This document shows positions 1 through 64,000 of a stretch of 64,000 bases of DNA, piece after piece (within the stretch, counting starts at the first letter, position 1; the number at the start of each line of letters is the position of its first letter). The stretch is from Sphingomonas kaistensis (GTDB lineage: Bacteria > Pseudomonadota > Alphaproteobacteria > Sphingomonadales > Sphingomonadaceae). A model generated the notes under the pieces. It made no database searches. It worked only from the letters and a program-made list of their open reading frames with translations, and had not been told where the DNA came from. The stretch covers positions 1 through 64,000 of the forward strand of contig NZ_CP145607.1 in assembly GCF_036884275.1 (NCBI RefSeq), in the 5' to 3' direction. A program made the position numbers and the translations under genes.

Positions 1-936
1 GCCCTGTTCGTGCTCGCGAGCGGCGTAGTGGTGGTGCAGGTCGTCGCCAATCCGCTGATCAGCCTGCTCGGACCGGCGAAAACGGTGCACAGCCGCCTGA
101 CCTTTGCGCAGGCGTTCAACAGCCTTGGCACCACAGTGTTTCCGATCGTCGGCTCGGCGCTGATCCTCGGCGGGCTGGCGGGTGTCAGCGCGTCGGACTT
201 CACCGGGGCTGAGCTCGAAGCCTATCGCACCGCCGAAACGCAGGCGATCAGCAACACCTACATCGGCCTTGCCGTGGCGCTGCTGGTGATCGCGGGCGCG
301 GTGTTCCTGTTCCGCAATCGGTTGCCGGGTGAGCAGCATGAGCGCAGTTCGCCGCTGGCCGGTTTCTCGCTGCTCAGCCGCAAGCGGTTCGGCCTCGGCG
401 CGCTGTGCATCTTCCTTTATGTCGGCGCCGAGGTGTCGATCGGCAGCCTGATCGTCAATTACCTCCAGCAGAGCCATGTGCTCGGTCTCAGCGAACGCGC
501 CGCCGGGGACATGATCTTCCTCTACTGGGGCGGGGCGATGATCGGCCGCTTCATCGGTAGCTGGTTCCTGAGGGTGATGAGCCCGGGGCTGATCCTGGCC
601 ACCGTCGCGGCGGGCGCGATCGCGCTGCTGGCGATCTCGACTCACAGCACCGGCCAGGTCGCGGCCTACAGTCTGCTCGGGATCGGCCTGATGAACTCGA
701 TCATGTTCCCGACCATCTTCAGCCTCGCCTGCGAGAAGCTGGGCGCGCGGGCGGCAGATGGGTCGGGGATCATCAACATCGCGATCTTCGGCGGGGCGGT
801 GATCCCGCTGCTGACGGGCATGCTGGCCGATGCCAGCGGCAGTCTGGCGATCGCGCTGATCCTGCCGGCGCTCTGCTACGCCGTAATTGCTGGATACGGC
901 TTTTACGCGCGCAGGCCGGCGTCAGACCTCGCCTGA
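1..936 (+). CDS. FucP-type MFS sugar transporter, 3' part (5' end outside window)
   Basis: The reading frame is open from base 1, so the N-terminal part is missing; about 311 residues remain with roughly eight hydrophobic segments. The stretch around VVANPLISLLGP and LTFAQAFNSLGT is the signature of the FucP/GluP glucose-galactose branch of the major facilitator superfamily, H+/sugar symporters of the inner membrane. Its position beside a LacI regulator and a starch-degrading cluster suggests that it imports glucose or maltose released in the periplasm. The substrate is inferred from context, not from residues. It ends 20 nt before the convergently transcribed regulator. Confidence 0.9.
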   Translation, partial: ALFVLASGVVVVQVVANPLISLLGPAKTVHSRLTFAQAFNSLGTTVFPIVGSALILGGLAGVSASDFTGAELEAYRTAETQAISNTYIGLAVALLVIAGAVFLFRNRLPGEQHERSSPLAGFSLLSRKRFGLGALCIFLYVGAEVSIGSLIVNYLQQSHVLGLSERAAGDMIFLYWGGAMIGRFIGSWFLRVMSPGLILATVAAGAIALLAISTHSTGQVAAYSLLGIGLMNSIMFPTIFSLACEKLGARAADGSGIINIAIFGGAVIPLLTGMLADASGSLAIALILPALCYAVIAGYGFYARRPASDLA

Positions 937-956
937 GCCGCCGCTTGCCGGGGGCG

Positions 957-1991
957 TCAGACCGACGTTGAACCACGGACCTTGAGGCGCACGGGAAGCA
1001 GCCGCGGCTCGCTCTCCCGGCCCTCGATCCGCTCGATCAGCGCTTCCACCAGCGCGGCGCCCGCGGCGCGGGCATCCTGTGCGACGGTGGTAAGCGGCGG
1101 GCTTGCGAGCTGCGCTGCCGCAAGATCGTCGAAGCCGACGATCGCGACGTCGTCGGGCACGCGCTTGCCGCGTTCGCCGAGCGCTTTCATCGCGCCGATC
1201 GCGGCGAGGTCGGAGGCGGCGAACAGGGCGTCATAGTCGATCCCGCGCCGCTCCAGTTCGGCGACCGCGGCGCGGCCTTCCTCCTCGCTCGGCCCGGCGT
1301 CGATGCGCAGGCGGTCGAACGCCGGGAGGCTCGCTTCGTCGTGGGCGCGCACGTAGCCGCGATAGCGGTCGAGAAACTCGGGATAGGCTTCGCTGACCGT
1401 ACCGACGAAGCCGATCCGGCGGCGGCCGAGGCCGAGGAGGTGCCGCGTCGCTTCGAGCCCGCCGTCCTCGTTGTCGGAGCCGATCATCGCACCGAATTCA
1501 TTGGCGCGCGGATTGCCCCAGCAGACGAAATGCGTGCCGCGCCGGACCAGGGCTTCAAGCCGCGGGCGATATTGGAGATAATCGCCGTAGCCGAGCAGGA
1601 TGATCCCGTCGGCCTTGCGGCTGTCTTCGTAATCGACGTGCCAGTCGTCGCTCAATTGCTGAAAGCTGATCAACAGGTCGTAGCCATGCCCGGCGCAGGC
1701 GCGGACCATCGATCCAACCATCGACAGGTAGAAGGGATTGATCAGGGTTTCGTCGGGGGTCGGGTCTTCGAAAAACAGCAGTGCGAGCGTGCGGCTCTGC
1801 TGACGGCGAAGCCCCGAGGCATTCTTGTCGACCTTGTAGTGAAGCTGTTCGGCGGCGGCGAGAACCCGCGCCCGAGTCTCGGCCGACACCGCGGGATTTC
1901 CGGACAGCGCGCGGCTGACGGTCGGTTGCGACACACCCGCCAAAGCGGCGATATCGAAGGAGGTCGGGCGCCGCTGCGTCATTGGAGCCAC
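957..1991 (-). CDS. LacI-family transcriptional regulator
   Basis: The 344-residue protein has an N-terminal LacI helix-turn-helix (DIAALAGVSQPTVSRALSG, about residues 13-31) followed by a periplasmic-binding-protein-like ligand domain ending in a typical IVGFDDLAAA segment near residue 285. The start shown is GTG; an in-frame ATG nine bases further in (position 1982) is equally possible, since neither has a strong Shine-Dalgarno sequence. It is divergent from the TonB receptor and convergent with the sugar permease, so it is most likely the local maltodextrin repressor controlling the following operon. The effector is not readable from sequence. Confidence 0.93.
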   Translation of the reverse strand: MAPMTQRRPTSFDIAALAGVSQPTVSRALSGNPAVSAETRARVLAAAEQLHYKVDKNASGLRRQQSRTLALLFFEDPTPDETLINPFYLSMVGSMVRACAGHGYDLLISFQQLSDDWHVDYEDSRKADGIILLGYGDYLQYRPRLEALVRRGTHFVCWGNPRANEFGAMIGSDNEDGGLEATRHLLGLGRRRIGFVGTVSEAYPEFLDRYRGYVRAHDEASLPAFDRLRIDAGPSEEEGRAAVAELERRGIDYDALFAASDLAAIGAMKALGERGKRVPDDVAIVGFDDLAAAQLASPPLTTVAQDARAAGAALVEALIERIEGRESEPRLLPVRLKVRGSTSV

Positions 1992-2006
1992 AGTGTAACG
2001 TGCTGA

Positions 2007-2014
2007 ATACGTAT
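2007..2014. promoter_or_regulatory. Candidate LacI-family operator between regulator and TonB receptor
   Basis: The intergenic region between the LacI gene and the receptor contains the perfect 8-bp palindrome ATACGTAT inside an AT-rich stretch (AATACGTATGTAT) that stands out from GC-rich surroundings. Its CG centre and its place between a LacI gene and the operon it probably controls fit an operator. It is short, and I see no second copy in the window, so this remains a suggestion. Confidence 0.35.
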
Positions 2015-2130
2015 GTATAGCGCGGCGGCGATCTAGTCACCTCCGAGCCATCGTTGATAGGTTTGACCCATTGATGACGAGGTGCGCGCTGGTTCGCCGT
2101 GCCCGATCGTCGAGGAGGGGTACGACCACG

Positions 2131-4899
2131 ATGACTTTCCACGCAAATTTCGGCCGTTTTAGCCTTGCCGCGAGCCCGCTGGCGCTGTGCGCCGCGCTGA
2201 TCGCCACACCGGCCGCCGCCCAGACCACGCAGCCCGAAGACGCGCCGCCGGCGACCACCGAAGAAAATGCCAATGACGCGGCCTCGCCCGCGCCGACCGA
2301 GGGCGACGAGATCGTCGTCACCGGCTTCCGCCGCAGCCTCGAAAGCGCGGTTCGGACCAAGAAGAGCCAGGAACAGATCGTCGAATCGGTCACCGCCGAA
2401 GACATCGGCAAGCTGCCCGACAACAGCATCGGCGAATCGATCGCCCGCCTGCCCGGTATTGCGTCGCAGCGGACCAGCGGCCGCGCCAACGTCATCGCCA
2501 TTCGCGGTTTCGGCCCCGACTTCTCGCAGACCTTGCTGAACGGCCGCGAGCAGACCTCGACCAACGACAACCGCGGGGTCGAATTCGACCAGTATCCGTC
2601 CGAAGTCGTCAGCCAGGTCGTCGTCTACAAGTCGCCGAATGCCTCGCTGGTGGGTCAGGGCCTGGTCGGCACCGTCGACATCCGCACCGTCCGCCCGCTC
2701 GACTACGGGCGTCGCACGGTCGCGATCGGGCTACGCGGCAGTTATGCCGACCTTGGCAAGCTCAATGCCGGATCGGAAGACAAGGGCTATCGCCTGAGCG
2801 GCACTTTTATCGATCAGTTCGCCGACGGCCGCATCGGCGTCGCGGTGTCGGCGTCCTATGTCGACGAGCCGTACCAGGTGCAGGAATTCAATGCCTGGGG
2901 CTATGCCACCGGCACTCTGCCCGGCAGCACCGAGCAGCTGGGCCTGATCGGCGGCTCCAAGTCCTACGTCACCTCGACGCAGCTGAAGCGCTTCGGGATC
3001 AACGGCACCATCCAGGCCAAGATCACCCCCAACCTCGTGCTGACCGCCGACGGTTTCTACAGCAACTTCAAGGACGACCAGATCAAGCGCGGTATCGAGT
3101 TGCCGCTTGGTTTCGGCGCCTTTGGCACCACCTTCAATCCTGCCACCTTCCGGGGCGAAAACGGCACGGTGGTGTCGGGCACGTTCAACAACGTGCAGGG
3201 TGTCGTCCGCAACGACGTGTTCGCCAAGAAGGCCGATCTTTATTCGGGCGGCCTCAACCTCGCCTGGAACGGCGACAATGGCTGGAAGGCGTTCGCCGAC
3301 GCCAGCTATTCGCGCACCGATCGCGAAGAGCTGAGCATCGAAAGCTATTCGGGCACCGGCTTCGGCGAAGCGCTTGGCGCCACCGACACGATCAGCTTCG
3401 TCACCGGGCCGACCGGCACGGTGTTCAAGCCGACGCTCAACTACAGCGACACCAATCTCATCCGTCTGACCGACCCGCTCGGTTGGGGCGGCGGTCCGAC
3501 CACCCCGCAGGCCGGTTATTACAACAACCGCATCCTCGAGGATGAACTGGTCCAGCTGCGCGGCGAGCTCGAGCGCGAGATCGGTGGGTTCATCGACGGC
3601 ATCAAGGTCGGCGTGAACTACACCGACCGCACCAAGTCGCTGACCCCGGACGAATATCTCGTCCGGCTGCCGAACGGCGCGCTGGAAGCGCCGATCCCGA
3701 GCAACCTGCTGCTGTCGCCGACCAACCTCAGCTACCTCGGCCTCGGCCCGGTGGTCAGCTACGATCCGCGCGCGCTGATCAACGCCGGCAACCTCATTCT
3801 GGTCACCAATCCGTCGAACGACATTCCGGCCAAGGCCTACAATGTCTTTGAAAAGGTCTGGACCGGCTATGCGCAGGCCAACATCAAGGGCACGCTCGGC
3901 AACAGCGAGCTGACCGGCAACATCGGCGCGCAGCTGATCCATACCGATCAGAGTTCGACCGGCATCGCCTTCCTCAACGGCACGCGGGTCAACGTCTCGC
4001 TGGGCGACAAATATTGGATGGTCCTGCCGAGCCTGAACCTCAACCTGCGCTTCCCGACCGATTTCGTGGTCCGGTTCGCGGCGGCGCGCGAAATGCAGCG
4101 GCCGCGGCTCGACCAGCTGCGTTCCGCGATCGGATACGGGATCAACACCACCGACCGTCCGCAGCCCTTCATCTCGGGCGGTGGCGGCAATCCGCGGCTG
4201 CGCCCGTATCGGGCGACCGCGGTCGACCTCAACTTCGAGAAATATTTCGCCAACACCGGCTATGTCGCCCTTCAGCTGTTCTGGAAGGACATCGACCGGT
4301 ACGTGTCGGACGGCCGTAACGAGAACTTCGACTACACCGGCTTCCCGCTTCCGGTCGGGGTGACGCCGCCGAGCCTGATCGGCCGCCTCGACTCGCCCGT
4401 GAACACCGACGGCGGCAAGCTGTATGGTGCCGAAGTGGCGGCGACGCTGCCGCTCAGCGTCTTCAGCAGCTACCTCGACGGCTTCGGCCTGACCGGCGGC
4501 GTGGGCTACACCAAGACAAAGGTTCGCGATTTCAGCGGCGCTCGGTCGCAGATCCCGGGCTATTCGAAGTGGGTCGCCAACGGCACCGCCTTCTTCGAGA
4601 AGTGGGGCTTCAACGCCCGCGGTAGCGTCCGCTACCGGTCGAGCTTCCTTGGCGACTTCACCGGCTTCGGCGGGTCGCCGACGCGGCGCATCGCGCTTGC
4701 CGAGACGATATACGACGCGCAGGTCGGCTACGACTTCAAGGAAGGCTCGCGGCTCAACGGCCTGTCGGTCTATCTCCAGGGCCAGAACCTGACCGACGAG
4801 CGCTTTGCCTCGGTCAATGGCAATGAAAATCCGACCCAGATCATCGATTACCAGATCTACGGTCGGCGTTTCCTTGCCGGACTGACCTTCAAGTTCTGA
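2131..4899 (+). CDS. TonB-dependent receptor (Caulobacter/Xanthomonas type), maltodextrin locus
   Basis: The 922-residue outer-membrane receptor starts with a signal peptide cleaved near TPAAAQ, then a plug domain with EIVVTGFRRSLESAV and AEDIGKLPDNSIGESIARLPG, typical of the TonB-Xanth-Caul family. The C-terminus ends in aromatic F (GLTFKF), as beta-barrels do. An upstream ATG at 2071 is in frame, but the ATG at 2131 follows a GAGGAGGGG ribosome site and begins directly with the signal peptide, so I chose it. By context it transports maltodextrins across the outer membrane. It is the first gene of the starch operon. Confidence 0.93.
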   Translation: MTFHANFGRFSLAASPLALCAALIATPAAAQTTQPEDAPPATTEENANDAASPAPTEGDEIVVTGFRRSLESAVRTKKSQEQIVESVTAEDIGKLPDNSIGESIARLPGIASQRTSGRANVIAIRGFGPDFSQTLLNGREQTSTNDNRGVEFDQYPSEVVSQVVVYKSPNASLVGQGLVGTVDIRTVRPLDYGRRTVAIGLRGSYADLGKLNAGSEDKGYRLSGTFIDQFADGRIGVAVSASYVDEPYQVQEFNAWGYATGTLPGSTEQLGLIGGSKSYVTSTQLKRFGINGTIQAKITPNLVLTADGFYSNFKDDQIKRGIELPLGFGAFGTTFNPATFRGENGTVVSGTFNNVQGVVRNDVFAKKADLYSGGLNLAWNGDNGWKAFADASYSRTDREELSIESYSGTGFGEALGATDTISFVTGPTGTVFKPTLNYSDTNLIRLTDPLGWGGGPTTPQAGYYNNRILEDELVQLRGELEREIGGFIDGIKVGVNYTDRTKSLTPDEYLVRLPNGALEAPIPSNLLLSPTNLSYLGLGPVVSYDPRALINAGNLILVTNPSNDIPAKAYNVFEKVWTGYAQANIKGTLGNSELTGNIGAQLIHTDQSSTGIAFLNGTRVNVSLGDKYWMVLPSLNLNLRFPTDFVVRFAAAREMQRPRLDQLRSAIGYGINTTDRPQPFISGGGGNPRLRPYRATAVDLNFEKYFANTGYVALQLFWKDIDRYVSDGRNENFDYTGFPLPVGVTPPSLIGRLDSPVNTDGGKLYGAEVAATLPLSVFSSYLDGFGLTGGVGYTKTKVRDFSGARSQIPGYSKWVANGTAFFEKWGFNARGSVRYRSSFLGDFTGFGGSPTRRIALAETIYDAQVGYDFKEGSRLNGLSVYLQGQNLTDERFASVNGNENPTQIIDYQIYGRRFLAGLTFKF

Positions 4900-4914
4900 G
4901 CCGATGATGAACTT

Positions 4915-4948
4915 TGAACAGCGGCCGACCCTTCTCGGCCGCTGTTCA
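4915..4948 (+). terminator. Strong intercistronic hairpin after TonB receptor
   Basis: A perfect 14-bp inverted repeat (TGAACAGCGGCCGA / TCGGCCGCTGTTCA) with a 6-nt loop CCCTTC sits 15 nt after the receptor stop codon. No T-tract follows; the 3' arm runs directly into the AGGGAG ribosome site of the next gene. It could be a partial terminator or an mRNA-stabilising hairpin that keeps receptor transcripts more abundant than downstream ones, and it could also mask the halogenase ribosome site. Confidence 0.7.
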
Positions 4949-4962
4949 GGGAGTGAAATGGC

Positions 4963-6465
4963 ATGAGGATCGTCATCGTCGGTGGAGGGTCGGCCGGCTG
5001 GATGACCGCCGCGGCGCTGAGCCGGTTCCTGATGCCGGGCGCCGACATCACCCTGATCGAATCCGACGAGATCGGCACGGTCGGGGTCGGCGAAGCAACC
5101 ATTCCCGCCATCCGCATCTTCAACGATGCGCTCGGCATCGACGAAGCCGAATTCGTCGCGGCGACCGGCGCCAGCTTCAAGCTCGGCATCGAGTTTCGTG
5201 ACTGGGGCCGCGAGGGCGAACGCTACCACCACGCGTTCGGGCTGGTCGGACGAAGCCTCGGGCTACTGCCGTTCCACCATTATTGGTGCCGCGCCGACGC
5301 GCTCGGCCTCGCCAAACCGCTGGGCCATTATGTGCTGAACAAGGTGGCGGCCGAGGCCAATCGCTTTGCCCATGTCACCCGGGCCGAGGGCAGCGCGCTT
5401 CCGCCCCTGCCCTATGCCTATCATTTCGATGCCGGGCTCTACGCCGCCTTTCTTCGACGTTTCGCCGAAGCGCGCGGGGTAATCCGGATCGAAGGCAAGC
5501 TGCAAGGCGCCGAGCGCCAGCCCGAGACGGGCGATATCGCGGCCGTGCGTTTCGGTGACGGGCGGCGGGTCGAAGGCGACCTGTTCATCGATTGTTCGGG
5601 CTTTCGCGGCTTCCTGATCGAAGGCGAGCTTGGCGCCGGCTACGACGACTGGTCGCACTGGCTGCCCTGCGACCGCGCGATCGCGGTGCCGTCCGCCCGC
5701 ATTGAGCCGCTGGTGCCCTACACGCGGGCGACCGCGCGCACCGCGGGCTGGCAATGGCGCATCCCGCTGCAGCATCGCACCGGCAACGGCCATGTGTTCT
5801 GCTCCGCCTTCACCAGCGAGGACGAGGCCGCGGCGCTGCTGCTCGCCAACCTCGACGGCGAACAACTCGCCGAGCCGCGCACGCTGCGCTTCACCACCGG
5901 CAGGCGGCGCCGCGCCTTTGTCGGGAACGTGATCGCGATCGGACTTTCGTCAGGCTTCATCGAACCGCTTGAATCGACCAGCATCCACCTCATTCAGACG
6001 GGCGTGGATCGCATCCTCGACCTGCTCCCGGGCGGGCCGATCAGCGACGCGGTGCGTGACGAATATAACCGCCGCTTCGATTTCGAGATGGAGCGGCTGC
6101 GCGACTTCATCGTGCTGCATTATCATGCCAACCAGCGCGAAGGCCTGCCCTTCTGGGATCGGGTCCGGACCATGCCGATCCCCGACAGCCTTGCCCGGCG
6201 CATCGCCCTGTTCGAGGACAGCGGCGCCATTCTTCGTGATGGCGACGAATTGTTCGACGTGCCCGGCTGGTCGCAGGTCATGATCGGCCAGAATGTGCGC
6301 CCGCGCCGCGCCCATCCGATTGCCGCGCAATTGTCGGAAGCGCAGCTGGGGCAGTTCCTCGGCTCGCTCGAGCATGCTTATGCGGTCGACGCGGGACGGC
6401 TTCCCGACCACGCCGCTTTTCTTGGCAACTTCGCCCCCATGATCAACAATGGTGCCCGCCCATGA
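4963..6465 (+). CDS. Flavin-dependent tryptophan halogenase-like protein (1)
   Basis: The 500-residue protein has an N-terminal FAD-binding GGGSAGW motif (residues 7-13), the lysine of the family (K73 in SFKLGIEF) and a WxWxIP motif (W263-Q-W265-R-I-P). These are the family features of flavin-dependent tryptophan halogenases, which make HOCl with a separate flavin reductase. Members next to TonB receptors in sphingomonads, Caulobacter and Xanthomonas are common, but their substrate is unknown. No reductase and no secondary-metabolite genes lie nearby. The stop overlaps the next start (ATGA), so it is translationally coupled to the amylase. Confidence 0.9.
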   Translation: MRIVIVGGGSAGWMTAAALSRFLMPGADITLIESDEIGTVGVGEATIPAIRIFNDALGIDEAEFVAATGASFKLGIEFRDWGREGERYHHAFGLVGRSLGLLPFHHYWCRADALGLAKPLGHYVLNKVAAEANRFAHVTRAEGSALPPLPYAYHFDAGLYAAFLRRFAEARGVIRIEGKLQGAERQPETGDIAAVRFGDGRRVEGDLFIDCSGFRGFLIEGELGAGYDDWSHWLPCDRAIAVPSARIEPLVPYTRATARTAGWQWRIPLQHRTGNGHVFCSAFTSEDEAAALLLANLDGEQLAEPRTLRFTTGRRRRAFVGNVIAIGLSSGFIEPLESTSIHLIQTGVDRILDLLPGGPISDAVRDEYNRRFDFEMERLRDFIVLHYHANQREGLPFWDRVRTMPIPDSLARRIALFEDSGAILRDGDELFDVPGWSQVMIGQNVRPRRAHPIAAQLSEAQLGQFLGSLEHAYAVDAGRLPDHAAFLGNFAPMINNGARP

Positions 6466-8276
6466 CGCTTGCCCTGTTTCTGTCGCTTGCCGCGGCCCAG
6501 CCCGCCGCAACGGTCGCCGCGCCCGCCGCTCCAACCGCCGCCGACTTCCGCGCGCGTTTGCCGGAAGACGAGGTGATCTATTTCCTGTTGCCCGACCGGT
6601 TCGATAACGGCGACACCAGGAACGATCGCGGCGGGCTGAAGGGCGGGCCGCTGGAGACCGGGTTCGACCCGGCGCGCAAGGGCTTTTATCACGGCGGGGA
6701 CTTGAAGGGCCTGGTCCGCCGGCTCGACTACCTGCAGGGCATGGGCGTCACCGCCATCTGGTTCGCGCCGATCTTCAAGAACAAGCCGGTGCAGGGCGGC
6801 AAGGGCCAGGAGAGCGCGGGTTATCACGGTTATTGGGTGACCGACTTCACCCGCGTCGATCCGCATTTCGGCGAGAATGGCGACTTCAAGGCCTTTGTCG
6901 ACGCGGCGCACACGCGCGGCATGAAGGTCTACATGGACATCATCACCAACCACACGGCCGACGTTATCAAGTTCGCCGAATGCGAGGCGGCGAATGCCTG
7001 CCCGTATCGCTCGATCGCCGATTATCCCTATCAGCGCCGCGGCGGCATTGGGGGCAAAGCGATCAATCCGGGCTTCCTCGGCGAAAGGGTGCCCACGGCG
7101 GAGAATTTCGCCAGGCTGACCGATCCCAATTACGCTTACACGCTGAACACCGATGCCAAGGAGCGGAACGTCAAGGTTCCGGCGTGGCTCAACGATCCCC
7201 TGCTCTATCATAATCGCGGCGACAGCACGTTCACGGGCGAAAGCTCGACCCAGGGCGATTTCGTCGGGCTGGACGATCTGATGACCGAGAATCCGCGGGT
7301 CGTGCAGGGCATGATCGAGGTTTATGGCAGCTGGATCGACCGGTTCGGGATCGACGGCTTCCGCATCGACACCGCGCGGCACGTGAACCCGGAATTCTGG
7401 CAGCAGTTCGCGCCGGCGATGCTGGCGCGGGCCAAAGCCAAGGGTATTCCCAACTTCCACATCTTCGGCGAAGTCGCGAACGACGATTTTTCGCCCGGTT
7501 TCCTGGCCAAGCACACGGTCGAGGACAAGCTTCCCGCCGTGCTCGACTTCGCCTTCAAGCAGGCCGCGCTGCGCAGCCTGGCGAGCGGGCAGCCGACCGA
7601 GATCTGGCGCGAATTCCTCAATCAGGACGTGCTCTATGCCGGCGGCAAGGCGACCGCGAAGCAGCTTCCGACCTTCCTCGGCAACCACGACCAGGGGCGG
7701 TTCGCTTATTATGTGCGCGAGGGGAACAAGAACGCTTCGCCGGAGGAACTGCTCGAGCGGGTGAAGCTCGGCCATGTGCTGATGTTCACCTGGCGCGGGG
7801 TGCCGACGGTTTATTACGGCGACGAGCAGGGCTTCGTCGGCGACGGCAATGACCAGGATGCGCGCGAGACGATGTTCCCGTCGAAGACCGCGGTCTATCT
7901 CGACAACACATTGCTCGGCACCACGCGCACCAATGCGGTGGCGAATTTCGAGACTGGGCACCCGCTCTATCGCCTGATCGCCGAGCTGGCGAAGATCCGC
8001 ACCGGCAGCGAGGCGCTGCGCCGCGGCGACACGCGCCTGCTCGCGGCTGAGGACAAGGCCGGGCTGCTGGCCTTCAGCCGCTCAGCGTCTTCGGAAGAAG
8101 TGATCGTCGCGGTCAATACTTCCTCGCAGCCGATCACCCGCAATGTCGCGATTGCCGCCGACATCAGCGGGCTTGCCTCATTGTCGGGTCCCTGCCCCGC
8201 CGCCCCGGTCGCGCCGGGCACTGTCCGCATCACTTTGCCAGCGTTCGGCCATGTCATCTGCCGCGCCGCTCGCTGA
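6462..8276 (+). CDS. Secreted GH13 alpha-amylase / cyclomaltodextrinase-like enzyme
   Basis: The 604-residue GH13 protein begins with a short signal peptide (LALFLSLAAAQP). The catalytic triad is visible: nucleophile D303 in GFRIDTARH, acid/base E337 in FGEVAND, and D410 in GNHDQGR. The N-terminal GGDLKGLVRRLDYLQGMG segment and calcium-type loops match neopullulanase/cyclomaltodextrinase-like periplasmic amylases. It probably cuts maltodextrins brought in by the receptor. It overlaps the preceding halogenase by 4 nt and the following glucosidase start by 26 nt. Exact product specificity cannot be assigned. Confidence 0.92.
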   Translation: MTLALFLSLAAAQPAATVAAPAAPTAADFRARLPEDEVIYFLLPDRFDNGDTRNDRGGLKGGPLETGFDPARKGFYHGGDLKGLVRRLDYLQGMGVTAIWFAPIFKNKPVQGGKGQESAGYHGYWVTDFTRVDPHFGENGDFKAFVDAAHTRGMKVYMDIITNHTADVIKFAECEAANACPYRSIADYPYQRRGGIGGKAINPGFLGERVPTAENFARLTDPNYAYTLNTDAKERNVKVPAWLNDPLLYHNRGDSTFTGESSTQGDFVGLDDLMTENPRVVQGMIEVYGSWIDRFGIDGFRIDTARHVNPEFWQQFAPAMLARAKAKGIPNFHIFGEVANDDFSPGFLAKHTVEDKLPAVLDFAFKQAALRSLASGQPTEIWREFLNQDVLYAGGKATAKQLPTFLGNHDQGRFAYYVREGNKNASPEELLERVKLGHVLMFTWRGVPTVYYGDEQGFVGDGNDQDARETMFPSKTAVYLDNTLLGTTRTNAVANFETGHPLYRLIAELAKIRTGSEALRRGDTRLLAAEDKAGLLAFSRSASSEEVIVAVNTSSQPITRNVAIAADISGLASLSGPCPAAPVAPGTVRITLPAFGHVICRAAR

Positions 8277-9870
8277 CCCGCCCGTGAGCAGGGCGCCGGC
8301 CGCCGCCGAGCCCTGGTGGCGCGGCGCGACCATTTATCAAATCTATCCGCGCAGCTTTTGCGACAGCGACGGCGACGGGGTGGGCGATTTGCAGGGCATC
8401 ACCGCGCGGCTGAGCCATGTCGCGGACCTCGGTGTCGATGCGGTGTGGGTGTCGCCCTTCTTCACCTCGCCGATGAAGGACTTCGGTTACGACGTCGCCG
8501 ATTATCGCGATGTCGATCCGATCTTCGGCACGCTGGCCGATTTCGACGCGCTGATCGCCCGCGCCCATGCGCTTGGCCTCAAGGTGCTGATCGATCTCGT
8601 CTTCTCGCACACCAGCGACCAGCATCCCTGGTTCGTCGAAAGCCGGTCGAGCCGCGGCAACGACAAGGCCGAATGGTATGTCTGGGCCGATCCCAAACCC
8701 GACGGTTCGCCGCCGAGCAACTGGCAGTCGGTGTTCGGTGGTCCGAGCTGGACCTGGGACGCGCGGCGCGAGCAATATTATCATCATAACTTCCTGAAGG
8801 AGCAGCCGCAGCTCAACGGGCACCATCCGGCGGTGCAGCAGGCGCTGCTCGACATCGTGCGCTTCTGGCTCGACCGCGGGGTCGACGGCTTCCGCTTCGA
8901 TGCGGTGAATTTCATGATGCACGATCCGGCGCTGACCGATAATCCGCCGGTCGCGAACCCGACGCAGCGGACCCGGCCGTTCGACTTCCAACATCATCTC
9001 CACAATCAGTCGCAGCCCGAGATCCTGCCGTTTCTCGAGCGGTTGCGGGCGCTGTGCGACAGCCACGGCGCGGCGTTCGCGCTGGCCGAAGTCGGCGGCG
9101 AACAGGCGCAGGCGGAGATGGCGGATTATACGGCGCCCGGCCGGCTCCACAGTGCCTATGGCTTCGACTTTCTTTATGCCGACCGGCTGACCCCGGCGCT
9201 GGTCGCGGAGAGCGCCGGGCGCTGGCCGGACCGCGAGGGCATCGGCTGGCCAAGCTGGGCGTTCGAGAACCACGACGCGCCGCGCGCGCTGTCGCGCTGG
9301 GTCGACGAGCACCATGCCGCGCAATTCGCCCGGACCAAGATGCTGCTGCTGGCGGCGCTGCGCGGGTCGATCATCCTGTATCAGGGCGAAGAGCTTGGCC
9401 TGACGCAGGTCGAAGTGCCGTTCGAGTTGCTGCAGGACCCCGAAGCGATCGCCAACTGGCCGCAGACGCTGAGCCGCGACGGGGTGCGGACGCCGATGCC
9501 GTGGACCCGCAGCGGCGAGGGTCACGGCTTCACCGACGGATCGCCGTGGCTGCCGTTCGGCCCCGACCACGCCGCGCTGAGCGTCGATGCGCAGGTGGCG
9601 GACCCGCGCTCGCTGCTGCATTTCACTCGCGCGGTGATTGCGCTGCGCAATGCGCACGAAGCACTGCGCTGGGGCTCGCTCGAGGTGATCGAAGCAAGCG
9701 AGCAATTGCTGGTGTTCGAGCGGGCACGCGGCGGTGCGCGCCTTCGCTGCACCTTCAACCTGTCGGCGACGCGGGCGTCCTTTGCCCCGGCCGGCACCAC
9801 CATCTTCTCCACCGGCGAGCAGGCCGGCGGCGACCTCGGGCCTTATGCGGCCCTGATCGAGGAACTCTGA
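8251..9870 (+). CDS. GH13 alpha-glucosidase (oligo-glucosidase type)
   Basis: The 539-residue GH13 enzyme has no evident signal peptide, so it is probably cytoplasmic. It carries YQIYPRSFCDSDGDGVGDL near the N-terminus, nucleophile D217 (GFRFDAVNF), acid/base E280 (LAEVGG) and D342 (ENHDAPR), as in alpha-1,4/1,6-glucosidases that release glucose from maltose or isomaltose. A frame extends upstream to 8143, but it lies inside the amylase gene; the ATG at 8251 is the first sensible start and a GTG at 8284 is an alternative. It lies between the amylase and the GH97 gene. Confidence 0.92.
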   Translation: MSSAAPLADPPVSRAPAAAEPWWRGATIYQIYPRSFCDSDGDGVGDLQGITARLSHVADLGVDAVWVSPFFTSPMKDFGYDVADYRDVDPIFGTLADFDALIARAHALGLKVLIDLVFSHTSDQHPWFVESRSSRGNDKAEWYVWADPKPDGSPPSNWQSVFGGPSWTWDARREQYYHHNFLKEQPQLNGHHPAVQQALLDIVRFWLDRGVDGFRFDAVNFMMHDPALTDNPPVANPTQRTRPFDFQHHLHNQSQPEILPFLERLRALCDSHGAAFALAEVGGEQAQAEMADYTAPGRLHSAYGFDFLYADRLTPALVAESAGRWPDREGIGWPSWAFENHDAPRALSRWVDEHHAAQFARTKMLLLAALRGSIILYQGEELGLTQVEVPFELLQDPEAIANWPQTLSRDGVRTPMPWTRSGEGHGFTDGSPWLPFGPDHAALSVDAQVADPRSLLHFTRAVIALRNAHEALRWGSLEVIEASEQLLVFERARGGARLRCTFNLSATRASFAPAGTTIFSTGEQAGGDLGPYAALIEEL

Positions 9871-9873
9871 CCC

Positions 9874-11904
9874 ATGCGTACCTTTCTTGCCCTTGCCGCC
9901 TTGTCGCTTTCCGCGCCGGTTCTCGCGCAAACCACGGTGGCGACCGCCACCTCGCCGTCAGGCACGCTGACGCTGACGGTCACCACCAATGGCGAGGGCC
10001 GGGTCGGCTATGCCGTGGCGCGGGGGGCGACGCCGGTGATCGGCGAAAGCCATCTCGGCTTTCTGTTCAGCGACAGCCGCCAGATGCTCCGCAACATGGA
10101 GCTAAAGGCTAAGACCGAGGCCAAGGTCGATCAGACCTGGGAGCAGCCGTGGGGCGAATGGCGGCAGGTCCGCGATCATCACAACGAAGTCGCGCTAACC
10201 TTTCAGGAGCGCGACAAGCTGCGCCGTACCATGCGGGTGCGGTTCCGGGTGTTCGATGACGCGGTCGCCTTCCGCTACGAGCTGCCGGAGCAGGAAAACC
10301 TCAAGACCGCCAACATCGTCGAGGAACTGACCCAGTTCCGGGTGCTCGGGACTGGGCGGGCGTGGTGGGCGCCGGCCTATGAAAGCAACCGCGAGGAATA
10401 TCTCTACAACAACACGCCGATCACCGGCGTCGGCACCGCGCAGACCCCGTTCACCATCCGCCGCGACGACGGCATCCACGTCGCGATCCACGAAGCGGCG
10501 CTGGTCGATTATTCGGGCATGAATGTCGCGCATGTGGCTGACGGGCTGATGAAAGCCGACCTGACGCCCTCGTCGAGCGGGCCGAAGGTCGTGCGCGACA
10601 CGCCGTTCGAGACACCGTGGCGGGTGATCCTGATCGCCGGCGATGCGCCGTCGCTGTATCACGCCAACAAGGAAATCCTGAACTTGAACGAGCCCAACAA
10701 GCTGGGCGACGTCAGTTGGGTGAAGCCGCAGAAATATGTCGGCGTGTGGTGGGGCATGCACCTCGACACGCAGACCTGGGCGTCGGGGCCCAAGCATGGG
10801 GCGACGACCGCCTACACCAGGAAGATGATCGATTTCGCGGCCAAGAACGGCTTTCGCGGGGTGCTGGTCGAAGGCTGGAACAAGGGCTGGGACGGCGACT
10901 GGTTCGCGACCGGCGATGATTTTAGCTTCACCGAGCCGTATCCCGATTACGACATCAAGAGCCTCGCCGCCTACGGCAAGCGCAAGGGCGTACGGATCAT
11001 CGGGCATCACGAGACCAGCGCCAACATCGCCAATTACGAGCGGCAGCTGGAACCGGCGCTGGACCTTGCGCAGACCATGAACATGGAAGCGATCAAGACC
11101 GGCTATGTCGCGGACGCGGGCGGGGTGCAGGCACTCGATGCCAACGGTCGCAAGGTGTTCGAATGGCATGAAGGCCAGGTCATGAGCCGCCATCACCTGA
11201 AGGTCGTGACCGAGGCCGCCAAGCGCCGGATCGCGATCAATCCGCACGAACCGATCAAGGATACCGGTCTTCGCCGCACCTATCCCAACTGGGTCAGCCG
11301 CGAAGGCCAGCGGGGGATGGAATATAACGCCTGGGCCGAGCCCAAGAACCCGCCGCATTACGATACCGAACTGGTCTTCACGCGCTTGCTGGCTGGGCCG
11401 ATGGATTTCACGCCCGGCATCCTCAGCCTCAAAGGGCGCGGCGACACGGCGATCCCGTCGACGCTGGCCCGGCAGCTCGCTTATTACGTGACGGTCGCCT
11501 CGCCGATTCAGATGGCCGCCGATCTGCCCGAAAATTACGAGGCCAATCCCGGGCCCTTCCAGTTCATCAAGGACGTGGCGGTCGATTGGGACGACACCCG
11601 GATGCTGGCCGGGGACGTCGGTGACTATGCCGTCTTCGCCCGCAAGGAGCGGGGCAAGCCGACCTGGTTCATGGGCGGCATCACCGACGAGGAAGGCCGC
11701 GATCTCGACCTTCCGCTGAGCTTCCTCGATGCGGGCGCCCGCTACCGCGCGGAAATCTATCGCGACGGCGAAGGCGCGGACTTCCGCACCAATCCGCGCG
11801 CGATCGCGATCGAGAAGCGCAATGTCACCGCTTCCGACTCGATGAAACTTCGCATGGCACCGGGTGGCGGGTTCGCGATCCGTTTCGTAAGACTGGGGCG
11901 ATGA
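9874..11904 (+). CDS. Glycoside hydrolase family 97 alpha-glucosidase (SusB-like), secreted
   Basis: The 676-residue protein has a clear signal peptide (cleavage after PVLAQ). It then has the GH97 N-terminal beta-domain with HEAALVDYSGMN, and the catalytic barrel with FRGVLVEGWNKGWDGDW, GHHETSANIANYE and NPHEPIKDTGLRRTYPN. The conserved glutamates in the last block and in SREGQRGMEY match the inverting SusB-type subgroup of alpha-glucosidases. It probably degrades malto-oligosaccharides to glucose in the periplasm. It starts 3 nt after the alpha-glucosidase stop and overlaps the esterase start (ATGA). Confidence 0.93.
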   Translation: MRTFLALAALSLSAPVLAQTTVATATSPSGTLTLTVTTNGEGRVGYAVARGATPVIGESHLGFLFSDSRQMLRNMELKAKTEAKVDQTWEQPWGEWRQVRDHHNEVALTFQERDKLRRTMRVRFRVFDDAVAFRYELPEQENLKTANIVEELTQFRVLGTGRAWWAPAYESNREEYLYNNTPITGVGTAQTPFTIRRDDGIHVAIHEAALVDYSGMNVAHVADGLMKADLTPSSSGPKVVRDTPFETPWRVILIAGDAPSLYHANKEILNLNEPNKLGDVSWVKPQKYVGVWWGMHLDTQTWASGPKHGATTAYTRKMIDFAAKNGFRGVLVEGWNKGWDGDWFATGDDFSFTEPYPDYDIKSLAAYGKRKGVRIIGHHETSANIANYERQLEPALDLAQTMNMEAIKTGYVADAGGVQALDANGRKVFEWHEGQVMSRHHLKVVTEAAKRRIAINPHEPIKDTGLRRTYPNWVSREGQRGMEYNAWAEPKNPPHYDTELVFTRLLAGPMDFTPGILSLKGRGDTAIPSTLARQLAYYVTVASPIQMAADLPENYEANPGPFQFIKDVAVDWDDTRMLAGDVGDYAVFARKERGKPTWFMGGITDEEGRDLDLPLSFLDAGARYRAEIYRDGEGADFRTNPRAIAIEKRNVTASDSMKLRMAPGGGFAIRFVRLGR

Positions 11905-12809
11905 CCCGCTTTCTCCTCGCGCTTGTCGCGCTTTTCGCCGCCCTCGCTGCCCCCGCCACCGCGCAGGGGCGCTTCGTCGAGTTCGACCAGCCGGCCGATA
12001 TCGGCCAGGTCCACGTCACCGTCTGGTTGCCGCCCGGCTATGACAAGGACACCAAGCGGCGTTACCCGGTTCTGTACATGCATGACGGGCAAAATGTGTT
12101 CTTCCCCAAGCGTTCGAACTTCAACAAGGTGTGGGCCGCGGACAAGGCGGCCCTCACGCTGATCAACGCCCGCAAGGTCGCGCCGTTCATGATCGTCGCG
12201 GTCGATCACCCCGGTCCCTCGCGCTTCCTGCGCTATTTCCCGACCCGGGTGGTGAGCGCCCCGCTGCGGCAGGGCACCGAAGGCTTCGCCAAGGGCAAGC
12301 TTGGCGGCGACGAATATCTGAGCTTCCTCGGCGACACGCTGAAGCCCGTCATCGATGCGCGCTACCGCACCCGCCCGCAACCCCGCTACACCGCGGTCGC
12401 GGGAAGCAGCATGGGCGGGCTGATCAGCCTTTACGCGCTGACCGAGCGGGCCGACATCTTCGGCAAGGCGGCGGCGGTGTCGACGCATTCGCCGCTGATC
12501 GATCCCGACCTCCTGGCCAAGCAGCCGATGATGGCGGCGGGGGTCAAGGCCGACTGGAAGCGCTACCTTTCGACCCGCCTCGGCACGCCGCAGGGCCGCA
12601 AGCTGTGGATGGACCATGGCACCGAAACGCTGGATGCGTCCTACGCCCCGTATCAGGCGGTGCTGGATCAGGGTGTGGCCGACGCGGGCTGGGTCCGCGG
12701 CAAGGATTTCGAAAGCCGCGTCTACAAGGGCACCGCGCATGAGGAAAATGCGTGGGCCGCGCGGCTACCCGAGATGCTCGGCTGGCTGCTGGCGGACTGG
12801 AGGCGGTGA
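11901..12809 (+). CDS. Secreted alpha/beta-hydrolase (esterase D family)
   Basis: The 302-residue protein has a signal peptide (LLALVALFAALAAPATAQ) and the PF00756 putative-esterase fold: YPVLYMHDGQNVFF near residue 55 and nucleophile S170 in GSSMGGL. The C-terminal GTAHEENAW would supply the histidine. In a starch locus it could deacylate substituted maltodextrins, or it could be an amylase-associated esterase of the kind often found beside GH13 genes; the substrate is unknown. It overlaps the GH97 gene by 4 nt. Confidence 0.88.
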   Translation: MTRFLLALVALFAALAAPATAQGRFVEFDQPADIGQVHVTVWLPPGYDKDTKRRYPVLYMHDGQNVFFPKRSNFNKVWAADKAALTLINARKVAPFMIVAVDHPGPSRFLRYFPTRVVSAPLRQGTEGFAKGKLGGDEYLSFLGDTLKPVIDARYRTRPQPRYTAVAGSSMGGLISLYALTERADIFGKAAAVSTHSPLIDPDLLAKQPMMAAGVKADWKRYLSTRLGTPQGRKLWMDHGTETLDASYAPYQAVLDQGVADAGWVRGKDFESRVYKGTAHEENAWAARLPEMLGWLLADWRR

Positions 12810-14305
12810 CCGGACGGCCGCCCCCCGCTTCGATCATCATTCTGGGCGGCGGCACCGCGGGCTGGATGGCCGCCAACCTGCTTCAGAAACGCTGGGGCGC
12901 GGCGGGCACCATCGTCACGCTGATCGAGAGCAAGGACATCGGCATCATCGGAGTCGGCGAAGGGTCGACGCCGCAACTGAAGGCTTTTTTCGACGAACTC
13001 GGCATTGCCGAGGCCGAGTGGATGCCGCGCTGCAACGCGACCTACAAGGCGGGCATCGAGTTCGAGGGCTGGTCGGATCGCGCCGGGTTCGAACGCTATT
13101 TCCACCCCTTCGCCACGGCGGTCGATCCGTTCACCGAGCGGACCTTCTTTGCTGCCAACGCGCTTCGCCGCCGCGGCACCGACGTCGCCGCGCATCCCGA
13201 TCCCTTTTACCTCGCCACCCGGATCGCGCGTGACGGGCGCGCTCCCCTCGCCCCCGCGAACTTCCCGTTCGACATCGGCTACGGCTATCATTTCGACGCC
13301 TATCTGGTCGGCGCGACCTTGCGGGAGTTCGCGGTCGGAAAGGGCGTGCGGCATGAAACAGCGACCATCGCCGACGTGGTGCTGAACGAGGCTGGCGATA
13401 TCGATCACCTCGTCGCCGACGACGGACGGACCTTCGCCGCCGATATGTTTCTCGATGCCAGCGGCTTTCGGGCCAGCCTGATCGAAGGGGCGCTGAAGGA
13501 ACCGCACCGCAGTTTCGGCGACAATCTGTTCAACGACAGCGCCGTGGTGACCCCAACACCCGTTCCCGCGTCGGGGGTGCGGGCCATGACGACGGCGACC
13601 GCCGCCAGCGCAGGGTGGATCTGGCACATTCCGCTGACCAATCGGGTCGGCAACGGCTATGTCTATTCCTCGCGCTACCTCGACCGCGAGGCCGCCGCCG
13701 CCGAGCTGCGCCGTCATTGCGGGTTGCCCGACGACGCCGAGGTTCGCCATTTGTCGATGAAATGCGGCCGGGTCGAACGCAGCTGGGTCCGCAATTGCCT
13801 CGCCATCGGCCTCGCCCAAGGCTTTCTCGAACCGCTCGAGGCCACCGCCCTTCACATCGTGCTGGCCACCGTCGACGGCTTCACCAAGGCCTATGAGCAA
13901 GACGACCGCGACGGCTTCAATGCCACCATCGCCCGGCGCTATGAAGGCATTCGCGACTATATCGTCTGCCATTACCGGGCCGCCCAACGCCGCGACACGC
14001 CTTATTGGCGCGATGTCACCGGGCATGACCGTATCAGTGACAGCCTGAAAAGCATCCTGACCGCCTGGTTCACCGGCACCGACCTCGAACAGGAGGTGCA
14101 CGAGCAGGGCATCGCTGCTTATTATGCGCCCATGTCCTGGAACGTCATGCTTGCCGGTTACGGCAATTTCCCATCGCGCGTCGCCCCGATCGCCGACTGT
14201 CCGATCGACTTGGCCGAGGTCGAGCGCTTCGTCGGCGGCTGCGCGCTCAATTTCCCGACGCATGCCGAGGCGCTGTCGCGCCTTGCCGCTGCCAAGGCTG
14301 CCTGA
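12806..14305 (+). CDS. Flavin-dependent tryptophan halogenase-like protein (2)
   Basis: This is a second member of the family, 499 residues from the GTG at 12806, which overlaps the esterase stop (GTGA). A GTG at 12752 is an alternative upstream start. It shows ILGGGTAGWMAANLL for FAD, K81 in TYKAGIEF and W271-I-W-H-I-P. It is clearly diverged from the first copy although the motifs and length match, so this is not a recent tandem duplication. Its coupling to zwf (TGATG) places it inside the sugar operon. The function beyond flavin-dependent halogenase-like is unknown. Confidence 0.88.
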   Translation: MTGRPPPASIIILGGGTAGWMAANLLQKRWGAAGTIVTLIESKDIGIIGVGEGSTPQLKAFFDELGIAEAEWMPRCNATYKAGIEFEGWSDRAGFERYFHPFATAVDPFTERTFFAANALRRRGTDVAAHPDPFYLATRIARDGRAPLAPANFPFDIGYGYHFDAYLVGATLREFAVGKGVRHETATIADVVLNEAGDIDHLVADDGRTFAADMFLDASGFRASLIEGALKEPHRSFGDNLFNDSAVVTPTPVPASGVRAMTTATAASAGWIWHIPLTNRVGNGYVYSSRYLDREAAAAELRRHCGLPDDAEVRHLSMKCGRVERSWVRNCLAIGLAQGFLEPLEATALHIVLATVDGFTKAYEQDDRDGFNATIARRYEGIRDYIVCHYRAAQRRDTPYWRDVTGHDRISDSLKSILTAWFTGTDLEQEVHEQGIAAYYAPMSWNVMLAGYGNFPSRVAPIADCPIDLAEVERFVGGCALNFPTHAEALSRLAAAKAA

Positions 14306-15747
14306 TGAATCATAAAGCCACCACTCTGATCCTCTTCGGCGCGACCGGCGATCTTGCCGCGCGGATGCTGCTTCCCTCGCTCTACGGGCTGCACCGCGAC
14401 GGATTGCTTCCGCAAGCGCTCAAGATCGTCGCCACCTCGCGGTCGGCGCACGACGATGCGGACTTTCGCGAGCATGCGCGCGCGGCGCTCGTCGCGCATG
14501 TGCCCGAGGCTTATTTCGAAGCCGACAGCGCGGCGAGCTTTCTCCAGCGGATAAGCTACGTCACGCTCGATGCGACCGACGCGGCGGGGTTTCAGCGGCT
14601 GGCCGACGCGGTAGAGGGCAGCGGCGAAATTGCGATCTTCCTGTCCACCGCTCCCTCGCTGTTCAAGCCGACCATCGACAATCTGGAAGCCGTCGGCCTC
14701 GCCGGGCCGCATGTCCGCCTCGCGCTCGAAAAGCCGCTCGGTTCCGACCTTCAGTCGAGCTGCGCAATCAACGACGCGGTGGCCAAGGCTTTCCCCGAAG
14801 AGCGGACCTTCCGGATCGATCATTATCTCGGCAAGGAAACCGTCCAGAACCTCCTTGCGCTGCGCTTCGCCAACCTATTGTTCGAGCCGGTGTGGAGCAG
14901 CGCGCATATCGACCACGTCCAGATCACGGTGGCGGAAACGGTCGGGCTGGAGGGCCGGGCGGATTATTACGACGGCGCCGGCGCGCTGCGCGACATGGTG
15001 CAGAACCATATGCTCCAGCTCCTCGCGCTGGTCGCGATGGAGCCGCCCGCGAGCTTCGACGCGACCGCGGTGCGCGATGAAAAGGTCAAGGTCCTGCGCT
15101 CGCTCCGCCCGATGCGGGCCGAGGACAGTGTGATCGGCCAGTTCACGGCGGGTGCGGTCGGCGGCAAGCCGGTTCCGGCCTATGCGGAGGAACTGGAGCG
15201 TCCGAGCGACATCGAGACGTTTGTCGCCCTGAAGGCTCATGTCGACAATTGGCGGTGGGCGGGCGTGCCGTTCTACCTGCGCACCGGCAAACGCCTGCCG
15301 CAGCGGCGGACCGAGATCGCGATCCAGTTTCGCGATCTGCCCCACTCGATGTTCGCGTCGGGCGGGGCCAAGGCGGCGCCCAACCGGCTGATCATCGCCA
15401 TTCAGCCAGAGGAAAACATCACGCTCGAACTGATGGCCAAGCGGCCGGGGCTCGACCGCGGGGGCATCCGCCTGCGCGAAGTGGAGCTCGACATCGATCA
15501 GGCCGACGCCTTTGCCGACGTGCGGCGGCGGATCGCCTATGAGCGGCTGCTGCTTGATCTGATCGAGGGCGATCCCACCTTGTTCGTGCGTCGCGACGAG
15601 GTGGAAGCGCAGTGGCAGTGGGTCGATCAGATCCGCGCTGCCTGGGGTGAGGCCGGCGCCACGCCCCGTCCCTATGCCGCCGGCAATTGGGGTCCGTCCG
15701 CGGCGATCGCGCTGATCGAGCGCGACGGGAGAAGCTGGAATGACTAA
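14305..15747 (+). CDS. zwf: Glucose-6-phosphate 1-dehydrogenase
   Basis: The 480-residue enzyme oxidises glucose 6-phosphate to 6-phosphogluconolactone with NAD(P)+. It shows the nucleotide-binding GATGDLA at residues 12-18 and the active-site block RIDHYLGKE with [10 protein letters not shown] after it. The start ATG shares one base with the previous stop (TGATG) and the end overlaps edd by 8 nt. It opens the Entner-Doudoroff block. No 6-phosphogluconolactonase gene lies between it and edd. Confidence 0.96.
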
Positions 15748-17554
15748 GCTCGATCCGCGCATCGCGGCGGTCACCGATCGCATCATCGAGCGCTCCAAGC
15801 CGGGGCGGAAGCGTTATCTCGACCTCATGGCTCAGCAGGCCGAGCGCGGCATTTCGCGCAGCCGGATGAGCTGCGGCAATTTCGCGCATGGTTTTGCCGC
15901 GGCGGAGGGCGACAAGGACGCGATCCGCGCGGCGGCGGGACCGAACATCGGTATCGTCACCAGCTACAACGACATGCTATCGGCGCATCAGCCGTACGCC
16001 CGCTTCCCCGAGCAGATGAAGATCTATGCCCGCGAGGTCGGCGCTACCGCGCAGGTCGCGGGCGGGGTGCCGGCGATGTGCGATGGCGTGACTCAGGGGC
16101 AGGACGGGATGGACCTGTCGCTGTTCAGCCGCGACGTCATCGCGATGAGCACGGCGGTGGCGCTGAGCCACGGCATGTTCGACGGCGCGGCGCTGCTCGG
16201 TATATGCGACAAGATCGTGCCCGGCCTGCTGATCGGCGCGCTGCGTTTCGGTCACCTGCCGATGCTGCTGGTGCCGGGTGGACCGATGCCGTCGGGCCTT
16301 CCGAACAAGGAAAAGCAGCGTATCCGCCAGCTTTATGCCGAGGGCAAGGTCGGGCGCGACGAGCTGCTGGCGTCCGAAAGCGCGAGCTATCACAGCCCCG
16401 GCACCTGCACCTTCTATGGCACCGCCAACAGCAATCAGATGATGATGGAGCTGATGGGACTGCACGTTCCTAACAGCGCCTTTACCCAGCCGGGGACGGG
16501 CCTGCGCCAGGCGCTGACCCGCGCGGCGGTGCACCGGGTGGTCGAATTGGCAAGCGCCAAGGAGCGGCCGCTGGCGGCTTGTGTCGACGAACGGGCGATC
16601 GTGAATGCGATGATCGGACTGATGGCGACGGGGGGCTCGACCAACCATGCGATCCACCTCCCCGCCATCGCGCGGGCGGCGGGCATTCATATCGACTGGC
16701 AGGATTTCGACGATTTGTCGGCCGCCGTACCGCTGCTGGCGCGGGTCTATCCCAATGGCTCGGGCGACGTGAACGACTTCCATTATGCCGGCGGCATCGC
16801 GTTCGTGGCGAAGGAATTGGGCGCGGCGGGACTGCTGCATACCGACATTCTTGCCGCTGGAGCGGACGATTTCGCGGCGTGGACCTCGCATCCCGAGCTG
16901 GAGGGCGACGCGCTGATCTGGCGCGAGGTGACCGAGAGCCGCAACGACACGATGCTCCGGCCGGTCGCCGAGCCCTTCCTCGCCGATGGCGGCATGCGGC
17001 TGGTCAAGGGCAATCTCGGCCGCGCGACGCTCAAGACCAGTGCGGTCGATCCGTCGCGCTGGACAATCGAAGCCCCGGCCCGTGTTTTCTCCGATCAGAA
17101 CGAGGTGCTGAAAGCGTTCCAGGCGGGCGAACTCGACCGCGACGTGGTAGTGGTGGTCCGCTTCCAGGGTCCGCGCGCCAACGGGATGCCGGAGTTGCAC
17201 AAGCTGACCCCGCCGCTCGGGGTGCTGCAGGATCGCGGTTTCCGGGTGGCTTTGGTCACGGACGGGCGGATGAGTGGCGCGAGCGGCAAGGTGCCCGCCG
17301 CGATCCACGTGTCGCCCGAGGCGCTGGGCGGCGGGCCGCTCAGCCGCCTGCGCGACGGCGACCTGGTGCGGGTGTGCGCCAACGAGGGCCTGCTCGAAGC
17401 GCTGGATGTCGATCTTGCCGCGCGCGAACCTGCCTCCCCGCCCCCGCCGCCGGTCGGCACCGGGCGTGAGTTGTTCGCGCTGATGCGCCACACCGCCGAC
17501 GATGCCGAGCGCGGCGCATCGGCAATGCTGCACGCGATGGACGAGGACGCTTGA
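15740..17554 (+). CDS. edd: 6-phosphogluconate dehydratase
   Basis: The 604-residue dehydratase of the IlvD/Edd family converts 6-phosphogluconate to 2-keto-3-deoxy-6-phosphogluconate. Cysteine-containing blocks typical of the Fe-S dehydratases are visible: [35 protein letters not shown] and [13 protein letters not shown]. Full length for Edd. The stop shares a base with the glk start (TGATG). Confidence 0.96.
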
Positions 17555-18525
17555 TGACCCGCCGCATCGTTTCCGCCGATATCGGCGGGACCCACGCCCG
17601 CTTCGCGCTTGCGACCATCGATGGCGACAAGGTCGTCGCAATGGACGATCCGGTCACCTTGAAGACCGCCGATCACGGCAGCTTTCAGCTCGCCTGGGAA
17701 GAGTTCGCGCGCCGCTCGGACGAGCCGCTGCCCCCGGCGCTGGCGATCAGTTTTGCGGGGCCGGTCGGCGGGGAATTGCTGAAGCTCACCAACAATCCGT
17801 GGGTGATCCGCCCCGCGCTGATCCCGGAAAAGCTCGGCGTTACCGATTATGTCGTGGTGAACGATTTCGGCGCGGTCGCCTCGGCCGTCGCTGCGTTCGA
17901 TGAGAGCGCCTACACCCACCTTTGCGGTCCCGACCAGCCGCTGCCGGCGACCGGCATGGTCACCATTCTCGGCCCCGGCACCGGGCTCGGCGTCGCCGGG
18001 TTGCTGCTCGGGCCGAACGGGGCTCAAGTGATCGAGACCGAAGGCGGTCATATCGACTTCGCGCCGCTGGACGCGCTTGAAGACCGCATCCTTGCCGAGC
18101 TTCGCAAGAGCTTTCGCCGCGTGTCGGTCGAGCGCATTCTGTCGGGGCGCGGGCTTATGAACCTTTACGAAGCGCTGGCCAGCCTCGAGAACCGGCCCAC
18201 CACCATTCGCGACGAAAAGGAATTGTGGGGCGCGGCCATGGCGGGGAGCGACAGCCTGGCGGCGGCAGCGCTCGACCGCTTCTGCCTGACGCTCGGCGCG
18301 GTCGCCGGCGACCTCGCGCTGGCACAGGGCGCGGCGGCGGTGGCGATCGGCGGGGGGCTCGGCTTCCGTCTCAAGGATCATCTTCCCCGCTCGGGCTTCC
18401 GCGACCGGTTCATCGCCAAGGGGCGGTTCGAGCGGCGCATGGACGCGCTGCCGGTCAAGCTCATCACCCATCCGCAGCCGGGCCTGTTCGGCGCCGCCGC
18501 GGCCTTTGCGAGGCGTTTTTCATGA
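17554..18525 (+). CDS. glk: Glucokinase
   Basis: The 323-residue cytoplasmic glucokinase of the Glk (non-ROK) family shows ADIGGTHARFAL at the N-terminus for ATP, NDFGAVASAV for the sugar-binding aspartate, LGPGTGLGVAGLL, and ETEGGHIDFAP. A TTG three bases upstream is not needed; the ATG overlaps the edd stop. It phosphorylates the glucose released by the glucosidases of the same operon. It overlaps eda by 4 nt. Confidence 0.95.
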   Translation: MTRRIVSADIGGTHARFALATIDGDKVVAMDDPVTLKTADHGSFQLAWEEFARRSDEPLPPALAISFAGPVGGELLKLTNNPWVIRPALIPEKLGVTDYVVVNDFGAVASAVAAFDESAYTHLCGPDQPLPATGMVTILGPGTGLGVAGLLLGPNGAQVIETEGGHIDFAPLDALEDRILAELRKSFRRVSVERILSGRGLMNLYEALASLENRPTTIRDEKELWGAAMAGSDSLAAAALDRFCLTLGAVAGDLALAQGAAAVAIGGGLGFRLKDHLPRSGFRDRFIAKGRFERRMDALPVKLITHPQPGLFGAAAAFARRFS

Positions 18526-19130
18526 CCATCGACGAGCTGATGCAAACCGCGCCGGTCATTCCCGTGCTGGTGCTCGACGGCGAGCATGATCCGGTGGCGC
18601 TGGCCGAGACCCTCGTCGAAGCCGGTCTGCCGGTGCTGGAAGTCACGCTGCGCACTCCGCAGGCAATGGAAGCGATCCGGGCGATGGCGCGGGTGCCGGG
18701 TGCGATCGTGGGGGCCGGCACGGTGCTGAACGAACGGCAATTGCGCGAGGTCGAAGGCGCCGGCGCGCGCTTCATTGTCGCGCCGGGTTTGACCGAAAGC
18801 CTGACCCGCGCCGCGATGGCGAGCGATATGGTCTATCTGCCCGGCGTCGCAACTGCGGGCGACATCATGCGCGGGCTCGACCTTGGCCTCACCCGCTTCA
18901 AATTCTTCCCGGCCGAAGCGTCGGGCGGCCTGCCCGCCATTCGCGCGCTGGCGGCGCCGTTCGGGCAGGTGCGTTTCTGCCCGACCGGAGGAATCACCGA
19001 GACCACCGCGCCCGATTATCTCGCCGAATCCGCGGTCGCGTGCATCGGCGGTAGCTGGATGGTGAAAAAGGGCATGAGCCTGGCCGACATCGGCACGGCC
19101 GCGGCCCGGGCCGCGGCGCTACCCCGGTAA
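18522..19130 (+). CDS. eda: KDPG aldolase
   Basis: The 202-residue class I aldolase cleaves 2-keto-3-deoxy-6-phosphogluconate to pyruvate and glyceraldehyde 3-phosphate. The general-base glutamate (E40 in VLEVTLRT) and Schiff-base lysine (K127 in RFKFFPAE) are present. The frame is open far upstream inside glk, but the ATG at 18522 in an ATGA overlap is the start. It is the last gene of the run; its end overlaps the convergent antiporter gene by 12 nt. Confidence 0.95.
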   Translation: MTIDELMQTAPVIPVLVLDGEHDPVALAETLVEAGLPVLEVTLRTPQAMEAIRAMARVPGAIVGAGTVLNERQLREVEGAGARFIVAPGLTESLTRAAMASDMVYLPGVATAGDIMRGLDLGLTRFKFFPAEASGGLPAIRALAAPFGQVRFCPTGGITETTAPDYLAESAVACIGGSWMVKKGMSLADIGTAAARAAALPR

Positions 19131-20378
19131 GGCGCCAAGCTCGCCCCGGGCGCGCGCCTTGCGGCCGTAGACGGCCTCGAACAGGGGCGAGGCCATCAGG
19201 GTCGTCACCACCGCCATCAGCACCATGATCGAAAAGAATTCGGGGCCGATGATGCCTTTTTGCAGGCCGATGTTGAGGATGATCAGCTCCATCAGCCCGC
19301 GCGCGTTCATCAGCGCGCCGATGCCGAGCGCGGTGTCATTGTCCTGACCGGTCAGCCGCGCCGCCGCCCAGCAGGCGCCGAACTTGGCGAAGATCGATGC
19401 GGCCAGCAGCACGGCGGCGACACCCAGCAGCGCGGGATCGGCAAGCAAGTCGAGCTTGGTATTGAGCCCGCTGAAGGTGAAGAACATCGGCAGCAGCAGG
19501 ACCACGGTGATCGGCTCGAGCTTTTGGCGCAGCTCGGCGGCGAGGCGGCCGCGAGGCATGGCGATGCCGAGAAGAAACCCGCCGAACACCGCATGCATCC
19601 CCGCCCAGTCCATCAGAAAGGCCGAACCGAGAAAGGCCATCAGCACGATCGCGAGAAGGCCCTGATCGACGCCTCCGCGCTCGGCCCGCTCACCCAGGGG
19701 GCGCAGCAGGCGTCGGCCGGGTCCCAGCACCAGCACGGCGAAGCCGACGGCACCGGCGATCGCTTTCACCGCGACCCCGCTGTCGCCGCTAAAGGTCGCG
19801 AGCACGATCGCCAGCACGATCCACGCCGCCGCGTCGTCGATCGCGCCGGCCGATAGCGACAGCGAACCGAGCGGCGAGCGTGACAGGCCGCGCTCGTGAA
19901 TGATGCGGGCCAGCATCGGAAAGGCGGTGATGGCGATGCACGCGCCAAGGAAAAGAGTCGCCTGAAAGGTGCCGAGATCGGGCGAAAACAGCTCCATGCT
20001 CATCAGCCACGGTGCCAGCAGCGCGGCGAGCAGGAACGGCACCGCCATCCCCGACAGCGATACCGCGCCGGCGCTTTTGGCGTTGCTGCGAAAGTGCGCG
20101 CGGTCGAAGCCGAGGCCGACCAGGAACATGTAGAGCCCGACGCCGAGCTGCGCGCCGACGAACAGGATGCCGCGTGCCTCGACCGGAAACACCGCCCCCT
20201 GCAGGTCCGGAAGCAGGAGCCCGAACAGCGAGGGACCGAGCACCACCCCAGCGATCATTTCGCCCACCACCTGCGGCTGGCCGAGGAAGCGCCGGCACAG
20301 CCAGCCGACCCCGCGCGCGGCGGCGACGATCAGGCATAACTGCCCGAAAAAGACGATGCTCAGTTCCGCTGGCGACAT
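19119..20378 (-). CDS. CPA2-type cation:proton antiporter
   Basis: The 419-residue membrane protein has about 12 hydrophobic segments and the Na+/H+ exchanger fold: QVVGEMIAGVVLGPSLFG early, AGAIDDAAAWIVLA with the paired aspartates of the ion site, and a C-terminal GALMNARGLMELI. No TrkA-N domain is attached, unlike full KefB/C. It lies between two large operons on the opposite strand, and nothing in the context tells the transported ion. Confidence 0.9.
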   Translation of the reverse strand: MSPAELSIVFFGQLCLIVAAARGVGWLCRRFLGQPQVVGEMIAGVVLGPSLFGLLLPDLQGAVFPVEARGILFVGAQLGVGLYMFLVGLGFDRAHFRSNAKSAGAVSLSGMAVPFLLAALLAPWLMSMELFSPDLGTFQATLFLGACIAITAFPMLARIIHERGLSRSPLGSLSLSAGAIDDAAAWIVLAIVLATFSGDSGVAVKAIAGAVGFAVLVLGPGRRLLRPLGERAERGGVDQGLLAIVLMAFLGSAFLMDWAGMHAVFGGFLLGIAMPRGRLAAELRQKLEPITVVLLLPMFFTFSGLNTKLDLLADPALLGVAAVLLAASIFAKFGACWAAARLTGQDNDTALGIGALMNARGLMELIILNIGLQKGIIGPEFFSIMVLMAVVTTLMASPLFEAVYGRKARARGELGALPG

Positions 20379-20478
20379 GTGGCGGCCCTACCCCCTTGAG
20401 CGGTTGGCCTAGCCGGAGCGACGGAATGTGGAAAGCCGGCCCTTGAGCCCGCCACCGCGCTATGCTGAAAGGCGCTTT

Positions 20479-23400
20479 GTGAACCGCTCCTGGTCGTTCG
20501 CCATCGACCGCGGTGGCACCTTTACCGATGTGATCGCGACCAGCTCGGACGGGCGGCAGCGGGTGGTGAAACTGCTGTCCGAGCGGCCCGACCTGTATAA
20601 AGACGCGGCGCTGGAAGCGATCCGGCAGGTCCTGGCCGAGGAGGGCGGACGCCTTGCCGCGGTGCGGATGGGCACCACGGTTGCGACCAACGCCTTGCTT
20701 GAGCGCAAGGGCGAGCGGACCGCGCTGGTGACCACGCGCGGCTTTGCCGACGTGCTGCGGATCGGGACACAGGCGCGGCCGGAGATCTTCGCGCGGCATA
20801 TCGTGCTGCCCTCGATGCTTTATGCGGCGGTGGCCGAGGTGCCCGAGCGGGTGGCGGCCGACGGCGACGTGCTCCAGCCGCTGGACGAGGACGCGGCGCG
20901 GGCCGCGCTTGAGGCGCTGCGGGCGCAGGGCTTCGACAGCCTGGCCATCGTCCTGATGCACGGCTGGGCCTATCCGGCGCACGAGCGAAGGCTGGCCGAA
21001 CTGGCGCGCGAAATGGGCTTTGCGCAGGTGTCCGCCAGCCACGAAGTCGCCCCGCTGATCAAGTTCGTCAGTCGCGGCGATACCACGGTGGCCGACGCTT
21101 ATCTGTCGCCGGTACTGCGCCGCTATGTCGACCGGGTCGCGGCCGGGCTCGGCGCGGGCGCGGAACTGAGTTTCATGCAGTCGAACGGCGGACTTGCCGC
21201 CGCCACTGCCTTTCGCGGCAAGGACGCGATCCTGTCGGGCCCGGCTGGCGGCGTCGTCGGAATGGTCGCGGCGGGCGCGGCGCATGGCGAGGACCGGCTG
21301 ATCGGCTTCGACATGGGCGGCACGTCGACCGACGTGTCGCATTATGCCGGGCAGCTCGAATTGGCGGAGGAAAGCCTCGTCGCTGGTGTCCGGGTGCGCG
21401 CGCCGATGATGCAGATCCACACGGTGGCGGCGGGCGGCGGGTCGATCTGCCGGTTCGACGGGATGCGCTTCCGGGTCGGGCCGGAAAGTGCCGGGGCGCA
21501 GCCGGGACCGGCCTGCTATCGCGCCGGCGGACCGCTGACGGTAACCGACTGCAATCTCGTGCTCGGGCGGATCGTGCCCGAATTGTTTCCGGCGGTGTTC
21601 GGGCCGGGCGGCGACCAGCCGCTCGACCGTGCCGCTTCGCTGGCCCGGATCGAAGGGGTGCGGCAAGCGGCGGGAGGGTCGCTGTCCGCCGAAGAGGTCG
21701 CCGCCGGTTTTCTCGCCATTGCCAATGAGAACATGGTCGCCGCCATCCGCAAGATCTCGGTCGCGCGCGGGCATGACGTGGCGCGCTACACGCTCGCCTG
21801 CTTCGGCGGGGCGGGCGGGCAGCATGCCTGCGCGGTCGCCGACCGGCTGGGAATGCAGCGGATCCTGATCCACCCGCTGGCCGGGGTGCTGTCGGCGTTC
21901 GGAATCGGGCTGGCCGAACGCAAGGTCATTCGCGAGCGAAGCTGGCGGCAGCCGCTCGGCGTGAGTTTCGACGCTGCGCTGGCCGGGCTGACCGGCGATG
22001 CGCGGCAGGCGCTGGAGGATCAGGGCGTCGCGTCGAATAGCGTGCGGATCGCCGAGCGGGCGCGGTTGCGGCTGGAGGGCAGCGATACCTCACTCGAACT
22101 GCCGCTGGAGGACGCGGACGCGCTGACCGCACGCTTTCACGCCCTGCACCGCCAGCGCTTCGGCTATACCGACGACAGCGCGCCGGTCATCGTCGAGGCG
22201 CTGGTCGCCGAAGCGGTCGGCGGGACCGCCTTGCCGGGCAGCCTTTCCCACCCGGCGGGACACGGCGCGACCGCGACGAAACACGGCGATTGGGATTGCT
22301 ACCAGCGCGCCGAGCTTGCCGATGACCAGCAGATCGCCGGCCCGGCGCTGATCCTCGATGCGGCTTCGACCACGGTGGTTGAGGAAGGCTGGACCGCCGC
22401 GCGGGCGCATGACGGCTCCCTTATCCTGACCCGCACCGCCCCACTCGCCTCCCAGCGCACAGCCGGGCGCGAGGTCGATCCGGTGCGGCTCGAAATCTTC
22501 AACAACCTGTTCATGGCTGTGGCCGAGGAAATGGGCGTCGCGCTGCAGGCGACCGCGACGTCGGTCAACATCAAGGAACGGCTCGATTTTTCCTGCGCCA
22601 TTTTCGACGCCGAGGGCGCGCTCATCGCCAATGCGCCGCATATTCCGGTGCATCTGGGCTCGATGGGCGAAAGCATCCGCACCATCATCGAAGCGCGGGG
22701 CGACGGCCAGGACGGGCGCGGGATCCGGCGCGGCGATGCGTATCTGCTGAACGATCCGTACCGCGGCGGCACTCACCTGCCCGACATCACGGTGATCGTG
22801 CCGGTGTTTTTGGGCGAGGGCGACACGCCGACCGCCTTCGTCGCCGCGCGCGGGCATCATGCCGATGTCGGCGGGATCGCGCCGGGATCGATGCCGCCCG
22901 AAAGCACTTCGATCGGCCAAGAAGGCGTGCTGATCGACAACGAGCTGCTGGTCGACGAAGGGCGGCTGCGCGAGGCGGAGATGGTGGCGCTGCTGACCGG
23001 CGGCGAGTGGCCGGTCCGCCGCCCCGATCGCAACATGGCCGACCTGAAGGCCCAGCTCGCCGCCTGCAGCCGGGGGGTCGACATGCTCCTTGCGATCGCG
23101 CGGGACCATGGGGCGGAGGTGGTCACCGCCTACATGGACCACGTCCTCGCCAATGCCGAGGAAAGCGTGCGGCGGATGCTGGGCAGACTCGCGGACGGCG
23201 CCTTTACCTACCCGATGGACAATGGCGGCGAGGTGACGGTCGCGATCCGCGTCGACCGCGCCGCTCGTTCGGCGGTGTTCGACTTCACCGGCACCAGCCC
23301 GCAGCGCCCCGACAATTTCAACGCGCCCCGTGCCATCGCCCGTGCCGCTTCGCTCTATGTCGTGCGGACGCTGATGGACGAAGACATTCCCTTGAACGAT

Positions 23401-24021
23401 GGCTGCCTGCGCCCGGTCGAACTGATCCTGCCCGAGCATTCGATGCTGACGCCCGCCTATCCGGCCGCAGTGGTGGCGGGCAATGTCGAAACCAGCCAGG
23501 TCGTCACCGACGCCCTGTTCGCCGCGACCGGGCGGCTGGCGCCGAGCCAGGGCACGATGAACAACTTCACCTTCGGCAACGCGCGGCACCAATATTACGA
23601 GACGATCGCCGGCGGATCGGGCGCCGGGCCGGACCATGACGGGACTGACGCGGTGCAGACCCACATGACCAACAGCCGGCTGACCGATCCAGAGATTTTG
23701 GAAACCCGCCTCCCCGTCCGGCTCGACCGCTTCGCCATCCGCCGCGGGTCGGGCGGAAGCGGTGCGCACAAGGGCGGCGACGGGGTGGTGCGTGAAATCA
23801 CCTTCCTCGAGCCAATGCGTGCCAACATCCTCGCCAATCGCCGGCGGATCGCGCCCAAGGGCTTGGCCGGTGGCAGCGACGCCCTGCCCGGCCGCAACTG
23901 GGTCGAGCGGGCGGACGGCACGATCGAGGAACTGACCGCCACCGCCAAGGCCGACATGGCGCCCGGCGACCGCTTCATCATCGAGACGCCGGGCGGCGGC
24001 GGGTTTGGAGAGCCCTTATGA
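20479..24021 (+). CDS. Fused hydantoinase A/B (5-oxoprolinase-type) enzyme
   Basis: The roughly 1,180-residue protein fuses HyuA ([14 protein letters not shown] at the N-terminus; [16 protein letters not shown] for the actin-like ATP site) to HyuB (starting about [15 protein letters not shown]), the layout of ATP-dependent 5-oxoprolinases and N-methylhydantoinases. It is cytoplasmic. The GTG at 20479 has AAAGG upstream and puts the first motif near the N-terminus as in homologues; an ATG at 20428 would add 17 residues. It heads an overlapping four-gene operon with DUF969, DUF979 and DUF2891. I infer 5-oxoproline or a similar lactam as substrate. Confidence 0.9.
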
Positions 24022-24689
24022 ATTATTGGCCCCTGCTCGGCATCCTGCTGGTGGTCGCGGGCTTTGCGCTGCGGCTCAACCCGATGCTGGTGGTGACCGT
24101 CGCGGCGCTGGCGACGGGGCTGCTTGCCGGGCTCGACCCGCTGGCGGTGATCGCGACCTTCGGCAAGGCGTTCAACGATAACCGGATCATCGCCATCGTC
24201 TGGATCGTGCTGCCGGTGATCGGCATGCTCGAGCGCTTCGGGTTGCAACAGCGTGCCGCGACGCTGATCCGCTCGATGCGCAAGGCGACCACCGGCAAGC
24301 TCCTGCTCCTCTACCTCGGCTATCGTCAGTTAACCGCCGCGATCGGCCTTCATTCGACCGCCGGCCAGGCGCAGACCGTTCGCCCGCTGGTCGCCCCGAT
24401 GGCGCTCGCGGCGGCCGAAATGGAGCATGGCGAGCTCGACGAGGAAACCGCCGAGACGGTCAAGGAAATGGCGGCGGCGACCGACAATGTCGGACTGTTC
24501 TTCGGCGAGGACATCTTTTTCGCCATCGGCTCGATCGTCCTGATCCAGGCGACGCTCGCGACTTACGGCATCGACCTTGCGCCCTTGCAGCTCGCGGTGT
24601 GGGCGATCCCGACCGCGATCCTCGCTTTCCTGATCCACGGCGCGCGGCTGCTGCTGCTCGACCGGCGATTGAGGAGGTCGGCCAAATGA
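24018..24689 (+). CDS. DUF969 family membrane protein
   Basis: The 223-residue protein has about six hydrophobic segments and the DUF969 pattern (WPLLGILLVVAGF at the N-terminus, HSTAGQAQTVRPLVAPMA in the middle). DUF969 and DUF979 proteins are always paired and have been suggested as a two-part permease for 5-oxoproline because they cluster with pyroglutamyl peptidase and 5-oxoprolinase genes; I state this from memory of the family, without a transport experiment. Here it overlaps the hydantoinase stop and the DUF979 start by 4 nt each. Confidence 0.88.
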   Translation: MNYWPLLGILLVVAGFALRLNPMLVVTVAALATGLLAGLDPLAVIATFGKAFNDNRIIAIVWIVLPVIGMLERFGLQQRAATLIRSMRKATTGKLLLLYLGYRQLTAAIGLHSTAGQAQTVRPLVAPMALAAAEMEHGELDEETAETVKEMAAATDNVGLFFGEDIFFAIGSIVLIQATLATYGIDLAPLQLAVWAIPTAILAFLIHGARLLLLDRRLRRSAK

Positions 24690-25639
24690 TCACGCTCCAT
24701 TGGCTCTATCTCCTGGCAGGCGCGATGTTCGCCGGCTTTGCGATCCTCAGCGCGGGCGATCGCAGCAACGCCAAGCGCTGGGGCAATGCCGCCTTCTGGG
24801 GGCTGATGGCGCTGAGCCTGCTTGGCGGCGACCTGATCGGCGATCTCGGCAACGGCTTCCTGGTGCTCGGGCTGGCGGCGCTGGCCGGGTTCGGCTTGGT
24901 CGGGCGCGGCCAGCCGGCGACCACCAGCGAGGCGGAGCGAGAGGCCTGGTCCGCACGGCTCGGCAACAAGCTGTTCCTGCCCGCGCTGATCATTCCGGCG
25001 ACAGCGCTATTCGGCACCTTGCTCTACAATTATTCGCCACTGGGTCAGTCCGGCCTGTTCGAAGCCAAGCGCGAGACCTACGTGCTGCTCGGCCTCGGTG
25101 TGCTGTTGGCGATCCTCACGATCTTCGTCTGGCTGAAGCCGCCGCCGCTGACCCCGCTGCAGGAAGGCCGGCGGCTGATCGATTCGATCGGCTGGGCCGC
25201 CGTCCTGCCGCAGATGCTGGCGGCCTTGGGCGTGCTGTTCGCGGCGGCCGGCGTCGGCGACATCATCGGCGGGCTGACCCGCTCGGTCATTCCCGATGGC
25301 AGCCTGTTCCTCACCGCCGCGGTGTTCGGGATCGGCATGGCGCTGTTCACCATGGTGATGGGCAATGCCTTTGCCGCTTTCCCGGTGATGACCGCAGCGA
25401 TCGGCGTGCCGCTGCTGATCCAGGATTATGGCGGCGATCCCGCGGTGGTGGGAGCCGTCGGCATGCTGGCGGGTTTCTGCGGAACGCTGATGACCCCGAT
25501 GGCCGCCAACTTCAATCTCGTCCCCGCCGCCTTGCTCGAACTCAAGGACCAATATGGCGTGGTGAAAGCACAGGTCGCGACAGCGCTGCCGCTTCTCGCG
25601 CTCAACATCCTGATCATCTACGTGGCGGCGTTCCGATGA
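24686..25639 (+). CDS. DUF979 family membrane protein
   Basis: The 317-residue protein has about nine or ten hydrophobic segments (HWLYLLAGAMFAGFAIL at the start; MGNAFAAFPVMTAAIGVPLLIQ; AGFCGTLMTPMAANFNLVPAALLE near the C-terminus). The frame runs further upstream, but the ATG at 24686 has a GAGGAGG ribosome site and overlaps the DUF969 stop. It is the partner of DUF969 in the presumed transporter. The AANFNLVPAALLEL block is the usual DUF979 signature. Confidence 0.88.
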   Translation: MITLHWLYLLAGAMFAGFAILSAGDRSNAKRWGNAAFWGLMALSLLGGDLIGDLGNGFLVLGLAALAGFGLVGRGQPATTSEAEREAWSARLGNKLFLPALIIPATALFGTLLYNYSPLGQSGLFEAKRETYVLLGLGVLLAILTIFVWLKPPPLTPLQEGRRLIDSIGWAAVLPQMLAALGVLFAAAGVGDIIGGLTRSVIPDGSLFLTAAVFGIGMALFTMVMGNAFAAFPVMTAAIGVPLLIQDYGGDPAVVGAVGMLAGFCGTLMTPMAANFNLVPAALLELKDQYGVVKAQVATALPLLALNILIIYVAAFR

Positions 25640-26622
25640 GCGGCCTCACCCGCAACATGGCGGCGCGCTTCGCGGGCATCGCGCTCGGTCACGTCACCCA
25701 GGAATATCCGCACAAGCTCGATCATGTGCTGCTCGGCGACGCCGACGCGGTGCCGCCCCGGGTGCTGCATCCGATCTTCTACGGCAGCTTCGACTGGCAC
25801 AGCTGCGTCCACGGCTGGTGGACCCTGCTGACCATCCGCCGGCTGTTCCCCGACCTCTCCGAAGCGGCGCGGATCACCATGCTCGCGGACGAAAGCTTCA
25901 CCGCCGACAAGGTGGCGGCCGAGCTCGCCTATCTCAACCGCCCGCAATCGGCCGGCTTCGAGCGGCCTTATGGCTGGGCCTGGTTGCTGGCACTGCATGG
26001 CGAGGCCGAGCGGCAGGGCGACCACAGCTGGGGCGACCGGCTGCGCCCGCTCGCCCAAGCGTTCGCCGGGCGCTTTGTCGGCTATCTCGACAAGCTGACC
26101 TATCCGATCACGGTCGGGACGCATTTCAACACCGCTTTCGCGCTGACCCTGGCGCACGATTGGGCACGCGAGCATGACCCGGCCCTGCGCGAAGCAATCG
26201 AAGCCTGGACCGAACGCTGTTTCGGGGAGGAGCGGGATTATCGCGGGTGGGAGCCCGGCGGGGACGAGTTCCTGTCCCCTGCCCTCAGCGTCGCCCTGCT
26301 GATGGCGCGAGTGCGGGGGCGCGAGGATTTCGCGCCGTGGTTCGAGGCGTTCCTGCTCGACAATGGCGCGCTGGAGGGTCGCTTCGCGCCCGCCTTCGTG
26401 TCCGACCGCAGCGACGGCAAGACCGCGCATCTCGATGGGCTCAATCTCAGCCGCGCCTGGGCGCTGCGCTCAATCCGCGAGCGCCTTGGCCCCCACCCTG
26501 CCGCGCCGCTGCTGACCCGCCTCGCCGACGCCAATTTCGCCGCGGCGCTGCCGCACCTCAGCGGCGATTATGCCGGGGAGCATTGGCTGGCGACCTTCGC
26601 GCTGCTGGCCACGCTCGCCTGA
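25636..26622 (+). CDS. DUF2891 family protein
   Basis: The 328-residue soluble protein has no signal peptide. GSFDWHSCVHGWWTLLTI near residue 45, rich in His and Trp, and PITVGTHFNTAFAL and EPGGDEFLSPALS further on, are DUF2891 landmarks; the many aromatic helices look like an alpha/alpha-toroid. The function is unknown. Its ATGA coupling to DUF979 means it is co-translated with the hydantoinase/transporter set and may act on the same substrate. Confidence 0.88.
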   Translation: MSGLTRNMAARFAGIALGHVTQEYPHKLDHVLLGDADAVPPRVLHPIFYGSFDWHSCVHGWWTLLTIRRLFPDLSEAARITMLADESFTADKVAAELAYLNRPQSAGFERPYGWAWLLALHGEAERQGDHSWGDRLRPLAQAFAGRFVGYLDKLTYPITVGTHFNTAFALTLAHDWAREHDPALREAIEAWTERCFGEERDYRGWEPGGDEFLSPALSVALLMARVRGREDFAPWFEAFLLDNGALEGRFAPAFVSDRSDGKTAHLDGLNLSRAWALRSIRERLGPHPAAPLLTRLADANFAAALPHLSGDYAGEHWLATFALLATLA

Positions 26623-26738
26623 GCGCAGGCCGTTGGCCGAGCGATACGGCGGTTGGTCGATAACGAGTTCGCTTATGCAACTTTTGCCGCACGGCACGAT
26701 TGAAGGGGCGTAGCTAGCTTGAAGAATGCGTATATCTG

Positions 26739-27980
26739 ATGAGCAAAAGATCGCCGGGCGCTGCCACGGCCCTCGTTCTTTGCGTGCTGTTGCCGATCCT
26801 CGGCGCCTGCTCGGGCGGGGCTGAGGCCGAAGCGCAGAAGGGCGGCAACGCGAAAGGCGCGCGCGGGCCGTCGCAGGTCGGCTTCGTCACCGTGACGACC
26901 ACCGATGTGCCGCTCGTCACCCAGCTCGGCGGGCGCACCGTTGCTTATGAGACGTCGGAAGTCCGGCCACAGGTCAACGGCATCGTTCAGCGCCGCTTGT
27001 TCACCGAAGGCAGCTTCGTTCGTCAGGGCCAGCCGCTCTACCAGATCGACCCCAGCCTTTACCGCGCCGCCGTGAATGAGGCGTCCGCCACCGTGGCCAG
27101 CGCGCGCGCGGCAGCCGATGCGGCGCAGGCGCGGGCCAATCGCTTCCGTCCGCTGGCCCAGATCGAAGCGGTCAGCCAGCAGGAATATACCGATGCCGCC
27201 GCGCAGGCCCGGCAGGCGCGCGCCGCCGTGGCCCAGAATCAGGCGGCGCTCGAGACCGCGCGGATCAACCTGCGCTTCGCTACCATCCGTGCGCCGATCA
27301 GTGGGCGCATCGGCCGTTCGCTGTTCACGCAGGGCGCGCTCGTAAGCGCCAATCAGGTGGAGCCGCTCGCGATCATCCAGCGCACCGATCCCATCTATGT
27401 CGATATCCAGCAATCGAGCGCCGATCTGACCGCGCTGCGCCGCGCGCTGGCGCAAGGCGGGGTGACGCCGGGCAGCACGCAGGTCCGCCTCCTTCTCGAG
27501 GATGGCAGCGATTATGGCTACACCGGCACCGTGCAATTCTCGGAGCTCCAGGTGAACGAGAGCACCGGCACCGTGACCTTGCGCGCCAGCTTCCCCAATC
27601 CGCAGGGCACTTTGCTGCCCGGGCAGTTCGTCCAGACCCGCTTCACCCAGGCCGTGACGCCCAACGCCATACTCGTGCCGCAAAATGCGGTGCAGCGGGA
27701 CATCGGCGGGCAGGCGTATGTGTTCATCGTCGGGCCCAACAACAAGGCGATCCGCCGCGAGGTGAAGGCCGATCGGGCGCAGGGCAACGATTGGGTGATT
27801 ACCGGTGGCATTCGGGCCGGTGACAAGGTCATCACGCAGGGCCTCGCCAACCTGCGTGACGGCGCCGACATCCGACCGGTGCCCGCCAACACCCCGCAAC
27901 GCATCGCGCCACCTCCGGCGGGTCAGGGCGGCGGCCGGGGCAAGGCGGGCGGACAGAGCAAGGGCGGCGGGCCCGCTTAG
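26739..27980 (+). CDS. RND efflux periplasmic adaptor lipoprotein
   Basis: The 413-residue membrane-fusion protein has a lipoprotein signal (lipobox LGAC), a biotinyl-lipoyl/hairpin region (VRPQVNGIVQRRLFTEGSFV; Ala/Gln-rich coiled coil about residues 110-180) and a beta-barrel, as in AcrA/MexA. The C-terminal tail is Gly/Gln-rich. It links the inner-membrane pump to the outer-membrane factor. It is the first gene of a three-gene operon, and the stop shares a base with the pump start (TAGTG). No regulator gene is adjacent. Confidence 0.95.
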   Translation: MSKRSPGAATALVLCVLLPILGACSGGAEAEAQKGGNAKGARGPSQVGFVTVTTTDVPLVTQLGGRTVAYETSEVRPQVNGIVQRRLFTEGSFVRQGQPLYQIDPSLYRAAVNEASATVASARAAADAAQARANRFRPLAQIEAVSQQEYTDAAAQARQARAAVAQNQAALETARINLRFATIRAPISGRIGRSLFTQGALVSANQVEPLAIIQRTDPIYVDIQQSSADLTALRRALAQGGVTPGSTQVRLLLEDGSDYGYTGTVQFSELQVNESTGTVTLRASFPNPQGTLLPGQFVQTRFTQAVTPNAILVPQNAVQRDIGGQAYVFIVGPNNKAIRREVKADRAQGNDWVITGGIRAGDKVITQGLANLRDGADIRPVPANTPQRIAPPPAGQGGGRGKAGGQSKGGGPA

Positions 27981-30900
27981 TGTCCCAGCTGTTCATCAAC
28001 CGGCCGATTTTCGCCTGGGTCCTGGCGATCATCACCATGCTGGCCGGGATCGGCGCGATCACCCAGCTTCCGATCGAGCAATATCCCGACGTCGCCCCGC
28101 CGCAGGTCAACATCCGCGCCACCTATCCCGGCGCCAGCGCCGAGACGGTCGAGAACAGCGTCACCCAGATCCTCGAACAGCAATTGTCCGGGATCGACGG
28201 GCTATTGTTCTTTTCCTCCACCTCGAGCTCGCGCGGGGCGGTCGGGATTTCGGCGACTTTCGCCAAGGGTACCGATCCCGATACCGCGCAGGTGCAGGTG
28301 CAGAATGCGGTGCAGCAGGCGGTCTCGCGGCTGCCGCAGCAGGTTCAGCAGCAGGGTGTCCGGGTCACCAAGTCCAATCCCGATTTCCTGCTGATCGTCG
28401 GCGTCTTTGACGAGACCGACCGGCGCTCGAACATCGACGTGTCGGATTATCTCACCAGCAACATCCAGGATCCGCTGAGCCGCGTCGAAGGGGTCGGCGA
28501 CGTGAACGTGTTCGGCTCACAGCGGGCGATGCGGATCTGGCTCAATCCGCAAAAGCTGGCCGGTGTCGCGCTGATGCCGGGCGACGTCATCACCGCCATC
28601 CAGAACCAGAATACCGAGGTCGCCGCGGGCGAAGTCGGAAGCCTGCCCCAGCCGCGCGACCAGCTTTTGAACGCTACCGTCACCGCCCAGTCGCGCCTGC
28701 AGAGGCCCGAGCAGTTCGAAAACATCATCCTCAAGACCGAACCGAGCGGCGCTACCGTCCGGGTCAAGGACGTCGCCCGGGTAGAGTTGGGCGCCGAGAG
28801 CTATAATTCGGTCAGCCGGATCAACGGCCATCCGGGTGCCGGCATGGCGATCAGCCTCGCGCCTGGGGCCGACGCCTTGAAGACCGCCGGCCTGATTAAG
28901 GCGCGGGTGGCCGAGCTGACGACCTCGATGCCCGACGGCCTCAAGGTCGCCTACGCCAACGACACCACCGCCTTCATCAAGCTGTCGGTCGAGGAAGTGG
29001 TGAAGACCCTGCTCGAGGCCGTGGTCCTCGTGGTCATCGTGATGTTCGTCTTCCTGCAAAGCTGGCGGGCGACGCTGGTGCCGGCAATCGCGGTGCCGGT
29101 GGTGCTGCTCGGCACCTTCGCGATCTTCTACCTGTTCGGTTTCACCATCAACACGCTGACCCTGTTCGGGCTGGTGCTGGCGATCGGGCTTCTCGTCGAC
29201 GACGCCATCGTGGTGGTCGAGAATGTCGAGCGCCTGATGGAAGAAAACCCGGGGATGAGCCCCAAGGAAGCCACCGAGATCTCGATGAAGGAGATCCAGG
29301 TCGCGCTTGTCGCGATCGCGGTGGTGCTGTCGGCGGTGTTCCTGCCGATGGCGTTCTTCGGCGGCTCCACCGGGGTCATCTATCAGCAATTCTCGATCAC
29401 CATCATCAGCTGCATGGTGCTGTCGGTGCTGGTCGCGCTGATCCTGAGCCCGGCGATCACCGCGACCCTGCTGAAAGCTCGCAAGCCCGCCGATGAAGAA
29501 GCCGCCGAGCGGGTCGACGCACGCTGGTACCAGCGCTGGGCGCACAAGTTCCAAGACGGGTTCAACCGCAACTTCAACCGCGGGATCGAGCGCTACACCG
29601 GCGGAGTGATGACCGTCATCAACCGCAAGTGGCTGTTCCTCGGCATCTACGGCATCACCTGCGCCATCCTGGTGATCCTGTTCTTCCGCCTTCCGACCAG
29701 CTTCCTGCCGACCGAGGACCAGGGTGCGGCCAGCATCCAGTTCCGCCTGCCCGCCGGCGCCACCCAGCAACGCACGCTGGAAGTGCAGCGGCAGATCGAG
29801 ACCTACCTCAATCAGTACGAAGCCAAGAACCTCGCGGTGGTGTTCACCGTGGCGGGCGGCGGTGGCGGCGGCGGCGCGACCGGGCAGAATACCGGTCAGG
29901 GGTTCATCAACCTGGCGCCGTGGGACGAGCGCAAGGGGGCGGAAAACAGCGCCAATGCGATCGTCGAGCGTGCCTCCGGTGCCTTCCGCGGCCTGCGCGA
30001 CGCGCAGGTGTTCGCGCTGGTGCCGGGCGCGATCCGCGGGCTTGGCCAATCCAACGGCTTCAACCTGCAGTTCCAGAACAGCGGTGGCCTCAGCCGCGAA
30101 CAGTTCCAGGAAGCACGCGAACGCCTGCTCGCCGCCGCCAATGGCGACCCGCTGCTGACGTCGGTTCGCCTCAGCGACCTGCCCGATGTCGCCAACCTCG
30201 ACATCGACGTCGATCAGCAACGCCTCACGGCTTACGGCGTCAGCCAGGCCGACGTGAACAGCACGTTGTCGACCGCATGGGGTGGACGCTATGTCAACGA
30301 CTTCATCGACAATGGCCGGGTGAAGCGGGTCTACGTGCAAGGCGACGCCGCTTATCGCTCGCAGCCGTCCGACATCGGTCAATGGTTCGTGCGCGGCAAC
30401 GACGGGGAGATGACCCCGTTCAGCGCCTTTGCGCAGACCGGGTGGAGCACGGGGCCGAGCAGCCTCAGCCGCTTCAACGGCGTCTCCTCGTTCGAATTCC
30501 AGGGTCAGCCCGCGCCGGGCGTCAGTTCGGGCGAAGCGATGGACCGGATGATGCAGCTTGCCGCCGAAATCCCCGGCACCAGCGTCGCCTGGTCGGGCGC
30601 GAGCTTCCAGGAACGTCTGTCGGCGGGTCAGGCGCCCTTGCTCTACGGCCTGTCGCTCCTGGTCGTGTTTCTCTGCCTCGCCGCGCTGTACGAAAGCTGG
30701 ACCATCCCCGTCGCGGTGCTGCTGGTGATCCCGCTCGGCCTAGTCGGCGCGGTGTTTGGGGTGACGCTTCGCGGGCTGGAGAACGACGTCTACCTGCAGA
30801 TCGGCCTCCTCACGACCATGGGCCTTGCCGCCAAGAACGCCATCCTGATGATCGAATTCGCCGAACAGGCCGAGCGGCAGGGCAAGAGCGTGCTCGACAG

Positions 30901-31186
30901 CGCGATCGAAGCCGCTCGGATCCGCCTGCGCCCGATCCTGATGACCAGCTTCGCTTTCATCTTCGGCGTGCTGCCGCTGGCGATTTCGACCGGGGCCGGG
31001 GCCAACAGCCGCATCGCCATCGGCACGGCGGTGATCGGCGGGATGCTGACCGCGACCATTCTCGCCGTCTTCTACATCCCGCTTTTCTTCGTGCTGGTGC
31101 GCCGCGCTGCGAGGGACGGCGTGTCCAAGATCCGCGATCGACTGCGCCGCCGGACCCCGCCGCCGACAGCGGAGGCGACGACATGA
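27980..31186 (+). CDS. RND multidrug efflux pump (HAE1/AcrB type)
   Basis: The 1,068-residue inner-membrane proton-driven pump starts at a GTG. The proton-relay aspartates fall at D407 and D408 (GLLVDDAIVVVENV), the same numbers as in AcrB, and the TM10 lysine is K952 (GLAAKNAILMIEF). Twelve membrane segments and two large periplasmic loops are present. A run of glycines around residue 630 is unusual but in frame. Substrates cannot be inferred. The stop overlaps the outer-membrane factor start (ATGA). Confidence 0.96.
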   Translation: MSQLFINRPIFAWVLAIITMLAGIGAITQLPIEQYPDVAPPQVNIRATYPGASAETVENSVTQILEQQLSGIDGLLFFSSTSSSRGAVGISATFAKGTDPDTAQVQVQNAVQQAVSRLPQQVQQQGVRVTKSNPDFLLIVGVFDETDRRSNIDVSDYLTSNIQDPLSRVEGVGDVNVFGSQRAMRIWLNPQKLAGVALMPGDVITAIQNQNTEVAAGEVGSLPQPRDQLLNATVTAQSRLQRPEQFENIILKTEPSGATVRVKDVARVELGAESYNSVSRINGHPGAGMAISLAPGADALKTAGLIKARVAELTTSMPDGLKVAYANDTTAFIKLSVEEVVKTLLEAVVLVVIVMFVFLQSWRATLVPAIAVPVVLLGTFAIFYLFGFTINTLTLFGLVLAIGLLVDDAIVVVENVERLMEENPGMSPKEATEISMKEIQVALVAIAVVLSAVFLPMAFFGGSTGVIYQQFSITIISCMVLSVLVALILSPAITATLLKARKPADEEAAERVDARWYQRWAHKFQDGFNRNFNRGIERYTGGVMTVINRKWLFLGIYGITCAILVILFFRLPTSFLPTEDQGAASIQFRLPAGATQQRTLEVQRQIETYLNQYEAKNLAVVFTVAGGGGGGGATGQNTGQGFINLAPWDERKGAENSANAIVERASGAFRGLRDAQVFALVPGAIRGLGQSNGFNLQFQNSGGLSREQFQEARERLLAAANGDPLLTSVRLSDLPDVANLDIDVDQQRLTAYGVSQADVNSTLSTAWGGRYVNDFIDNGRVKRVYVQGDAAYRSQPSDIGQWFVRGNDGEMTPFSAFAQTGWSTGPSSLSRFNGVSSFEFQGQPAPGVSSGEAMDRMMQLAAEIPGTSVAWSGASFQERLSAGQAPLLYGLSLLVVFLCLAALYESWTIPVAVLLVIPLGLVGAVFGVTLRGLENDVYLQIGLLTTMGLAAKNAILMIEFAEQAERQGKSVLDSAIEAARIRLRPILMTSFAFIFGVLPLAISTGAGANSRIAIGTAVIGGMLTATILAVFYIPLFFVLVRRAARDGVSKIRDRLRRRTPPPTAEATT

Positions 31187-32565
31187 AGAAGTTTCTCCTT
31201 CTCGCCCCCATCCTGCTTGCCGGCTGCACTTCCTTCGACCCCACCTACCGCACCCCGGCCGCACCGGTTCCGGTGAGTTGGCCGGCCGGCGATCCGTATC
31301 GCGCCGAGGCCCCTGCCCTCCCCGCGTTCGGTCACCGCGACGTGCTGCGCGATGTGCGGCTGCAGACGCTGGTCGCACAGGCGCTCCAGAACAATCGCGA
31401 CCTGCGTATCGCCGCCGCCAACATCGCCGCCGCGCGCGCTCAGGTGAGGATCACCCGCGCCAATCAATTGCCGAGGCTCGACAGCGCCGTCGGGGTCGAC
31501 GTCAGCCCGCGCCGGAACGAGGACGGCGACATCAAAGGCGTGCGCGTCGGCGGCGCGGCAAGCCTGCTCCCGTCGTTCGAGCTCGACCTGTTCGGCCTGC
31601 TCGCGTCCCAGACCAGGGCGCAGCAGGAGCGGCTGCTCGCCACCGGCGCGGCCGAGCGGGCGGTTCGGGTCGCTTTGATCGGCGACATCGCCGATGCCTG
31701 GCTGACCTACGCCGCCGACACCTCGTTGCTGTCGATTGCCGAGAATACGGTTGCGGCGGCCGAGCGGAGCCGGGTGCTGACCGATGCTCGGCTTCGCGGC
31801 GGTGTCGCCCCGCGCACCGATCTTCTTCAGGCGCAGCAAGTGCTCGAGACCGCCCGCGCCGATCTCGCCGAACAGCGCGCGCGGCGCGCGCAGGACGCGA
31901 ACCTCCTGCAGTTGCTGGTCGGCGCCCCGGTCGATCCGAGCCTGCTGCCCCGCTCGATCAACGAAGCGGCGGCCAGTGTCGCCGCGCTTCCGGCCGGGCT
32001 CGACAGCCGCATCCTGCTTCGCCGCCCCGATGTGATTGAGGCCGAGTATCGCCTGCGCGCCGCCAACGCCGATATCGGCGCGGCCCGCGCGGCGCTGTTC
32101 CCGCGCATCTCGCTGACGGGACTGCTCGGGCTCGCCAGCAGCACGCTCGGCGGCCTGTTCAGCGGAAGCGCGTTCAACTTCTCGGCCGGCGCCGATGCGG
32201 CCTACAGCATCTTCAATGGCGGCGCGGCGCGCGGAAACGTTGCACTCGCCCGTGCCGGGCAGCAGGCCGCGCTCGCGACCTACGAGCGCGCGATCCAGAC
32301 CGGCTTTCGTGAGGTGGCCGACGCGCTTGCCGACCGCGGCGCGCTAGGCGACCGGGTCGCCGCCAATCAGCGCAACCTGACCGCCGCCAACGAGACCTTG
32401 CGCCTCGTCACCGCCCGCTACCGCGAAGGACTGGACCCCTTCCTCAACGTCCTCGACGCCCAGCGCTCGGCCTATGCGACCGAACGCAACGTCGTCGCCG
32501 TACAACTCGCCGCCGCGCAGAATCGCGTCGCCGTCTATCGCGCGCTTGGCGGCGACGGGATCTGA
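31183..32565 (+). CDS. Outer-membrane efflux lipoprotein (OprM/NodT family)
   Basis: The 460-residue protein has a lipoprotein signal (LLAGC, cysteine at about residue 15) and two copies of the outer-membrane-efflux repeat, ending with the family's LDAQRSAYATERNVVAVQLAAAQNRVAVYRALG-like tail (shown here only in part: LNVLDAQRSAYATE). The long frame upstream lies inside the pump; the ATG at 31183 overlaps the pump stop. It completes the tripartite efflux system. A tRNA fragment follows 16 nt later. Confidence 0.95.
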   Translation: MKKFLLLAPILLAGCTSFDPTYRTPAAPVPVSWPAGDPYRAEAPALPAFGHRDVLRDVRLQTLVAQALQNNRDLRIAAANIAAARAQVRITRANQLPRLDSAVGVDVSPRRNEDGDIKGVRVGGAASLLPSFELDLFGLLASQTRAQQERLLATGAAERAVRVALIGDIADAWLTYAADTSLLSIAENTVAAAERSRVLTDARLRGGVAPRTDLLQAQQVLETARADLAEQRARRAQDANLLQLLVGAPVDPSLLPRSINEAAASVAALPAGLDSRILLRRPDVIEAEYRLRAANADIGAARAALFPRISLTGLLGLASSTLGGLFSGSAFNFSAGADAAYSIFNGGAARGNVALARAGQQAALATYERAIQTGFREVADALADRGALGDRVAANQRNLTAANETLRLVTARYREGLDPFLNVLDAQRSAYATERNVVAVQLAAAQNRVAVYRALGGDGI

Positions 32566-32580
32566 AGCGTCAGGGGAAAG

Positions 32581-32604
32581 TGGCGGAGAGGGTGGGATTC
32601 GAAC
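32581..32604 (-). repeat. tRNA-Ser 3'-end fragment, candidate att site of an integrated element
   Basis: The reverse complement of these 24 bases (starting GTTCGAATCCC and ending CTCTCCGCCA) is the T-arm, acceptor stem and CCA of a serine tRNA. The rest of a tRNA does not follow, and I found no second copy in the window. Such 3' tRNA remnants are the footprint of tyrosine-integrase insertion. Gene content changes to accessory immediately beyond. The stretch 32,605-32,944 contains no supportable gene. Confidence 0.7.
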
Positions 32605-32657
32605 AGAAGTCTGTCTGCTCTCTCCAATTGCTTAGCACGACCCGCATCCTCGGGGAC

Positions 32658-32679
32658 GGTGCCCCCACGGGTGCCCCCA
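32658..32679. repeat. Short direct repeat next to the tRNA fragment
   Basis: GGTGCCCCCA occurs twice with a 12-nt period (32658-32667 and 32670-32679), about 55 nt inside the presumed att site. Short direct repeats in this position can be arm-type integrase binding sites; that is inference. Confidence 0.4.
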
Positions 32680-32944
32680 TTCTGGATTCCGCAAATGACG
32701 TGCGGCAAGCGGCAGTCGAGTTGCAAGTGGCCTAGAGGACCGAATGATCCAACGCAGGGTTACTTTGTCTGGAAAGACCCACAAGCCGACGTTCGGCGCT
32801 GACTTTCGATCAAACGTAAGCAGCCGTTCGTTCATGTGCGCCCTGGCCTGAAAGTGGCAAGAGAAAGCCTTCCTCTGGCGCAGCTCCTGACTCTTGCAGT
32901 CGATTTGCACCTAGCTAATCTAACGAGAAAGCTGGGGCCTGACT

Positions 32945-34051
32945 GTGATCACCGACAGAGAGATTGCGTTCATCAAGGCAATGATGGCGCGAGGCATGAA
33001 AACTGCGGACATCCAGTTCTACTTCAACCATCAAGATCGGCCAGTAAATACAGGCCGCTTTGCCGACATTCGCGCCGGTCGCTACGGCCGCTCCGCCGTG
33101 ATCGGAGCCGCGACCGATGAAGAGCTGCAGACCTTTCTCGATGATCATGCCGCTGGCCGGATCAATGTTGAAATAGCGAAACCCGATCCGCTCGCACCAG
33201 TGACTCTGAGGGCACTCTTCGAGAAGATCGGCAAGGGTGCATGGCGACTGGTCGGCAACGAGACAGACCGAGTAGAGTGCAAGGAGACCTTTCACCTGCG
33301 CGGGAACTGGCTGCGCGCCATGGCTGCTCTCGCAAACAATCAGGGAGGCTACATCCTCTTCGGCGTCCGTGACAATGACGTGGAGGGGAGACAGCTAGTT
33401 GTCGTCGGCATGCGTGACGACATTTTGCTGAAAACAGACCCGCTCGTCCTCACCCGTCGGATCCGGAGCACCTTCGACCCTACTCCGGTCTTCCAGATCG
33501 GGAAGATCTCGTTCGGTAATAAGGTGGTCGGCGTTATGCACGTTGATCAGCATCCCGCTCGTCCCATTGTAGCGACGAAGCAGGACGGGGACGTCGCCGA
33601 GGGTGACATATACTATCGCTATCCGGGCCAGAGCCTGAAGATCAAGTATAGCGATCTTAGGACGCTACTCGACGAGCGAGATGCGCGCGTCCGGGCCGAA
33701 CTACAGCCGATGCTCAACCGCCTTGTGCAGCTTGGTCCTGGCAGGGCGATGGTAGCCGATCTTTCTGCCAACGAGCTAACCGATGGTAGGCGCTCGATCA
33801 GGATCGATAAGGAGCTCGCAGACAAGATCGCCTTCATCAAGGAGGGCCACTTCGTCGAGAAAGCCGGGATGCCGGCGCTCCGGCTCGTAGGCGAAGTACG
33901 AGTCGGTCAGGGCGAGCCGGCAGTGAAGAAGGGCATCGTTAACCGCGCCGAGATGCTCTCCGACTTTCTCGACGATACAAGCCGGGCCGATCCAGTCGAC
34001 TATCTCCGCTTTGCGATCGAGATATCGAACGGCGAATGGCTTCCCATCTGA
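32945..34051 (+). CDS. AlbA_2 (Schlafen-type) putative DNA-binding/ATP-binding protein
   Basis: The 368-residue protein starts at a GTG. Residues 1-50 form a helix-turn-helix-like segment (FIKAMMARGMKTADIQFYF). The middle has the AlbA_2 signature VECKETFHLRGNWLRAMAA followed by NNQGGYILFGVRDND, about residues 105-135. Such proteins occur often in mobile regions of sphingomonads and rhizobia, and their role is not settled (regulator or defence-related). Base composition is lower in GC than the preceding operons. It is the first intact gene inside the presumed island. Confidence 0.8.
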   Translation: MITDREIAFIKAMMARGMKTADIQFYFNHQDRPVNTGRFADIRAGRYGRSAVIGAATDEELQTFLDDHAAGRINVEIAKPDPLAPVTLRALFEKIGKGAWRLVGNETDRVECKETFHLRGNWLRAMAALANNQGGYILFGVRDNDVEGRQLVVVGMRDDILLKTDPLVLTRRIRSTFDPTPVFQIGKISFGNKVVGVMHVDQHPARPIVATKQDGDVAEGDIYYRYPGQSLKIKYSDLRTLLDERDARVRAELQPMLNRLVQLGPGRAMVADLSANELTDGRRSIRIDKELADKIAFIKEGHFVEKAGMPALRLVGEVRVGQGEPAVKKGIVNRAEMLSDFLDDTSRADPVDYLRFAIEISNGEWLPI

Positions 34052-34072
34052 CACTTCGCCCGGCTTGCTGGA

Positions 34073-34441
34073 ATGAGCGACGAACAGCTCACTTCCTTCA
34101 TCGATGGGACAGGCGGCCATGCGGCAAACAAACGGCTATTCAAGGATCGGGTCGCGCACTCCGACGCAGCTTTCGACGTCGCTGCGGGCGCACCCGCCGC
34201 TTGGCTGGCCAAGATTACTGCAGGCGAACACGTACATCCGAAAAGTGCTAAAGAAGCCGGACAGATCGGGCGGGCACTCCAAGGGATCGGCGATGCAGGT
34301 CTTGCCGATATCGAAAGGCTGCGTTCAATTGCCGGAGATTGCCTTGACGCAATTGCAGGTTCGAGAGCCGCCGCGCCAGGGAGCTATATCAGACGCGGGA
34401 TCGCCCGGATCGACGAACTTGCGGATAGGTTGCGACAATAG
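34073..34441 (+). CDS. Hypothetical protein
   Basis: A 122-residue frame starts 22 nt after the AlbA_2 gene. It is hydrophilic and predicted helical, with alternating Ala/Gly/Asp composition, no signal peptide and no recognisable motif. A competing frame (34104-34487) covers the same bases and looks less protein-like. Close spacing suggests co-transcription with the AlbA_2 gene. I do not recognise the family. Confidence 0.45.
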   Translation: MSDEQLTSFIDGTGGHAANKRLFKDRVAHSDAAFDVAAGAPAAWLAKITAGEHVHPKSAKEAGQIGRALQGIGDAGLADIERLRSIAGDCLDAIAGSRAAAPGSYIRRGIARIDELADRLRQ

Positions 34442-34766
34442 CTCCCGCCAATTCACGTCCTTAATCGGCCCGCGCACTCCCAACTGAGAGAGCCTAGGCT
34501 GAATGTCTCAAGGTGGCCGAAACTCGCCTGTCCGCTATACTTAGGACGACGATATTGGACGTAGGCGATGGTTGCGCCGGCTCAGTGCTCCTGCTCAACC
34601 TGAGGATCGACTGCGGGCAATGCGGTGCATCTCGTGCGCTTGTGACCCGGAAGCATTACGACCTTCGAGCACGTGGCAACGGGTCGTCAACTCCTGCGGA
34701 TAATGCGGTGTTCGGTCAATCTGAAAGAGACGAAGCTAGCCCAACCCCACTAGGCGAACCCGATAG
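34442..34766. other. Intergenic stretch without supportable gene
   Basis: Only a GTG-started 90-residue frame (34513-34785) with unconvincing composition is open here, running into the end of the convergent DUF6766 gene. I see no repeat, tRNA or clear terminator. Confidence 0.5.
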
Positions 34767-35429
34767 CTACTCCTGCCCGGTCTGAGAATTTGGGGCGGAG
34801 AGCGCTTTGCTTTCGGGCGAGTTCTGATGCCGGAGGAAAATGGACAGGACTACCAAGACGGCGGTCGAAAGAAATTCGCTCTGCCAGTTCTGAAAGGACT
34901 CGAACCAAAGCTGCGGGTCGACAAGATACCAAAGTAGGTCGACCTGCGTTTCGCCATGGGCCTCAGCCTCCTGTGCAGCCACTCTCGCGCTGTTCGTCCA
35001 GTGCACGACAAAGGAAAGGACGAAGAGGGTGAAGAGCGTCAGGCCGAGACTGTGCGCGTAGAGCCACCGAACAAGGGGTCCGCGTTGCAGCGCACCCGGT
35101 GATCCTTCGATCTTTGCTGCTTCCTCGGGCAAGCCATCGCGAGGTGGCTTGTCAGGGTCTCTAGACTCCGATGAACCTCGCTGAACGAGAATGCTGGTCA
35201 GCACGACGTACGTGGACATCTGCAGGAATTCGCTTTCCCAGTTCTCGAAGACCGACGAGATAAAGGACGCGCTACCGAGATACTGCCAGCCCGTAAGCAA
35301 ATGCTCGCCATGGCGGCCAAGATTTTCGTTCTCGACTTTCCAACCGGCGAGCCACTGTCCAACGATGCTCACGAGGAACATCATCATGAGAACGATAGTC
35401 AGACCGTTATCCCTGATGATTCTTGGCAT
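34767..35429 (-). CDS. DUF6766 family membrane protein
   Basis: The 220-residue protein has four predicted membrane segments in two similar halves: GLTIVLMMMFLVSIVGQWLAG and a NWESEFLQM block in the first, LGLTLFTLFVLSFVVHW and a NWQSEFLST block in the second. The internal duplication of the (N)WxSEFL motif is the family mark. An upstream in-frame start exists, but the ATG at 35429 follows GGAG. The function is unknown; it is a common small accessory gene in Alphaproteobacteria. Confidence 0.8.
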   Translation of the reverse strand: MPRIIRDNGLTIVLMMMFLVSIVGQWLAGWKVENENLGRHGEHLLTGWQYLGSASFISSVFENWESEFLQMSTYVVLTSILVQRGSSESRDPDKPPRDGLPEEAAKIEGSPGALQRGPLVRWLYAHSLGLTLFTLFVLSFVVHWTNSARVAAQEAEAHGETQVDLLWYLVDPQLWFESFQNWQSEFLSTAVLVVLSIFLRHQNSPESKALSAPNSQTGQE

Positions 35430-35587
35430 AGTAGCTCCATTTCGGTGGTCAGACGACGAAGCAGTCTTCAACCCGTTGGGCAGGCAAGACTAGGCCAACT
35501 GCCACAACAACCCGTCGGCGGCATGAGGCGAAGAGCTTCGCTTTCCAAGTAGAAAACGAGTACGAGCCGTGGCAGGCATAAGACGCC

Positions 35588-35794
35588 ATGCCTTACGAAA
35601 AGATCGCAAAATATCGCAAGCTGGTTCTCACTGAGTCAGGACGGGCCCTAGCCGAGCCTACGCCTGAGATTGCGAGGCAACATGAGGATTTAGCTGATCA
35701 CTATCTCAGCCTGATGAGGACGATGGGTCGCCCCGTAGCGAACGATCATCTTGAAGAGCCATTGAATCCTTCGCAAGCTCTCACGCGGCCGTAA
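35588..35794 (+). CDS. Small hypothetical protein
   Basis: A 68-residue charged, helical frame (MPYEKIAKYRKLV...) with a GCAGG-type ribosome site 15 nt upstream. There is no signal peptide or recognised domain. Its composition is protein-like and it fits the intergenic space, but I cannot place it in a family. Confidence 0.4.
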   Translation: MPYEKIAKYRKLVLTESGRALAEPTPEIARQHEDLADHYLSLMRTMGRPVANDHLEEPLNPSQALTRP

Positions 35795-35897
35795 GCGCGT
35801 CACAAGCATTCTTTAAGCCTATGAAAAGCTTTCCGGCGCATAGTTGGCGACGGCCTGACCACTGATGAGTCAAACCGCTATTGGAGCGGCTCGCAAA

Positions 35898-36122
35898 CTA
35901 CCCGCGCCCGCGAGGGTCGTTGCCATGGCTGTCCGACCTGATGATTTTGCCATCGAGATTCTGAATTTGTAGCTCGGTCCCTTGATTTCGGCTGATCTCG
36001 CGACCGATTTTCTCGGCCTCGGCCTTCGTGTCAGCAACATGACTGGCGCGCTTCCCGCCGTCCCGTTTGACCTGCCAACCGCCATCTTTGTGCGGCATGA
36101 TGCGATGAATATCTCGAGCCAT
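35898..36122 (-). CDS. DUF2188 domain protein
   Basis: The 74-residue protein matches DUF2188 across its length: IMPHKDGGWQVKRDGG, DTKAEAEKIGREISRNQGTEL, and the terminal DSHGNDP. A perfect AGGAGG lies upstream of the ATG at 36122. Members are small, soluble and often stress-linked, with unknown biochemical role. It is preceded by a consensus general-stress promoter (36154-36179), suggesting EcfG control. Confidence 0.85.
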   Translation of the reverse strand: MARDIHRIMPHKDGGWQVKRDGGKRASHVADTKAEAEKIGREISRNQGTELQIQNLDGKIIRSDSHGNDPRGRG

Positions 36123-36153
36123 GGCAACAGTTCCTCCTGATACCGTTTGCCGG

Positions 36154-36179
36154 AACGGTGATGATCGCCGTGATGTTCC
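36154..36179 (-). promoter_or_regulatory. EcfG-type general stress promoter of the DUF2188 gene
   Basis: On the minus strand GGAAC (36179-36175) and CGTT (36157-36154) are separated by exactly 17 nt, the alphaproteobacterial EcfG consensus GGAAC-N16/17-CGTT. The -10 element ends about 32 nt before the ATG at 36122, a normal leader length. Confidence 0.65.
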
Positions 36180-36278
36180 CGAGGTCCGCTACGGCCTCGC
36201 AATGTCTTGGGGAATGGTGAGCGGAACTTCCGCAATGAGCGAAAGCAGACATGCGCGTCTTTGTGCGTTCGTATCCTT

Positions 36279-37028
36279 ATGGCTTTCTCGGACACCACGC
36301 GCATCGGCACCGCAGGCTGGAGCATAGCGAGTGACGCTACACAGGCATTCCCCTCGGCAGGGACCGGCCTCGAGCGCTACTCGGCCGTCTTCTCCTGTGC
36401 CGAGATCAACAGCAGTTTCCACCGTCCGCATCGGACAAGCACTTGGGAGAAGTGGCGGGAGAGCGTGCCAACAGGTTTCCGATTTTCCGTAAAGGTGCCC
36501 AAAACCATCTCGCATGAGGCTCGGCTCGTTGGGGCGGAGAAGCAGATGGAGGCGTTTCTAAGTGAAGCCGGGCTGCTGCGCGAGAAACTGGCCGTTCTGC
36601 TGGTGCAACTACCGCCAAGCCTTGAACTGGACCCGGAAGTTGCCGGTGCCTTCTTTCGCGACTTCCGTGCTGCCTCACTGGCGCGCGTGACAGTCGAGCC
36701 GCGTCACGCAAGCTGGTTTGGCGTGGAAGGTGACGCCCTGCTGCGCGAGGTGGGCGTAAGCCGGGTCGGGGCAGATCCCGCGCGATTGCCCGAGGCAGCC
36801 TTGCCGCTAGTGGAAAACGGCCTTGCCTATTGGCGATTGCATGGATCGCCTGTCATCTACCGCTCAAGCTATGTGGACCGGATTGGCGACATTGCGGCGG
36901 CGTTGCGGAACACGGAAGCCGAGGAGCGCTGGTGCATCTTCGACAATACGGCAAGCACCGCGGCGACAGCGAACGCGCTAGGGCTAAAAGATGCGCTCAA
37001 CCTTCCTTCAAGTTTACCTTTATTCTGA
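36279..37028 (+). CDS. DUF72 family protein
   Basis: The 249-residue protein of the DUF72 (YecE-like, TIM-barrel) family shows RIGTAGWSI at the N-terminus, YSAVFSCAEINSSFHRPH, FRFSVKVPKTISHE, LVQLPPSL, VEPRHASWF and a terminal WCIFDNTASTAATANAL. The ATG at 36279 gives the normal family length; the frame extends 24 codons upstream without support. The function is not established; iron-sulphur or nuclease roles have been discussed for relatives. It is divergent from the DUF2188 gene. Confidence 0.87.
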   Translation: MAFSDTTRIGTAGWSIASDATQAFPSAGTGLERYSAVFSCAEINSSFHRPHRTSTWEKWRESVPTGFRFSVKVPKTISHEARLVGAEKQMEAFLSEAGLLREKLAVLLVQLPPSLELDPEVAGAFFRDFRAASLARVTVEPRHASWFGVEGDALLREVGVSRVGADPARLPEAALPLVENGLAYWRLHGSPVIYRSSYVDRIGDIAAALRNTEAEERWCIFDNTASTAATANALGLKDALNLPSSLPLF

Positions 37029-37277
37029 TTCGGGGTGACGAAATTTTTGCAATTCGCCGGCTGCGAATATCAGCAACTCAGCTGAACAAACGTCCATTTG
37101 TCGGTACTGGCGAAGGGCTTCGGTGTGCCTGCGAAGGGCGCATAGCTGCCCTACGCCTCGCATGAACGAACTTCCGCTATCCGCCTGCGCATCCGAAAGC
37201 AGACGGACTGCTTTCCACCAGGCCAAGTCTCTTCGCTCGTTTTCTCCTCGGCCGCTGTGGGCCTGAGGAGATGAAGC

Positions 37278-37910
37278 ATGGGACATGCAATCTACGATCC
37301 CGGTCAGGAAGACCGCCCCGCGTGGAACGTTGGCCGTAAGCTTGGCGCTAAGCGGCCGCTCCTGCCAAAGCAGGTGTGGGCGGTGCGATTCTTCCTAGAG
37401 CAGGAGCACCGCCTCCGCGATCGCGCTCTCTTCGACCTAGCGATCGACAGCAAGCTTCGCGGTTGCGACCTCGTGAAGATCAAGATTGACGAGCTGGTCA
37501 GCGGAGCCCGTATCCGCCAGCGCGCGATCATCGTCCAGCAGAAGACTGGTCGCCCTGTGCAGTTCGAGCTTCTGGAACCCGCCCGCACAAGTTTGCTTCA
37601 GTGGCTTGAACGACGCGGTGGCTCGCTCGACGAGTACGTCTTTCCCAGCCGCGTTGACCGGCTCGCACACATGAGCACCAGGCAGTATGCTCGCCTGGTC
37701 GACGAGTGGGTGACGGCCATAGGTTTGCGCCGCGAAGACTACGGCACCCACTCGCTCCGCCGCACAAAGGCAGCCCTCATCTACAAGCAAACGGGCAATC
37801 TGCGCGCCGTGCAGATCTTGCTCGGGCACACCAAGATCGAGACGACGGTGAGATATCTGGGCGTCGAAGTCGAAGATGCTCTGGCGCTTGCCGAAGCGAC
37901 CGAGATCTAA
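37278..37910 (+). CDS. Tyrosine-type site-specific recombinase, catalytic domain only
   Basis: The 210-residue protein starts after GAGGAG. The catalytic residues of tyrosine recombinases are visible: R in SKLRGCDLVK, H-x-x-R in GTHSLRRTKA, H in LLGHTKIETTV and the nucleophile Y in VRYLGVE. The N-terminal arm- and core-binding domains of full integrases (about 350-400 residues) are absent; such solo-domain recombinases are widespread in sphingomonads. It may move this island or be an independent passenger. A strong hairpin follows the stop codon. Confidence 0.88.
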   Translation: MGHAIYDPGQEDRPAWNVGRKLGAKRPLLPKQVWAVRFFLEQEHRLRDRALFDLAIDSKLRGCDLVKIKIDELVSGARIRQRAIIVQQKTGRPVQFELLEPARTSLLQWLERRGGSLDEYVFPSRVDRLAHMSTRQYARLVDEWVTAIGLRREDYGTHSLRRTKAALIYKQTGNLRAVQILLGHTKIETTVRYLGVEVEDALALAEATEI

Positions 37911-37913
37911 ACA

Positions 37914-37945
37914 GCGTGGTGGGCTGGTTCGCCAGCCCTCCACGC
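37914..37945 (+). terminator. Hairpin after the recombinase gene
   Basis: GCGTGGTGGGCTGG and CCAGCCCTCCACGC form a 14-position stem with one T-T mismatch around a TTCG tetraloop, starting 4 nt after the recombinase stop. There is no long T-tract, but position and stability fit a terminator or 3'-end protecting hairpin. Confidence 0.7.
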
Positions 37946-38116
37946 TGACCATCGCCATTCGTCCAACTGGGGTAGCAATCTGCGAAGCTTTGAAGCTTTC
38001 TCCCCGACTGGTTATCCAGCGAATCGTCACATCGTGAAAAATGCAGGATAATCCTCCAGAAATCTGCCAAATCTCGGCGTCCGAAACGGGCCGTAAGCAG
38101 TCGGTCCTGCGGGCTT

Positions 38117-40015
38117 TCAGCGTGGCGCAGCGCTGCTTGTCGTTGCCACAGCCCTAAGATGCTCTGCGAAGAAGCCAACGATCTCCGTCGTGGAGCGAAC
38201 CCTGTTAGACGTCTTGCGCCAGCCGTGACCCTCATCGGGGAAGAGCGTGTACTTAACAGGCACCCCCCGCGCCTTCATCGCTGCGACAATCTGCTCCGCC
38301 TCGACGACCGGCACGTTGGTATCGTTGGCGCCGTGAAGCACGAACAAGGGTGTCTTGATGCGATCAAGCTTGTGGATGGGCGAGAGGCTGCGAAGCATTG
38401 CCGCTTCTGTCGCGGGATCACCATATTCAGTGGTCGAGATGGCCGCCATCCAGGGCTCGCTTTCACGAAAGAAGGTTTCGAAATTGACGACCCCGAACAG
38501 GTTCACGCCTGCGGCGAACATGTCTGGATACTCGGTCAGTCCAGCCATCACCATGTAGCCGCCGTAACTTCCACCCATGATACCGAGCCGCGTGGGATCG
38601 GCGATCCCCTTGGCGACCAGCGCATCGGTCGTAGCCTTAATGTCCCGCACGCCGTCGACGCGCTTGCCGCGATCATCCATCGCCATGAAGGTCTTGCCGA
38701 AACCTGAGGAGCCCCGGACATTGGGTGCAAAAACGGCGATGCCGGTGGCGACTAGAGCCTGAGCGTCTGGGCTCATGCTCGGCCTGGCCTGTCCTTCGGG
38801 TCCGCCGTGGTAATTGAACACTACCGGCACCGGCCCCGTTGATGCCCGAGGCCGATACAACCAGCCGGAAAGTGCAAGGCCATCATGAGCCTTGTAGGTA
38901 ATCAATTCCGGGCGGACGAGCGTCGTCAGATCGACCCCGTCGTGACGACTTTCGGTGATGCGGCGAATGCCTCCCGTGGCGGTGTCGACAAGGTAGATGT
39001 CGGTCGTGCGATTGGCCCCCGATCCAACTAGCGCGAGACTTCGACCGTCAGCAGTGAAGTCACCCGCACCGACGAGATCGAACGGAAGCTTGGGTCCCGG
39101 ACGGACCCGGCCGCTCTTCGGATCGAACCAGGCCAACTCGCTTCTTCCGCCCACATTCCACACGAGTACCGCTTTGCGGCCGTCCTCGCTCATGGCGGCA
39201 CCCTCGGCCACGGCATCGGTTCGCTGAGCAAAATAGCGGATCGGCCCGGGCTTGCCGTCTGGGCCGATGCTTATGGTGCCAAATGCTTGCCGGTCCCGCC
39301 GGACGTTGGAGATTACGTAGACGGTTCTCCCATCGGGGGAGAGGTCGCCCCAGCCGGTCTCAGCCTTCCCTTCGTGGGGTGTAAGCAGGGTCTCCGTGCC
39401 AGTACGTTGGTCGATGAGATAGAGATTCGTGTCGCCACGACCGAGTAGCCGTCCGACAACGGCCCGGTCACCTCGCATGTCGGCAATGCTATTCAAGCCC
39501 TTGTCGGAAGCGAGCTTCGTCCACGCTCCAGTGGCCACCTGGATCAGCGCCGGGTCTCGCGCCGCCGGATTGTCCTTGTTCGTATCAACGAAGATGGCAG
39601 ATCCATCGCGGCTCCAGCCGGCAAACCCATTGTTTTCCTTACCTCCGGGAGTCAGCCGTCTTGCGCCTGAACCTGCCGCGTTCATCACCCAGATCTGAGT
39701 GTTAAGGCCGCCGCCTGGCAGCACCGAATATGCAAGTTGCTCGCCAGTCGGAGACCATGACACAGAACCGACTGGATCCGTTAGCGTCGTGATCTGCCGA
39801 GCGGCGCCAGTGGCCAGGTCGCGAATCCAGATCTGCGGACTGCCGCTTTCATTGGAGAGATAGGCCATCCGTTTTCCGTCTGGGGAAAGGGTCGGCGAGG
39901 TAGCACTATTGATGCGCCCCAATGCCTCCACCCTTTTCGCAAGCTCGTCTGCGGCGGCGAGAGTTGGTGTAAACGACACCAAGAAGCCGACTAGTAGTGC
40001 GTGTCTCAGCTTCAT
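38117..40015 (-). CDS. Secreted S9 family prolyl oligopeptidase-type peptidase
   Basis: The 632-residue protein has a signal peptide (MKLRHALLVGFLVSFTPTLAAA), an N-terminal WD40-like beta-propeller (repeats such as SPDGKRMAYLSNESG) and a C-terminal alpha/beta-hydrolase peptidase domain with S483 (GGSYGGYM), D565 (GANDTN) and H597 (DEGHGW). It would hydrolyse peptides in the periplasm. The ATG at 40015 was chosen over an upstream start because the signal peptide begins there. A 275-nt gap to the divergent M20 peptidase gene may hold both promoters. Confidence 0.92.
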   Translation of the reverse strand: MKLRHALLVGFLVSFTPTLAAADELAKRVEALGRINSATSPTLSPDGKRMAYLSNESGSPQIWIRDLATGAARQITTLTDPVGSVSWSPTGEQLAYSVLPGGGLNTQIWVMNAAGSGARRLTPGGKENNGFAGWSRDGSAIFVDTNKDNPAARDPALIQVATGAWTKLASDKGLNSIADMRGDRAVVGRLLGRGDTNLYLIDQRTGTETLLTPHEGKAETGWGDLSPDGRTVYVISNVRRDRQAFGTISIGPDGKPGPIRYFAQRTDAVAEGAAMSEDGRKAVLVWNVGGRSELAWFDPKSGRVRPGPKLPFDLVGAGDFTADGRSLALVGSGANRTTDIYLVDTATGGIRRITESRHDGVDLTTLVRPELITYKAHDGLALSGWLYRPRASTGPVPVVFNYHGGPEGQARPSMSPDAQALVATGIAVFAPNVRGSSGFGKTFMAMDDRGKRVDGVRDIKATTDALVAKGIADPTRLGIMGGSYGGYMVMAGLTEYPDMFAAGVNLFGVVNFETFFRESEPWMAAISTTEYGDPATEAAMLRSLSPIHKLDRIKTPLFVLHGANDTNVPVVEAEQIVAAMKARGVPVKYTLFPDEGHGWRKTSNRVRSTTEIVGFFAEHLRAVATTSSAAPR

Positions 40016-40289
40016 CTCGATTGCCCCCCCTGCGGAAAAGGGGATGCTCAACCTTCAAGGCACGCAGTGCAAGCCAATTAACTCACATCAGTAATCATAG
40101 AGGAGTTGGGGTTGCACCAGTCGACTGATCGCTCGGCGGCGCGTGGCACAGCAGCGCGGTCGTCCTTTCAATGCGCAGCGGTGTCTTCGTCCTACCCGAG
40201 GCAAATTTGCACCCTCCTGAGGTTGCACTGGCCACGCGATAGCGCTGAATGGGTAAGATCGCCACCAAGTGCCCACATCCGGAGGATTG

Positions 40290-41591
40290 ATGAAGCCGCT
40301 TTGCACACTTGCTGCAGCCTTGGTGATCGTTACCCCGGTGGAGGCCCGCCTCACCGTGTCGGAGAAACGCATGGTGCAAGTGGTCGATGCCGAACAGGCT
40401 CGTTCGCTCGCCCTGTTGGAGCGGCTGGTCAACCAGAACAGCGGCACGATGAACGTCGACGGAGTTGCGAAAGTCGGCGCCATGATGAGTGCCGAGCTGG
40501 AGCCGTTAGGCTTCAAGGTCGTGTGGAAGCCGCTGCCGCAGACGAAGCGTGCCGGTCATCTCATCGCAACGCACGAGGGCAGACGCGGCGGCAAGCGCCT
40601 GCTGCTGATCGGTCATCTCGACACGGTTTTCGAGCCGAACTCGCCGTTCCAGCGGTACGCTCGCAGCGGGGACAAGGCGACCGGTCCGGGAGTCGGAGAC
40701 GATAAAGGCGGCATGGTCGTCATGGTCGCAGCACTGAGGGCGATGCGCGCCGCCGGCTCGCTGAACGGGGCCAACATGGAGATCCACCTGACAGGCGATG
40801 AGGAAAGCACGGGCCGGCCTATCGAGGTGGCGCGCGAGGACTTGATCGCGGCGGGCAAGCGAGCCGATGCGGCGCTCGATTTCGAAGGACTGTCGCAGGA
40901 AGACGGCCGCGACATGGGCTCGATCGCGCGGCGCTCCTCGAACAGCTGGTCGCTGCGCACGACCGCCAAGTCGGGTCACTCCAGCGGCATCTTCGGTAAC
41001 GCCGTTGGTGATGGCGCAGCTTTCGAGCTTGCGCGTATCCTTGCGGCGTTCCGCACTGAGCTGCCCGAGGAAAACCTCACGTTCAACGTCGGGATCGCGG
41101 CGACTGGCGCGACAGCCGAGCTCAGCACGGATGCAGCGGGCGTTAGTGCGATCGGCAAGACAAACATCATTCCGGCCGCCGGGATCGCACGCGGCGATTT
41201 TCGGACGCTGAGCGAAGAGCAAACCTTGCGCGTACAGGCGAAGATGCGGGCAATCGTTGCCAAGCATCTGCCCGGAGCGTCGGCGACGATCACCTTTGAC
41301 GAAGGCTACCCGCCGATGGCGCCCACCGAAGGTAATCGGGCGTTGCTGCGGCGCCTCAACGAGGTGAACGCCGACATGGGCCTGCCAGCAATGGGCGAGC
41401 TCCATCCGTCCAAGCGAGGCGCCGGTGATATCGCCTTTGTCGCCAAGGACGTGGACGGGCTAGTGGGTCTTGGACCTGCTGGCGACGGTTCACATGCACC
41501 GGGCGAAACGGTCGACCTGCCCAGCATCCAGCGCCAGGCAAAACGCGCCGCAATCCTAATGTCGCGGCTCGCGAGCGAGCTGCGACGCTAG
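40290..41591 (+). CDS. Secreted M20 family metallopeptidase
   Basis: The 433-residue protein starts after a GGAGGA ribosome site with a signal peptide ending near VEA. It is a zinc peptidase of the glutamate-carboxypeptidase/PepT-like M20 group: H109 and D111 in IGHLDTVFEPN, GVGDDKGGM, DEESTG with the catalytic glutamate, and ALDFEG. Metal-ligand histidine near the C-terminus is in GDGSHAPGE. The inserted dimerisation domain is present (SGHSSGIFG). It probably trims peptides in the periplasm, as may the divergent S9 peptidase. Confidence 0.92.
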   Translation: MKPLCTLAAALVIVTPVEARLTVSEKRMVQVVDAEQARSLALLERLVNQNSGTMNVDGVAKVGAMMSAELEPLGFKVVWKPLPQTKRAGHLIATHEGRRGGKRLLLIGHLDTVFEPNSPFQRYARSGDKATGPGVGDDKGGMVVMVAALRAMRAAGSLNGANMEIHLTGDEESTGRPIEVAREDLIAAGKRADAALDFEGLSQEDGRDMGSIARRSSNSWSLRTTAKSGHSSGIFGNAVGDGAAFELARILAAFRTELPEENLTFNVGIAATGATAELSTDAAGVSAIGKTNIIPAAGIARGDFRTLSEEQTLRVQAKMRAIVAKHLPGASATITFDEGYPPMAPTEGNRALLRRLNEVNADMGLPAMGELHPSKRGAGDIAFVAKDVDGLVGLGPAGDGSHAPGETVDLPSIQRQAKRAAILMSRLASELRR

Positions 41592-41622
41592 ACCAAATGC
41601 GAGGGCTTATCCAGGTTGCTGA

Positions 41623-42114
41623 TTACCGGCCTCGGGAAGCAGCGAGCGGTGGTGCAGGTGTCGGTTCGATCGAGATCAATTCCACATCGAAGATAAGTGT
41701 GCTTCCCGGCGGAATGTCGCGCCGCAAGGTTGCTTCGGGAGGAGTAAATCGGCGCCCTTCGTGGCCGTAGCCAAGGTAGCCAGGAATGGTGAAGCGCCAC
41801 CGGTCGCCGGGGCGCATAAGCTGAACCAGCGCACTGAAACCAGGTATCACGGTGCGTACGGAGAAGCGCGTGGGCCCCGTGCCGTCGGCTGCTGAAGTAC
41901 TGAAGATGCTCCCGTCCTCCAGTCGTCCGACATAGCGGATCATGACGTCGTCCGACCGCAAGGGACGCGCCCCTGCGGGCGAGCCCGAGCGCAGCGTTTC
42001 ATAAGAAAGACCTGGCAAGCGGACGACCTTGCTTTGCGGGGCTTGCGCAATTGCGAAGGTGCCGGAGCTAACAGCCACGAGGGCGAAGACTGCCAAGCTG
42101 AGTTGAGCGCGCAT
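41623..42114 (-). CDS. Secreted FKBP-type peptidyl-prolyl isomerase
   Basis: The 163-residue protein has a signal peptide (SLAVFALVAVSSGTFAIAQ) and one FKBP domain: VMIRYVGRLEDGSIFSTS, VIPGFSALVQLMRPGDRWRF and IPGYLGYGHEGRR, with the C-terminal TLIFDVELISIE strand. The ATG at 42114 begins the signal peptide; the frame extends upstream without support. It is a periplasmic folding helper, and ends 32 nt from the convergent M20 peptidase. Confidence 0.9.
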   Translation of the reverse strand: MRAQLSLAVFALVAVSSGTFAIAQAPQSKVVRLPGLSYETLRSGSPAGARPLRSDDVMIRYVGRLEDGSIFSTSAADGTGPTRFSVRTVIPGFSALVQLMRPGDRWRFTIPGYLGYGHEGRRFTPPEATLRRDIPPGSTLIFDVELISIEPTPAPPLAASRGR

Positions 42115-42191
42115 GTAAGACCCTTCAGCGTGTCGATGTAGACATCCCTGATCGGCTTGGATTGGCCTCGAAAGCGAGTCAGAAGAGGCGC

Positions 42192-43298
42192 ATGACATGG
42201 CTTCTTCAAATCCTGGCAGGCTTCGCTGCTCAGGCCGCCCCTTTACCTCCTGCAGCCGCTCCGGCGCGCTCGGCAACTGCTGCCGTAACCAAGTGGCCAA
42301 CCCGCGAGGCAGATTTCACTGTTCGTGACTTCCGTTTCCAGAGCGGCGAGCGACTCCCGTCTCTCCGCATCCACTATACCACCTTGGGTCGGCCGCAGCG
42401 CGACGCACGCGGCGAGATCAGCAATGCGGTCATGATCCTGCACGGCACCGGTGGAAGCGGTAAGCAGTTCCTGCAGCCCCAATTTGCCGATGAATTGTTC
42501 GGCCCGGGACAGCCGCTCGACATCAATCGCTACTGGATCATCCTTCCCGACAATATCGGGCACGGTGGATCGTCCAAGCCTTCGGACGGCTTGCGCACCC
42601 GCTTCCCGGCTTATGATTACGATGACATGGTCGAAGCGCAGCACCAACTGCTGAGCAAAAGTTTTGGCATTCGTCAGATGCGGCTAATCATGGGCACGTC
42701 GATGGGCTGCATGCACAGCTTCGTCTGGGGAGAGAAACGCCCGGGTTTCGCACGCGCGCTGATGCCGCTCGCTTGTCAGCCGGTAGAGATTGCCGGGCTC
42801 AATCGGATGTGGCGGCAACTGCTTGTCGATGGCATCAAGGCCGATCCGGCTTGGGCCGGCGGTGATTACAAGACCCAGCCAATACAGGGCCTTCGAACAG
42901 CAGCGTCGATGCTGATCCTGGCCGGCGCGGCCCCGCTCAATCTGCAGCAGAGCTACCCGACGCGCGAGGCCGCGACCGCGCAAGTTCGCGCCCGAATGGA
43001 GGCTTCGCTCGCCGCGCTCGAAGCCAACGACCTGCTGTATCAGGTCGACGCGTCGCGGACCTACGATCCGTGGCCAAAGCTGGAAGCAATCACCGCACCA
43101 GTGACCTGGATCAATTCGGCGGACGACTTCATAAATCCGCGCGCCCTCGACGTTCCGCAGCGCGCGATTGCCAGGATGCCGAACGCCCGCTTCCGCATGA
43201 TCGCGGAGAGCGCCGAAACTCGCGGCCACGGCACCCACACCTGGGCCAAGTTTTGGAAAGCCGATCTTGTCGATTTGCTCGCCCGAACCGAGCGCTAA
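42192..43298 (+). CDS. Secreted MetX-like alpha/beta-hydrolase
   Basis: The 368-residue alpha/beta-hydrolase has a probable signal peptide (WLLQILAGFAAQAAP) and the homoserine-acetyltransferase-like layout: LRIHYTTLGRP, VMILHGTGGSG, DNIGHGGSSKPSDGLRTRFP, nucleophile S170 in MGTSMGCMH and a terminal H in TRGHGTHTW. True MetX is cytoplasmic, so this secreted relative is more likely a hydrolase of unknown substrate. It is divergent from the FKBP gene (77-nt gap). Confidence 0.85.
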   Translation: MTWLLQILAGFAAQAAPLPPAAAPARSATAAVTKWPTREADFTVRDFRFQSGERLPSLRIHYTTLGRPQRDARGEISNAVMILHGTGGSGKQFLQPQFADELFGPGQPLDINRYWIILPDNIGHGGSSKPSDGLRTRFPAYDYDDMVEAQHQLLSKSFGIRQMRLIMGTSMGCMHSFVWGEKRPGFARALMPLACQPVEIAGLNRMWRQLLVDGIKADPAWAGGDYKTQPIQGLRTAASMLILAGAAPLNLQQSYPTREAATAQVRARMEASLAALEANDLLYQVDASRTYDPWPKLEAITAPVTWINSADDFINPRALDVPQRAIARMPNARFRMIAESAETRGHGTHTWAKFWKADLVDLLARTER

Positions 43299-43580
43299 AC
43301 AGCACCTGGTTGCGACGTCGAAGATCGGCTTTTGGTCCAAGGCGTAATTATTCTACCTGTAATCATTAGCGAAAGCGCAGAGCTTCGCTTGATGATGCGC
43401 TTGAAACGTTAGCGGCTCGCCCAATCGCTACGTCCTTAGCTCAGCCCTGGATCGACCCCTACCCGAACGGCGGCAATTGGCCGAGAGCTGCCTTTCCGGA
43501 AGCAAGGACCGCTCGGTCGAATTCAGACCTTCATTCATTGGCCTCAAGGCGTAGGATGGAAGCACCTATGTCTTTGAGTT

Positions 43581-43629
<49 letters not shown>

Positions 43630-43665
43630 CGCTGGCACGAGGCGAAACGGGCGCGCGGCTTAGCT

Positions 43666-45210
43666 TCATTCAGCTTCCAGTTCACGGAGGCTGCGTCCAC
43701 GGGTTTCCCGTCCCGCCCAGGCGATCATGCCAGCAGAGGCGGCCGTTGGCACAAGCAGGGCGATAGCAGCGCCCACGAGAGTCGGCACAAAGCCGGCAAG
43801 GGCTGCGACTTGCACCGCCACACCACCGAACTTGCTGCTGCCGGCCACTAAACCAGTTGCGCGCCCACGCATGCCCAAGGGGTAGTTTTCAGCAGTGTAT
43901 GGAAGGAGCACCGCGATCGTTCCATTAGTGCCGACTATGAGCATCGCGATGATCGAGACCAGCAACGGCTCCCAGCTGAGTAGTGCTGTCGGGACAAGTG
44001 CGCCAATCAAGCCTACAAGCGTCAGCAGGATCGTTGCCACCAAAGTCCACTTGCTGCTGACACGAGCGTAGAAGAAGGCTGCCACCATGATCGTTGGGAG
44101 CGCGAGCAGAGATGACTTCGCGAGAATGCCGCTGGCGATGGCAGCACTATATCCACGCGCCTGCAGATCAGAAGGCAGCCACAGCAACAAGCCAAAGTTG
44201 ACGAAACTCCAGCAAAGCGCTGCAATCGTTAGAGCCAGAGTAATCTGGCGGTAACCACTGGGTGTCGGAACATCAGTGGGCGGTCTTGCCGGCCGCGCCT
44301 TCGGAACAAGACCGAAGCGCACCTTCATCTGCTCAAGCTCGGCTGCCCGGCCTTGCTCCGCCAGAAAGCGAGGTGTCTCCGGGATGAGCCAGGCAAGTGC
44401 CAGCAGCAGCAGGCCGGTTGGAAAGCCTTGAAGCCAGAGCGCACGCCACCCGAAGATTGGCTCGAAGGTGTGTGCGGCGGCGCTGGCGGCCAAATAACCG
44501 CCGACTAGACCTGTACCGCCAACGAGAACGAGCACCCAACTCCGATGCTTCGGCGGCATCACTTCGGCCAGGAGGGTGTAGATGACGGGCAGCATCCCAC
44601 CTGCAGAGCAACCCATCAGGAAGCACATCACGAGGTTCCACTCGAACGCAGGCATCGCGCCGCAGATCGAAGTCGCGACGAAGAGGATGGTGGACAGGAG
44701 GATAGAAACACGTCGCCCGTAAACATCAGCTAGCCAGCCCCACAGGAATGACCCCACCGTCGTTCCCGTCAAAGCCACCAGCGGAAGCAGCGCAACCGTT
44801 GAACGTTCGACACCATATTCGACCAGCATCCCCGGCAACACGAAGCCGAGTGTTGCGGGCTTCATCACGTCAATGATGAGGCCGAAGGTCAGGACCAGCA
44901 GGACGCCGGCATGCCATTTGTTCAGGGGTGTGCTGTCTGGCGCTTCATAGCTGGTTCCCGCATGATCCCCGTGCGGCGCACGATGCTTTGGCAGCGCACC
45001 GAGGCACGCGAGCGGAGCGCCAACTGCGATGGCCGCCATCCCGAAGTACATTTCCAGATCCATGGGCATGCCTGCGAGGTGGTTTCCCATCTCGTGAGCC
45101 ATCGCCAGCATTGGCAGGTGAAGCAGAACGCCAAGGCTGATGAACGCGCATCCGATCCAGAACCACGCCGCGCGCTCTCCAACGATCGATCCTACTTGAG
45201 GTTTGCCCAT
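43666..45210 (-). CDS. MFS transporter
   Basis: The 514-residue protein has extra N-terminal hydrophobic segments and then a 12-helix major-facilitator core (GLIIDVMKPATLGFVLPG; GFLMGCSAGGMLPVIYTLLAE-like helix 4-5, with the WGWLADVYGRRVSILL loop of the sugar-porter/AAHS branches). Loop 6-7 contains IPETPRFLAEQGR. The C-terminus includes ENYPLGMRGRATGL. The substrate could be an aromatic acid, sugar or metabolite; no neighbouring gene indicates which. Confidence 0.87.
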   Translation of the reverse strand: MGKPQVGSIVGERAAWFWIGCAFISLGVLLHLPMLAMAHEMGNHLAGMPMDLEMYFGMAAIAVGAPLACLGALPKHRAPHGDHAGTSYEAPDSTPLNKWHAGVLLVLTFGLIIDVMKPATLGFVLPGMLVEYGVERSTVALLPLVALTGTTVGSFLWGWLADVYGRRVSILLSTILFVATSICGAMPAFEWNLVMCFLMGCSAGGMLPVIYTLLAEVMPPKHRSWVLVLVGGTGLVGGYLAASAAAHTFEPIFGWRALWLQGFPTGLLLLALAWLIPETPRFLAEQGRAAELEQMKVRFGLVPKARPARPPTDVPTPSGYRQITLALTIAALCWSFVNFGLLLWLPSDLQARGYSAAIASGILAKSSLLALPTIMVAAFFYARVSSKWTLVATILLTLVGLIGALVPTALLSWEPLLVSIIAMLIVGTNGTIAVLLPYTAENYPLGMRGRATGLVAGSSKFGGVAVQVAALAGFVPTLVGAAIALLVPTAASAGMIAWAGRETRGRSLRELEAE

Positions 45211-45396
45211 AGCCTGCTGCGGCTAAGGGGTTCGACCCGCACCTGCAATACAACTGGAGCCTCGTGCCAGTTAGCGCCAGACTATGTGGCCGCAAACGGC
45301 AGTCAACGCCAGCAAGGTAGGGCTGCCTAAGCCTAGATTTCGCTTGCGGGTACCGGCTCAGCCGCCCCGATGAGCTCTGAGTTGAGCGGCTGAAGC

Positions 45397-45495
45397 TGGC
45401 CGTCAGGAGAACGTCCGGTGTTCGTGGCGAAAGCTGGGAAGCGGCCGCTCGTTCAGCTGCCGGGCTAATGTCCGCTTTCGACCCATTGCGGACAT
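45397..45495 (+). repeat. Long form of the 28-nt hairpin repeat (copy 1, core 45468-45495)
   Basis: The perfect core ATGTCCGC-TTTCGACCCATT-GCGGACAT is preceded by about 70 nt (CGTCAGGAGAA ... AAGCGGCCGCT.GTTCA) that recur upstream of the copy at 58924-58951, so some copies belong to a unit of nearly 100 nt. Confidence 0.85.
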
Positions 45496-45520
45496 TCGGA
45501 TGCTTACCGATAAGGGACGC

Positions 45521-45973
45521 ATGTTAGGTCTCATGCTCTTTGCGCAATTGATAGGAGAGGTGCCGGCGCCTGGGACGCCACCTCCACCGCCAGCACCTCG
45601 AAGAATAGAACTGCCGCCGGAGTATGTAGCCACTTGCCGGGTGCTGGATCCGACGGGACGGGTTGCTCGAATTGCAGTTGAAGTGAAGAACTTTCCTCAG
45701 CCGAACGGTCGTATTGTTTATGCCGACCGAGCGATGGCATATCTTAGACGAGCAACTCCCGTGTTGAGTCGCGTTAGTATGCCCGATGGAACGGGTGGAT
45801 GGGACATGTCCGATACGCTTGCGGTGCAGGGCTCGGAACGTGGCGACGTGGCAATCCGGATAGAAACTCGCAATCGCGAACCGTGGGCGAGCGTCTCCCT
45901 CATCACGCTGGACAACGCGACATCGTCTAAAGCGTATGAAGCCGGAATGTGCCAGTTGAGGGTGACGAGATAG
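45521..45973 (+). CDS. Hypothetical secreted protein
   Basis: A 150-residue frame with a short hydrophobic N-terminus (LGLMLFAQLIGE), a Pro-rich linker (GTPPPPPAP) and a beta-rich body; two cysteines (CRVLDP, MCQLRVTR) could form a disulphide. I chose the ATG at 45521 after AAGGGA; an in-frame start at 45500 lies next to the repeat. I do not recognise the family. It is flanked on both sides by the hairpin repeat. Confidence 0.6.
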   Translation: MLGLMLFAQLIGEVPAPGTPPPPPAPRRIELPPEYVATCRVLDPTGRVARIAVEVKNFPQPNGRIVYADRAMAYLRRATPVLSRVSMPDGTGGWDMSDTLAVQGSERGDVAIRIETRNREPWASVSLITLDNATSSKAYEAGMCQLRVTR

Positions 45974-46019
45974 GGGCGCACGGGCTACTGTCTCAGATCC
46001 AGACTGCCAGACCGACATG

Positions 46020-46084
46020 ATGGCCGCTTTCCACCCATTCCGGACACCCGGGCCGATCGTCTGAGTTCGACCCATTGCGGACTT
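46020..46084 (+). repeat. Hairpin repeat doublet (copies 2 and 3)
   Basis: Two cores, 46020-46047 and 46057-46084, are separated by 9 nt (CCGGGCCGA). The first reads ATGGCCGCTTTCCACCCATT; the second has TTCGACCCATTGCGGAC. The rest of 45,974-46,314 shows no gene. Confidence 0.8.
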
Positions 46085-46314
46085 TAGCAGCGTGATTGCG
46101 GCGCTTGCCCGTACGGCCTTCCCCTGCTGGTACGGATTGGAACCGAGCCCCAAAACATCAGTTGCTTCGATGCGCTTCTGTGGGGGCCGCATAGAGGCGC
46201 GCTAGGGTGGGCTCGTTCGGCCCTGAACCGGGCGAGCCCACTTGCCGCGACGGCCTTCCCCTGTAAGCTTGTTATCGGCGGCTCGTCTGACCCCCTTGCC
46301 GTATGGGCCGCCAA

Positions 46315-46575
46315 CTAGCTGACGCGCTTACCAGAAGTTCCCACAGCCGCTGAATCCACCGACACCATCTCAACGGTAAACAGGGTCAGTCCTGTCTGGT
46401 CCGACACCGTGACTCGGTATTCTTCATGCTCCCAGTAGCGCTCGGGTGAGTTGCACAGCATCTCGGCGATCATCTGCACAGCATGGCATCTCGCCTCTTG
46501 CAAACTCGCCAACTCGGTTCCCGCCTCGTCGCGGGTCTCGGCTCCACTCTGGAGGTGGAAGTAGTACGCAGGCAT
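46315..46575 (-). CDS. DUF6894 family small protein
   Basis: The 86-residue protein shows the DUF6894 opening MPAYYFHLQSG, then RDEAGTELASLQEARCHAV and a closing beta-strand pair (YRVTVSDQTGLTLFTVEMV). The ATG at 46575 follows GGAG. Proteins of this kind are very common in Alphaproteobacteria, often in several copies, and have no known function. Confidence 0.85.
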   Translation of the reverse strand: MPAYYFHLQSGAETRDEAGTELASLQEARCHAVQMIAEMLCNSPERYWEHEEYRVTVSDQTGLTLFTVEMVSVDSAAVGTSGKRVS

Positions 46576-46694
46576 CCGCAACTCCAATGAGATCGGTGCC
46601 GATAAGCTACTGGGCCGCAAACGATAAGTGGCCCTAGTACCTAGATTGGAGTCGTGGAAGCGACATTTTGCTGGCGGCGTAAACTACAGAATGG

Positions 46695-46839
46695 CCGGCG
46701 CTTTTCGACCGTTGCCGACGTCTAGGCAGTAGGTCCGCTTCCACCCATTGCGCACATCGGGGCGGAATGTCTTCCTTCGACCATCAGCGGCCACTCAGCA
46801 GGCCGACGCGAACGTCCGCTTTCCACCCATTGCGGGCAT
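46695..46839 (+). repeat. Hairpin repeat cluster (copies 4-7)
   Basis: Cores lie at 46695-46721 (degenerate), 46731-46757, 46767-46794 (degenerate) and 46812-46839. The first two gaps are 9 nt each and the last 17 nt. All are in the same orientation. This cluster fills most of the gap between the DUF6894 and winged-helix genes. Confidence 0.75.
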
Positions 46840-46854
46840 TAGCGAACAAAGATG

Positions 46855-47337
46855 TCACGTCTCTCCTCCCTTTGCGATGATGACCCCATCTTTGAGGCTG
46901 TCATTCGCAAAGCGCACCACAGCCTCGAGCTGCCGACGCACCAATTGAAGGGCGGAGCTTTCCTGTACCTTATGCGGTGGCAGTGCGATCTCACCAGCTT
47001 CGGTGCGGATAAGCGTGCCAGCGTCGATCAGGTCATGAACCCTACGTCGAACCGTCTCTCGATTTAGACCGGTTGCCGCAGCGACTGACGCAATGTTGCA
47101 TCGCTGTAATTGCTCGAGCGGCAAGTAGACACTCAGAGAGCGATATTTGGGCTCAAGGTCCGAGCGCATCAGCTTCTCCGACGTGATGGCAATAACGGCC
47201 AAGATGATGAACACGCTCGGCAGATCAAAGCGATCTTGTCGCCACACCTCCAACGAGCGCATCAACATCATTGCAGAGCGTATAGCTGTGACACGACTGC
47301 TGGCGTCAGCTTGTTCCTCATCGATCGTTAGCTGCAT
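46855..47337 (-). CDS. Winged helix-turn-helix protein, hypothetical
   Basis: A 160-residue soluble protein. Residues about 75-120 look like a winged helix (NIASVAAATGLNRETVRRRVHDLIDAGTLI would be helix-turn-helix and wing; key part GLNRETVRRRVHDL). The N-terminal half has hydrophobic helices (FIILAVIAITSEKL). It may be a small transcriptional regulator; the target is unknown. It is flanked by hairpin-repeat copies. Confidence 0.7.
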   Translation of the reverse strand: MQLTIDEEQADASSRVTAIRSAMMLMRSLEVWRQDRFDLPSVFIILAVIAITSEKLMRSDLEPKYRSLSVYLPLEQLQRCNIASVAAATGLNRETVRRRVHDLIDAGTLIRTEAGEIALPPHKVQESSALQLVRRQLEAVVRFANDSLKDGVIIAKGGET

Positions 47338-47428
47338 CCTGCACCACTCGACCTAGCTTGTAAGCACAGGCAATGAGCCTGCTGCTCATCTTCTAGCGCG
47401 TTGGCTAATTGCGTGAAAGCAGGCGCAA

Positions 47429-47456
47429 ATGTCCGCTTTCGACCCATTGCGGACAT
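47429..47456 (+). repeat. Hairpin repeat (copy 8, perfect)
   Basis: The two 8-nt arms ATGTCCGC and GCGGACAT are exact and the 12-nt loop is TTTCGACCCATT. It ends 7 nt before the end of the minus-strand hydrolase gene (47463). Confidence 0.9.
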
Positions 47457-47462
47457 CGGCGC

Positions 47463-48260
47463 TTAGGGTGCCAAAAAGGTCTTCACAGTCTGGGTAAAGA
47501 CCTCCTGCGGTGCGCCAGCCGTCGGCGAGTGGTCGCCGCGCGGAACGATCCACAGCTGCGACTTGGGGATTGCAGAGTACATCGCGACCGGAATCGCCAC
47601 TGGGAAGAATTCGTCGCGATCGCCGTGGACGATAAGAGTCCGAGCCTTGATCTTCATCAGGTCTGCAGCCTTGAAGTTCATGTCCGAATGACTGTCCTTA
47701 AACTCCCCGAACTGCCGCGCCAGCTCGTGGGCCTGCACCGACCCCCGGGTAGCGCATTTTAGGAATTGCTCGCGGACCGGCGGTGGTAAGCCCTCCGAAG
47801 CGACCGACCGCATGATTCGACGGGCCTGCTCTCCGAAATGCGTAGTCGCACCGACTACTACCAGCTTCGACAAGCTCTCCGGATAGCGCGTGGCGAGATG
47901 GAGAAGCGTCATCCCTCCGCTGCTAAATCCGATAGCATTTGCACGTTTCACGCCGAGCGCATCCATCAGGTTTTTGACGTCCTGAGCCGACTGCTCGTGG
48001 GTAAATTTGCCCGATGGGTTGGTCGATGCGCCGTGTCCGCGCTGGTTGATTGCGATCACACGAAATGATTTGGAAAGCTCCGGAATGATTGCGCCCCAGC
48101 TTTGGTCGATGCACTCGCCAAAGCCATGGATCATCAGTAGCGGCTCGCCCGAACCACTCACCCGATACTCGATCTCGACGCCGTTCGTCCGAAGTGTCTC
48201 CGCCGATGCGGGCTGCGCCACTGACACGGCGAAAAGCGCAGCTACGACCAATATCTTCAT
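47463..48260 (-). CDS. Secreted alpha/beta-hydrolase
   Basis: The 265-residue protein has a signal peptide (ILVVAALFAVSVAQPASA), an oxyanion block MIHGFGECIDQSW, nucleophile serine in GFSSGGM and the catalytic aspartate and histidine in VHGDRDEFFP and VPRGDHSP. It is a generic peroxidase/esterase-like alpha/beta-hydrolase. The ATG at 48260 begins the signal peptide. There is no operon partner. Confidence 0.88.
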   Translation of the reverse strand: MKILVVAALFAVSVAQPASAETLRTNGVEIEYRVSGSGEPLLMIHGFGECIDQSWGAIIPELSKSFRVIAINQRGHGASTNPSGKFTHEQSAQDVKNLMDALGVKRANAIGFSSGGMTLLHLATRYPESLSKLVVVGATTHFGEQARRIMRSVASEGLPPPVREQFLKCATRGSVQAHELARQFGEFKDSHSDMNFKAADLMKIKARTLIVHGDRDEFFPVAIPVAMYSAIPKSQLWIVPRGDHSPTAGAPQEVFTQTVKTFLAP

Positions 48261-48314
48261 GACAAAAGACCCCTGACCTTGGTCCCCGACTACCACACGA
48301 GAACGGACCTCGGA

Positions 48315-48379
48315 ACGTCCGCTTTCCGCCCATTCCAGACATCCGAGCCCGACGTCTGCGTTCGGCCCATTGCAGACAT
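48315..48379 (+). repeat. Hairpin repeat doublet (copies 9 and 10)
   Basis: Cores at 48315-48342 and 48352-48379 are again 9 nt apart (CCGAGCCCG). In copy 10 both arms changed together (ACGTCTGC with GCAGACAT), a compensatory pair that keeps the stem. Confidence 0.82.
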
Positions 48380-48556
48380 CAAGCGCTGCACTCTTGAGTA
48401 GAAGTAGAAGGCTGTGTTGCTCTCGCGGAGGACGACGCCATCACGCGACTGATCGCGGCTCCACCACGCCGAGCCATTGGTGCGCTTAAGATTCATTGCG
48501 CAAAAATCGATTGGGCTGCGTTGTTTGGGCATGCCCACCCTTGCATAGGTTGAGCC

Positions 48557-48895
48557 ATGGTTCGAATGGATGCGGATGCCGCCAACGAGGACAGCCGCCT
48601 AGCGTTGATAGTGCTCAACGCCTTCACGATGCGGCAGATGGAAGTCTGGCGCGAGGCGATGACGGCAATCATCGGCAGAATGCCTGATCCCGAGGATGTA
48701 ATGATCGTCGGAGCGATACAGTCCATTGGTGGCGAGAAGCTCTTGCGCCAGACGCTGGATGCGCACCCGATCAATCTGGTCATCGCCTCAGCTCCTGTGC
48801 CCCTCAGAAATGCCGACATCCTTCGAACGCAAGTGAGCGCAGGCGATCAGATGGTCGGTCACCTTATCGGCAGTGACGGTCACCTTGCCGGCTAG
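48557..48895 (+). CDS. Hypothetical protein (uncertain)
   Basis: A 112-residue frame, helical at the N-terminus (LALIVLNAFTMRQMEVWREAM). Its last 108 nt are antisense to the TetR gene, so the C-terminal part may be fortuitous. No motif is recognised. The first 75 residues look protein-like; I keep it as doubtful. Confidence 0.35.
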   Translation: MVRMDADAANEDSRLALIVLNAFTMRQMEVWREAMTAIIGRMPDPEDVMIVGAIQSIGGEKLLRQTLDAHPINLVIASAPVPLRNADILRTQVSAGDQMVGHLIGSDGHLAG

Positions 48896-49348
48896 CCAAG
48901 TACGGAGCATGGCCAGCTGGCTTGCCGCAATTCCGACAGCGTAGAGAGGGACTTCGCTGCCAGCGCCGAAGGGGATGCCGTGATCTGCCACTGCACGGGC
49001 GAGATGGCGCTCCATGACGCGACCGGCGGGGGAATCAAGGAGTGGGCGAGTCATCGATCGCCGGGTCCAAAGATGGTCTACGGTGGCCTTCACATAGGAC
49101 CGCGCGGCTCGCCCCGATGACGCGGTCGCGAGGGCGAGCAGGATCGGCTGCATCGCCGCGACGAGGACCTCGTCCTTGCTCCTGAAATTTTCGTAGAAGG
49201 TCGATCTTGCAACGCCGGCGGCGTTGACGAGATCGGCTACCTTGATGGTACCGTAACGCTGCTGCTGAGCGAGCTCCGTGAAGGCAGCGACAATCATGGC
49301 TTTCGCCCTCTGAGGCGGCTGGCCGGAGACTGGCGATGAGCGAGACAT
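48788..49348 (-). CDS. TetR/AcrR-family transcriptional regulator
   Basis: The 186-residue protein has an N-terminal TetR helix-turn-helix (GTIKVADLVNAAGVARSTFYENFRS; key GVARSTFYENF) and a divergent ligand domain. The ATG at 49348 follows AGGAAGAGG. It is divergent from the VOC gene across 162 nt, so it probably controls that gene and itself. The ligand is unknown. Confidence 0.88.
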   Translation of the reverse strand: MSRSSPVSGQPPQRAKAMIVAAFTELAQQQRYGTIKVADLVNAAGVARSTFYENFRSKDEVLVAAMQPILLALATASSGRAARSYVKATVDHLWTRRSMTRPLLDSPAGRVMERHLARAVADHGIPFGAGSEVPLYAVGIAASQLAMLRTWLAGKVTVTADKVTDHLIACAHLRSKDVGISEGHRS

Positions 49349-49510
49349 GCCTCTTCCTACCAGCATTGCCGCCGCGTTGCTTGGGTGACGCGCCGGACAA
49401 TGGAGGCGCAATGTCCGGATCCGGCACCTGGGAGGCTGAACTCACTGGCCAAGGGTTTGCGGCAGGCGCAGGGCGCGAGGCGTTCAAATCATTTCAGGAG
49501 TGCAGCGATC

Positions 49511-49858
49511 ATGCATCATGCGGTTGCCATCGTTCCGTCTAATGACCTCGATGCCAGCGAGGCCTTCTACCGGCGCCTGGGCTTTATGGTCGCCAGCGAC
49601 TACGGCCATTATCGCATTCTCGAAGACGGTCGTGGCTGGCACCTTCACCTGACCCATTCGCCGGGCTGGCCCAAACATATCGAGGATAATCCGTTCGGCT
49701 TGTACCTCTACGTCGATGACGTGGACGCGGTCGCCGAAGGCGTTCGCGATCTCATCATTGAGGAAGGCGCTTCACACGCCAAGCCGTTGGGCACCTATGA
49801 GTTTGCCGTCAGTGACCCTAGCGGGACGCTGGTTCGGATAGGTCGGGTAATGGGGTGA
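49511..49858 (+). CDS. VOC family (glyoxalase/bleomycin-resistance) protein
   Basis: The 115-residue single-domain protein has the two halves of a VOC fold: AIVPSNDLDASEAFYRRLGF and LYLYVDDVDAVAEGV, with FAVSDPSGTLVRIG at the C-terminus. AGGAG precedes the ATG. It resembles Ble-like binding proteins more than true glyoxalase I. Its likely role is metal-dependent turnover or drug sequestration. The divergent TetR gene suggests induction by a small molecule. Confidence 0.86.
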   Translation: MHHAVAIVPSNDLDASEAFYRRLGFMVASDYGHYRILEDGRGWHLHLTHSPGWPKHIEDNPFGLYLYVDDVDAVAEGVRDLIIEEGASHAKPLGTYEFAVSDPSGTLVRIGRVMG

Positions 49859-49870
49859 AGGGCTGTCCAG

Positions 49871-49898
49871 GTGTCCGCAATGGATCGCTTTGCGACAA
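49871..49898 (-). repeat. Hairpin repeat (copy 11, degenerate, reverse)
   Basis: GTGTCCGCAATGGATCG matches the reverse complement of the repeat over one arm and most of the loop, and the second arm has decayed (TTGCGACAA). Confidence 0.5.
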
Positions 49899-50099
49899 AA
49901 GCAACTTAGCTGAATGGTCGTCTGCTTACCGGTGATCGCCAGGCAGACCGCAACGGCCGGAACGGGCGCCAAGCAGACCACAACTGCCCTACGACCGCCT
50001 TTGGCCGCTAGCGGCTGGTCCGCTATTCGCTAAGGATCGCCGATTGCAAACGCTCGAGTAGCAGAAACGTCTCGGCGTCATCGCAGTGTGGAGAGGTGA

Positions 50100-50462
50100 T
50101 CAGCAGATCCTAGCTGCAGCAGACACTGTGGCGATGGCATCCGCAATCACCGTCTCGGAGTACGGCTTGGCCACCGTAAGTGCGCGACGATGCCTCTCGG
50201 GGTGCCCCGCCGAGCCGTAACCCGTCGTGAAGAAGTACGGAACGCCGTTGTCAGCCAAGAGATCAGCAATGGGATAGCTCTTCTCGCCATGCAGGTTCAC
50301 ATCGAGAATCGCGAGATCGGGTGCTGAATCTCGTACTAGCTGGAGACCATGATCAAGCCGCGAAGCCGAGCCCACTACAGAGCAGCCGAGGCCTTCAAGT
50401 ATGTCTTCGAGGGTCAGAGCGACTATCGGCTCGTCCTCAACGATCAGTACCCGCTTCTGCAT
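50100..50462 (-). CDS. Single-domain response regulator, FAT GUY type
   Basis: The 120-residue receiver has the acidic pocket E9/D10, phosphoacceptor D54 (AILDVNLHG) and the conserved lysine in VAKPYSE. VPYFFTTGYG matches the FAT GUY motif of alphaproteobacterial receivers that act with HWE/HisKA_2 kinases in the general stress response (SdrG-like in Sphingomonas). There is no output domain, so it probably works in a phosphorelay or as phosphate sink. Its ATG shares a base with the kinase stop (TGATG). Confidence 0.9.
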   Translation of the reverse strand: MQKRVLIVEDEPIVALTLEDILEGLGCSVVGSASRLDHGLQLVRDSAPDLAILDVNLHGEKSYPIADLLADNGVPYFFTTGYGSAGHPERHRRALTVAKPYSETVIADAIATVSAAARIC

Positions 50463-52447
50463 CACGCGCTCATGCTGGAAACCGGAGCAGACAGGGAGCA
50501 AACCACTCCGTGCTCCTCAAAGCTGATTTGTACTCTCGCATTCAGGTCACTCGCAAGCGCACGTTCTATCATCCGAGTTCCAAAACCCCGCTTGGGCGGA
50601 GCTTGCACTGCCGGCCCTCCCTTCTCTGTCCAGACAAGAAGAAGCTCTGGATCGTCGCCTGATCCTTCAAGATGCCACCGGATGCTGATGGTCCCGCTGT
50701 CGTTGGATAGTGCTCCATACTTAATCGCGTTGGTGCAGAGCTCGTGTAAGGCCAGAGCGAAGGATACGGCAGCCTGCGGGCCAAGTCGAACCTCAGGACC
50801 CGCGATGTGGTACCGCCGAAGCTCCGTCCCGCAGACAGTCGCCATCGCGGTCTCCACCACTTGCGACAAGCTAACGGACTCCCAGGCAGCATTCGTCAAC
50901 AGGTTGTGCGCGGCCGCCAAAGCGCTCAGGCGGGCCTCGAAAGTTGCTCTTTCCTCGGCCGGCGGACGTCCACCTTTGAAGGATTGTTGAGCCAGAGCTT
51001 GGACGATCGCCAGGGTATTCTTCACTCGGTGGTTCAGCTCGTCGATTAGGAGCTGTTGGCGCGTTTCTGCCTTCTTCCGCTCTGTTACGTCGCGCCCAAC
51101 AACGTGAAGGCCAATGGGAGCGCCGTCCTGGAAAAGGAGCCCTGAGTTGATCTCCCAGAAGAGCCATGCTCCAGCCTTGTTCCTGACCTGCACGTCATAC
51201 TTCGTGGTACCGCCGGCATCGAGCTTGCGCTGAAGCATGCCAGTCGTTCGGGTGTAGTCACTCTCCGATATAAAGTCTGCGATGCGCTTCCCGATTACCT
51301 CTTCCCTGCTCAGACCAACGGCGGCCGCTGCGGAATGATTGCAGTCAGTGATGATTTGATCGAGATCAGCAGTGAGGATGAGGTCGCTCGTTTGCTCGAA
51401 GATGAGCCGGTAGCGCTCCTCCGTGGACTTGCGAGCATTGAAGGCAGATTGGAGCGCCAAGCCTGCAGCATCGATCTCAGCCAAGCCGGTGCGCGCGAAG
51501 TCGGGTGAGGCTCCGCGTTCTATTTGCGCCGCGCTAAGTGCCAGTCGCTTGGTCGCTCTCGTGACCTGACGAGCGGTGAACAGGCCAACCAATGCGCCCA
51601 TGATTATCAGAAGGACGGCCGAGCCAGCGCTGAGAGAAAGAAGTCCAGTACCTTGAACACCAAGGTCGGCCCGAGGAACGGCAACGAGGAAAGTCCAACC
51701 GGAGTAAGCAGAACGGCTGAAGGCCGCCAAGGTCGGCGTGCCCTCAAGCGACTTGCTTTGCTGAACAGACTCGGATCGCGTCCGAAGGGCAGCTCGGATG
51801 TCCTTGGTAGCCGGTTTCCCGATCCAGCGATCGGCATCTCGATTTCGCCAGATAATACGGCCTGTGCGGTCGATCACAGTGGTATACGCACGTCCGACGC
51901 GTTGGTCCTTCAGGATACGCTCCAGCTGTGCTGGTCGCATGATGATAGAGAGCGCCACGGGAGGAGAGCCGCTCGCTCGCGAAGCGATGTCAACGCAGAG
52001 GATCTGTCGCTCGATCAACCCCTCGCTGAGGTTACATACTCTGCTGCGTCCCCTGTCCAGCTCGCGCCACATGTCTTCCGGTGGAGGTCCGGCTGGGAGC
52101 GCAGCCCCTGCAGGCAGCGCCGTATTAACGAGCTGGCGGCCGCTCCGATCACTTACAAGAAGCCAAGCATCCGGACCCAACCCGAGCTGTCTTGCGCGAG
52201 CATCCACTCTCTTCCAGTCTTGCTGAGAGACTTCACTACTTGTCGCAAGCGCCGTTAGTATCGACTCATAGCGCTTGAGCTCCCCATCGACGACAAGTGA
52301 AAGGGCCCTGGTCGTGGCAAGTAATTGCTGCTCGGCTTGTCGCTGACTAGCGCTTTCAACCTGCGAGAGGATCAGCAAGGCTGCCGCGACCACAAGCGCC
52401 ACGAGCATGATTGAGGCAGTGACGAGATAATTGCGAACCGACCTCAA
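50462..52447 (-). CDS. HWE-family sensor histidine kinase with extracytoplasmic sensor and PAS domain
   Basis: The 661-residue protein has an N-terminal membrane helix, a roughly 240-residue periplasmic Cache-like domain, a second membrane helix near residue 280, a HAMP-like linker, a PAS domain (RLIFEQTSDLILTAD, about 345-460), and an HWE/HisKA_2 kinase core with H473 (DELNHRVKNTLA) and HELCTNAIKYGALS for ATP binding. It senses an unknown periplasmic signal. It is coupled to the FAT GUY receiver, a pairing typical of general stress signalling. Confidence 0.92.
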   Translation of the reverse strand: MRSVRNYLVTASIMLVALVVAAALLILSQVESASQRQAEQQLLATTRALSLVVDGELKRYESILTALATSSEVSQQDWKRVDARARQLGLGPDAWLLVSDRSGRQLVNTALPAGAALPAGPPPEDMWRELDRGRSRVCNLSEGLIERQILCVDIASRASGSPPVALSIIMRPAQLERILKDQRVGRAYTTVIDRTGRIIWRNRDADRWIGKPATKDIRAALRTRSESVQQSKSLEGTPTLAAFSRSAYSGWTFLVAVPRADLGVQGTGLLSLSAGSAVLLIIMGALVGLFTARQVTRATKRLALSAAQIERGASPDFARTGLAEIDAAGLALQSAFNARKSTEERYRLIFEQTSDLILTADLDQIITDCNHSAAAAVGLSREEVIGKRIADFISESDYTRTTGMLQRKLDAGGTTKYDVQVRNKAGAWLFWEINSGLLFQDGAPIGLHVVGRDVTERKKAETRQQLLIDELNHRVKNTLAIVQALAQQSFKGGRPPAEERATFEARLSALAAAHNLLTNAAWESVSLSQVVETAMATVCGTELRRYHIAGPEVRLGPQAAVSFALALHELCTNAIKYGALSNDSGTISIRWHLEGSGDDPELLLVWTEKGGPAVQAPPKRGFGTRMIERALASDLNARVQISFEEHGVVCSLSAPVSSMSA

Positions 52448-52830
52448 ACCACGCTCCTACCGCTGGCCACGTCAAATCGCGCAAGCTGCTCGGTCAACGG
52501 CTTACCGAGAACACGGTTGTATGCCCAGTAACCCCCACTGGTCACATCTGTTTTAGGTTAAGTGAGTGCCTGGCGAGTGACTTAGTTGCCCCCGCTGCGG
52601 CGGATTGCACTAGCTTGCCCCTCTTCGAGCTCTGTGCGAAAGCATCGTTGCCAGCTCGAGGTGGCCCAACGAGCATCGGTCGCTAGCCTTTCTTCCTCTA
52701 GCCTAGTTGGTGGGAACAGGCCCTTGTGTCGGCTTAGGTCGAGTGTCGCTTACTCGTTGCCGATCAAGGCTGAGAGGGCGCACTTTTTGTCCGCCCTCAA
52801 CAACAATGATGCATGCGCCGATGAGCGGAC
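52448..52830. other. Intergenic stretch without supportable gene
   Basis: 383 nt between the histidine kinase start and the GGDEF gene end. A plus-strand frame enters from here but runs antisense through the GGDEF gene and is rejected. I see no hairpin repeat. The kinase promoter should lie at 52,448-52,560. Confidence 0.5.
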
Positions 52831-53829
52831 CTATGCCGCCGCAGCTCTCTCGTCCTGCTCGTTTACGACGACCTGGTTTCTGCCACCTCGCTTGGCGCTG
52901 TATAGCGCGGCGTCAGCCGCTAAGATCCATTCATCGGAGTCTGTCACCGAAGTCGCGATTGGTGCGACTCCGAAACTCGCTGTCACCTTGATGCCTGTCG
53001 AAAAGCCCACCGTCAGCTGCTCCACTGTCTGCCTGAGCTTCTCGGCAACGGCGGTTGCGGCGCAGTTATCAGCTTCGTCCAAGACGATGCCAAATTCCTC
53101 GCCACCAAGGCGCCCAAGGACGTCGTTGGCGCGTAGCGCGTTGCGGCAGGCAGCGACAATCGCCTTCAAAACTGCGTCGCCTCCTGGATGCCCATAACAA
53201 TCGTTGATCTTCTTGAAGTGATCGATGTCGAAGAGGATCAGCGCAGAGGCTCGCTGATGGCGATGGAAACGAGCGATCTCCTTGTCCATCGCCTGCACGA
53301 ACCCGCGCCTAGTCAAAGCGTTGGTTAGATGATCCCGCTCTGCGATGCGGCGCAGCTCCAGCTCATCGACGACTAGCGACGCAAGGTTGCTGAGTATTTC
53401 GATCTGAGCTTGGCTGAACTCACGCGGCACGACGTCAATGGCGCACAGCGCCCCCACGTTGTAGCCGTCGGGAGTCTGCAAGGGCACCCCCGCGTAACTG
53501 CGGATGTTTGGATCGTCCAAGACTAGAGGGTTCACCTTGAAGCGATCGTCCTGAAGCGCATCGTCTACGATAAGAGGCTCAGTCTGGCGAATGGCATGGC
53601 TGCAGAACGAAACGGACCGCGGGGTCTCTCTGGTTTCTAGACCACATATTGACTTGAACCATTGCCGGTCCCGATCGATCAGTGAAACGGCTGAAATTGG
53701 AACTCCGAGCACGGAGCGGACCAAGGACGTGATCTTGTCAAATTGCTGTTCAGGTGCGGTATCCAACACACCATAACGATGAAGCGCAGCCAAGCGGGCG
53801 TGTTCATCCGTGAGCTTTCGATCAAGCAT
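52831..53829 (-). CDS. GAF-GGDEF diguanylate cyclase
   Basis: The 332-residue cytoplasmic protein has an N-terminal GAF domain (ARLAALHRYGVLDTAPEQ ... PRSVSFCSHAI ... IRSYAGVPLQ, residues 10-155) and a C-terminal diguanylate cyclase domain with an intact GGEEF motif (242-246) and an RxxD inhibitory site (R233-A-N-D236) five residues before it. It should make cyclic di-GMP with product inhibition. The ATG at 53829 overlaps the upstream gene by 8 nt. Confidence 0.92.
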   Translation of the reverse strand: MLDRKLTDEHARLAALHRYGVLDTAPEQQFDKITSLVRSVLGVPISAVSLIDRDRQWFKSICGLETRETPRSVSFCSHAIRQTEPLIVDDALQDDRFKVNPLVLDDPNIRSYAGVPLQTPDGYNVGALCAIDVVPREFSQAQIEILSNLASLVVDELELRRIAERDHLTNALTRRGFVQAMDKEIARFHRHQRASALILFDIDHFKKINDCYGHPGGDAVLKAIVAACRNALRANDVLGRLGGEEFGIVLDEADNCAATAVAEKLRQTVEQLTVGFSTGIKVTASFGVAPIATSVTDSDEWILAADAALYSAKRGGRNQVVVNEQDERAAAA

Positions 53830-54139
53830 TGGTAGCTTCCCCAAGGGCTTTAATCGCTTCTACAAGTTCGGCTCTGTAGGCAGAGATCAGCTGGTCGACG
53901 CTTTGCTCAATAGCCTCTTCAGTCATGCCAAAGCTTCGAAGCTGACCCACTAGTTGAGCGACATGTTCTTTATGACGAGCGGCAGCCGCGCGTAGCTGCT
54001 CAGGTATTTCGATGTCTCGTAGATCGTTTCGCAGCACACCCTCCCACGCTGGTGACACAAACGGCATGCTAGCGGCCAAGAGTTTACGTAATCCTGCGTT
54101 CGCATTCAGAGTGACAGCTGTGCTTGGACGTCTGCCCAT
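53822..54139 (-). CDS. Hypothetical protein upstream of the diguanylate cyclase
   Basis: The 105-residue soluble helical protein has a C-terminal half rich in Glu/Ala/Leu (AAAARHKEHVAQLVGQL; IEQSVDQLISAYRAELVEAI) that may form a coiled coil. It overlaps the cyclase start by 8 nt, so the two are co-translated and it may modulate the cyclase. I do not recognise the family. Confidence 0.6.
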   Translation of the reverse strand: MGRRPSTAVTLNANAGLRKLLAASMPFVSPAWEGVLRNDLRDIEIPEQLRAAAARHKEHVAQLVGQLRSFGMTEEAIEQSVDQLISAYRAELVEAIKALGEATNA

Positions 54140-54573
54140 GTTGCCATGACGGCATTGGAAACCGAGTCAGTCCTCGTTGGGAGCACCTGCGCGGCTATCG
54201 ATGGAGCCACTGGCGCGACCCCAAGCGTTGAGCCTGCCGCCGTAATGGCAAACCGCCGACAGCGTACCCGAAGCTTGCCTCTGCGTCGCAGCCGTCTTCT
54301 CGCGTGCAGTGGCAAGCTGGCAATGCGCCATACCGGCAGCGCTGGCCGCAAAGGAAACGACGGTCCCAGCAAACGGCATTTCGTAGGTGCGTTCGGTGAT
54401 CGATCCGACTACTGGGGAGTAGGTCAGCAGGCGCAGTCCTGGCCTAAGCAGAGGTACAGTCAGCACCACCATTGAGGCTAGGCCACTTGTATCCACAAAC
54501 ATCCGGATCGGGTGGAAAGCAGACGTGCGCTCTAGGCTACATCGCATCGATCTGGTTGGTAAAGCTTTGCTGC
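54140..54573. other. Intergenic region with one doubtful minus-strand frame
   Basis: The 434-nt gap holds hairpin-repeat copy 12 (54499-54526) and a minus-strand frame (54167-54502, about 111 residues, with a hydrophobic start) that I cannot support, as its start lies inside the repeat copy. Confidence 0.4.
54499..54526 (-). repeat. Hairpin repeat (copy 12, reverse, partly decayed)
   Basis: GGGTGGAAAGCAGACGT matches the reverse complement of loop and one arm; the other arm reads ACATCCGG. Confidence 0.6.
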
Positions 54574-55086
54574 CTAATCGAGAGCTGCGGTGACAACCGA
54601 GAGTGGCTCCGACACTGCTGCCTCAACCATGCCAGCCCCAACTAAGGCTAAACCAATGCTCGCCGCACTAATTGAGCAGAACTCAATCGATCGTCCTAGC
54701 AGCCTACTCTGCTCGTGCTTGTTTATCGGAGCGGGCTCTCGGGGAACAGCTCGCCGTTCGCCCAGTGCTGACGAGGCGGGAGCGGCACCTTCGTCATTAT
54801 CTTGTCCTGTTATCAAGGCTTCAATGGGCAGGGGATCTTGGGTGCAGACTCCAAACCGATGATCTTTAGACCACACGACACGCCCGACAATAACATGGCG
54901 GCCGCGCCTCACTTCGATGTAGCTGTTCTCTGGCGGAGCCACAAAACTATGGATCAAGAGACCGCGAGACGACATGTTTAGGAGGCATACGTCAGCCCAT
55001 CTTGAGCCTGCCTGCATTCTAGCCTTTATAAGCACCTTCTTGCGAGGTTCTCTGGCACGCAAACCCTGACTAAGCAGATGACCCAT
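54574..55086 (-). CDS. PilZ-like domain protein
   Basis: The 170-residue protein has an N-terminal PilZ-type barrel: REPRKK in the usual R-rich position (residues 12-17), N37-M-S39-S-R-G42 matching [D/N]xSxxG, and VVWSKDHRFGV. The C-terminal helix (ISAASIGLALVGAGMVEAA) is hydrophobic and may anchor it. PilZ domains bind cyclic di-GMP; here the RxxxR motif is imperfect, so binding is uncertain. The nearby diguanylate cyclase makes the link plausible. Confidence 0.75.
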   Translation of the reverse strand: MGHLLSQGLRAREPRKKVLIKARMQAGSRWADVCLLNMSSRGLLIHSFVAPPENSYIEVRRGRHVIVGRVVWSKDHRFGVCTQDPLPIEALITGQDNDEGAAPASSALGERRAVPREPAPINKHEQSRLLGRSIEFCSISAASIGLALVGAGMVEAAVSEPLSVVTAALD

Positions 55087-55212
55087 GGACGTACCCCCCG
55101 GTAGTTCCCTTCGGAAGATTCGTTGCAGATGCTCATTGTCGAAGGATAAAGAACGCTTCCAAATTGGGCCGAACTAAACGTGCGTGTTTAAGATGACGAT
55201 GGACTGATTGAG

Positions 55213-55240
55213 GTGTCTGCCTTGGGTCGAAAGCAGACAT
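55213..55240 (-). repeat. Hairpin repeat (copy 13, reverse)
   Basis: Read on the minus strand the arms are ATGTCTGC and GCAGACAC: both arms differ from the consensus at the paired position, keeping the stem. The remainder of 55,087-55,387 has no gene. Confidence 0.8.
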
Positions 55241-55387
55241 CCTCACTGCCGGCGGAGTGGCTGCTTTTGGCCGTACTCTGCCCGTCTGGAGTTGGGGTCC
55301 TCACGCAGAAAGCTGCCAATGGTTTAGGTAGGTGCTCCGCTATTCGTGCCTGATCCGCGAGGCAGACGCGAGCTTGCGCAGGTGGGC

Positions 55388-56080
55388 CTAATCTTCCCAC
55401 TGCTTCGTGACGGCTTGCGCTTCCGCCGCTGGGTCGAACGCTTCGCCTGCAATGCGACTATCGATGAGCGCGGAAAGTGCCGGATCCTGGCCACTCGCCA
55501 TCCGATAATCCCCCTGAGTGAAGCCGGAGCGGACCAAGCCCTCGATTGCCCAGTTCTCACCCCTGCGGCAGGCTAGGCCGTTCTGAGCTTCAGCGGCGAA
55601 CGTACGGCAGTAGCGGCCCTCCCGGTCCTTGAAGCTAAGGCCGATACGAACACCATTCTGCTCGCCGGCAGCAGCCAATTGGCGGTCTAGAGCCGCGTCC
55701 AGGGACCCGGCGGCCGCAAGCTGTCCGCCTGTCGACCGAAACGGGCCGCCCTCCCGTGGCACATTGGTGCCGATCAGGAGTCCGAGCGCCAGGCTGGCGG
55801 CCGCGGCCAGCCCGACAACGCTCCACTGACGCCGGCGAGCGCGTGCGGCAAAGTCGATCACTTCGGCGGTTCGTGGCTCCGCCGCCGTCTGAAGACGATC
55901 GGGCACGGGTGCGGCCAGGACCGGTGCGAACGCCGCGGAAAGCCTGTTCGACAGTGCCCGGTGCTGGCCCGCGAAGGCGGCGAGTTCGGGATCGGCCGCA
56001 ACCCTCGCGGCCATTGCGCTCGCCTGCGGGTCCGGAAGCTCTCCATCCAGCCAGGCGTAGAAGTTGGGATCGTCGGTCAT
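55388..56080 (-). CDS. Membrane anti-sigma factor
   Basis: The 230-residue protein has a cytoplasmic N-terminal anti-sigma-like region (YAWLDGELPDPQASAMAARV), a single membrane helix (VVGLAAAASLALGLLIGTNV, about residues 88-107) and a periplasmic C-terminal domain with two cysteines (YCRTFA, LACRRG). It overlaps the ECF sigma gene by 4 nt (ATGA), the classical sigma/anti-sigma arrangement. No canonical HxxxCxxC zinc motif is present. It presumably holds the sigma factor at the membrane until a periplasmic signal releases it. Confidence 0.87.
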   Translation of the reverse strand: MTDDPNFYAWLDGELPDPQASAMAARVAADPELAAFAGQHRALSNRLSAAFAPVLAAPVPDRLQTAAEPRTAEVIDFAARARRRQWSVVGLAAAASLALGLLIGTNVPREGGPFRSTGGQLAAAGSLDAALDRQLAAAGEQNGVRIGLSFKDREGRYCRTFAAEAQNGLACRRGENWAIEGLVRSGFTQGDYRMASGQDPALSALIDSRIAGEAFDPAAEAQAVTKQWED

Positions 56081-56583
56081 TCGTCACTTTCCTCGCCAAG
56101 CGCCGCAAGAAGGGCATTGCGCCCGCGTACCAACCGGCTCGACACCGTGCCGATCGGTTGCCCGAGCAGCTCGGCGACCTCCCGGTAGCCAAGGCCTTCG
56201 ATCATGATCAGGGCAACGACCTCCCGCTGTTCGTCGGGCAAGCGGCCCATTGCCCGCATGACGTTTGCCAGTTCCGCCGAGCGCTCGATGTCGGCCGCAC
56301 CGTCGAAGCCCTGACGCTCGCCCTCTTCCGGTGGCGCTTCCCACGCCGCCTTGCGCTGCCTGCTGCGAGCCTCGTCGATCCACAGGTTGCGAGTGATGCG
56401 GAACAGCCAGCTGTCGAGCCTGGTGCCAGGCGTGAACTGCGCCCGGCTGCGAAGCGCCCGCTCGACCGCGAGCGCTGCCAGATCGTCCGCGTCCGCCGGG
56501 TGACGCGACAGCGCGAAGGCGAAGCGCCGCACCCGTGGCAGCAGCGATGCGACTCCTTGGGCAAACTCGTCCTGGCTGTTCAT
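56077..56583 (-). CDS. ECF-type RNA polymerase sigma factor
   Basis: The 168-residue protein has sigma region 2 (RRFAFALSRHPADADDLA ... DSWLFRITRNLWIDEAR) and region 4 (LPDEQREVVALIMIEGLGYREVAELLGQPIGTVSSRL; key YREVAELLGQPIGTVSSR). The ATG at 56583 follows GGAGAG. It heads a two-gene operon with its anti-sigma factor and is divergent from the subtilase gene; a symmetric promoter element lies between them, so it probably transcribes itself and the protease. Confidence 0.92.
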   Translation of the reverse strand: MNSQDEFAQGVASLLPRVRRFAFALSRHPADADDLAALAVERALRSRAQFTPGTRLDSWLFRITRNLWIDEARSRQRKAAWEAPPEEGERQGFDGAADIERSAELANVMRAMGRLPDEQREVVALIMIEGLGYREVAELLGQPIGTVSSRLVRGRNALLAALGEESDE

Positions 56584-56595
56584 TGCTCTCCATGA

Positions 56596-56627
56596 GGATG
56601 AAACGAGGAGGCTGCGCCGTTTCATCC
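56596..56627. promoter_or_regulatory. Symmetric divergent ECF promoter element
   Basis: GGATGAAACG (56596-56605) and CGTTTCATCC (56618-56627) are a perfect 10-bp inverted repeat with a 12-nt spacer. Read on either strand it gives GGATG-N17-CGTT, a spacing matching alphaproteobacterial ECF promoters (EcfG: GGAAC-N16/17-CGTT). Expected starts lie near 56,628 for the protease (ATG 56658) and 56,595 for the sigma gene (ATG 56583). Confidence 0.65.
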
Positions 56628-56657
56628 CTGACGACGAACTGATTAGGATGCCCGGGA

Positions 56658-58001
56658 ATGTCCAGACACTCTTCCGCCCTTGCCGCTCTGCTGCTGGCCG
56701 GCGCCGCAATTGCCGCTGGCGGCGCGGCCCAGGCGCAACTGCTGCCTTCGCTTCCGGTCGGCAACCTGCCCGTTCCGCTGCCGGACGCCGTTCGCGGTAC
56801 ACCACTGGTCGGCGAGCTTCTGCGCGGCCTTACCCCGACAGAGCGGCGCGCGGCGACGGTCCCCAGCCTCGACCGGCTCGGGGTCGGTCCGGCCGTCGGT
56901 GACCTTGGCCGGGAAACGCTTGCAGAGCTGCGCCGTCTTCGCCTTGCCGAGCTGATCCGCGCCAATCCGGCGCTGCTCGACGTCGGGTCCGACGGGGCAC
57001 CGATCCGGCGCGGCGTGCTGGTCGCGATCGACCCGACCGAAGCCCAGTTAAGGGCTGCGACTTCGGCGGGCTTCACGGTCGAGACCCGCGAGGACCTCGG
57101 CGGCCTCGTCAGTGTCGTGCTCAAGGTTCCCGTGCGGCTTTCCGCCCGGGCAGCCATGCGGCGGCTGGCCGAGGTCGCACCCGGGCTCACGGCCGATTAC
57201 GATCATGTCTACGAGCCGGCGGGCGGAGCGCTCCTGCCGGGTGCCGGCGCGCTGCTCGCCGCCGCGGCGCCGCCGCCGATGCCGGTTGGAAAGACCATCG
57301 TCATGATCGATGGGGGCGTGGCCCCGCACCCAAGCCTCGCCGGTGCCTCGATCGTGCAGCAGGGCTTTGCCGGACCGGCAAAGGCAACCGGACACGGCAC
57401 GGCGGTCGCCTCGCTGCTGGTAGGGCGCGACGGTGCCTTTCGCGGTGCCGCCGGTGGAGCGAGGCTGTTCGTCGCCGACGTCTACGGCGGCAGCCCGGCG
57501 GCGGGCAGCGCAAGCGCCATCGTCAGGGCGCTCGCCTGGGCCTCGTCCAAGCAGCCCGACGCCATCAGCATCAGCCTCGTGGGCCCCAGTAATCTCTTGC
57601 TTCAGCGCGCCGTCGCGCTCCTCGCCAGGCGCCAGATCCGGATGGCGGCGGCGGTTGGCAATGACGGTCCCGCAGCGCCGATCCAATATCCGGCCGCCTA
57701 TCCGGGCGTCACGGCAGTCACTGCCGTCGATGCGCGCGACCGGGCACTGCCCGAAGCCGGCCGCGCCGCCCGTCTGGACTATGCCGCGCCGGGGTCGGAC
57801 ATGGCCGCGGCCCTGCCTGGCCGTGGCTATGCGAAGGTTCGCGGCACCAGCTTCGCGACCCCGCTCGTGGCCGCCCGGCTCGCTGCCACCCCTTCGGTGC
57901 AGGCGCTGGAACGGGAGGTGCTCAGGGGCAAAGGCCGGATCGGCCGCGGCATTCTCTGCGGAACCTGCCGCACCGACCCGAAAGTTGTCGGAGCGAAATA
58001 A
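56658..58001 (+). CDS. Secreted S8 (subtilisin-like) serine protease
   Basis: The 447-residue protein has a signal peptide (LAALLLAGAAIAAGGAAQA), a roughly 180-residue N-terminal propeptide-like region and a subtilase domain with the catalytic triad D218 (VMIDGG), H246 (GHGTAVAS) and S398 (GTSFATPLVAAR). Asn of the oxyanion hole is in AVGNDGPAA. Two cysteines near the C-terminus (LCGTC) may bond. Divergence from an ECF sigma/anti-sigma operon suggests an envelope-stress or signal-processing protease; the substrate is unknown. Confidence 0.92.
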   Translation: MSRHSSALAALLLAGAAIAAGGAAQAQLLPSLPVGNLPVPLPDAVRGTPLVGELLRGLTPTERRAATVPSLDRLGVGPAVGDLGRETLAELRRLRLAELIRANPALLDVGSDGAPIRRGVLVAIDPTEAQLRAATSAGFTVETREDLGGLVSVVLKVPVRLSARAAMRRLAEVAPGLTADYDHVYEPAGGALLPGAGALLAAAAPPPMPVGKTIVMIDGGVAPHPSLAGASIVQQGFAGPAKATGHGTAVASLLVGRDGAFRGAAGGARLFVADVYGGSPAAGSASAIVRALAWASSKQPDAISISLVGPSNLLLQRAVALLARRQIRMAAAVGNDGPAAPIQYPAAYPGVTAVTAVDARDRALPEAGRAARLDYAAPGSDMAAALPGRGYAKVRGTSFATPLVAARLAATPSVQALEREVLRGKGRIGRGILCGTCRTDPKVVGAK

Positions 58002-58015
58002 AAATCCGCGAGCGG

Positions 58016-58041
58016 GGATGAAGCTCGAAGTAGCCGTCGTT
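58016..58041 (+). promoter_or_regulatory. Second GGATG-N17-CGTT promoter, before the Gly-rich protein gene
   Basis: GGATGAA (58016-58022) and CGTT (58038-58041) are separated by 15 nt, exactly as in the divergent element at 56596. The predicted start near 58,048 gives a leader of about 50 nt before the ATG at 58100. This half is not palindromic. Confidence 0.6.
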
Positions 58042-58099
58042 CTCGACAGGCAAGCACCCCGTGGCTGCACGACGTAGAACGACAGGAAAGGTCAAAGAT

Positions 58100-58756
58100 A
58101 TGATCCGTTTCACCATCGCGCTGGCCCTCGCCGCCGGCATTGCAACCCCGGCCTCCGCGCAGCTTCTCGGCAATTCCGGTGGTTCAATCGGCGGGATGGT
58201 CAACGGCACGCTCAACGGCAGCAACTCGGTCGGCGGCACCATCGGCGGTGCGCTCGGCGGCGGCGGCGCGCTCGGCGGCACGCTCAACAATGTCTCGGGC
58301 AGCGTGACCAAGAGCGTGACCAGCAGCGTCGCGGGCACCGGCGAGGTCCGCTCGAGTCGCTCGGTCGACACCCGCAGCGGCTCGGCCGGCGGCAACCTCG
58401 GACTGGCCGGATCGCTGGCCGGCACTGCCGAGGGCGCACTTGCGGCGACCGGAATGGGCCAGTCCGGCGGCCTTGCGGGATCGCTCAGTGGCAATGCGTC
58501 GGGCGAAAAGAACGCAAGCTTGGGCGTCCAGGGTGTCGGCACCGACCACGTCGGCTCCGTCGCCGGAAGCGCGACTGGCATAGCAAGTGGTCAGCTGGCG
58601 GCGGCGCAGGAGCACGCGGGTGCCGTGCGCGGCGAGCTTCAGGGCCGGGCCGAAGGCGCCATTTCGTCGGCTCGCCGGACGAGCGGCTCGCTGACCGCAT
58701 CCGGGCAGGCCAGCGGCTCCGCCCAGGGCAGCGTCCGCAAGTCCAGCGACGACTGA
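58100..58756 (+). CDS. Secreted Gly/Ser/Ala-rich low-complexity protein
   Basis: The 218-residue protein has a signal peptide (FTIALALAAGIATPASA) and a body made of degenerate short repeats rich in Gly, Ser, Ala and Thr (for example GSIGGMVNGTLNGSNSVGGT; SLAGTAEGALAATG; SGSLTASGQASGSAQGS). It has no cysteine and few hydrophobic residues. AGGAAAGG precedes the ATG at 58100. It could be an extracellular matrix or surface component, or a substrate of the neighbouring subtilase; I do not recognise a family. Confidence 0.8.
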   Translation: MIRFTIALALAAGIATPASAQLLGNSGGSIGGMVNGTLNGSNSVGGTIGGALGGGGALGGTLNNVSGSVTKSVTSSVAGTGEVRSSRSVDTRSGSAGGNLGLAGSLAGTAEGALAATGMGQSGGLAGSLSGNASGEKNASLGVQGVGTDHVGSVAGSATGIASGQLAAAQEHAGAVRGELQGRAEGAISSARRTSGSLTASGQASGSAQGSVRKSSDD

Positions 58757-58794
58757 TCTGCACCGACTTGCAGCCCTCGCATGGGCCGGCACGC

Positions 58795-58823
58795 GCGGCC
58801 CGCCGTTCCTCCCGGCGGGCCGC
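58795..58823 (+). terminator. GC-rich hairpin after the Gly-rich protein gene
   Basis: GCGGCCCGCCG and CGGCGGGCCGC form a perfect 11-bp stem with a 7-nt loop, 39 nt after the stop. There is only a weak T-run after it, so it may be a Rho-assisted terminator. Confidence 0.6.
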
Positions 58824-58853
58824 TTGCGCCGTTACGGACCGAGCGGCAACCGA

Positions 58854-58951
58854 TGGCCGTCAGGAGAATGACCGGTCTTGGCGGCAAGGCCATGAAAGCG
58901 GCCGCTGGTTCATCGGCGGGCGAATGTCTGTTTTCGACCCATTGCGGACAT
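58854..58951 (+). repeat. Long form of the hairpin repeat (copy 14, core 58924-58951)
   Basis: The core ATGTCTGTTTTCGACCC...GCGGACAT is preceded by about 70 nt closely similar to 45397-45467 (GGCCGTCAGGAGAA, AAGCGGCCGCT, GTTCA). The rest of 58,757-59,050 has the hairpin at 58795 and no gene. Confidence 0.8.
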
Positions 58952-59050
58952 CAGCGACCTGCAGCTGAAAGGCAGTCGGAGCTCGCCTTGACCCAGTCGG
59001 GTCGCCTCGCAAGTATAGGCTACGATACAACATGATGTCTGTGAGGCGTG

Positions 59051-60892
59051 ATGAAGAATGGAATGCGACTTCTTCCAGGTTGGCGTGCCCTCCTGTTCTT
59101 CATGCTGACGAGTGGTTCGTCTCAAGTCTCCAATGCTGCCGAGGTCCCGGCATGCCGGATGCCGGATGCCAAGGCCGGCGGCGTGGTCAATGATCACACA
59201 AGGTACGTCGAAACCAATCTCCTCCCCGCCGTGATGGAAGCTGGCGCGAGGCCGCTCACCCTCGCTGACCGCATGAAGGCCTATGGCGTGCCCGGGATCA
59301 GCGTGGCGGTCATCCACAACGGTAAACTCGACTGGGCGCGCGGTTGGGGCGTTCGCCACAGCGAAGATTGCAAGCCGGTGACGACGGAGACGGTTTTCCA
59401 GGCCGCCTCCATCAGCAAGGCTGTCACGGCCGCCTTGGCGCTCCGACTGGTGGAGCAGGGCAGGCTGACCCTGGACAAGGACATCAATCTCGCACTCCGC
59501 TCCTGGAAGTTGCCGACGAGCGCGGCCTCGAATCAACAACCGGTCACGCTCCGCCACCTCCTCAGCCACACCGCCGGGCTCAACCTGCACGGCTTCCCCG
59601 GCTACCGCGCGGGCTCGGCTCTCCCCACACCCGTTCAGATCCTCGACGGCCGGCCCCCCGCCAACACCGAAGCGGTACGCTCGATCCTCCCTGTCGGTGC
59701 CGAATGGCGTTACTCGGGCGGCGGTTATGTCGTCGCACAGGTCGCCCTCGAGGATGTCACCGGCAGGTCGTTTGCGGACCTTGCCGAACGGGAAATCTTC
59801 CGACCACTCGGCATGCGGCACAGCGCTTACGCTCAGCCCCTGTCGGGCCCCATCGGCCGCAACGCGGCGAGCGGTCACCATGAAGGCAAGGTGATCCCCG
59901 GCGCGCATCACGTCTATCCGGAACTCGCACCGGCGGGGCTCTGGACCTCGGCAGGCGACCTCGCCCTGTTCCTGCTCGACATCCAGAAGTCTGCAAGCGG
60001 CAAACGCGGAACGCTGCTCTCGCCATCGCTGGTCAAGGCCATGCTGTCGCCGGTAAAGGGCGAATGGGGCCTGGGTCCGGCACTATCCGGAGCCGGGACA
60101 AGCCGCCGCTTCGGTCATGACGGCGTCAACGAGGGTTTCCAGTCCACTATGGCTGCCTACGTCGACAAGGGGGAGGGCATCGTTGTGCTTACCAACGGCG
60201 CGGGCAAGCGCCTCGCCGACGAGATCGTACGGGCGGTGGCAACCGACTATGGCTGGACCGAACTGGCCAGCAAGCCGGTCATCGAAGCCGCCCTGCCCAT
60301 CGCCGCACTTGCCGCTCTGGCCGGCCCTTACGAGGGTGGCGGACTCTCCGTGTTCCTCGATCTTCGTGAAGGCCACTTGTTCGCACAGACCGGTGGACCG
60401 GAGCCGGAGCGCCTGGTCGCCATCTCTTCCGAACGGTTCAAGACCTCCGCAAGCGGGATCGTGGTCGAGTTCGACCGTGAAGCAGAGGGTAAGGCAACCG
60501 GTTTCCGGATCGTCGAAGGCGGACCGTCCATCACGCTTGCGAGAGTGACCGCCAAGGCTGTCGACCCGCTGTCTGTGCCTCTGTTCGTCCGCGGCTCGAT
60601 GAACGGCTGGAGCGTTGAGGCACCGCTCCGCAAATTGTCCGACGGCAGCCTCTCGGCAGACCTACTTCTGGGCGCCGGCGAGCACCAGCTGAAGATCGGA
60701 GCAGCGGACTGGTCGGTGGCCGACTACGGTCTCGTCGGCTCGACGATCGTCAAGGAGCCAGTCGAAGGATTGCCGCTCATCCTGCGCGGCGGCAATATTC
60801 GCCTCTCGATCACGAACGCTGGCACCTATCGTTTCAAGATCACGCCGGCACCAAAGGAGCCTTTCCTCTCGATTCGGCGGGTAGGCGGCTAG
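59051..60892 (+). CDS. Secreted serine hydrolase (beta-lactamase class C fold) with C-terminal X25-like domain
   Basis: The 613-residue protein has a signal peptide (ALLFFMLTSGSSQVSNAA). The N-terminal domain is a penicillin-binding/class C beta-lactamase fold with S120-x-x-K123 (SISK), Y221-S-G replacing YxN, and FGHDGVNEGF as third motif. A DUF3471-like segment follows (about residues 415-500). The last 105 residues (FVRGSMNGWS ... LGAGEHQLKIGAADWS) resemble the X25 module of pullulanases. The GTG three bases upstream is an alternative start. A hairpin-repeat copy begins exactly at the last base of the stop codon. Confidence 0.87.
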   Translation: MKNGMRLLPGWRALLFFMLTSGSSQVSNAAEVPACRMPDAKAGGVVNDHTRYVETNLLPAVMEAGARPLTLADRMKAYGVPGISVAVIHNGKLDWARGWGVRHSEDCKPVTTETVFQAASISKAVTAALALRLVEQGRLTLDKDINLALRSWKLPTSAASNQQPVTLRHLLSHTAGLNLHGFPGYRAGSALPTPVQILDGRPPANTEAVRSILPVGAEWRYSGGGYVVAQVALEDVTGRSFADLAEREIFRPLGMRHSAYAQPLSGPIGRNAASGHHEGKVIPGAHHVYPELAPAGLWTSAGDLALFLLDIQKSASGKRGTLLSPSLVKAMLSPVKGEWGLGPALSGAGTSRRFGHDGVNEGFQSTMAAYVDKGEGIVVLTNGAGKRLADEIVRAVATDYGWTELASKPVIEAALPIAALAALAGPYEGGGLSVFLDLREGHLFAQTGGPEPERLVAISSERFKTSASGIVVEFDREAEGKATGFRIVEGGPSITLARVTAKAVDPLSVPLFVRGSMNGWSVEAPLRKLSDGSLSADLLLGAGEHQLKIGAADWSVADYGLVGSTIVKEPVEGLPLILRGGNIRLSITNAGTYRFKITPAPKEPFLSIRRVGG

Positions 60893-60919
60893 TCTCCGCT
60901 TTCCACCCATTGCAGACGT
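60892..60919 (+). repeat. Hairpin repeat (copy 15)
   Basis: GTCTCCGCTTTCCACCCATT with arm GCAGACGT. It starts at the serine hydrolase stop codon. Confidence 0.75.
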
Positions 60920-60950
60920 TCGGGAGGCCGAGAGCGCTTCGCCTGCACTT

Positions 60951-60978
60951 ATGTCTGCTTTGGGTGGAAAGCGGACAT
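60951..60978 (-). repeat. Hairpin repeat (copy 16, reverse)
   Basis: ATGTCTGCTTTGGGTGGAAA followed by GCGGACAT. It faces copy 15 across 31 nt, so copies 15 and 16 form a larger inverted repeat just before the thermonuclease gene end. Confidence 0.82.
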
Positions 60979-61001
60979 GGTCGCTGCTTACTCTTGCGTC
61001 G

Positions 61002-61448
61002 CTAGCGACAGACCCGTGCTTTTTCCGAATATCGGGTGACAGCCCGTCCCGCCCTCACCTGCGCGCAAGATAGATCGACCCCACTCGCCGAGCAGAACGC
61101 AACTATCCGCTTGTAGCTGGTGCCAAGAGCCTCGCAGCGTAGCGTGCGCGCCGAAGCCAAGCCGGCAAGTGAGAGCCTAGAGGCTGCCCCATCACCAGCC
61201 ACGCATTTTCTCCCAGGCGCGCACGGGCTAATCTCAGGCGCATCAATGCCAGCAAGGCGGACTCGCACCCCACTGGCGCAACGCAACGTGTCCCCGTCAG
61301 TGATCTTCGCAACATCGCAAGTAAATGAATTGGTCGAGCTCGATCGTTGGACATGAGTTTTCTGTCTGGTGACGGCAGTGGACTTGCCAACCTGGCGAAC
61401 ACCGAAGTCGGTAGCTTGCAAGGCGGCTAGGGCCAGGAGGCTGAGCAT
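61002..61448 (-). CDS. Thermonuclease (SNase-like) family protein
   Basis: The 148-residue protein has a short hydrophobic N-terminus (LSLLALAALQA) and the staphylococcal-nuclease core: ITDGDTLRC, VRVRLAGIDAPEISPCAPG, then RCEALGTSYKRIVAFC. Six or more cysteines suggest disulphides and secretion. The catalytic aspartates and arginine of the DGDT and RLAGIDAPE motifs are present. A longer in-frame start exists only by reading through hairpin copy 17, so the ATG at 61448 is preferred. Confidence 0.85.
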   Translation of the reverse strand: MLSLLALAALQATDFGVRQVGKSTAVTRQKTHVQRSSSTNSFTCDVAKITDGDTLRCASGVRVRLAGIDAPEISPCAPGRKCVAGDGAASRLSLAGLASARTLRCEALGTSYKRIVAFCSASGVDLSCAQVRAGRAVTRYSEKARVCR

Positions 61449-61482
61449 GAGGCCGAGACTATCACGAAACCAAGATATGCCA

Positions 61483-61510
61483 ATGTCCGCTTTCGACCCA
61501 TTGCGGACAT
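61483..61510 (+). repeat. Hairpin repeat (copy 17, perfect)
   Basis: Exact match to copies 1 and 8 over all 28 nt. It lies between the divergent thermonuclease and membrane-protein genes. Confidence 0.9.
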
Positions 61511-61558
61511 TCACCGCCCATGAAAGAACGCTAAGGGAGCGGGTCGGGGGCGTCGCTG

Positions 61559-62275
61559 ATGCGAGATGGGGCAAGAAGGCGTTCGATCTTATTCCTTAGG
61601 CTGGCCGCCCTCGGAGTAGCAGTTGCGGCAATCGGCTTCGGGAAGACCTTTTTCTATCCGCTGGTGACCGGCACCTTTCGTGCTGACCCGATGGTCTACG
61701 TCCACGGCATCTTCCTGTTCGGCTGGGTGGGCTTTTTCCTGTCGCAGTCGGTGCTGATCCACAAGAAACGCCTTCGCCTGCACAAGCAAATTGGTTGGGC
61801 TGGTGCGTTCATCGCGGCAGGAGTGGTGCTTACCACACTCTATGTTGCGGTTCTCGCGAGCCGCAGAAGCGCCGCCGGCGGTAGCCCCGCAGCAAACGGT
61901 GAGCTTCTCGTCATCATGATTGAGATGCTGGTTTTTGGTGCGCTGATCACCGCAGCGATACAGCTTCGCAGAAAACCGGAAGCCCATAAGAGATTGATGC
62001 TGCTGGCCCTCATCGCTTCGCTAGGTCCGGCCTGGTTCCGCTTCCGCCACTATTTTCCCGAAGTGAGTAATCCGCTGTTCTTCTATTCTGTACTGATCGC
62101 TGACTCCCTCATTGCTGTGGGCGCTATTGCCGACTACCTTCGCGAGAAGCGGGTCCATCCCATCTACATCTTTGTCGGTGGCGGTATGTTTCTCGTGCAC
62201 CTCGTCGAGGTCTTCGCCTTTGACACGGCTGCATTTCAGGTGCTCGCAGATCTAATTGCCGGGCCACTCATCTGA
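61559..62275 (+). CDS. Multi-pass membrane protein, hypothetical
   Basis: The 238-residue protein has about seven hydrophobic segments (LAALGVAVAAIGFGKTFFYP; VHGIFLFGWVGFFLSQSVLI; IGWAGAFIAAGVVLTTLYV; IMIEMLVFGALITAAI; a C-terminal FVGGGMFLVHLVEVFAF). Conserved-looking histidines occur in YVHGIF and LRLHKQIGW, which could bind haem as in small cytochrome-like membrane proteins, but I cannot assign a family with confidence. Confidence 0.75.
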   Translation: MRDGARRRSILFLRLAALGVAVAAIGFGKTFFYPLVTGTFRADPMVYVHGIFLFGWVGFFLSQSVLIHKKRLRLHKQIGWAGAFIAAGVVLTTLYVAVLASRRSAAGGSPAANGELLVIMIEMLVFGALITAAIQLRRKPEAHKRLMLLALIASLGPAWFRFRHYFPEVSNPLFFYSVLIADSLIAVGAIADYLREKRVHPIYIFVGGGMFLVHLVEVFAFDTAAFQVLADLIAGPLI

Positions 62276-62342
62276 GTCCTCGTGCGGTAAGCAGCATCTC
62301 GAACGGAAACAGGGTCACACCCCTACTGAACGAAACGACCGA

Positions 62343-62370
62343 AAGTCTGAGTTCGACCCATTACGGACAT
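62343..62370 (+). repeat. Hairpin repeat (copy 18)
   Basis: AAGTCTGAGTTCGACCCATT with arm ACGGACAT. Its left arm is partly decayed. Confidence 0.7.
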
Positions 62371-62395
62371 TACTAACTTGGCTCACGGTGGGTGG

Positions 62396-62707
62396 GTGGC
62401 GCAGAACTCACGACTGAAAGGCGCGAGAGGTCTCGCGTATTTGGCTTCGGTACTATGGCTTGTGACCGCCGCGTTCTTCGGCTCACTATACTGGTCAGTG
62501 GTGGACCGGGTCGGCTTCGTGGAACCGCATAGATTGCTCTACGCCGTTGGTCTGCCGCTTACTGTCGCCGGCATTAATGTCGCTCTTGCATCCCTCAGCG
62601 CTCGCCATGCCAACCGCCTCTGGGTGACATGGCTTTGCACGGGAATCGGGCTTTACTCGATCTGTGGTCTGCTTGGTTTTTGCATGATGTCCGGCGGAGG
62701 GATTTAG
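62396..62707 (+). CDS. Small membrane protein, hypothetical
   Basis: The 103-residue frame has three membrane segments (LAYLASVLWLVTAAFFGSLYW; LLYAVGLPLTVAGINVALA; WLCTGIGLYSICGLLGFCMM). The start is either the GTG at 62396 (GGTGGGTGG upstream) or a TTG at 62378. The family is unknown. It lies 26 nt after a hairpin-repeat copy. Confidence 0.6.
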   Translation: MAQNSRLKGARGLAYLASVLWLVTAAFFGSLYWSVVDRVGFVEPHRLLYAVGLPLTVAGINVALASLSARHANRLWVTWLCTGIGLYSICGLLGFCMMSGGGI

Positions 62708-62865
62708 CCGGCGGCGCTTACGTCTGCTTCCTACCGACTGAAGACATCACGGGCGCCGGTGAGACATCGACTGCGACACTTTCGAGCGTTCCGCTCAAGA
62801 GGGCACAAGGAGGTGCGGCAACCCGCCGCGAGGGGTTGAACGACGGGTCGCCGGCTTACACCAAG

Positions 62866-63456
62866 TCAGCTCGGGAGAGAGACTGCATTGGTGACGTGAA
62901 TGACGCCATTGGATTGCAGGACGTCTGCCTGGGTGACGGTGGCCGTGCCACCCTTGGCATCGACCAGAACGATGGAGCTACCCTGCATGCGCGCAGTCAG
63001 AGTGCCACCCTGCACGGTGCGAAGCTGAGCGGTTCCGCCGCCAGCGCGTATCTGGGACATCAGGTCACTGGCGGTAAGCCGGCCGGCAACGACATGGTAG
63101 GTAAGGACACTTTGCAGCGTCGCCTTGTTCTCGGGCTTCAACAGTGTTTCCACCGTACCGGCCGGAAGCGCTGCAAAGGCCGCGTTCGTTGGGGCGAAGA
63201 CTGTAAATGGCCCTGCGCCGGACAATGTTTCAACGAGCCCTGCTGCCTTTACGGCCGCGACCAGCGTCGTGTGGTCGCTAGAGTTGACCGCATTCTCAAC
63301 GATGGTGCGAGAGGGGTACATCGCAGCACCGCCAACCATCACCGTCTGCTCGCCTTGAGCGCTGCTCATCCCATCTTCGGTCGTTGTCATGCAGGCGCCA
63401 AGTGGGCTGGCAAGAACAGCCACACAAAAGATCAATGGTAACTTCTGCGACCTCAT
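62866..63456 (-). CDS. Fasciclin (FAS1) domain lipoprotein
   Basis: The 196-residue protein has a lipoprotein signal (lipobox LGAC, Cys22) and one FAS1 domain: TIVENAVNSSDHTTLVAAVK, GPFTVFAPTNAAFAALPAG, VLTYHVVAGRL and a terminal NGVIHVTNAVSLP. FAS1 proteins mediate adhesion or surface interactions; in sphingomonads small secreted copies are frequent. It is most likely anchored to the outer membrane. Confidence 0.92.
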   Translation of the reverse strand: MRSQKLPLIFCVAVLASPLGACMTTTEDGMSSAQGEQTVMVGGAAMYPSRTIVENAVNSSDHTTLVAAVKAAGLVETLSGAGPFTVFAPTNAAFAALPAGTVETLLKPENKATLQSVLTYHVVAGRLTASDLMSQIRAGGGTAQLRTVQGGTLTARMQGSSIVLVDAKGGTATVTQADVLQSNGVIHVTNAVSLPS

Positions 63457-63676
63457 TCCTGTCTCCCTTGTCTCCGGCCCTCGCGTCGAGCCTTGCCAGT
63501 GAAGTTACGGGAAAGAGCGAGAAGCGGATGCAATTCCACTTCGGAGGCGAGCGGCGATTGCATGATCGCTGGTCGGGCGTGATCGCTGCTATGAACGCAT
63601 CTACTTGCGATTTGGTGAGGGCAGCAATCCCGAGCCCGCCTCAGCCTCTGAAAGCTGTGCCAAGAGGCTGGCGTGG

Positions 63677-63704
63677 ATGTCTGCTTACGACCCATTGCGG
63701 ACAT
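63677..63704 (+). repeat. Hairpin repeat (copy 19)
   Basis: ATGTCTGCTTACGACCCATT with GCGGACAT, ending 45 nt before the last gene. The remainder of 63,457-63,749 shows no gene. Confidence 0.85.
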
Positions 63705-63749
63705 AGGATCCTCCTGTCAGCTTGCTCCGGCAGCAGGCAGGAGGGTGAC

Positions 63750-64000
63750 TTGTTCACGGTGCTTATATTGCTAGCTACGCCCGCTTACACTGTGCCGCCC
63801 GGCTTGGCGGGGGTGGCCGGCCTGCAAGGTTGCTGGCAAGTGACCGGGAAAACGCTAGGCGACGACACGGTCGGGGTTGCGCGCGGTCAGTGGCATCTCG
63901 GCAGCCGCTATTTTAACCTGCAATTTCGGACGATCGGGTCAGACCCCTACGAGGCGTCGATAACCTATGGCGCTGGTGAGCAGCCCCGCGCTATCGGATC
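63750..64000 (+). CDS. Secreted protein, 5' part (3' end outside window), TTG start
   Basis: A frame beginning at TTG (63750) after AGGAGG (7 nt spacing) is open to the window end, about 83 residues. It has a signal peptide-like start (FTVLILLATPAYT) and then GLQGCWQVTGKTLGDD and GQWHLGSRYFNLQFRT. The beta-rich GCW...GQW...RYF pattern resembles DUF1579-like/lipocalin-type secreted proteins, but the gene is incomplete. No ATG fits this frame near the ribosome site. Confidence 0.6.
   Translation, partial: MFTVLILLATPAYTVPPGLAGVAGLQGCWQVTGKTLGDDTVGVARGQWHLGSRYFNLQFRTIGSDPYEASITYGAGEQPRAIG

Follow-up and report, generated by a model that had tools for sequence, protein, structure and literature searches.

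A divergent locus of Sphingomonas kaistensis, contained in a 64,000-nucleotide stretch of contig NZ_CP145607.1 (hereafter the window), very probably encodes an autoregulated ECF sigma/anti-sigma switch that is kin to the RpoE6-EcfR6 system of S. meliloti (ECF26) and fires three copies of one promoter. The original prediction that a sigma factor and its anti-sigma factor apparently control one protease and one low-complexity protein is well supported at the sequence level by these three copies of the promoter (Table 1). The end of the sigma gene and the start of the anti-sigma gene overlap by 4 bp, and the sigma and S8 protease genes are separated by a divergent gap of 74 bp. The interval first assigned to the module, 56077..58756, was found to hold the sigma, protease and Gly-rich genes, and the anti-sigma gene lies outside it.

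Table 1. Genes and promoter-like elements of the module, with positions in the window.
Feature	Positions	Strand	Remarks
Anti-sigma factor, 230 aa	55388..56080	-	Membrane protein
ECF sigma factor, 168 aa	56077..56583	-	Sigma70_r2 and Sigma70_r4_2 matches
Palindrome GGATGAAACG-N12-CGTTTCATCC, 32 bp	56596..56627	.	Two face-to-face GGATGAA-N15-CGTT, offset 6 bp
Putative protease-ward promoter GGATGAA-N15-CGTT	56596..56621	+	Motif match; predicted start site
Putative sigma/anti-sigma-ward promoter GGATGAA-N15-CGTT	56602..56627	-	Motif match; predicted start site
S8 (subtilase) protease, 447 aa	56658..58001	+	PF00082
Putative third promoter, one-way, GGATGAA-N15-CGTT	58016..58041	+	Ahead of Gly-rich gene
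Gly/Ala/Ser-rich protein, 218 aa	58100..58756	+	Signal-peptide-like start, then QLLG

Both the palindrome in the divergent gap and the repetition of GGATGAA-N15-CGTT before the Gly/Ser/Ala-rich gene were confirmed as originally predicted. The arms of the palindrome are perfect over 10 bp at a spacing of 12 bp, and within it the -10 element of each strand shares one base with the -35 element of the other. When GGATGAA-N14-16-CGTT was searched in the 64-kb window, the only matches were the three sites of Table 1 against 0.05 expected, and none of 100 shuffles reached three. The looser GGATG-N16-18-CGTT alone was not significant in the same window, with 5 matches against 2.2 expected and 8 of 100 shuffles reaching 5. 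The transcription start of the protease gene is predicted at about 56628-56630, with the distance borrowed from the mapped SMa0142 start of S. meliloti, and that of the sigma/anti-sigma operon at about 56593-56595, which would leave a leader of about 10 nt carrying GGAG.

The palindrome was found 56 times in 296 genomes of the same order, spread over 55 genomes, and each of the 56 copies precedes a match to the window's sigma factor by 11-51 bp, while the reversed pattern gave 0 in each of the 296 genomes. Conversely, when all 56 were compared with the 71 strongest sigma matches (E 1.4e-56 or better), the exact palindrome was absent at 15 of the latter. An orthologous protease is present in 15 of 37 same-genus genomes, the window's own included; the sigma and anti-sigma genes are divergent beside it in all 15 carriers and the Gly-rich gene comes next in 13, the other two stopping at a contig edge. 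The search of related genomes suggested with the original prediction thus found the four genes and the promoter recurring together. The best 80 named protease loci of the 420 found, which were selected by protease alone, have sigma and anti-sigma genes divergently upstream in 75 cases. These 80 loci contain 184 strict sites, 174 of them at the expected places, and no reversed ones; 7 of the remaining 10 precede displaced, extra or script-miscalled module genes. The best sites of the two strands, chosen independently, showed an offset of +6 in 61 of 74 loci. The third site was scored in the 55 loci with a Gly-rich match downstream, and 52 of these reached 10 or 11 of 11, with reversed regions giving at most 8. 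Of 89 gap entries, 13 are without the shared palindrome, namely Asticcacaulis and all 12 beta/gamma-proteobacterial loci, so the module does not require this form. Among loci whose protease stands apart from the sigma gene, L118 retains a full one-way site (scoring 11 of 11) and L101 nearly one (10), and no clear site was noticed in L108 (9) or L119 (8). Sequence comparison establishes the genes and promoter-like sites, the conservation of both and the near-exclusive link of these sites to the module.

The window's sigma factor has the sigma2-sigma4-only architecture of ECF26 (RpoE6 type) and shares 44% identity with RpoE6 of S. meliloti across 162 aligned positions; RpoE6 scored 131.6 bits with it and 105.3 and 21.8 bits with its two other matches in the window's genome. 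The anti-sigma profile matches S. meliloti EcfR6 (E 1.7e-19). According to the part of PMC6180224 available to us, a divergent serine protease gene is widely conserved with the sigma/anti-sigma pair in ECF26, overexpression of RpoE6 raises the protease gene in S. meliloti, and SMa0142 is a prominent RpoE6 target with its promoter and start listed, and that part gives RpoE6 no defined role. The listed promoter string was found in the homologous S. meliloti gap. The RpoE6-EcfR6-SMa0142 system thus resembles the module in its homologous sigma factor, anti-sigma factor and S8 protease, in the divergent layout and in the placement of a listed RpoE6-responsive promoter for the protease within that gap; its anti-sigma gene is also adjoined by a Ser-rich frame whose start is signal-like. 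It differs in that the SMa0142 promoter has a GGAATA-like -35 and a spacer 1 nt shorter (counted by hand), the gap has no shared palindrome as judged by eye, no Gly-rich match was found, and the regulon reported in the available text is larger. The published ECF26 promoter, as given in the accessible part of its source, has -35 GGAATA and -10 GT; the window's CGTT agrees with the latter, whereas the module's -35 is mostly GGAT(G/T)AA. The sigma/anti-sigma/protease core is of a known kind, and the apparently shared two-way promoter is the unusual part of the module. The original statement that no description of this set was known therefore fails for the core, which the accessible text of PMC6180224 covers as ECF26, and stands for the remainder. 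A literature search that included few subscription papers, with the main ECF reclassification outside it, returned no face-to-face shared promoter, and neither a linked Gly-rich third gene nor a 17-kDa-surface-antigen-like sensor on an anti-sigma factor was found in these papers.

The anti-sigma factor consists of an N-terminal region, one TM-like segment at about 87-105 (by eye) and a periplasmic domain, in which C158, R159, C171 and W177 are kept in all 78 aligned homologues. A weak zf-HC2 match was obtained in 11 of 15 orthologues. No Pfam match to PF16998 was seen in the 15 orthologues at E<=1 or in 25 same-genus genomes at E<=0.01. When profiles were compared by hhalign, the periplasmic domain resembled 17kDa_Anti_2 (PF16998), the C-terminal domain of the 17-kDa surface antigen, with a probability of 93.7% over 47 columns, against at most 0.8% in 8 column shuffles and 0.1% and 0.2% for two other profiles. 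This comparison used 17 of 22 PF16998 matches, two being below the cut-off, one having an internal stop and two being without a fetched locus. Both domains have the pattern CRxF/Y...GxACR...W, which in the module sits on an anti-sigma factor, unlike in the 17-kDa surface antigen. A PDB search with the anti-sigma profile gave one weak match, 2wuq (E 0.0094), which was not used.

The protease matches PF00082 (E 4.5e-18), and D218, H246 and S398, which by position and motif would form the Asp/His/Ser triad, are present in all 82 aligned homologues; C434 and C437 of a C-terminal CxxC are each found in 59 of these. By eye, its N-terminus has a signal-peptide-like start followed by QLLP, and the start of the Gly/Ala/Ser-rich protein, judged likewise, indicates that it is apparently exported. 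The latter gave no Pfam match at E<=0.1 in any of 13 orthologues and no NCBIfam match. AQ[LIV]LG occurs in 65 of 78 third-gene products, whose alignment comprised 77 of the 78 frames and the window protein, the incomplete pick L105 being left out. Similarly, A-x-A-Q-[LIVG][LIVFG] was found in 56 of 80 proteases (best 80 of 420), a count that includes at least one false match inside the domain, and in 8 of 121 other signal-like frames. A common mature start of both proteins is suggestive of shared export or assembly and was not counted as proof. A surface-assembly role is plausible from minority variants, namely 4 of 78 third-gene products that carry an OmpA domain, and ShlB/FhaC-like frames, absent from the window, at 3 of the best 80 of 420 loci.

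The protease may instead be chiefly a signalling enzyme that feeds back positively by cleaving the extramembrane part of the anti-sigma factor, with the Gly-rich protein as a passenger or substrate, a reading we regard as possible but on balance doubtful. The signal-peptide-like start means that the protease could meet the sensor domain, it stays linked to the sigma/anti-sigma pair from Sphingomonas to Sinorhizobium and Aminobacter, and no Gly-rich gene follows it in the latter two. However, no sigma gene was found in the examined flank of L101, L118 and L119, and the known site 1 cleavage of RseA is made, in the part of the literature accessible, by DegS, an HtrA-family protease.

The genome scan for further GGATGAA-N15-CGTT sites that was suggested with the original prediction covered the 15 same-genus carriers together with 15 of the 22 non-carriers. 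The carriers contained 39 strict sites inside the module and 16 outside, with 11 in the non-carriers and 5 reversed sites in all 30. A global regulon was rejected: the outside sites exceed the reversed control, but equally in genomes lacking the module, and the strict motif gave no sign of further targets in these 30 genomes. In genome G019 all three strict sites are in the module. A wider -35 gave 28 sites against 14 reversed in five close genomes, the added ones being scattered. That the module is self-contained, as first proposed, is supported at the strict consensus only. In the window's genome the outside sites all overlap open frames at least 136 codons long, which says little where the GC content is so high; one of them spans, by eye, the start of a ribosomal protein L17-like frame.

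The sites could instead belong to the general stress response sigma factor EcfG (ECF15). EcfG sites are GGAAC-N16/17-CGTT, and EcfG promoters share the -10 and the spacing, with equal total length. The PhyR_sigma2 model also gave a match to the window's sigma factor (E 8.9e-10). On the other hand, -35 bases 4-5 differ, the module is one small local set of sites, and all the 56 palindromes adjoin a match to the window's sigma factor. PhyR/NepR genes were not noticed among the frames around the module, and by eye a PhyR-like frame beside an EcfG-like sigma was seen at another place in the window's genome, near 1.208 Mb. In S. meliloti, RpoE6 affected 40 genes, 27 of them common to RpoE2, in the available part of PMC6180224; so EcfG may cross-recognise module sites, and the strict-motif scan may miss weaker targets. 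Ownership of the sites by EcfG is nevertheless improbable.

Perfect 10-bp arms at a constant distance of 12 bp are characteristic of sites bound by dimers, and the palindrome could be the operator of a dimeric regulator with incidental likeness to promoters. The third site, however, keeps the -35/-10 bases and spacing and not the symmetry. With sites picked on -35 and -10 alone, flanking ACG was present in all 68 distinct gap sites and in 6 of 79 third sites, and the bases of the opposite -35 (T, CC) were seen in 65 of 68 and 2 of 79, respectively; identical sites were merged, only scores of at least 10 were counted, 6 of the best 80 loci had no gap entry and a few of the 80 duplicate the same-genus genomes (n=15). 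In the split locus L108, GGATGAA-N15-CGTT is retained at the sigma gene and the opposite -35 is lost, although the opposite -10 bases (AACG) are still present beside the sigma site. The operator was rejected as very unlikely on these third sites and this locus, and two overlapping promoters are the best reading of the palindrome because the third site is a one-way promoter-like sequence without symmetry. Symmetric bacterial promoters in the cases of Warman et al. 2021 reportedly give divergent transcription through housekeeping-type -10 elements; here too one symmetric stretch would serve both directions, whereas the module has an ECF sigma factor and a full -35/-10 set per strand, interleaved at a fixed offset. 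A sulfite response is hardly credible, for although the ECF26 members RpoE1 and RpoE4 respond to sulfite-generating compounds, rpoE3 and rpoE6 were not induced by them in preliminary unshown data (available part of PMC3511301).

In the autoregulated switch that we favor, the membrane anti-sigma factor would hold the sigma factor at rest, as expected from its family. An envelope signal may be sensed by the small periplasmic, 17-kDa-surface-antigen-like domain with its two invariant cysteines, thereby releasing the sigma factor, and the holoenzyme would act at the two superposed face-to-face copies and at the third copy before the Gly/Ala/Ser-rich gene. Since the -10 of each superposed promoter overlaps the -35 of the other, a single polymerase could transcribe the protease gene or the sigma/anti-sigma operon, and never both at once. 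The protease and the low-complexity protein may then act jointly at the cell surface. Activation as described, firing in both directions, mutual exclusion and joint surface action are proposals. We give about even chances to a 'coin-flip' promoter of this exclusive kind, together with sensing of the envelope by the surface-antigen-like domain, the cysteines being perhaps the input. Since an insertion or deletion in the shared spacer would then disable both promoters together, their geometry would be locked, and this would account for an offset that stays constant across Sphingomonadales and Caulobacterales.

In Sphingomonadales and Caulobacterales, these findings define precisely how the ECF26 branch with a serine protease is built: it has an exact promoter, a small target set of three promoters, a candidate sensor domain and a linked third protein. 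A symmetric two-way ECF promoter, if true, would be a clean natural test of the effect of polymerase orientation on an autoregulated switch and could serve as a compact genetic part.

The module in Sphingomonas kaistensis, whose genome is a single contig of 2.79 Mb, has the membrane anti-sigma and ECF sigma genes facing away from genes for an S8 protease and a Gly-rich protein. All four genes of the original prediction were present, although its interval had left out the anti-sigma gene.

Genes and promoter sites of the module
Feature	Position	Strand	Remark
Anti-sigma gene	55388-56080	-	membrane segment judged by eye
ECF sigma gene	56077-56583	-	
Palindrome	56596-56627		two face-to-face GGATGAA-N15-CGTT sites, offset +6
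S8 protease gene	56658-58001	+	signal peptide judged by eye
Third site	58016-58041	+	one-way GGATGAA-N15-CGTT
Gly/Ala/Ser-rich protein gene	58100-58756	+	signal peptide judged by eye

Of 37 same-genus genomes, S. kaistensis included, 15 encoded a protease orthologue (E 3.8e-60 or better), and in all 15 carriers the sigma and anti-sigma genes were divergent beside it. The Gly-rich gene came next in 13 of them and the contig ended first in the other two. A wider set was made of the best 80 of 420 protease relatives in a named collection, and included records named Sphingomonadaceae, Caulobacteraceae, Massilia, Steroidobacter-like bacteria and Arenimonas. The best named relative found, in a list that may omit very near records, was from Sphingomonas arenae (82% identical). 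The sigma factor was matched in 76 of these 80 loci and was divergent and upstream of the protease in 75; in the split locus L108 the two are ~2.5 kb apart. It was absent from the flanking DNA examined in L101, L118, L119 and L139, the last of which begins near a contig edge. The sigma profile also matched 101 of 296 sampled genomes of the order at E 1e-40 or better, and one genome (G221) has two complete modules. A record titled Arthrobacter sp. TPD3018 (L112) contains a typical Sphingomonas-type module with a third site identical to that of S. aquatilis (L109), and is probably misnamed or contaminated. Downstream of the module, a serine hydrolase of beta-lactamase fold (PF00144) spans 59051-60892; it was found by tblastn in none of 20 relative loci (~4 kb flank each) and therefore probably lies outside the module. 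PilZ-like (54574-55086) and GAF-GGDEF-like (52831-53844) proteins, recognised by eye, are also encoded nearby.

The three GGATGAA-N15-CGTT sites were as originally described and this 7+4-base form had no other copy in the window, while the shorter GGATG form was not significant alone there. The promoter was conserved in the same-genus set, with a perfect palindrome in 13 of 15 loci (one arm base changed in L051, degenerate in L046) and the third site in all 13 loci having the Gly-rich gene, once as a GGAAGAA variant. In the wider set, the best sites of both strands, picked independently, were offset by +6 in 61 of 74 loci. The pattern GGATKAAACG-N12-CGTTTMATCC occurred in 56 copies in 55 of the 296 genomes, each copy standing upstream of a sigma match at a distance of 11-51 bp, and its reversed control was found in none of the 296; of the 71 sigma matches that ranked strongest, 15 lacked the exact palindrome. 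When GGATGAA, GGATTAA or GGAAGAA, each with N15-CGTT, were counted in the 80 loci, 174 were at expected places and 10 elsewhere (reversed pattern, 0). Seven of these 10 lie in front of a module gene that was displaced, additional or wrongly called by the script, and the other three (L101, L131, L157) do not.

The -35 and -10 bases alone were used to choose the gap and third sites. Of 89 entries for the divergent gap, 76 scored at least 10 of 11; they gave 68 distinct sites, all with ACG after the -35 and 65 followed by the -35 bases of the opposite promoter (T, CC). Among third sites, 85 of 93 reached 10 or more, and in the 79 distinct ones ACG was seen in 6 and the opposite bases in 2. Thus, the symmetry is retained only where two genes diverge, and the palindrome is accordingly read as a double promoter. 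The sigma gene of the split locus L108 has kept GGATGAA-N15-CGTT and the opposite -10 bases and lost the opposite -35, and a clear promoter site was not found for its parted protease; in L118, where the protease has no sigma gene close by, it retains a complete one-way site. The palindrome was absent from all 12 beta- and gammaproteobacterial loci, making the shared form an alphaproteobacterial arrangement in this sample, and also from Asticcacaulis (L153). As an indel in the shared spacer would break both promoters, its geometry would stay fixed. In the Massilia gaps (L138, L145, L151, L165), the -35 region on the sigma side, GGAAGAAAATCC, has near-symmetry of its own. A weak site for the opposite direction, scoring 8-9 of 11, begins 10-14 bp off, a possible back-to-back sharing unlike the alphaproteobacterial form.

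The core of the module is of a known kind, as comparison with the S. meliloti RpoE6 system shows. PMC6180224 describes the set of sigma, anti-sigma and divergent serine protease genes as widely conserved in group ECF26, to which RpoE6 belongs, and reports that RpoE6 overexpression raises the protease gene. The pSymA trio matched the module profiles (sigma 1.4e-52, anti-sigma 1.7e-19, protease 2.7e-54), the promoter string reported for the serine protease SMa0142 in PMC6180224 maps into the homologous divergent gap, and the best match of RpoE6 in the S. kaistensis genome is the module sigma factor. In S. meliloti the anti-sigma gene ecfR6 is followed by a frame with many NSSS repeats and a signal-like start (L169 10387-10773), which from gene order may be the RpoE6 target SMa0146. 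PMC8175422 lists SMa0142, one of the peptidases overexpressed in a symbiosis screen, with '+' for fixation. In the anti-sigma factor, C158, R159, C171 and W177 were invariant in all 78 aligned homologues, EcfR6 included, and we infer a disulfide in the putative sensor domain. Its periplasmic part matched the 17-kDa surface antigen profile with a probability of 93.7% over 47 columns (eight column shuffles, at most 0.8%; two other profiles, 0.1% and 0.2%). A Pfam search gave no match for this domain, and the relation is therefore a likeness and not membership; PMC6180224 gives some similarity to RsiW instead for S. meliloti anti-sigma C-terminal domains.

Downstream of the third site, open frames were called in 78 of the 80 loci by a script giving preference to ATG and to starts that resemble signal peptides; the L105 call is truncated, and L119 and L146 yielded none. 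Most products are Gly/Ala/Ser-rich, with QLLG or similar beginning after the signal-like stretch. A domain scan of 78 products, that of the window and 77 others, gave OmpA in four, a weak PRC-barrel in two and an apolipoprotein-like match in one. Two Novosphingobium loci (L128 5151-7126; L149 5151-7089) have an OmpA-type third gene and then a Gly-rich gene, which has a separate module-type site. ShlB/FhaC-like frames occurred in 3 of 80 loci, directly adjoining the protease in L108 and L101; 23 other loci and the window had no such frame. L108 (1286-5092) and L101 (1101-5077) carry in a row a lipoprotein-like gene, the transporter (its L108 copy has a Pfam match), the S8 protease gene and that of another exported protein, and are a variant tying the protease to two-partner secretion. 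These OmpA and ShlB/FhaC-like variants, a minority, point to the cell surface.

The self-contained character claimed for the module held at the strict consensus only. In the close relative G019, whose protease is 95% identical, the three strict sites genome-wide are all inside the module; the 15 carriers had 39 strict sites within it and 16 outside, the same search in 15 of 22 non-carriers gave 11, and the reversed pattern gave 5 in all 30 genomes. In S. meliloti, 40 genes were raised by RpoE6 overexpression, according to PMC6180224.

With the anatomy and conservation of the module established, a signal would most probably release the sigma factor, which would then act on three promoters, those of its own operon, the protease and the Gly-rich protein. 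A sigma-responsive protease promoter is supported by the published homologue. The palindrome would fire in two directions with mutual exclusion, and feedback of the protease onto the anti-sigma factor is possible. The protease and the Gly-rich protein would act jointly at the envelope.
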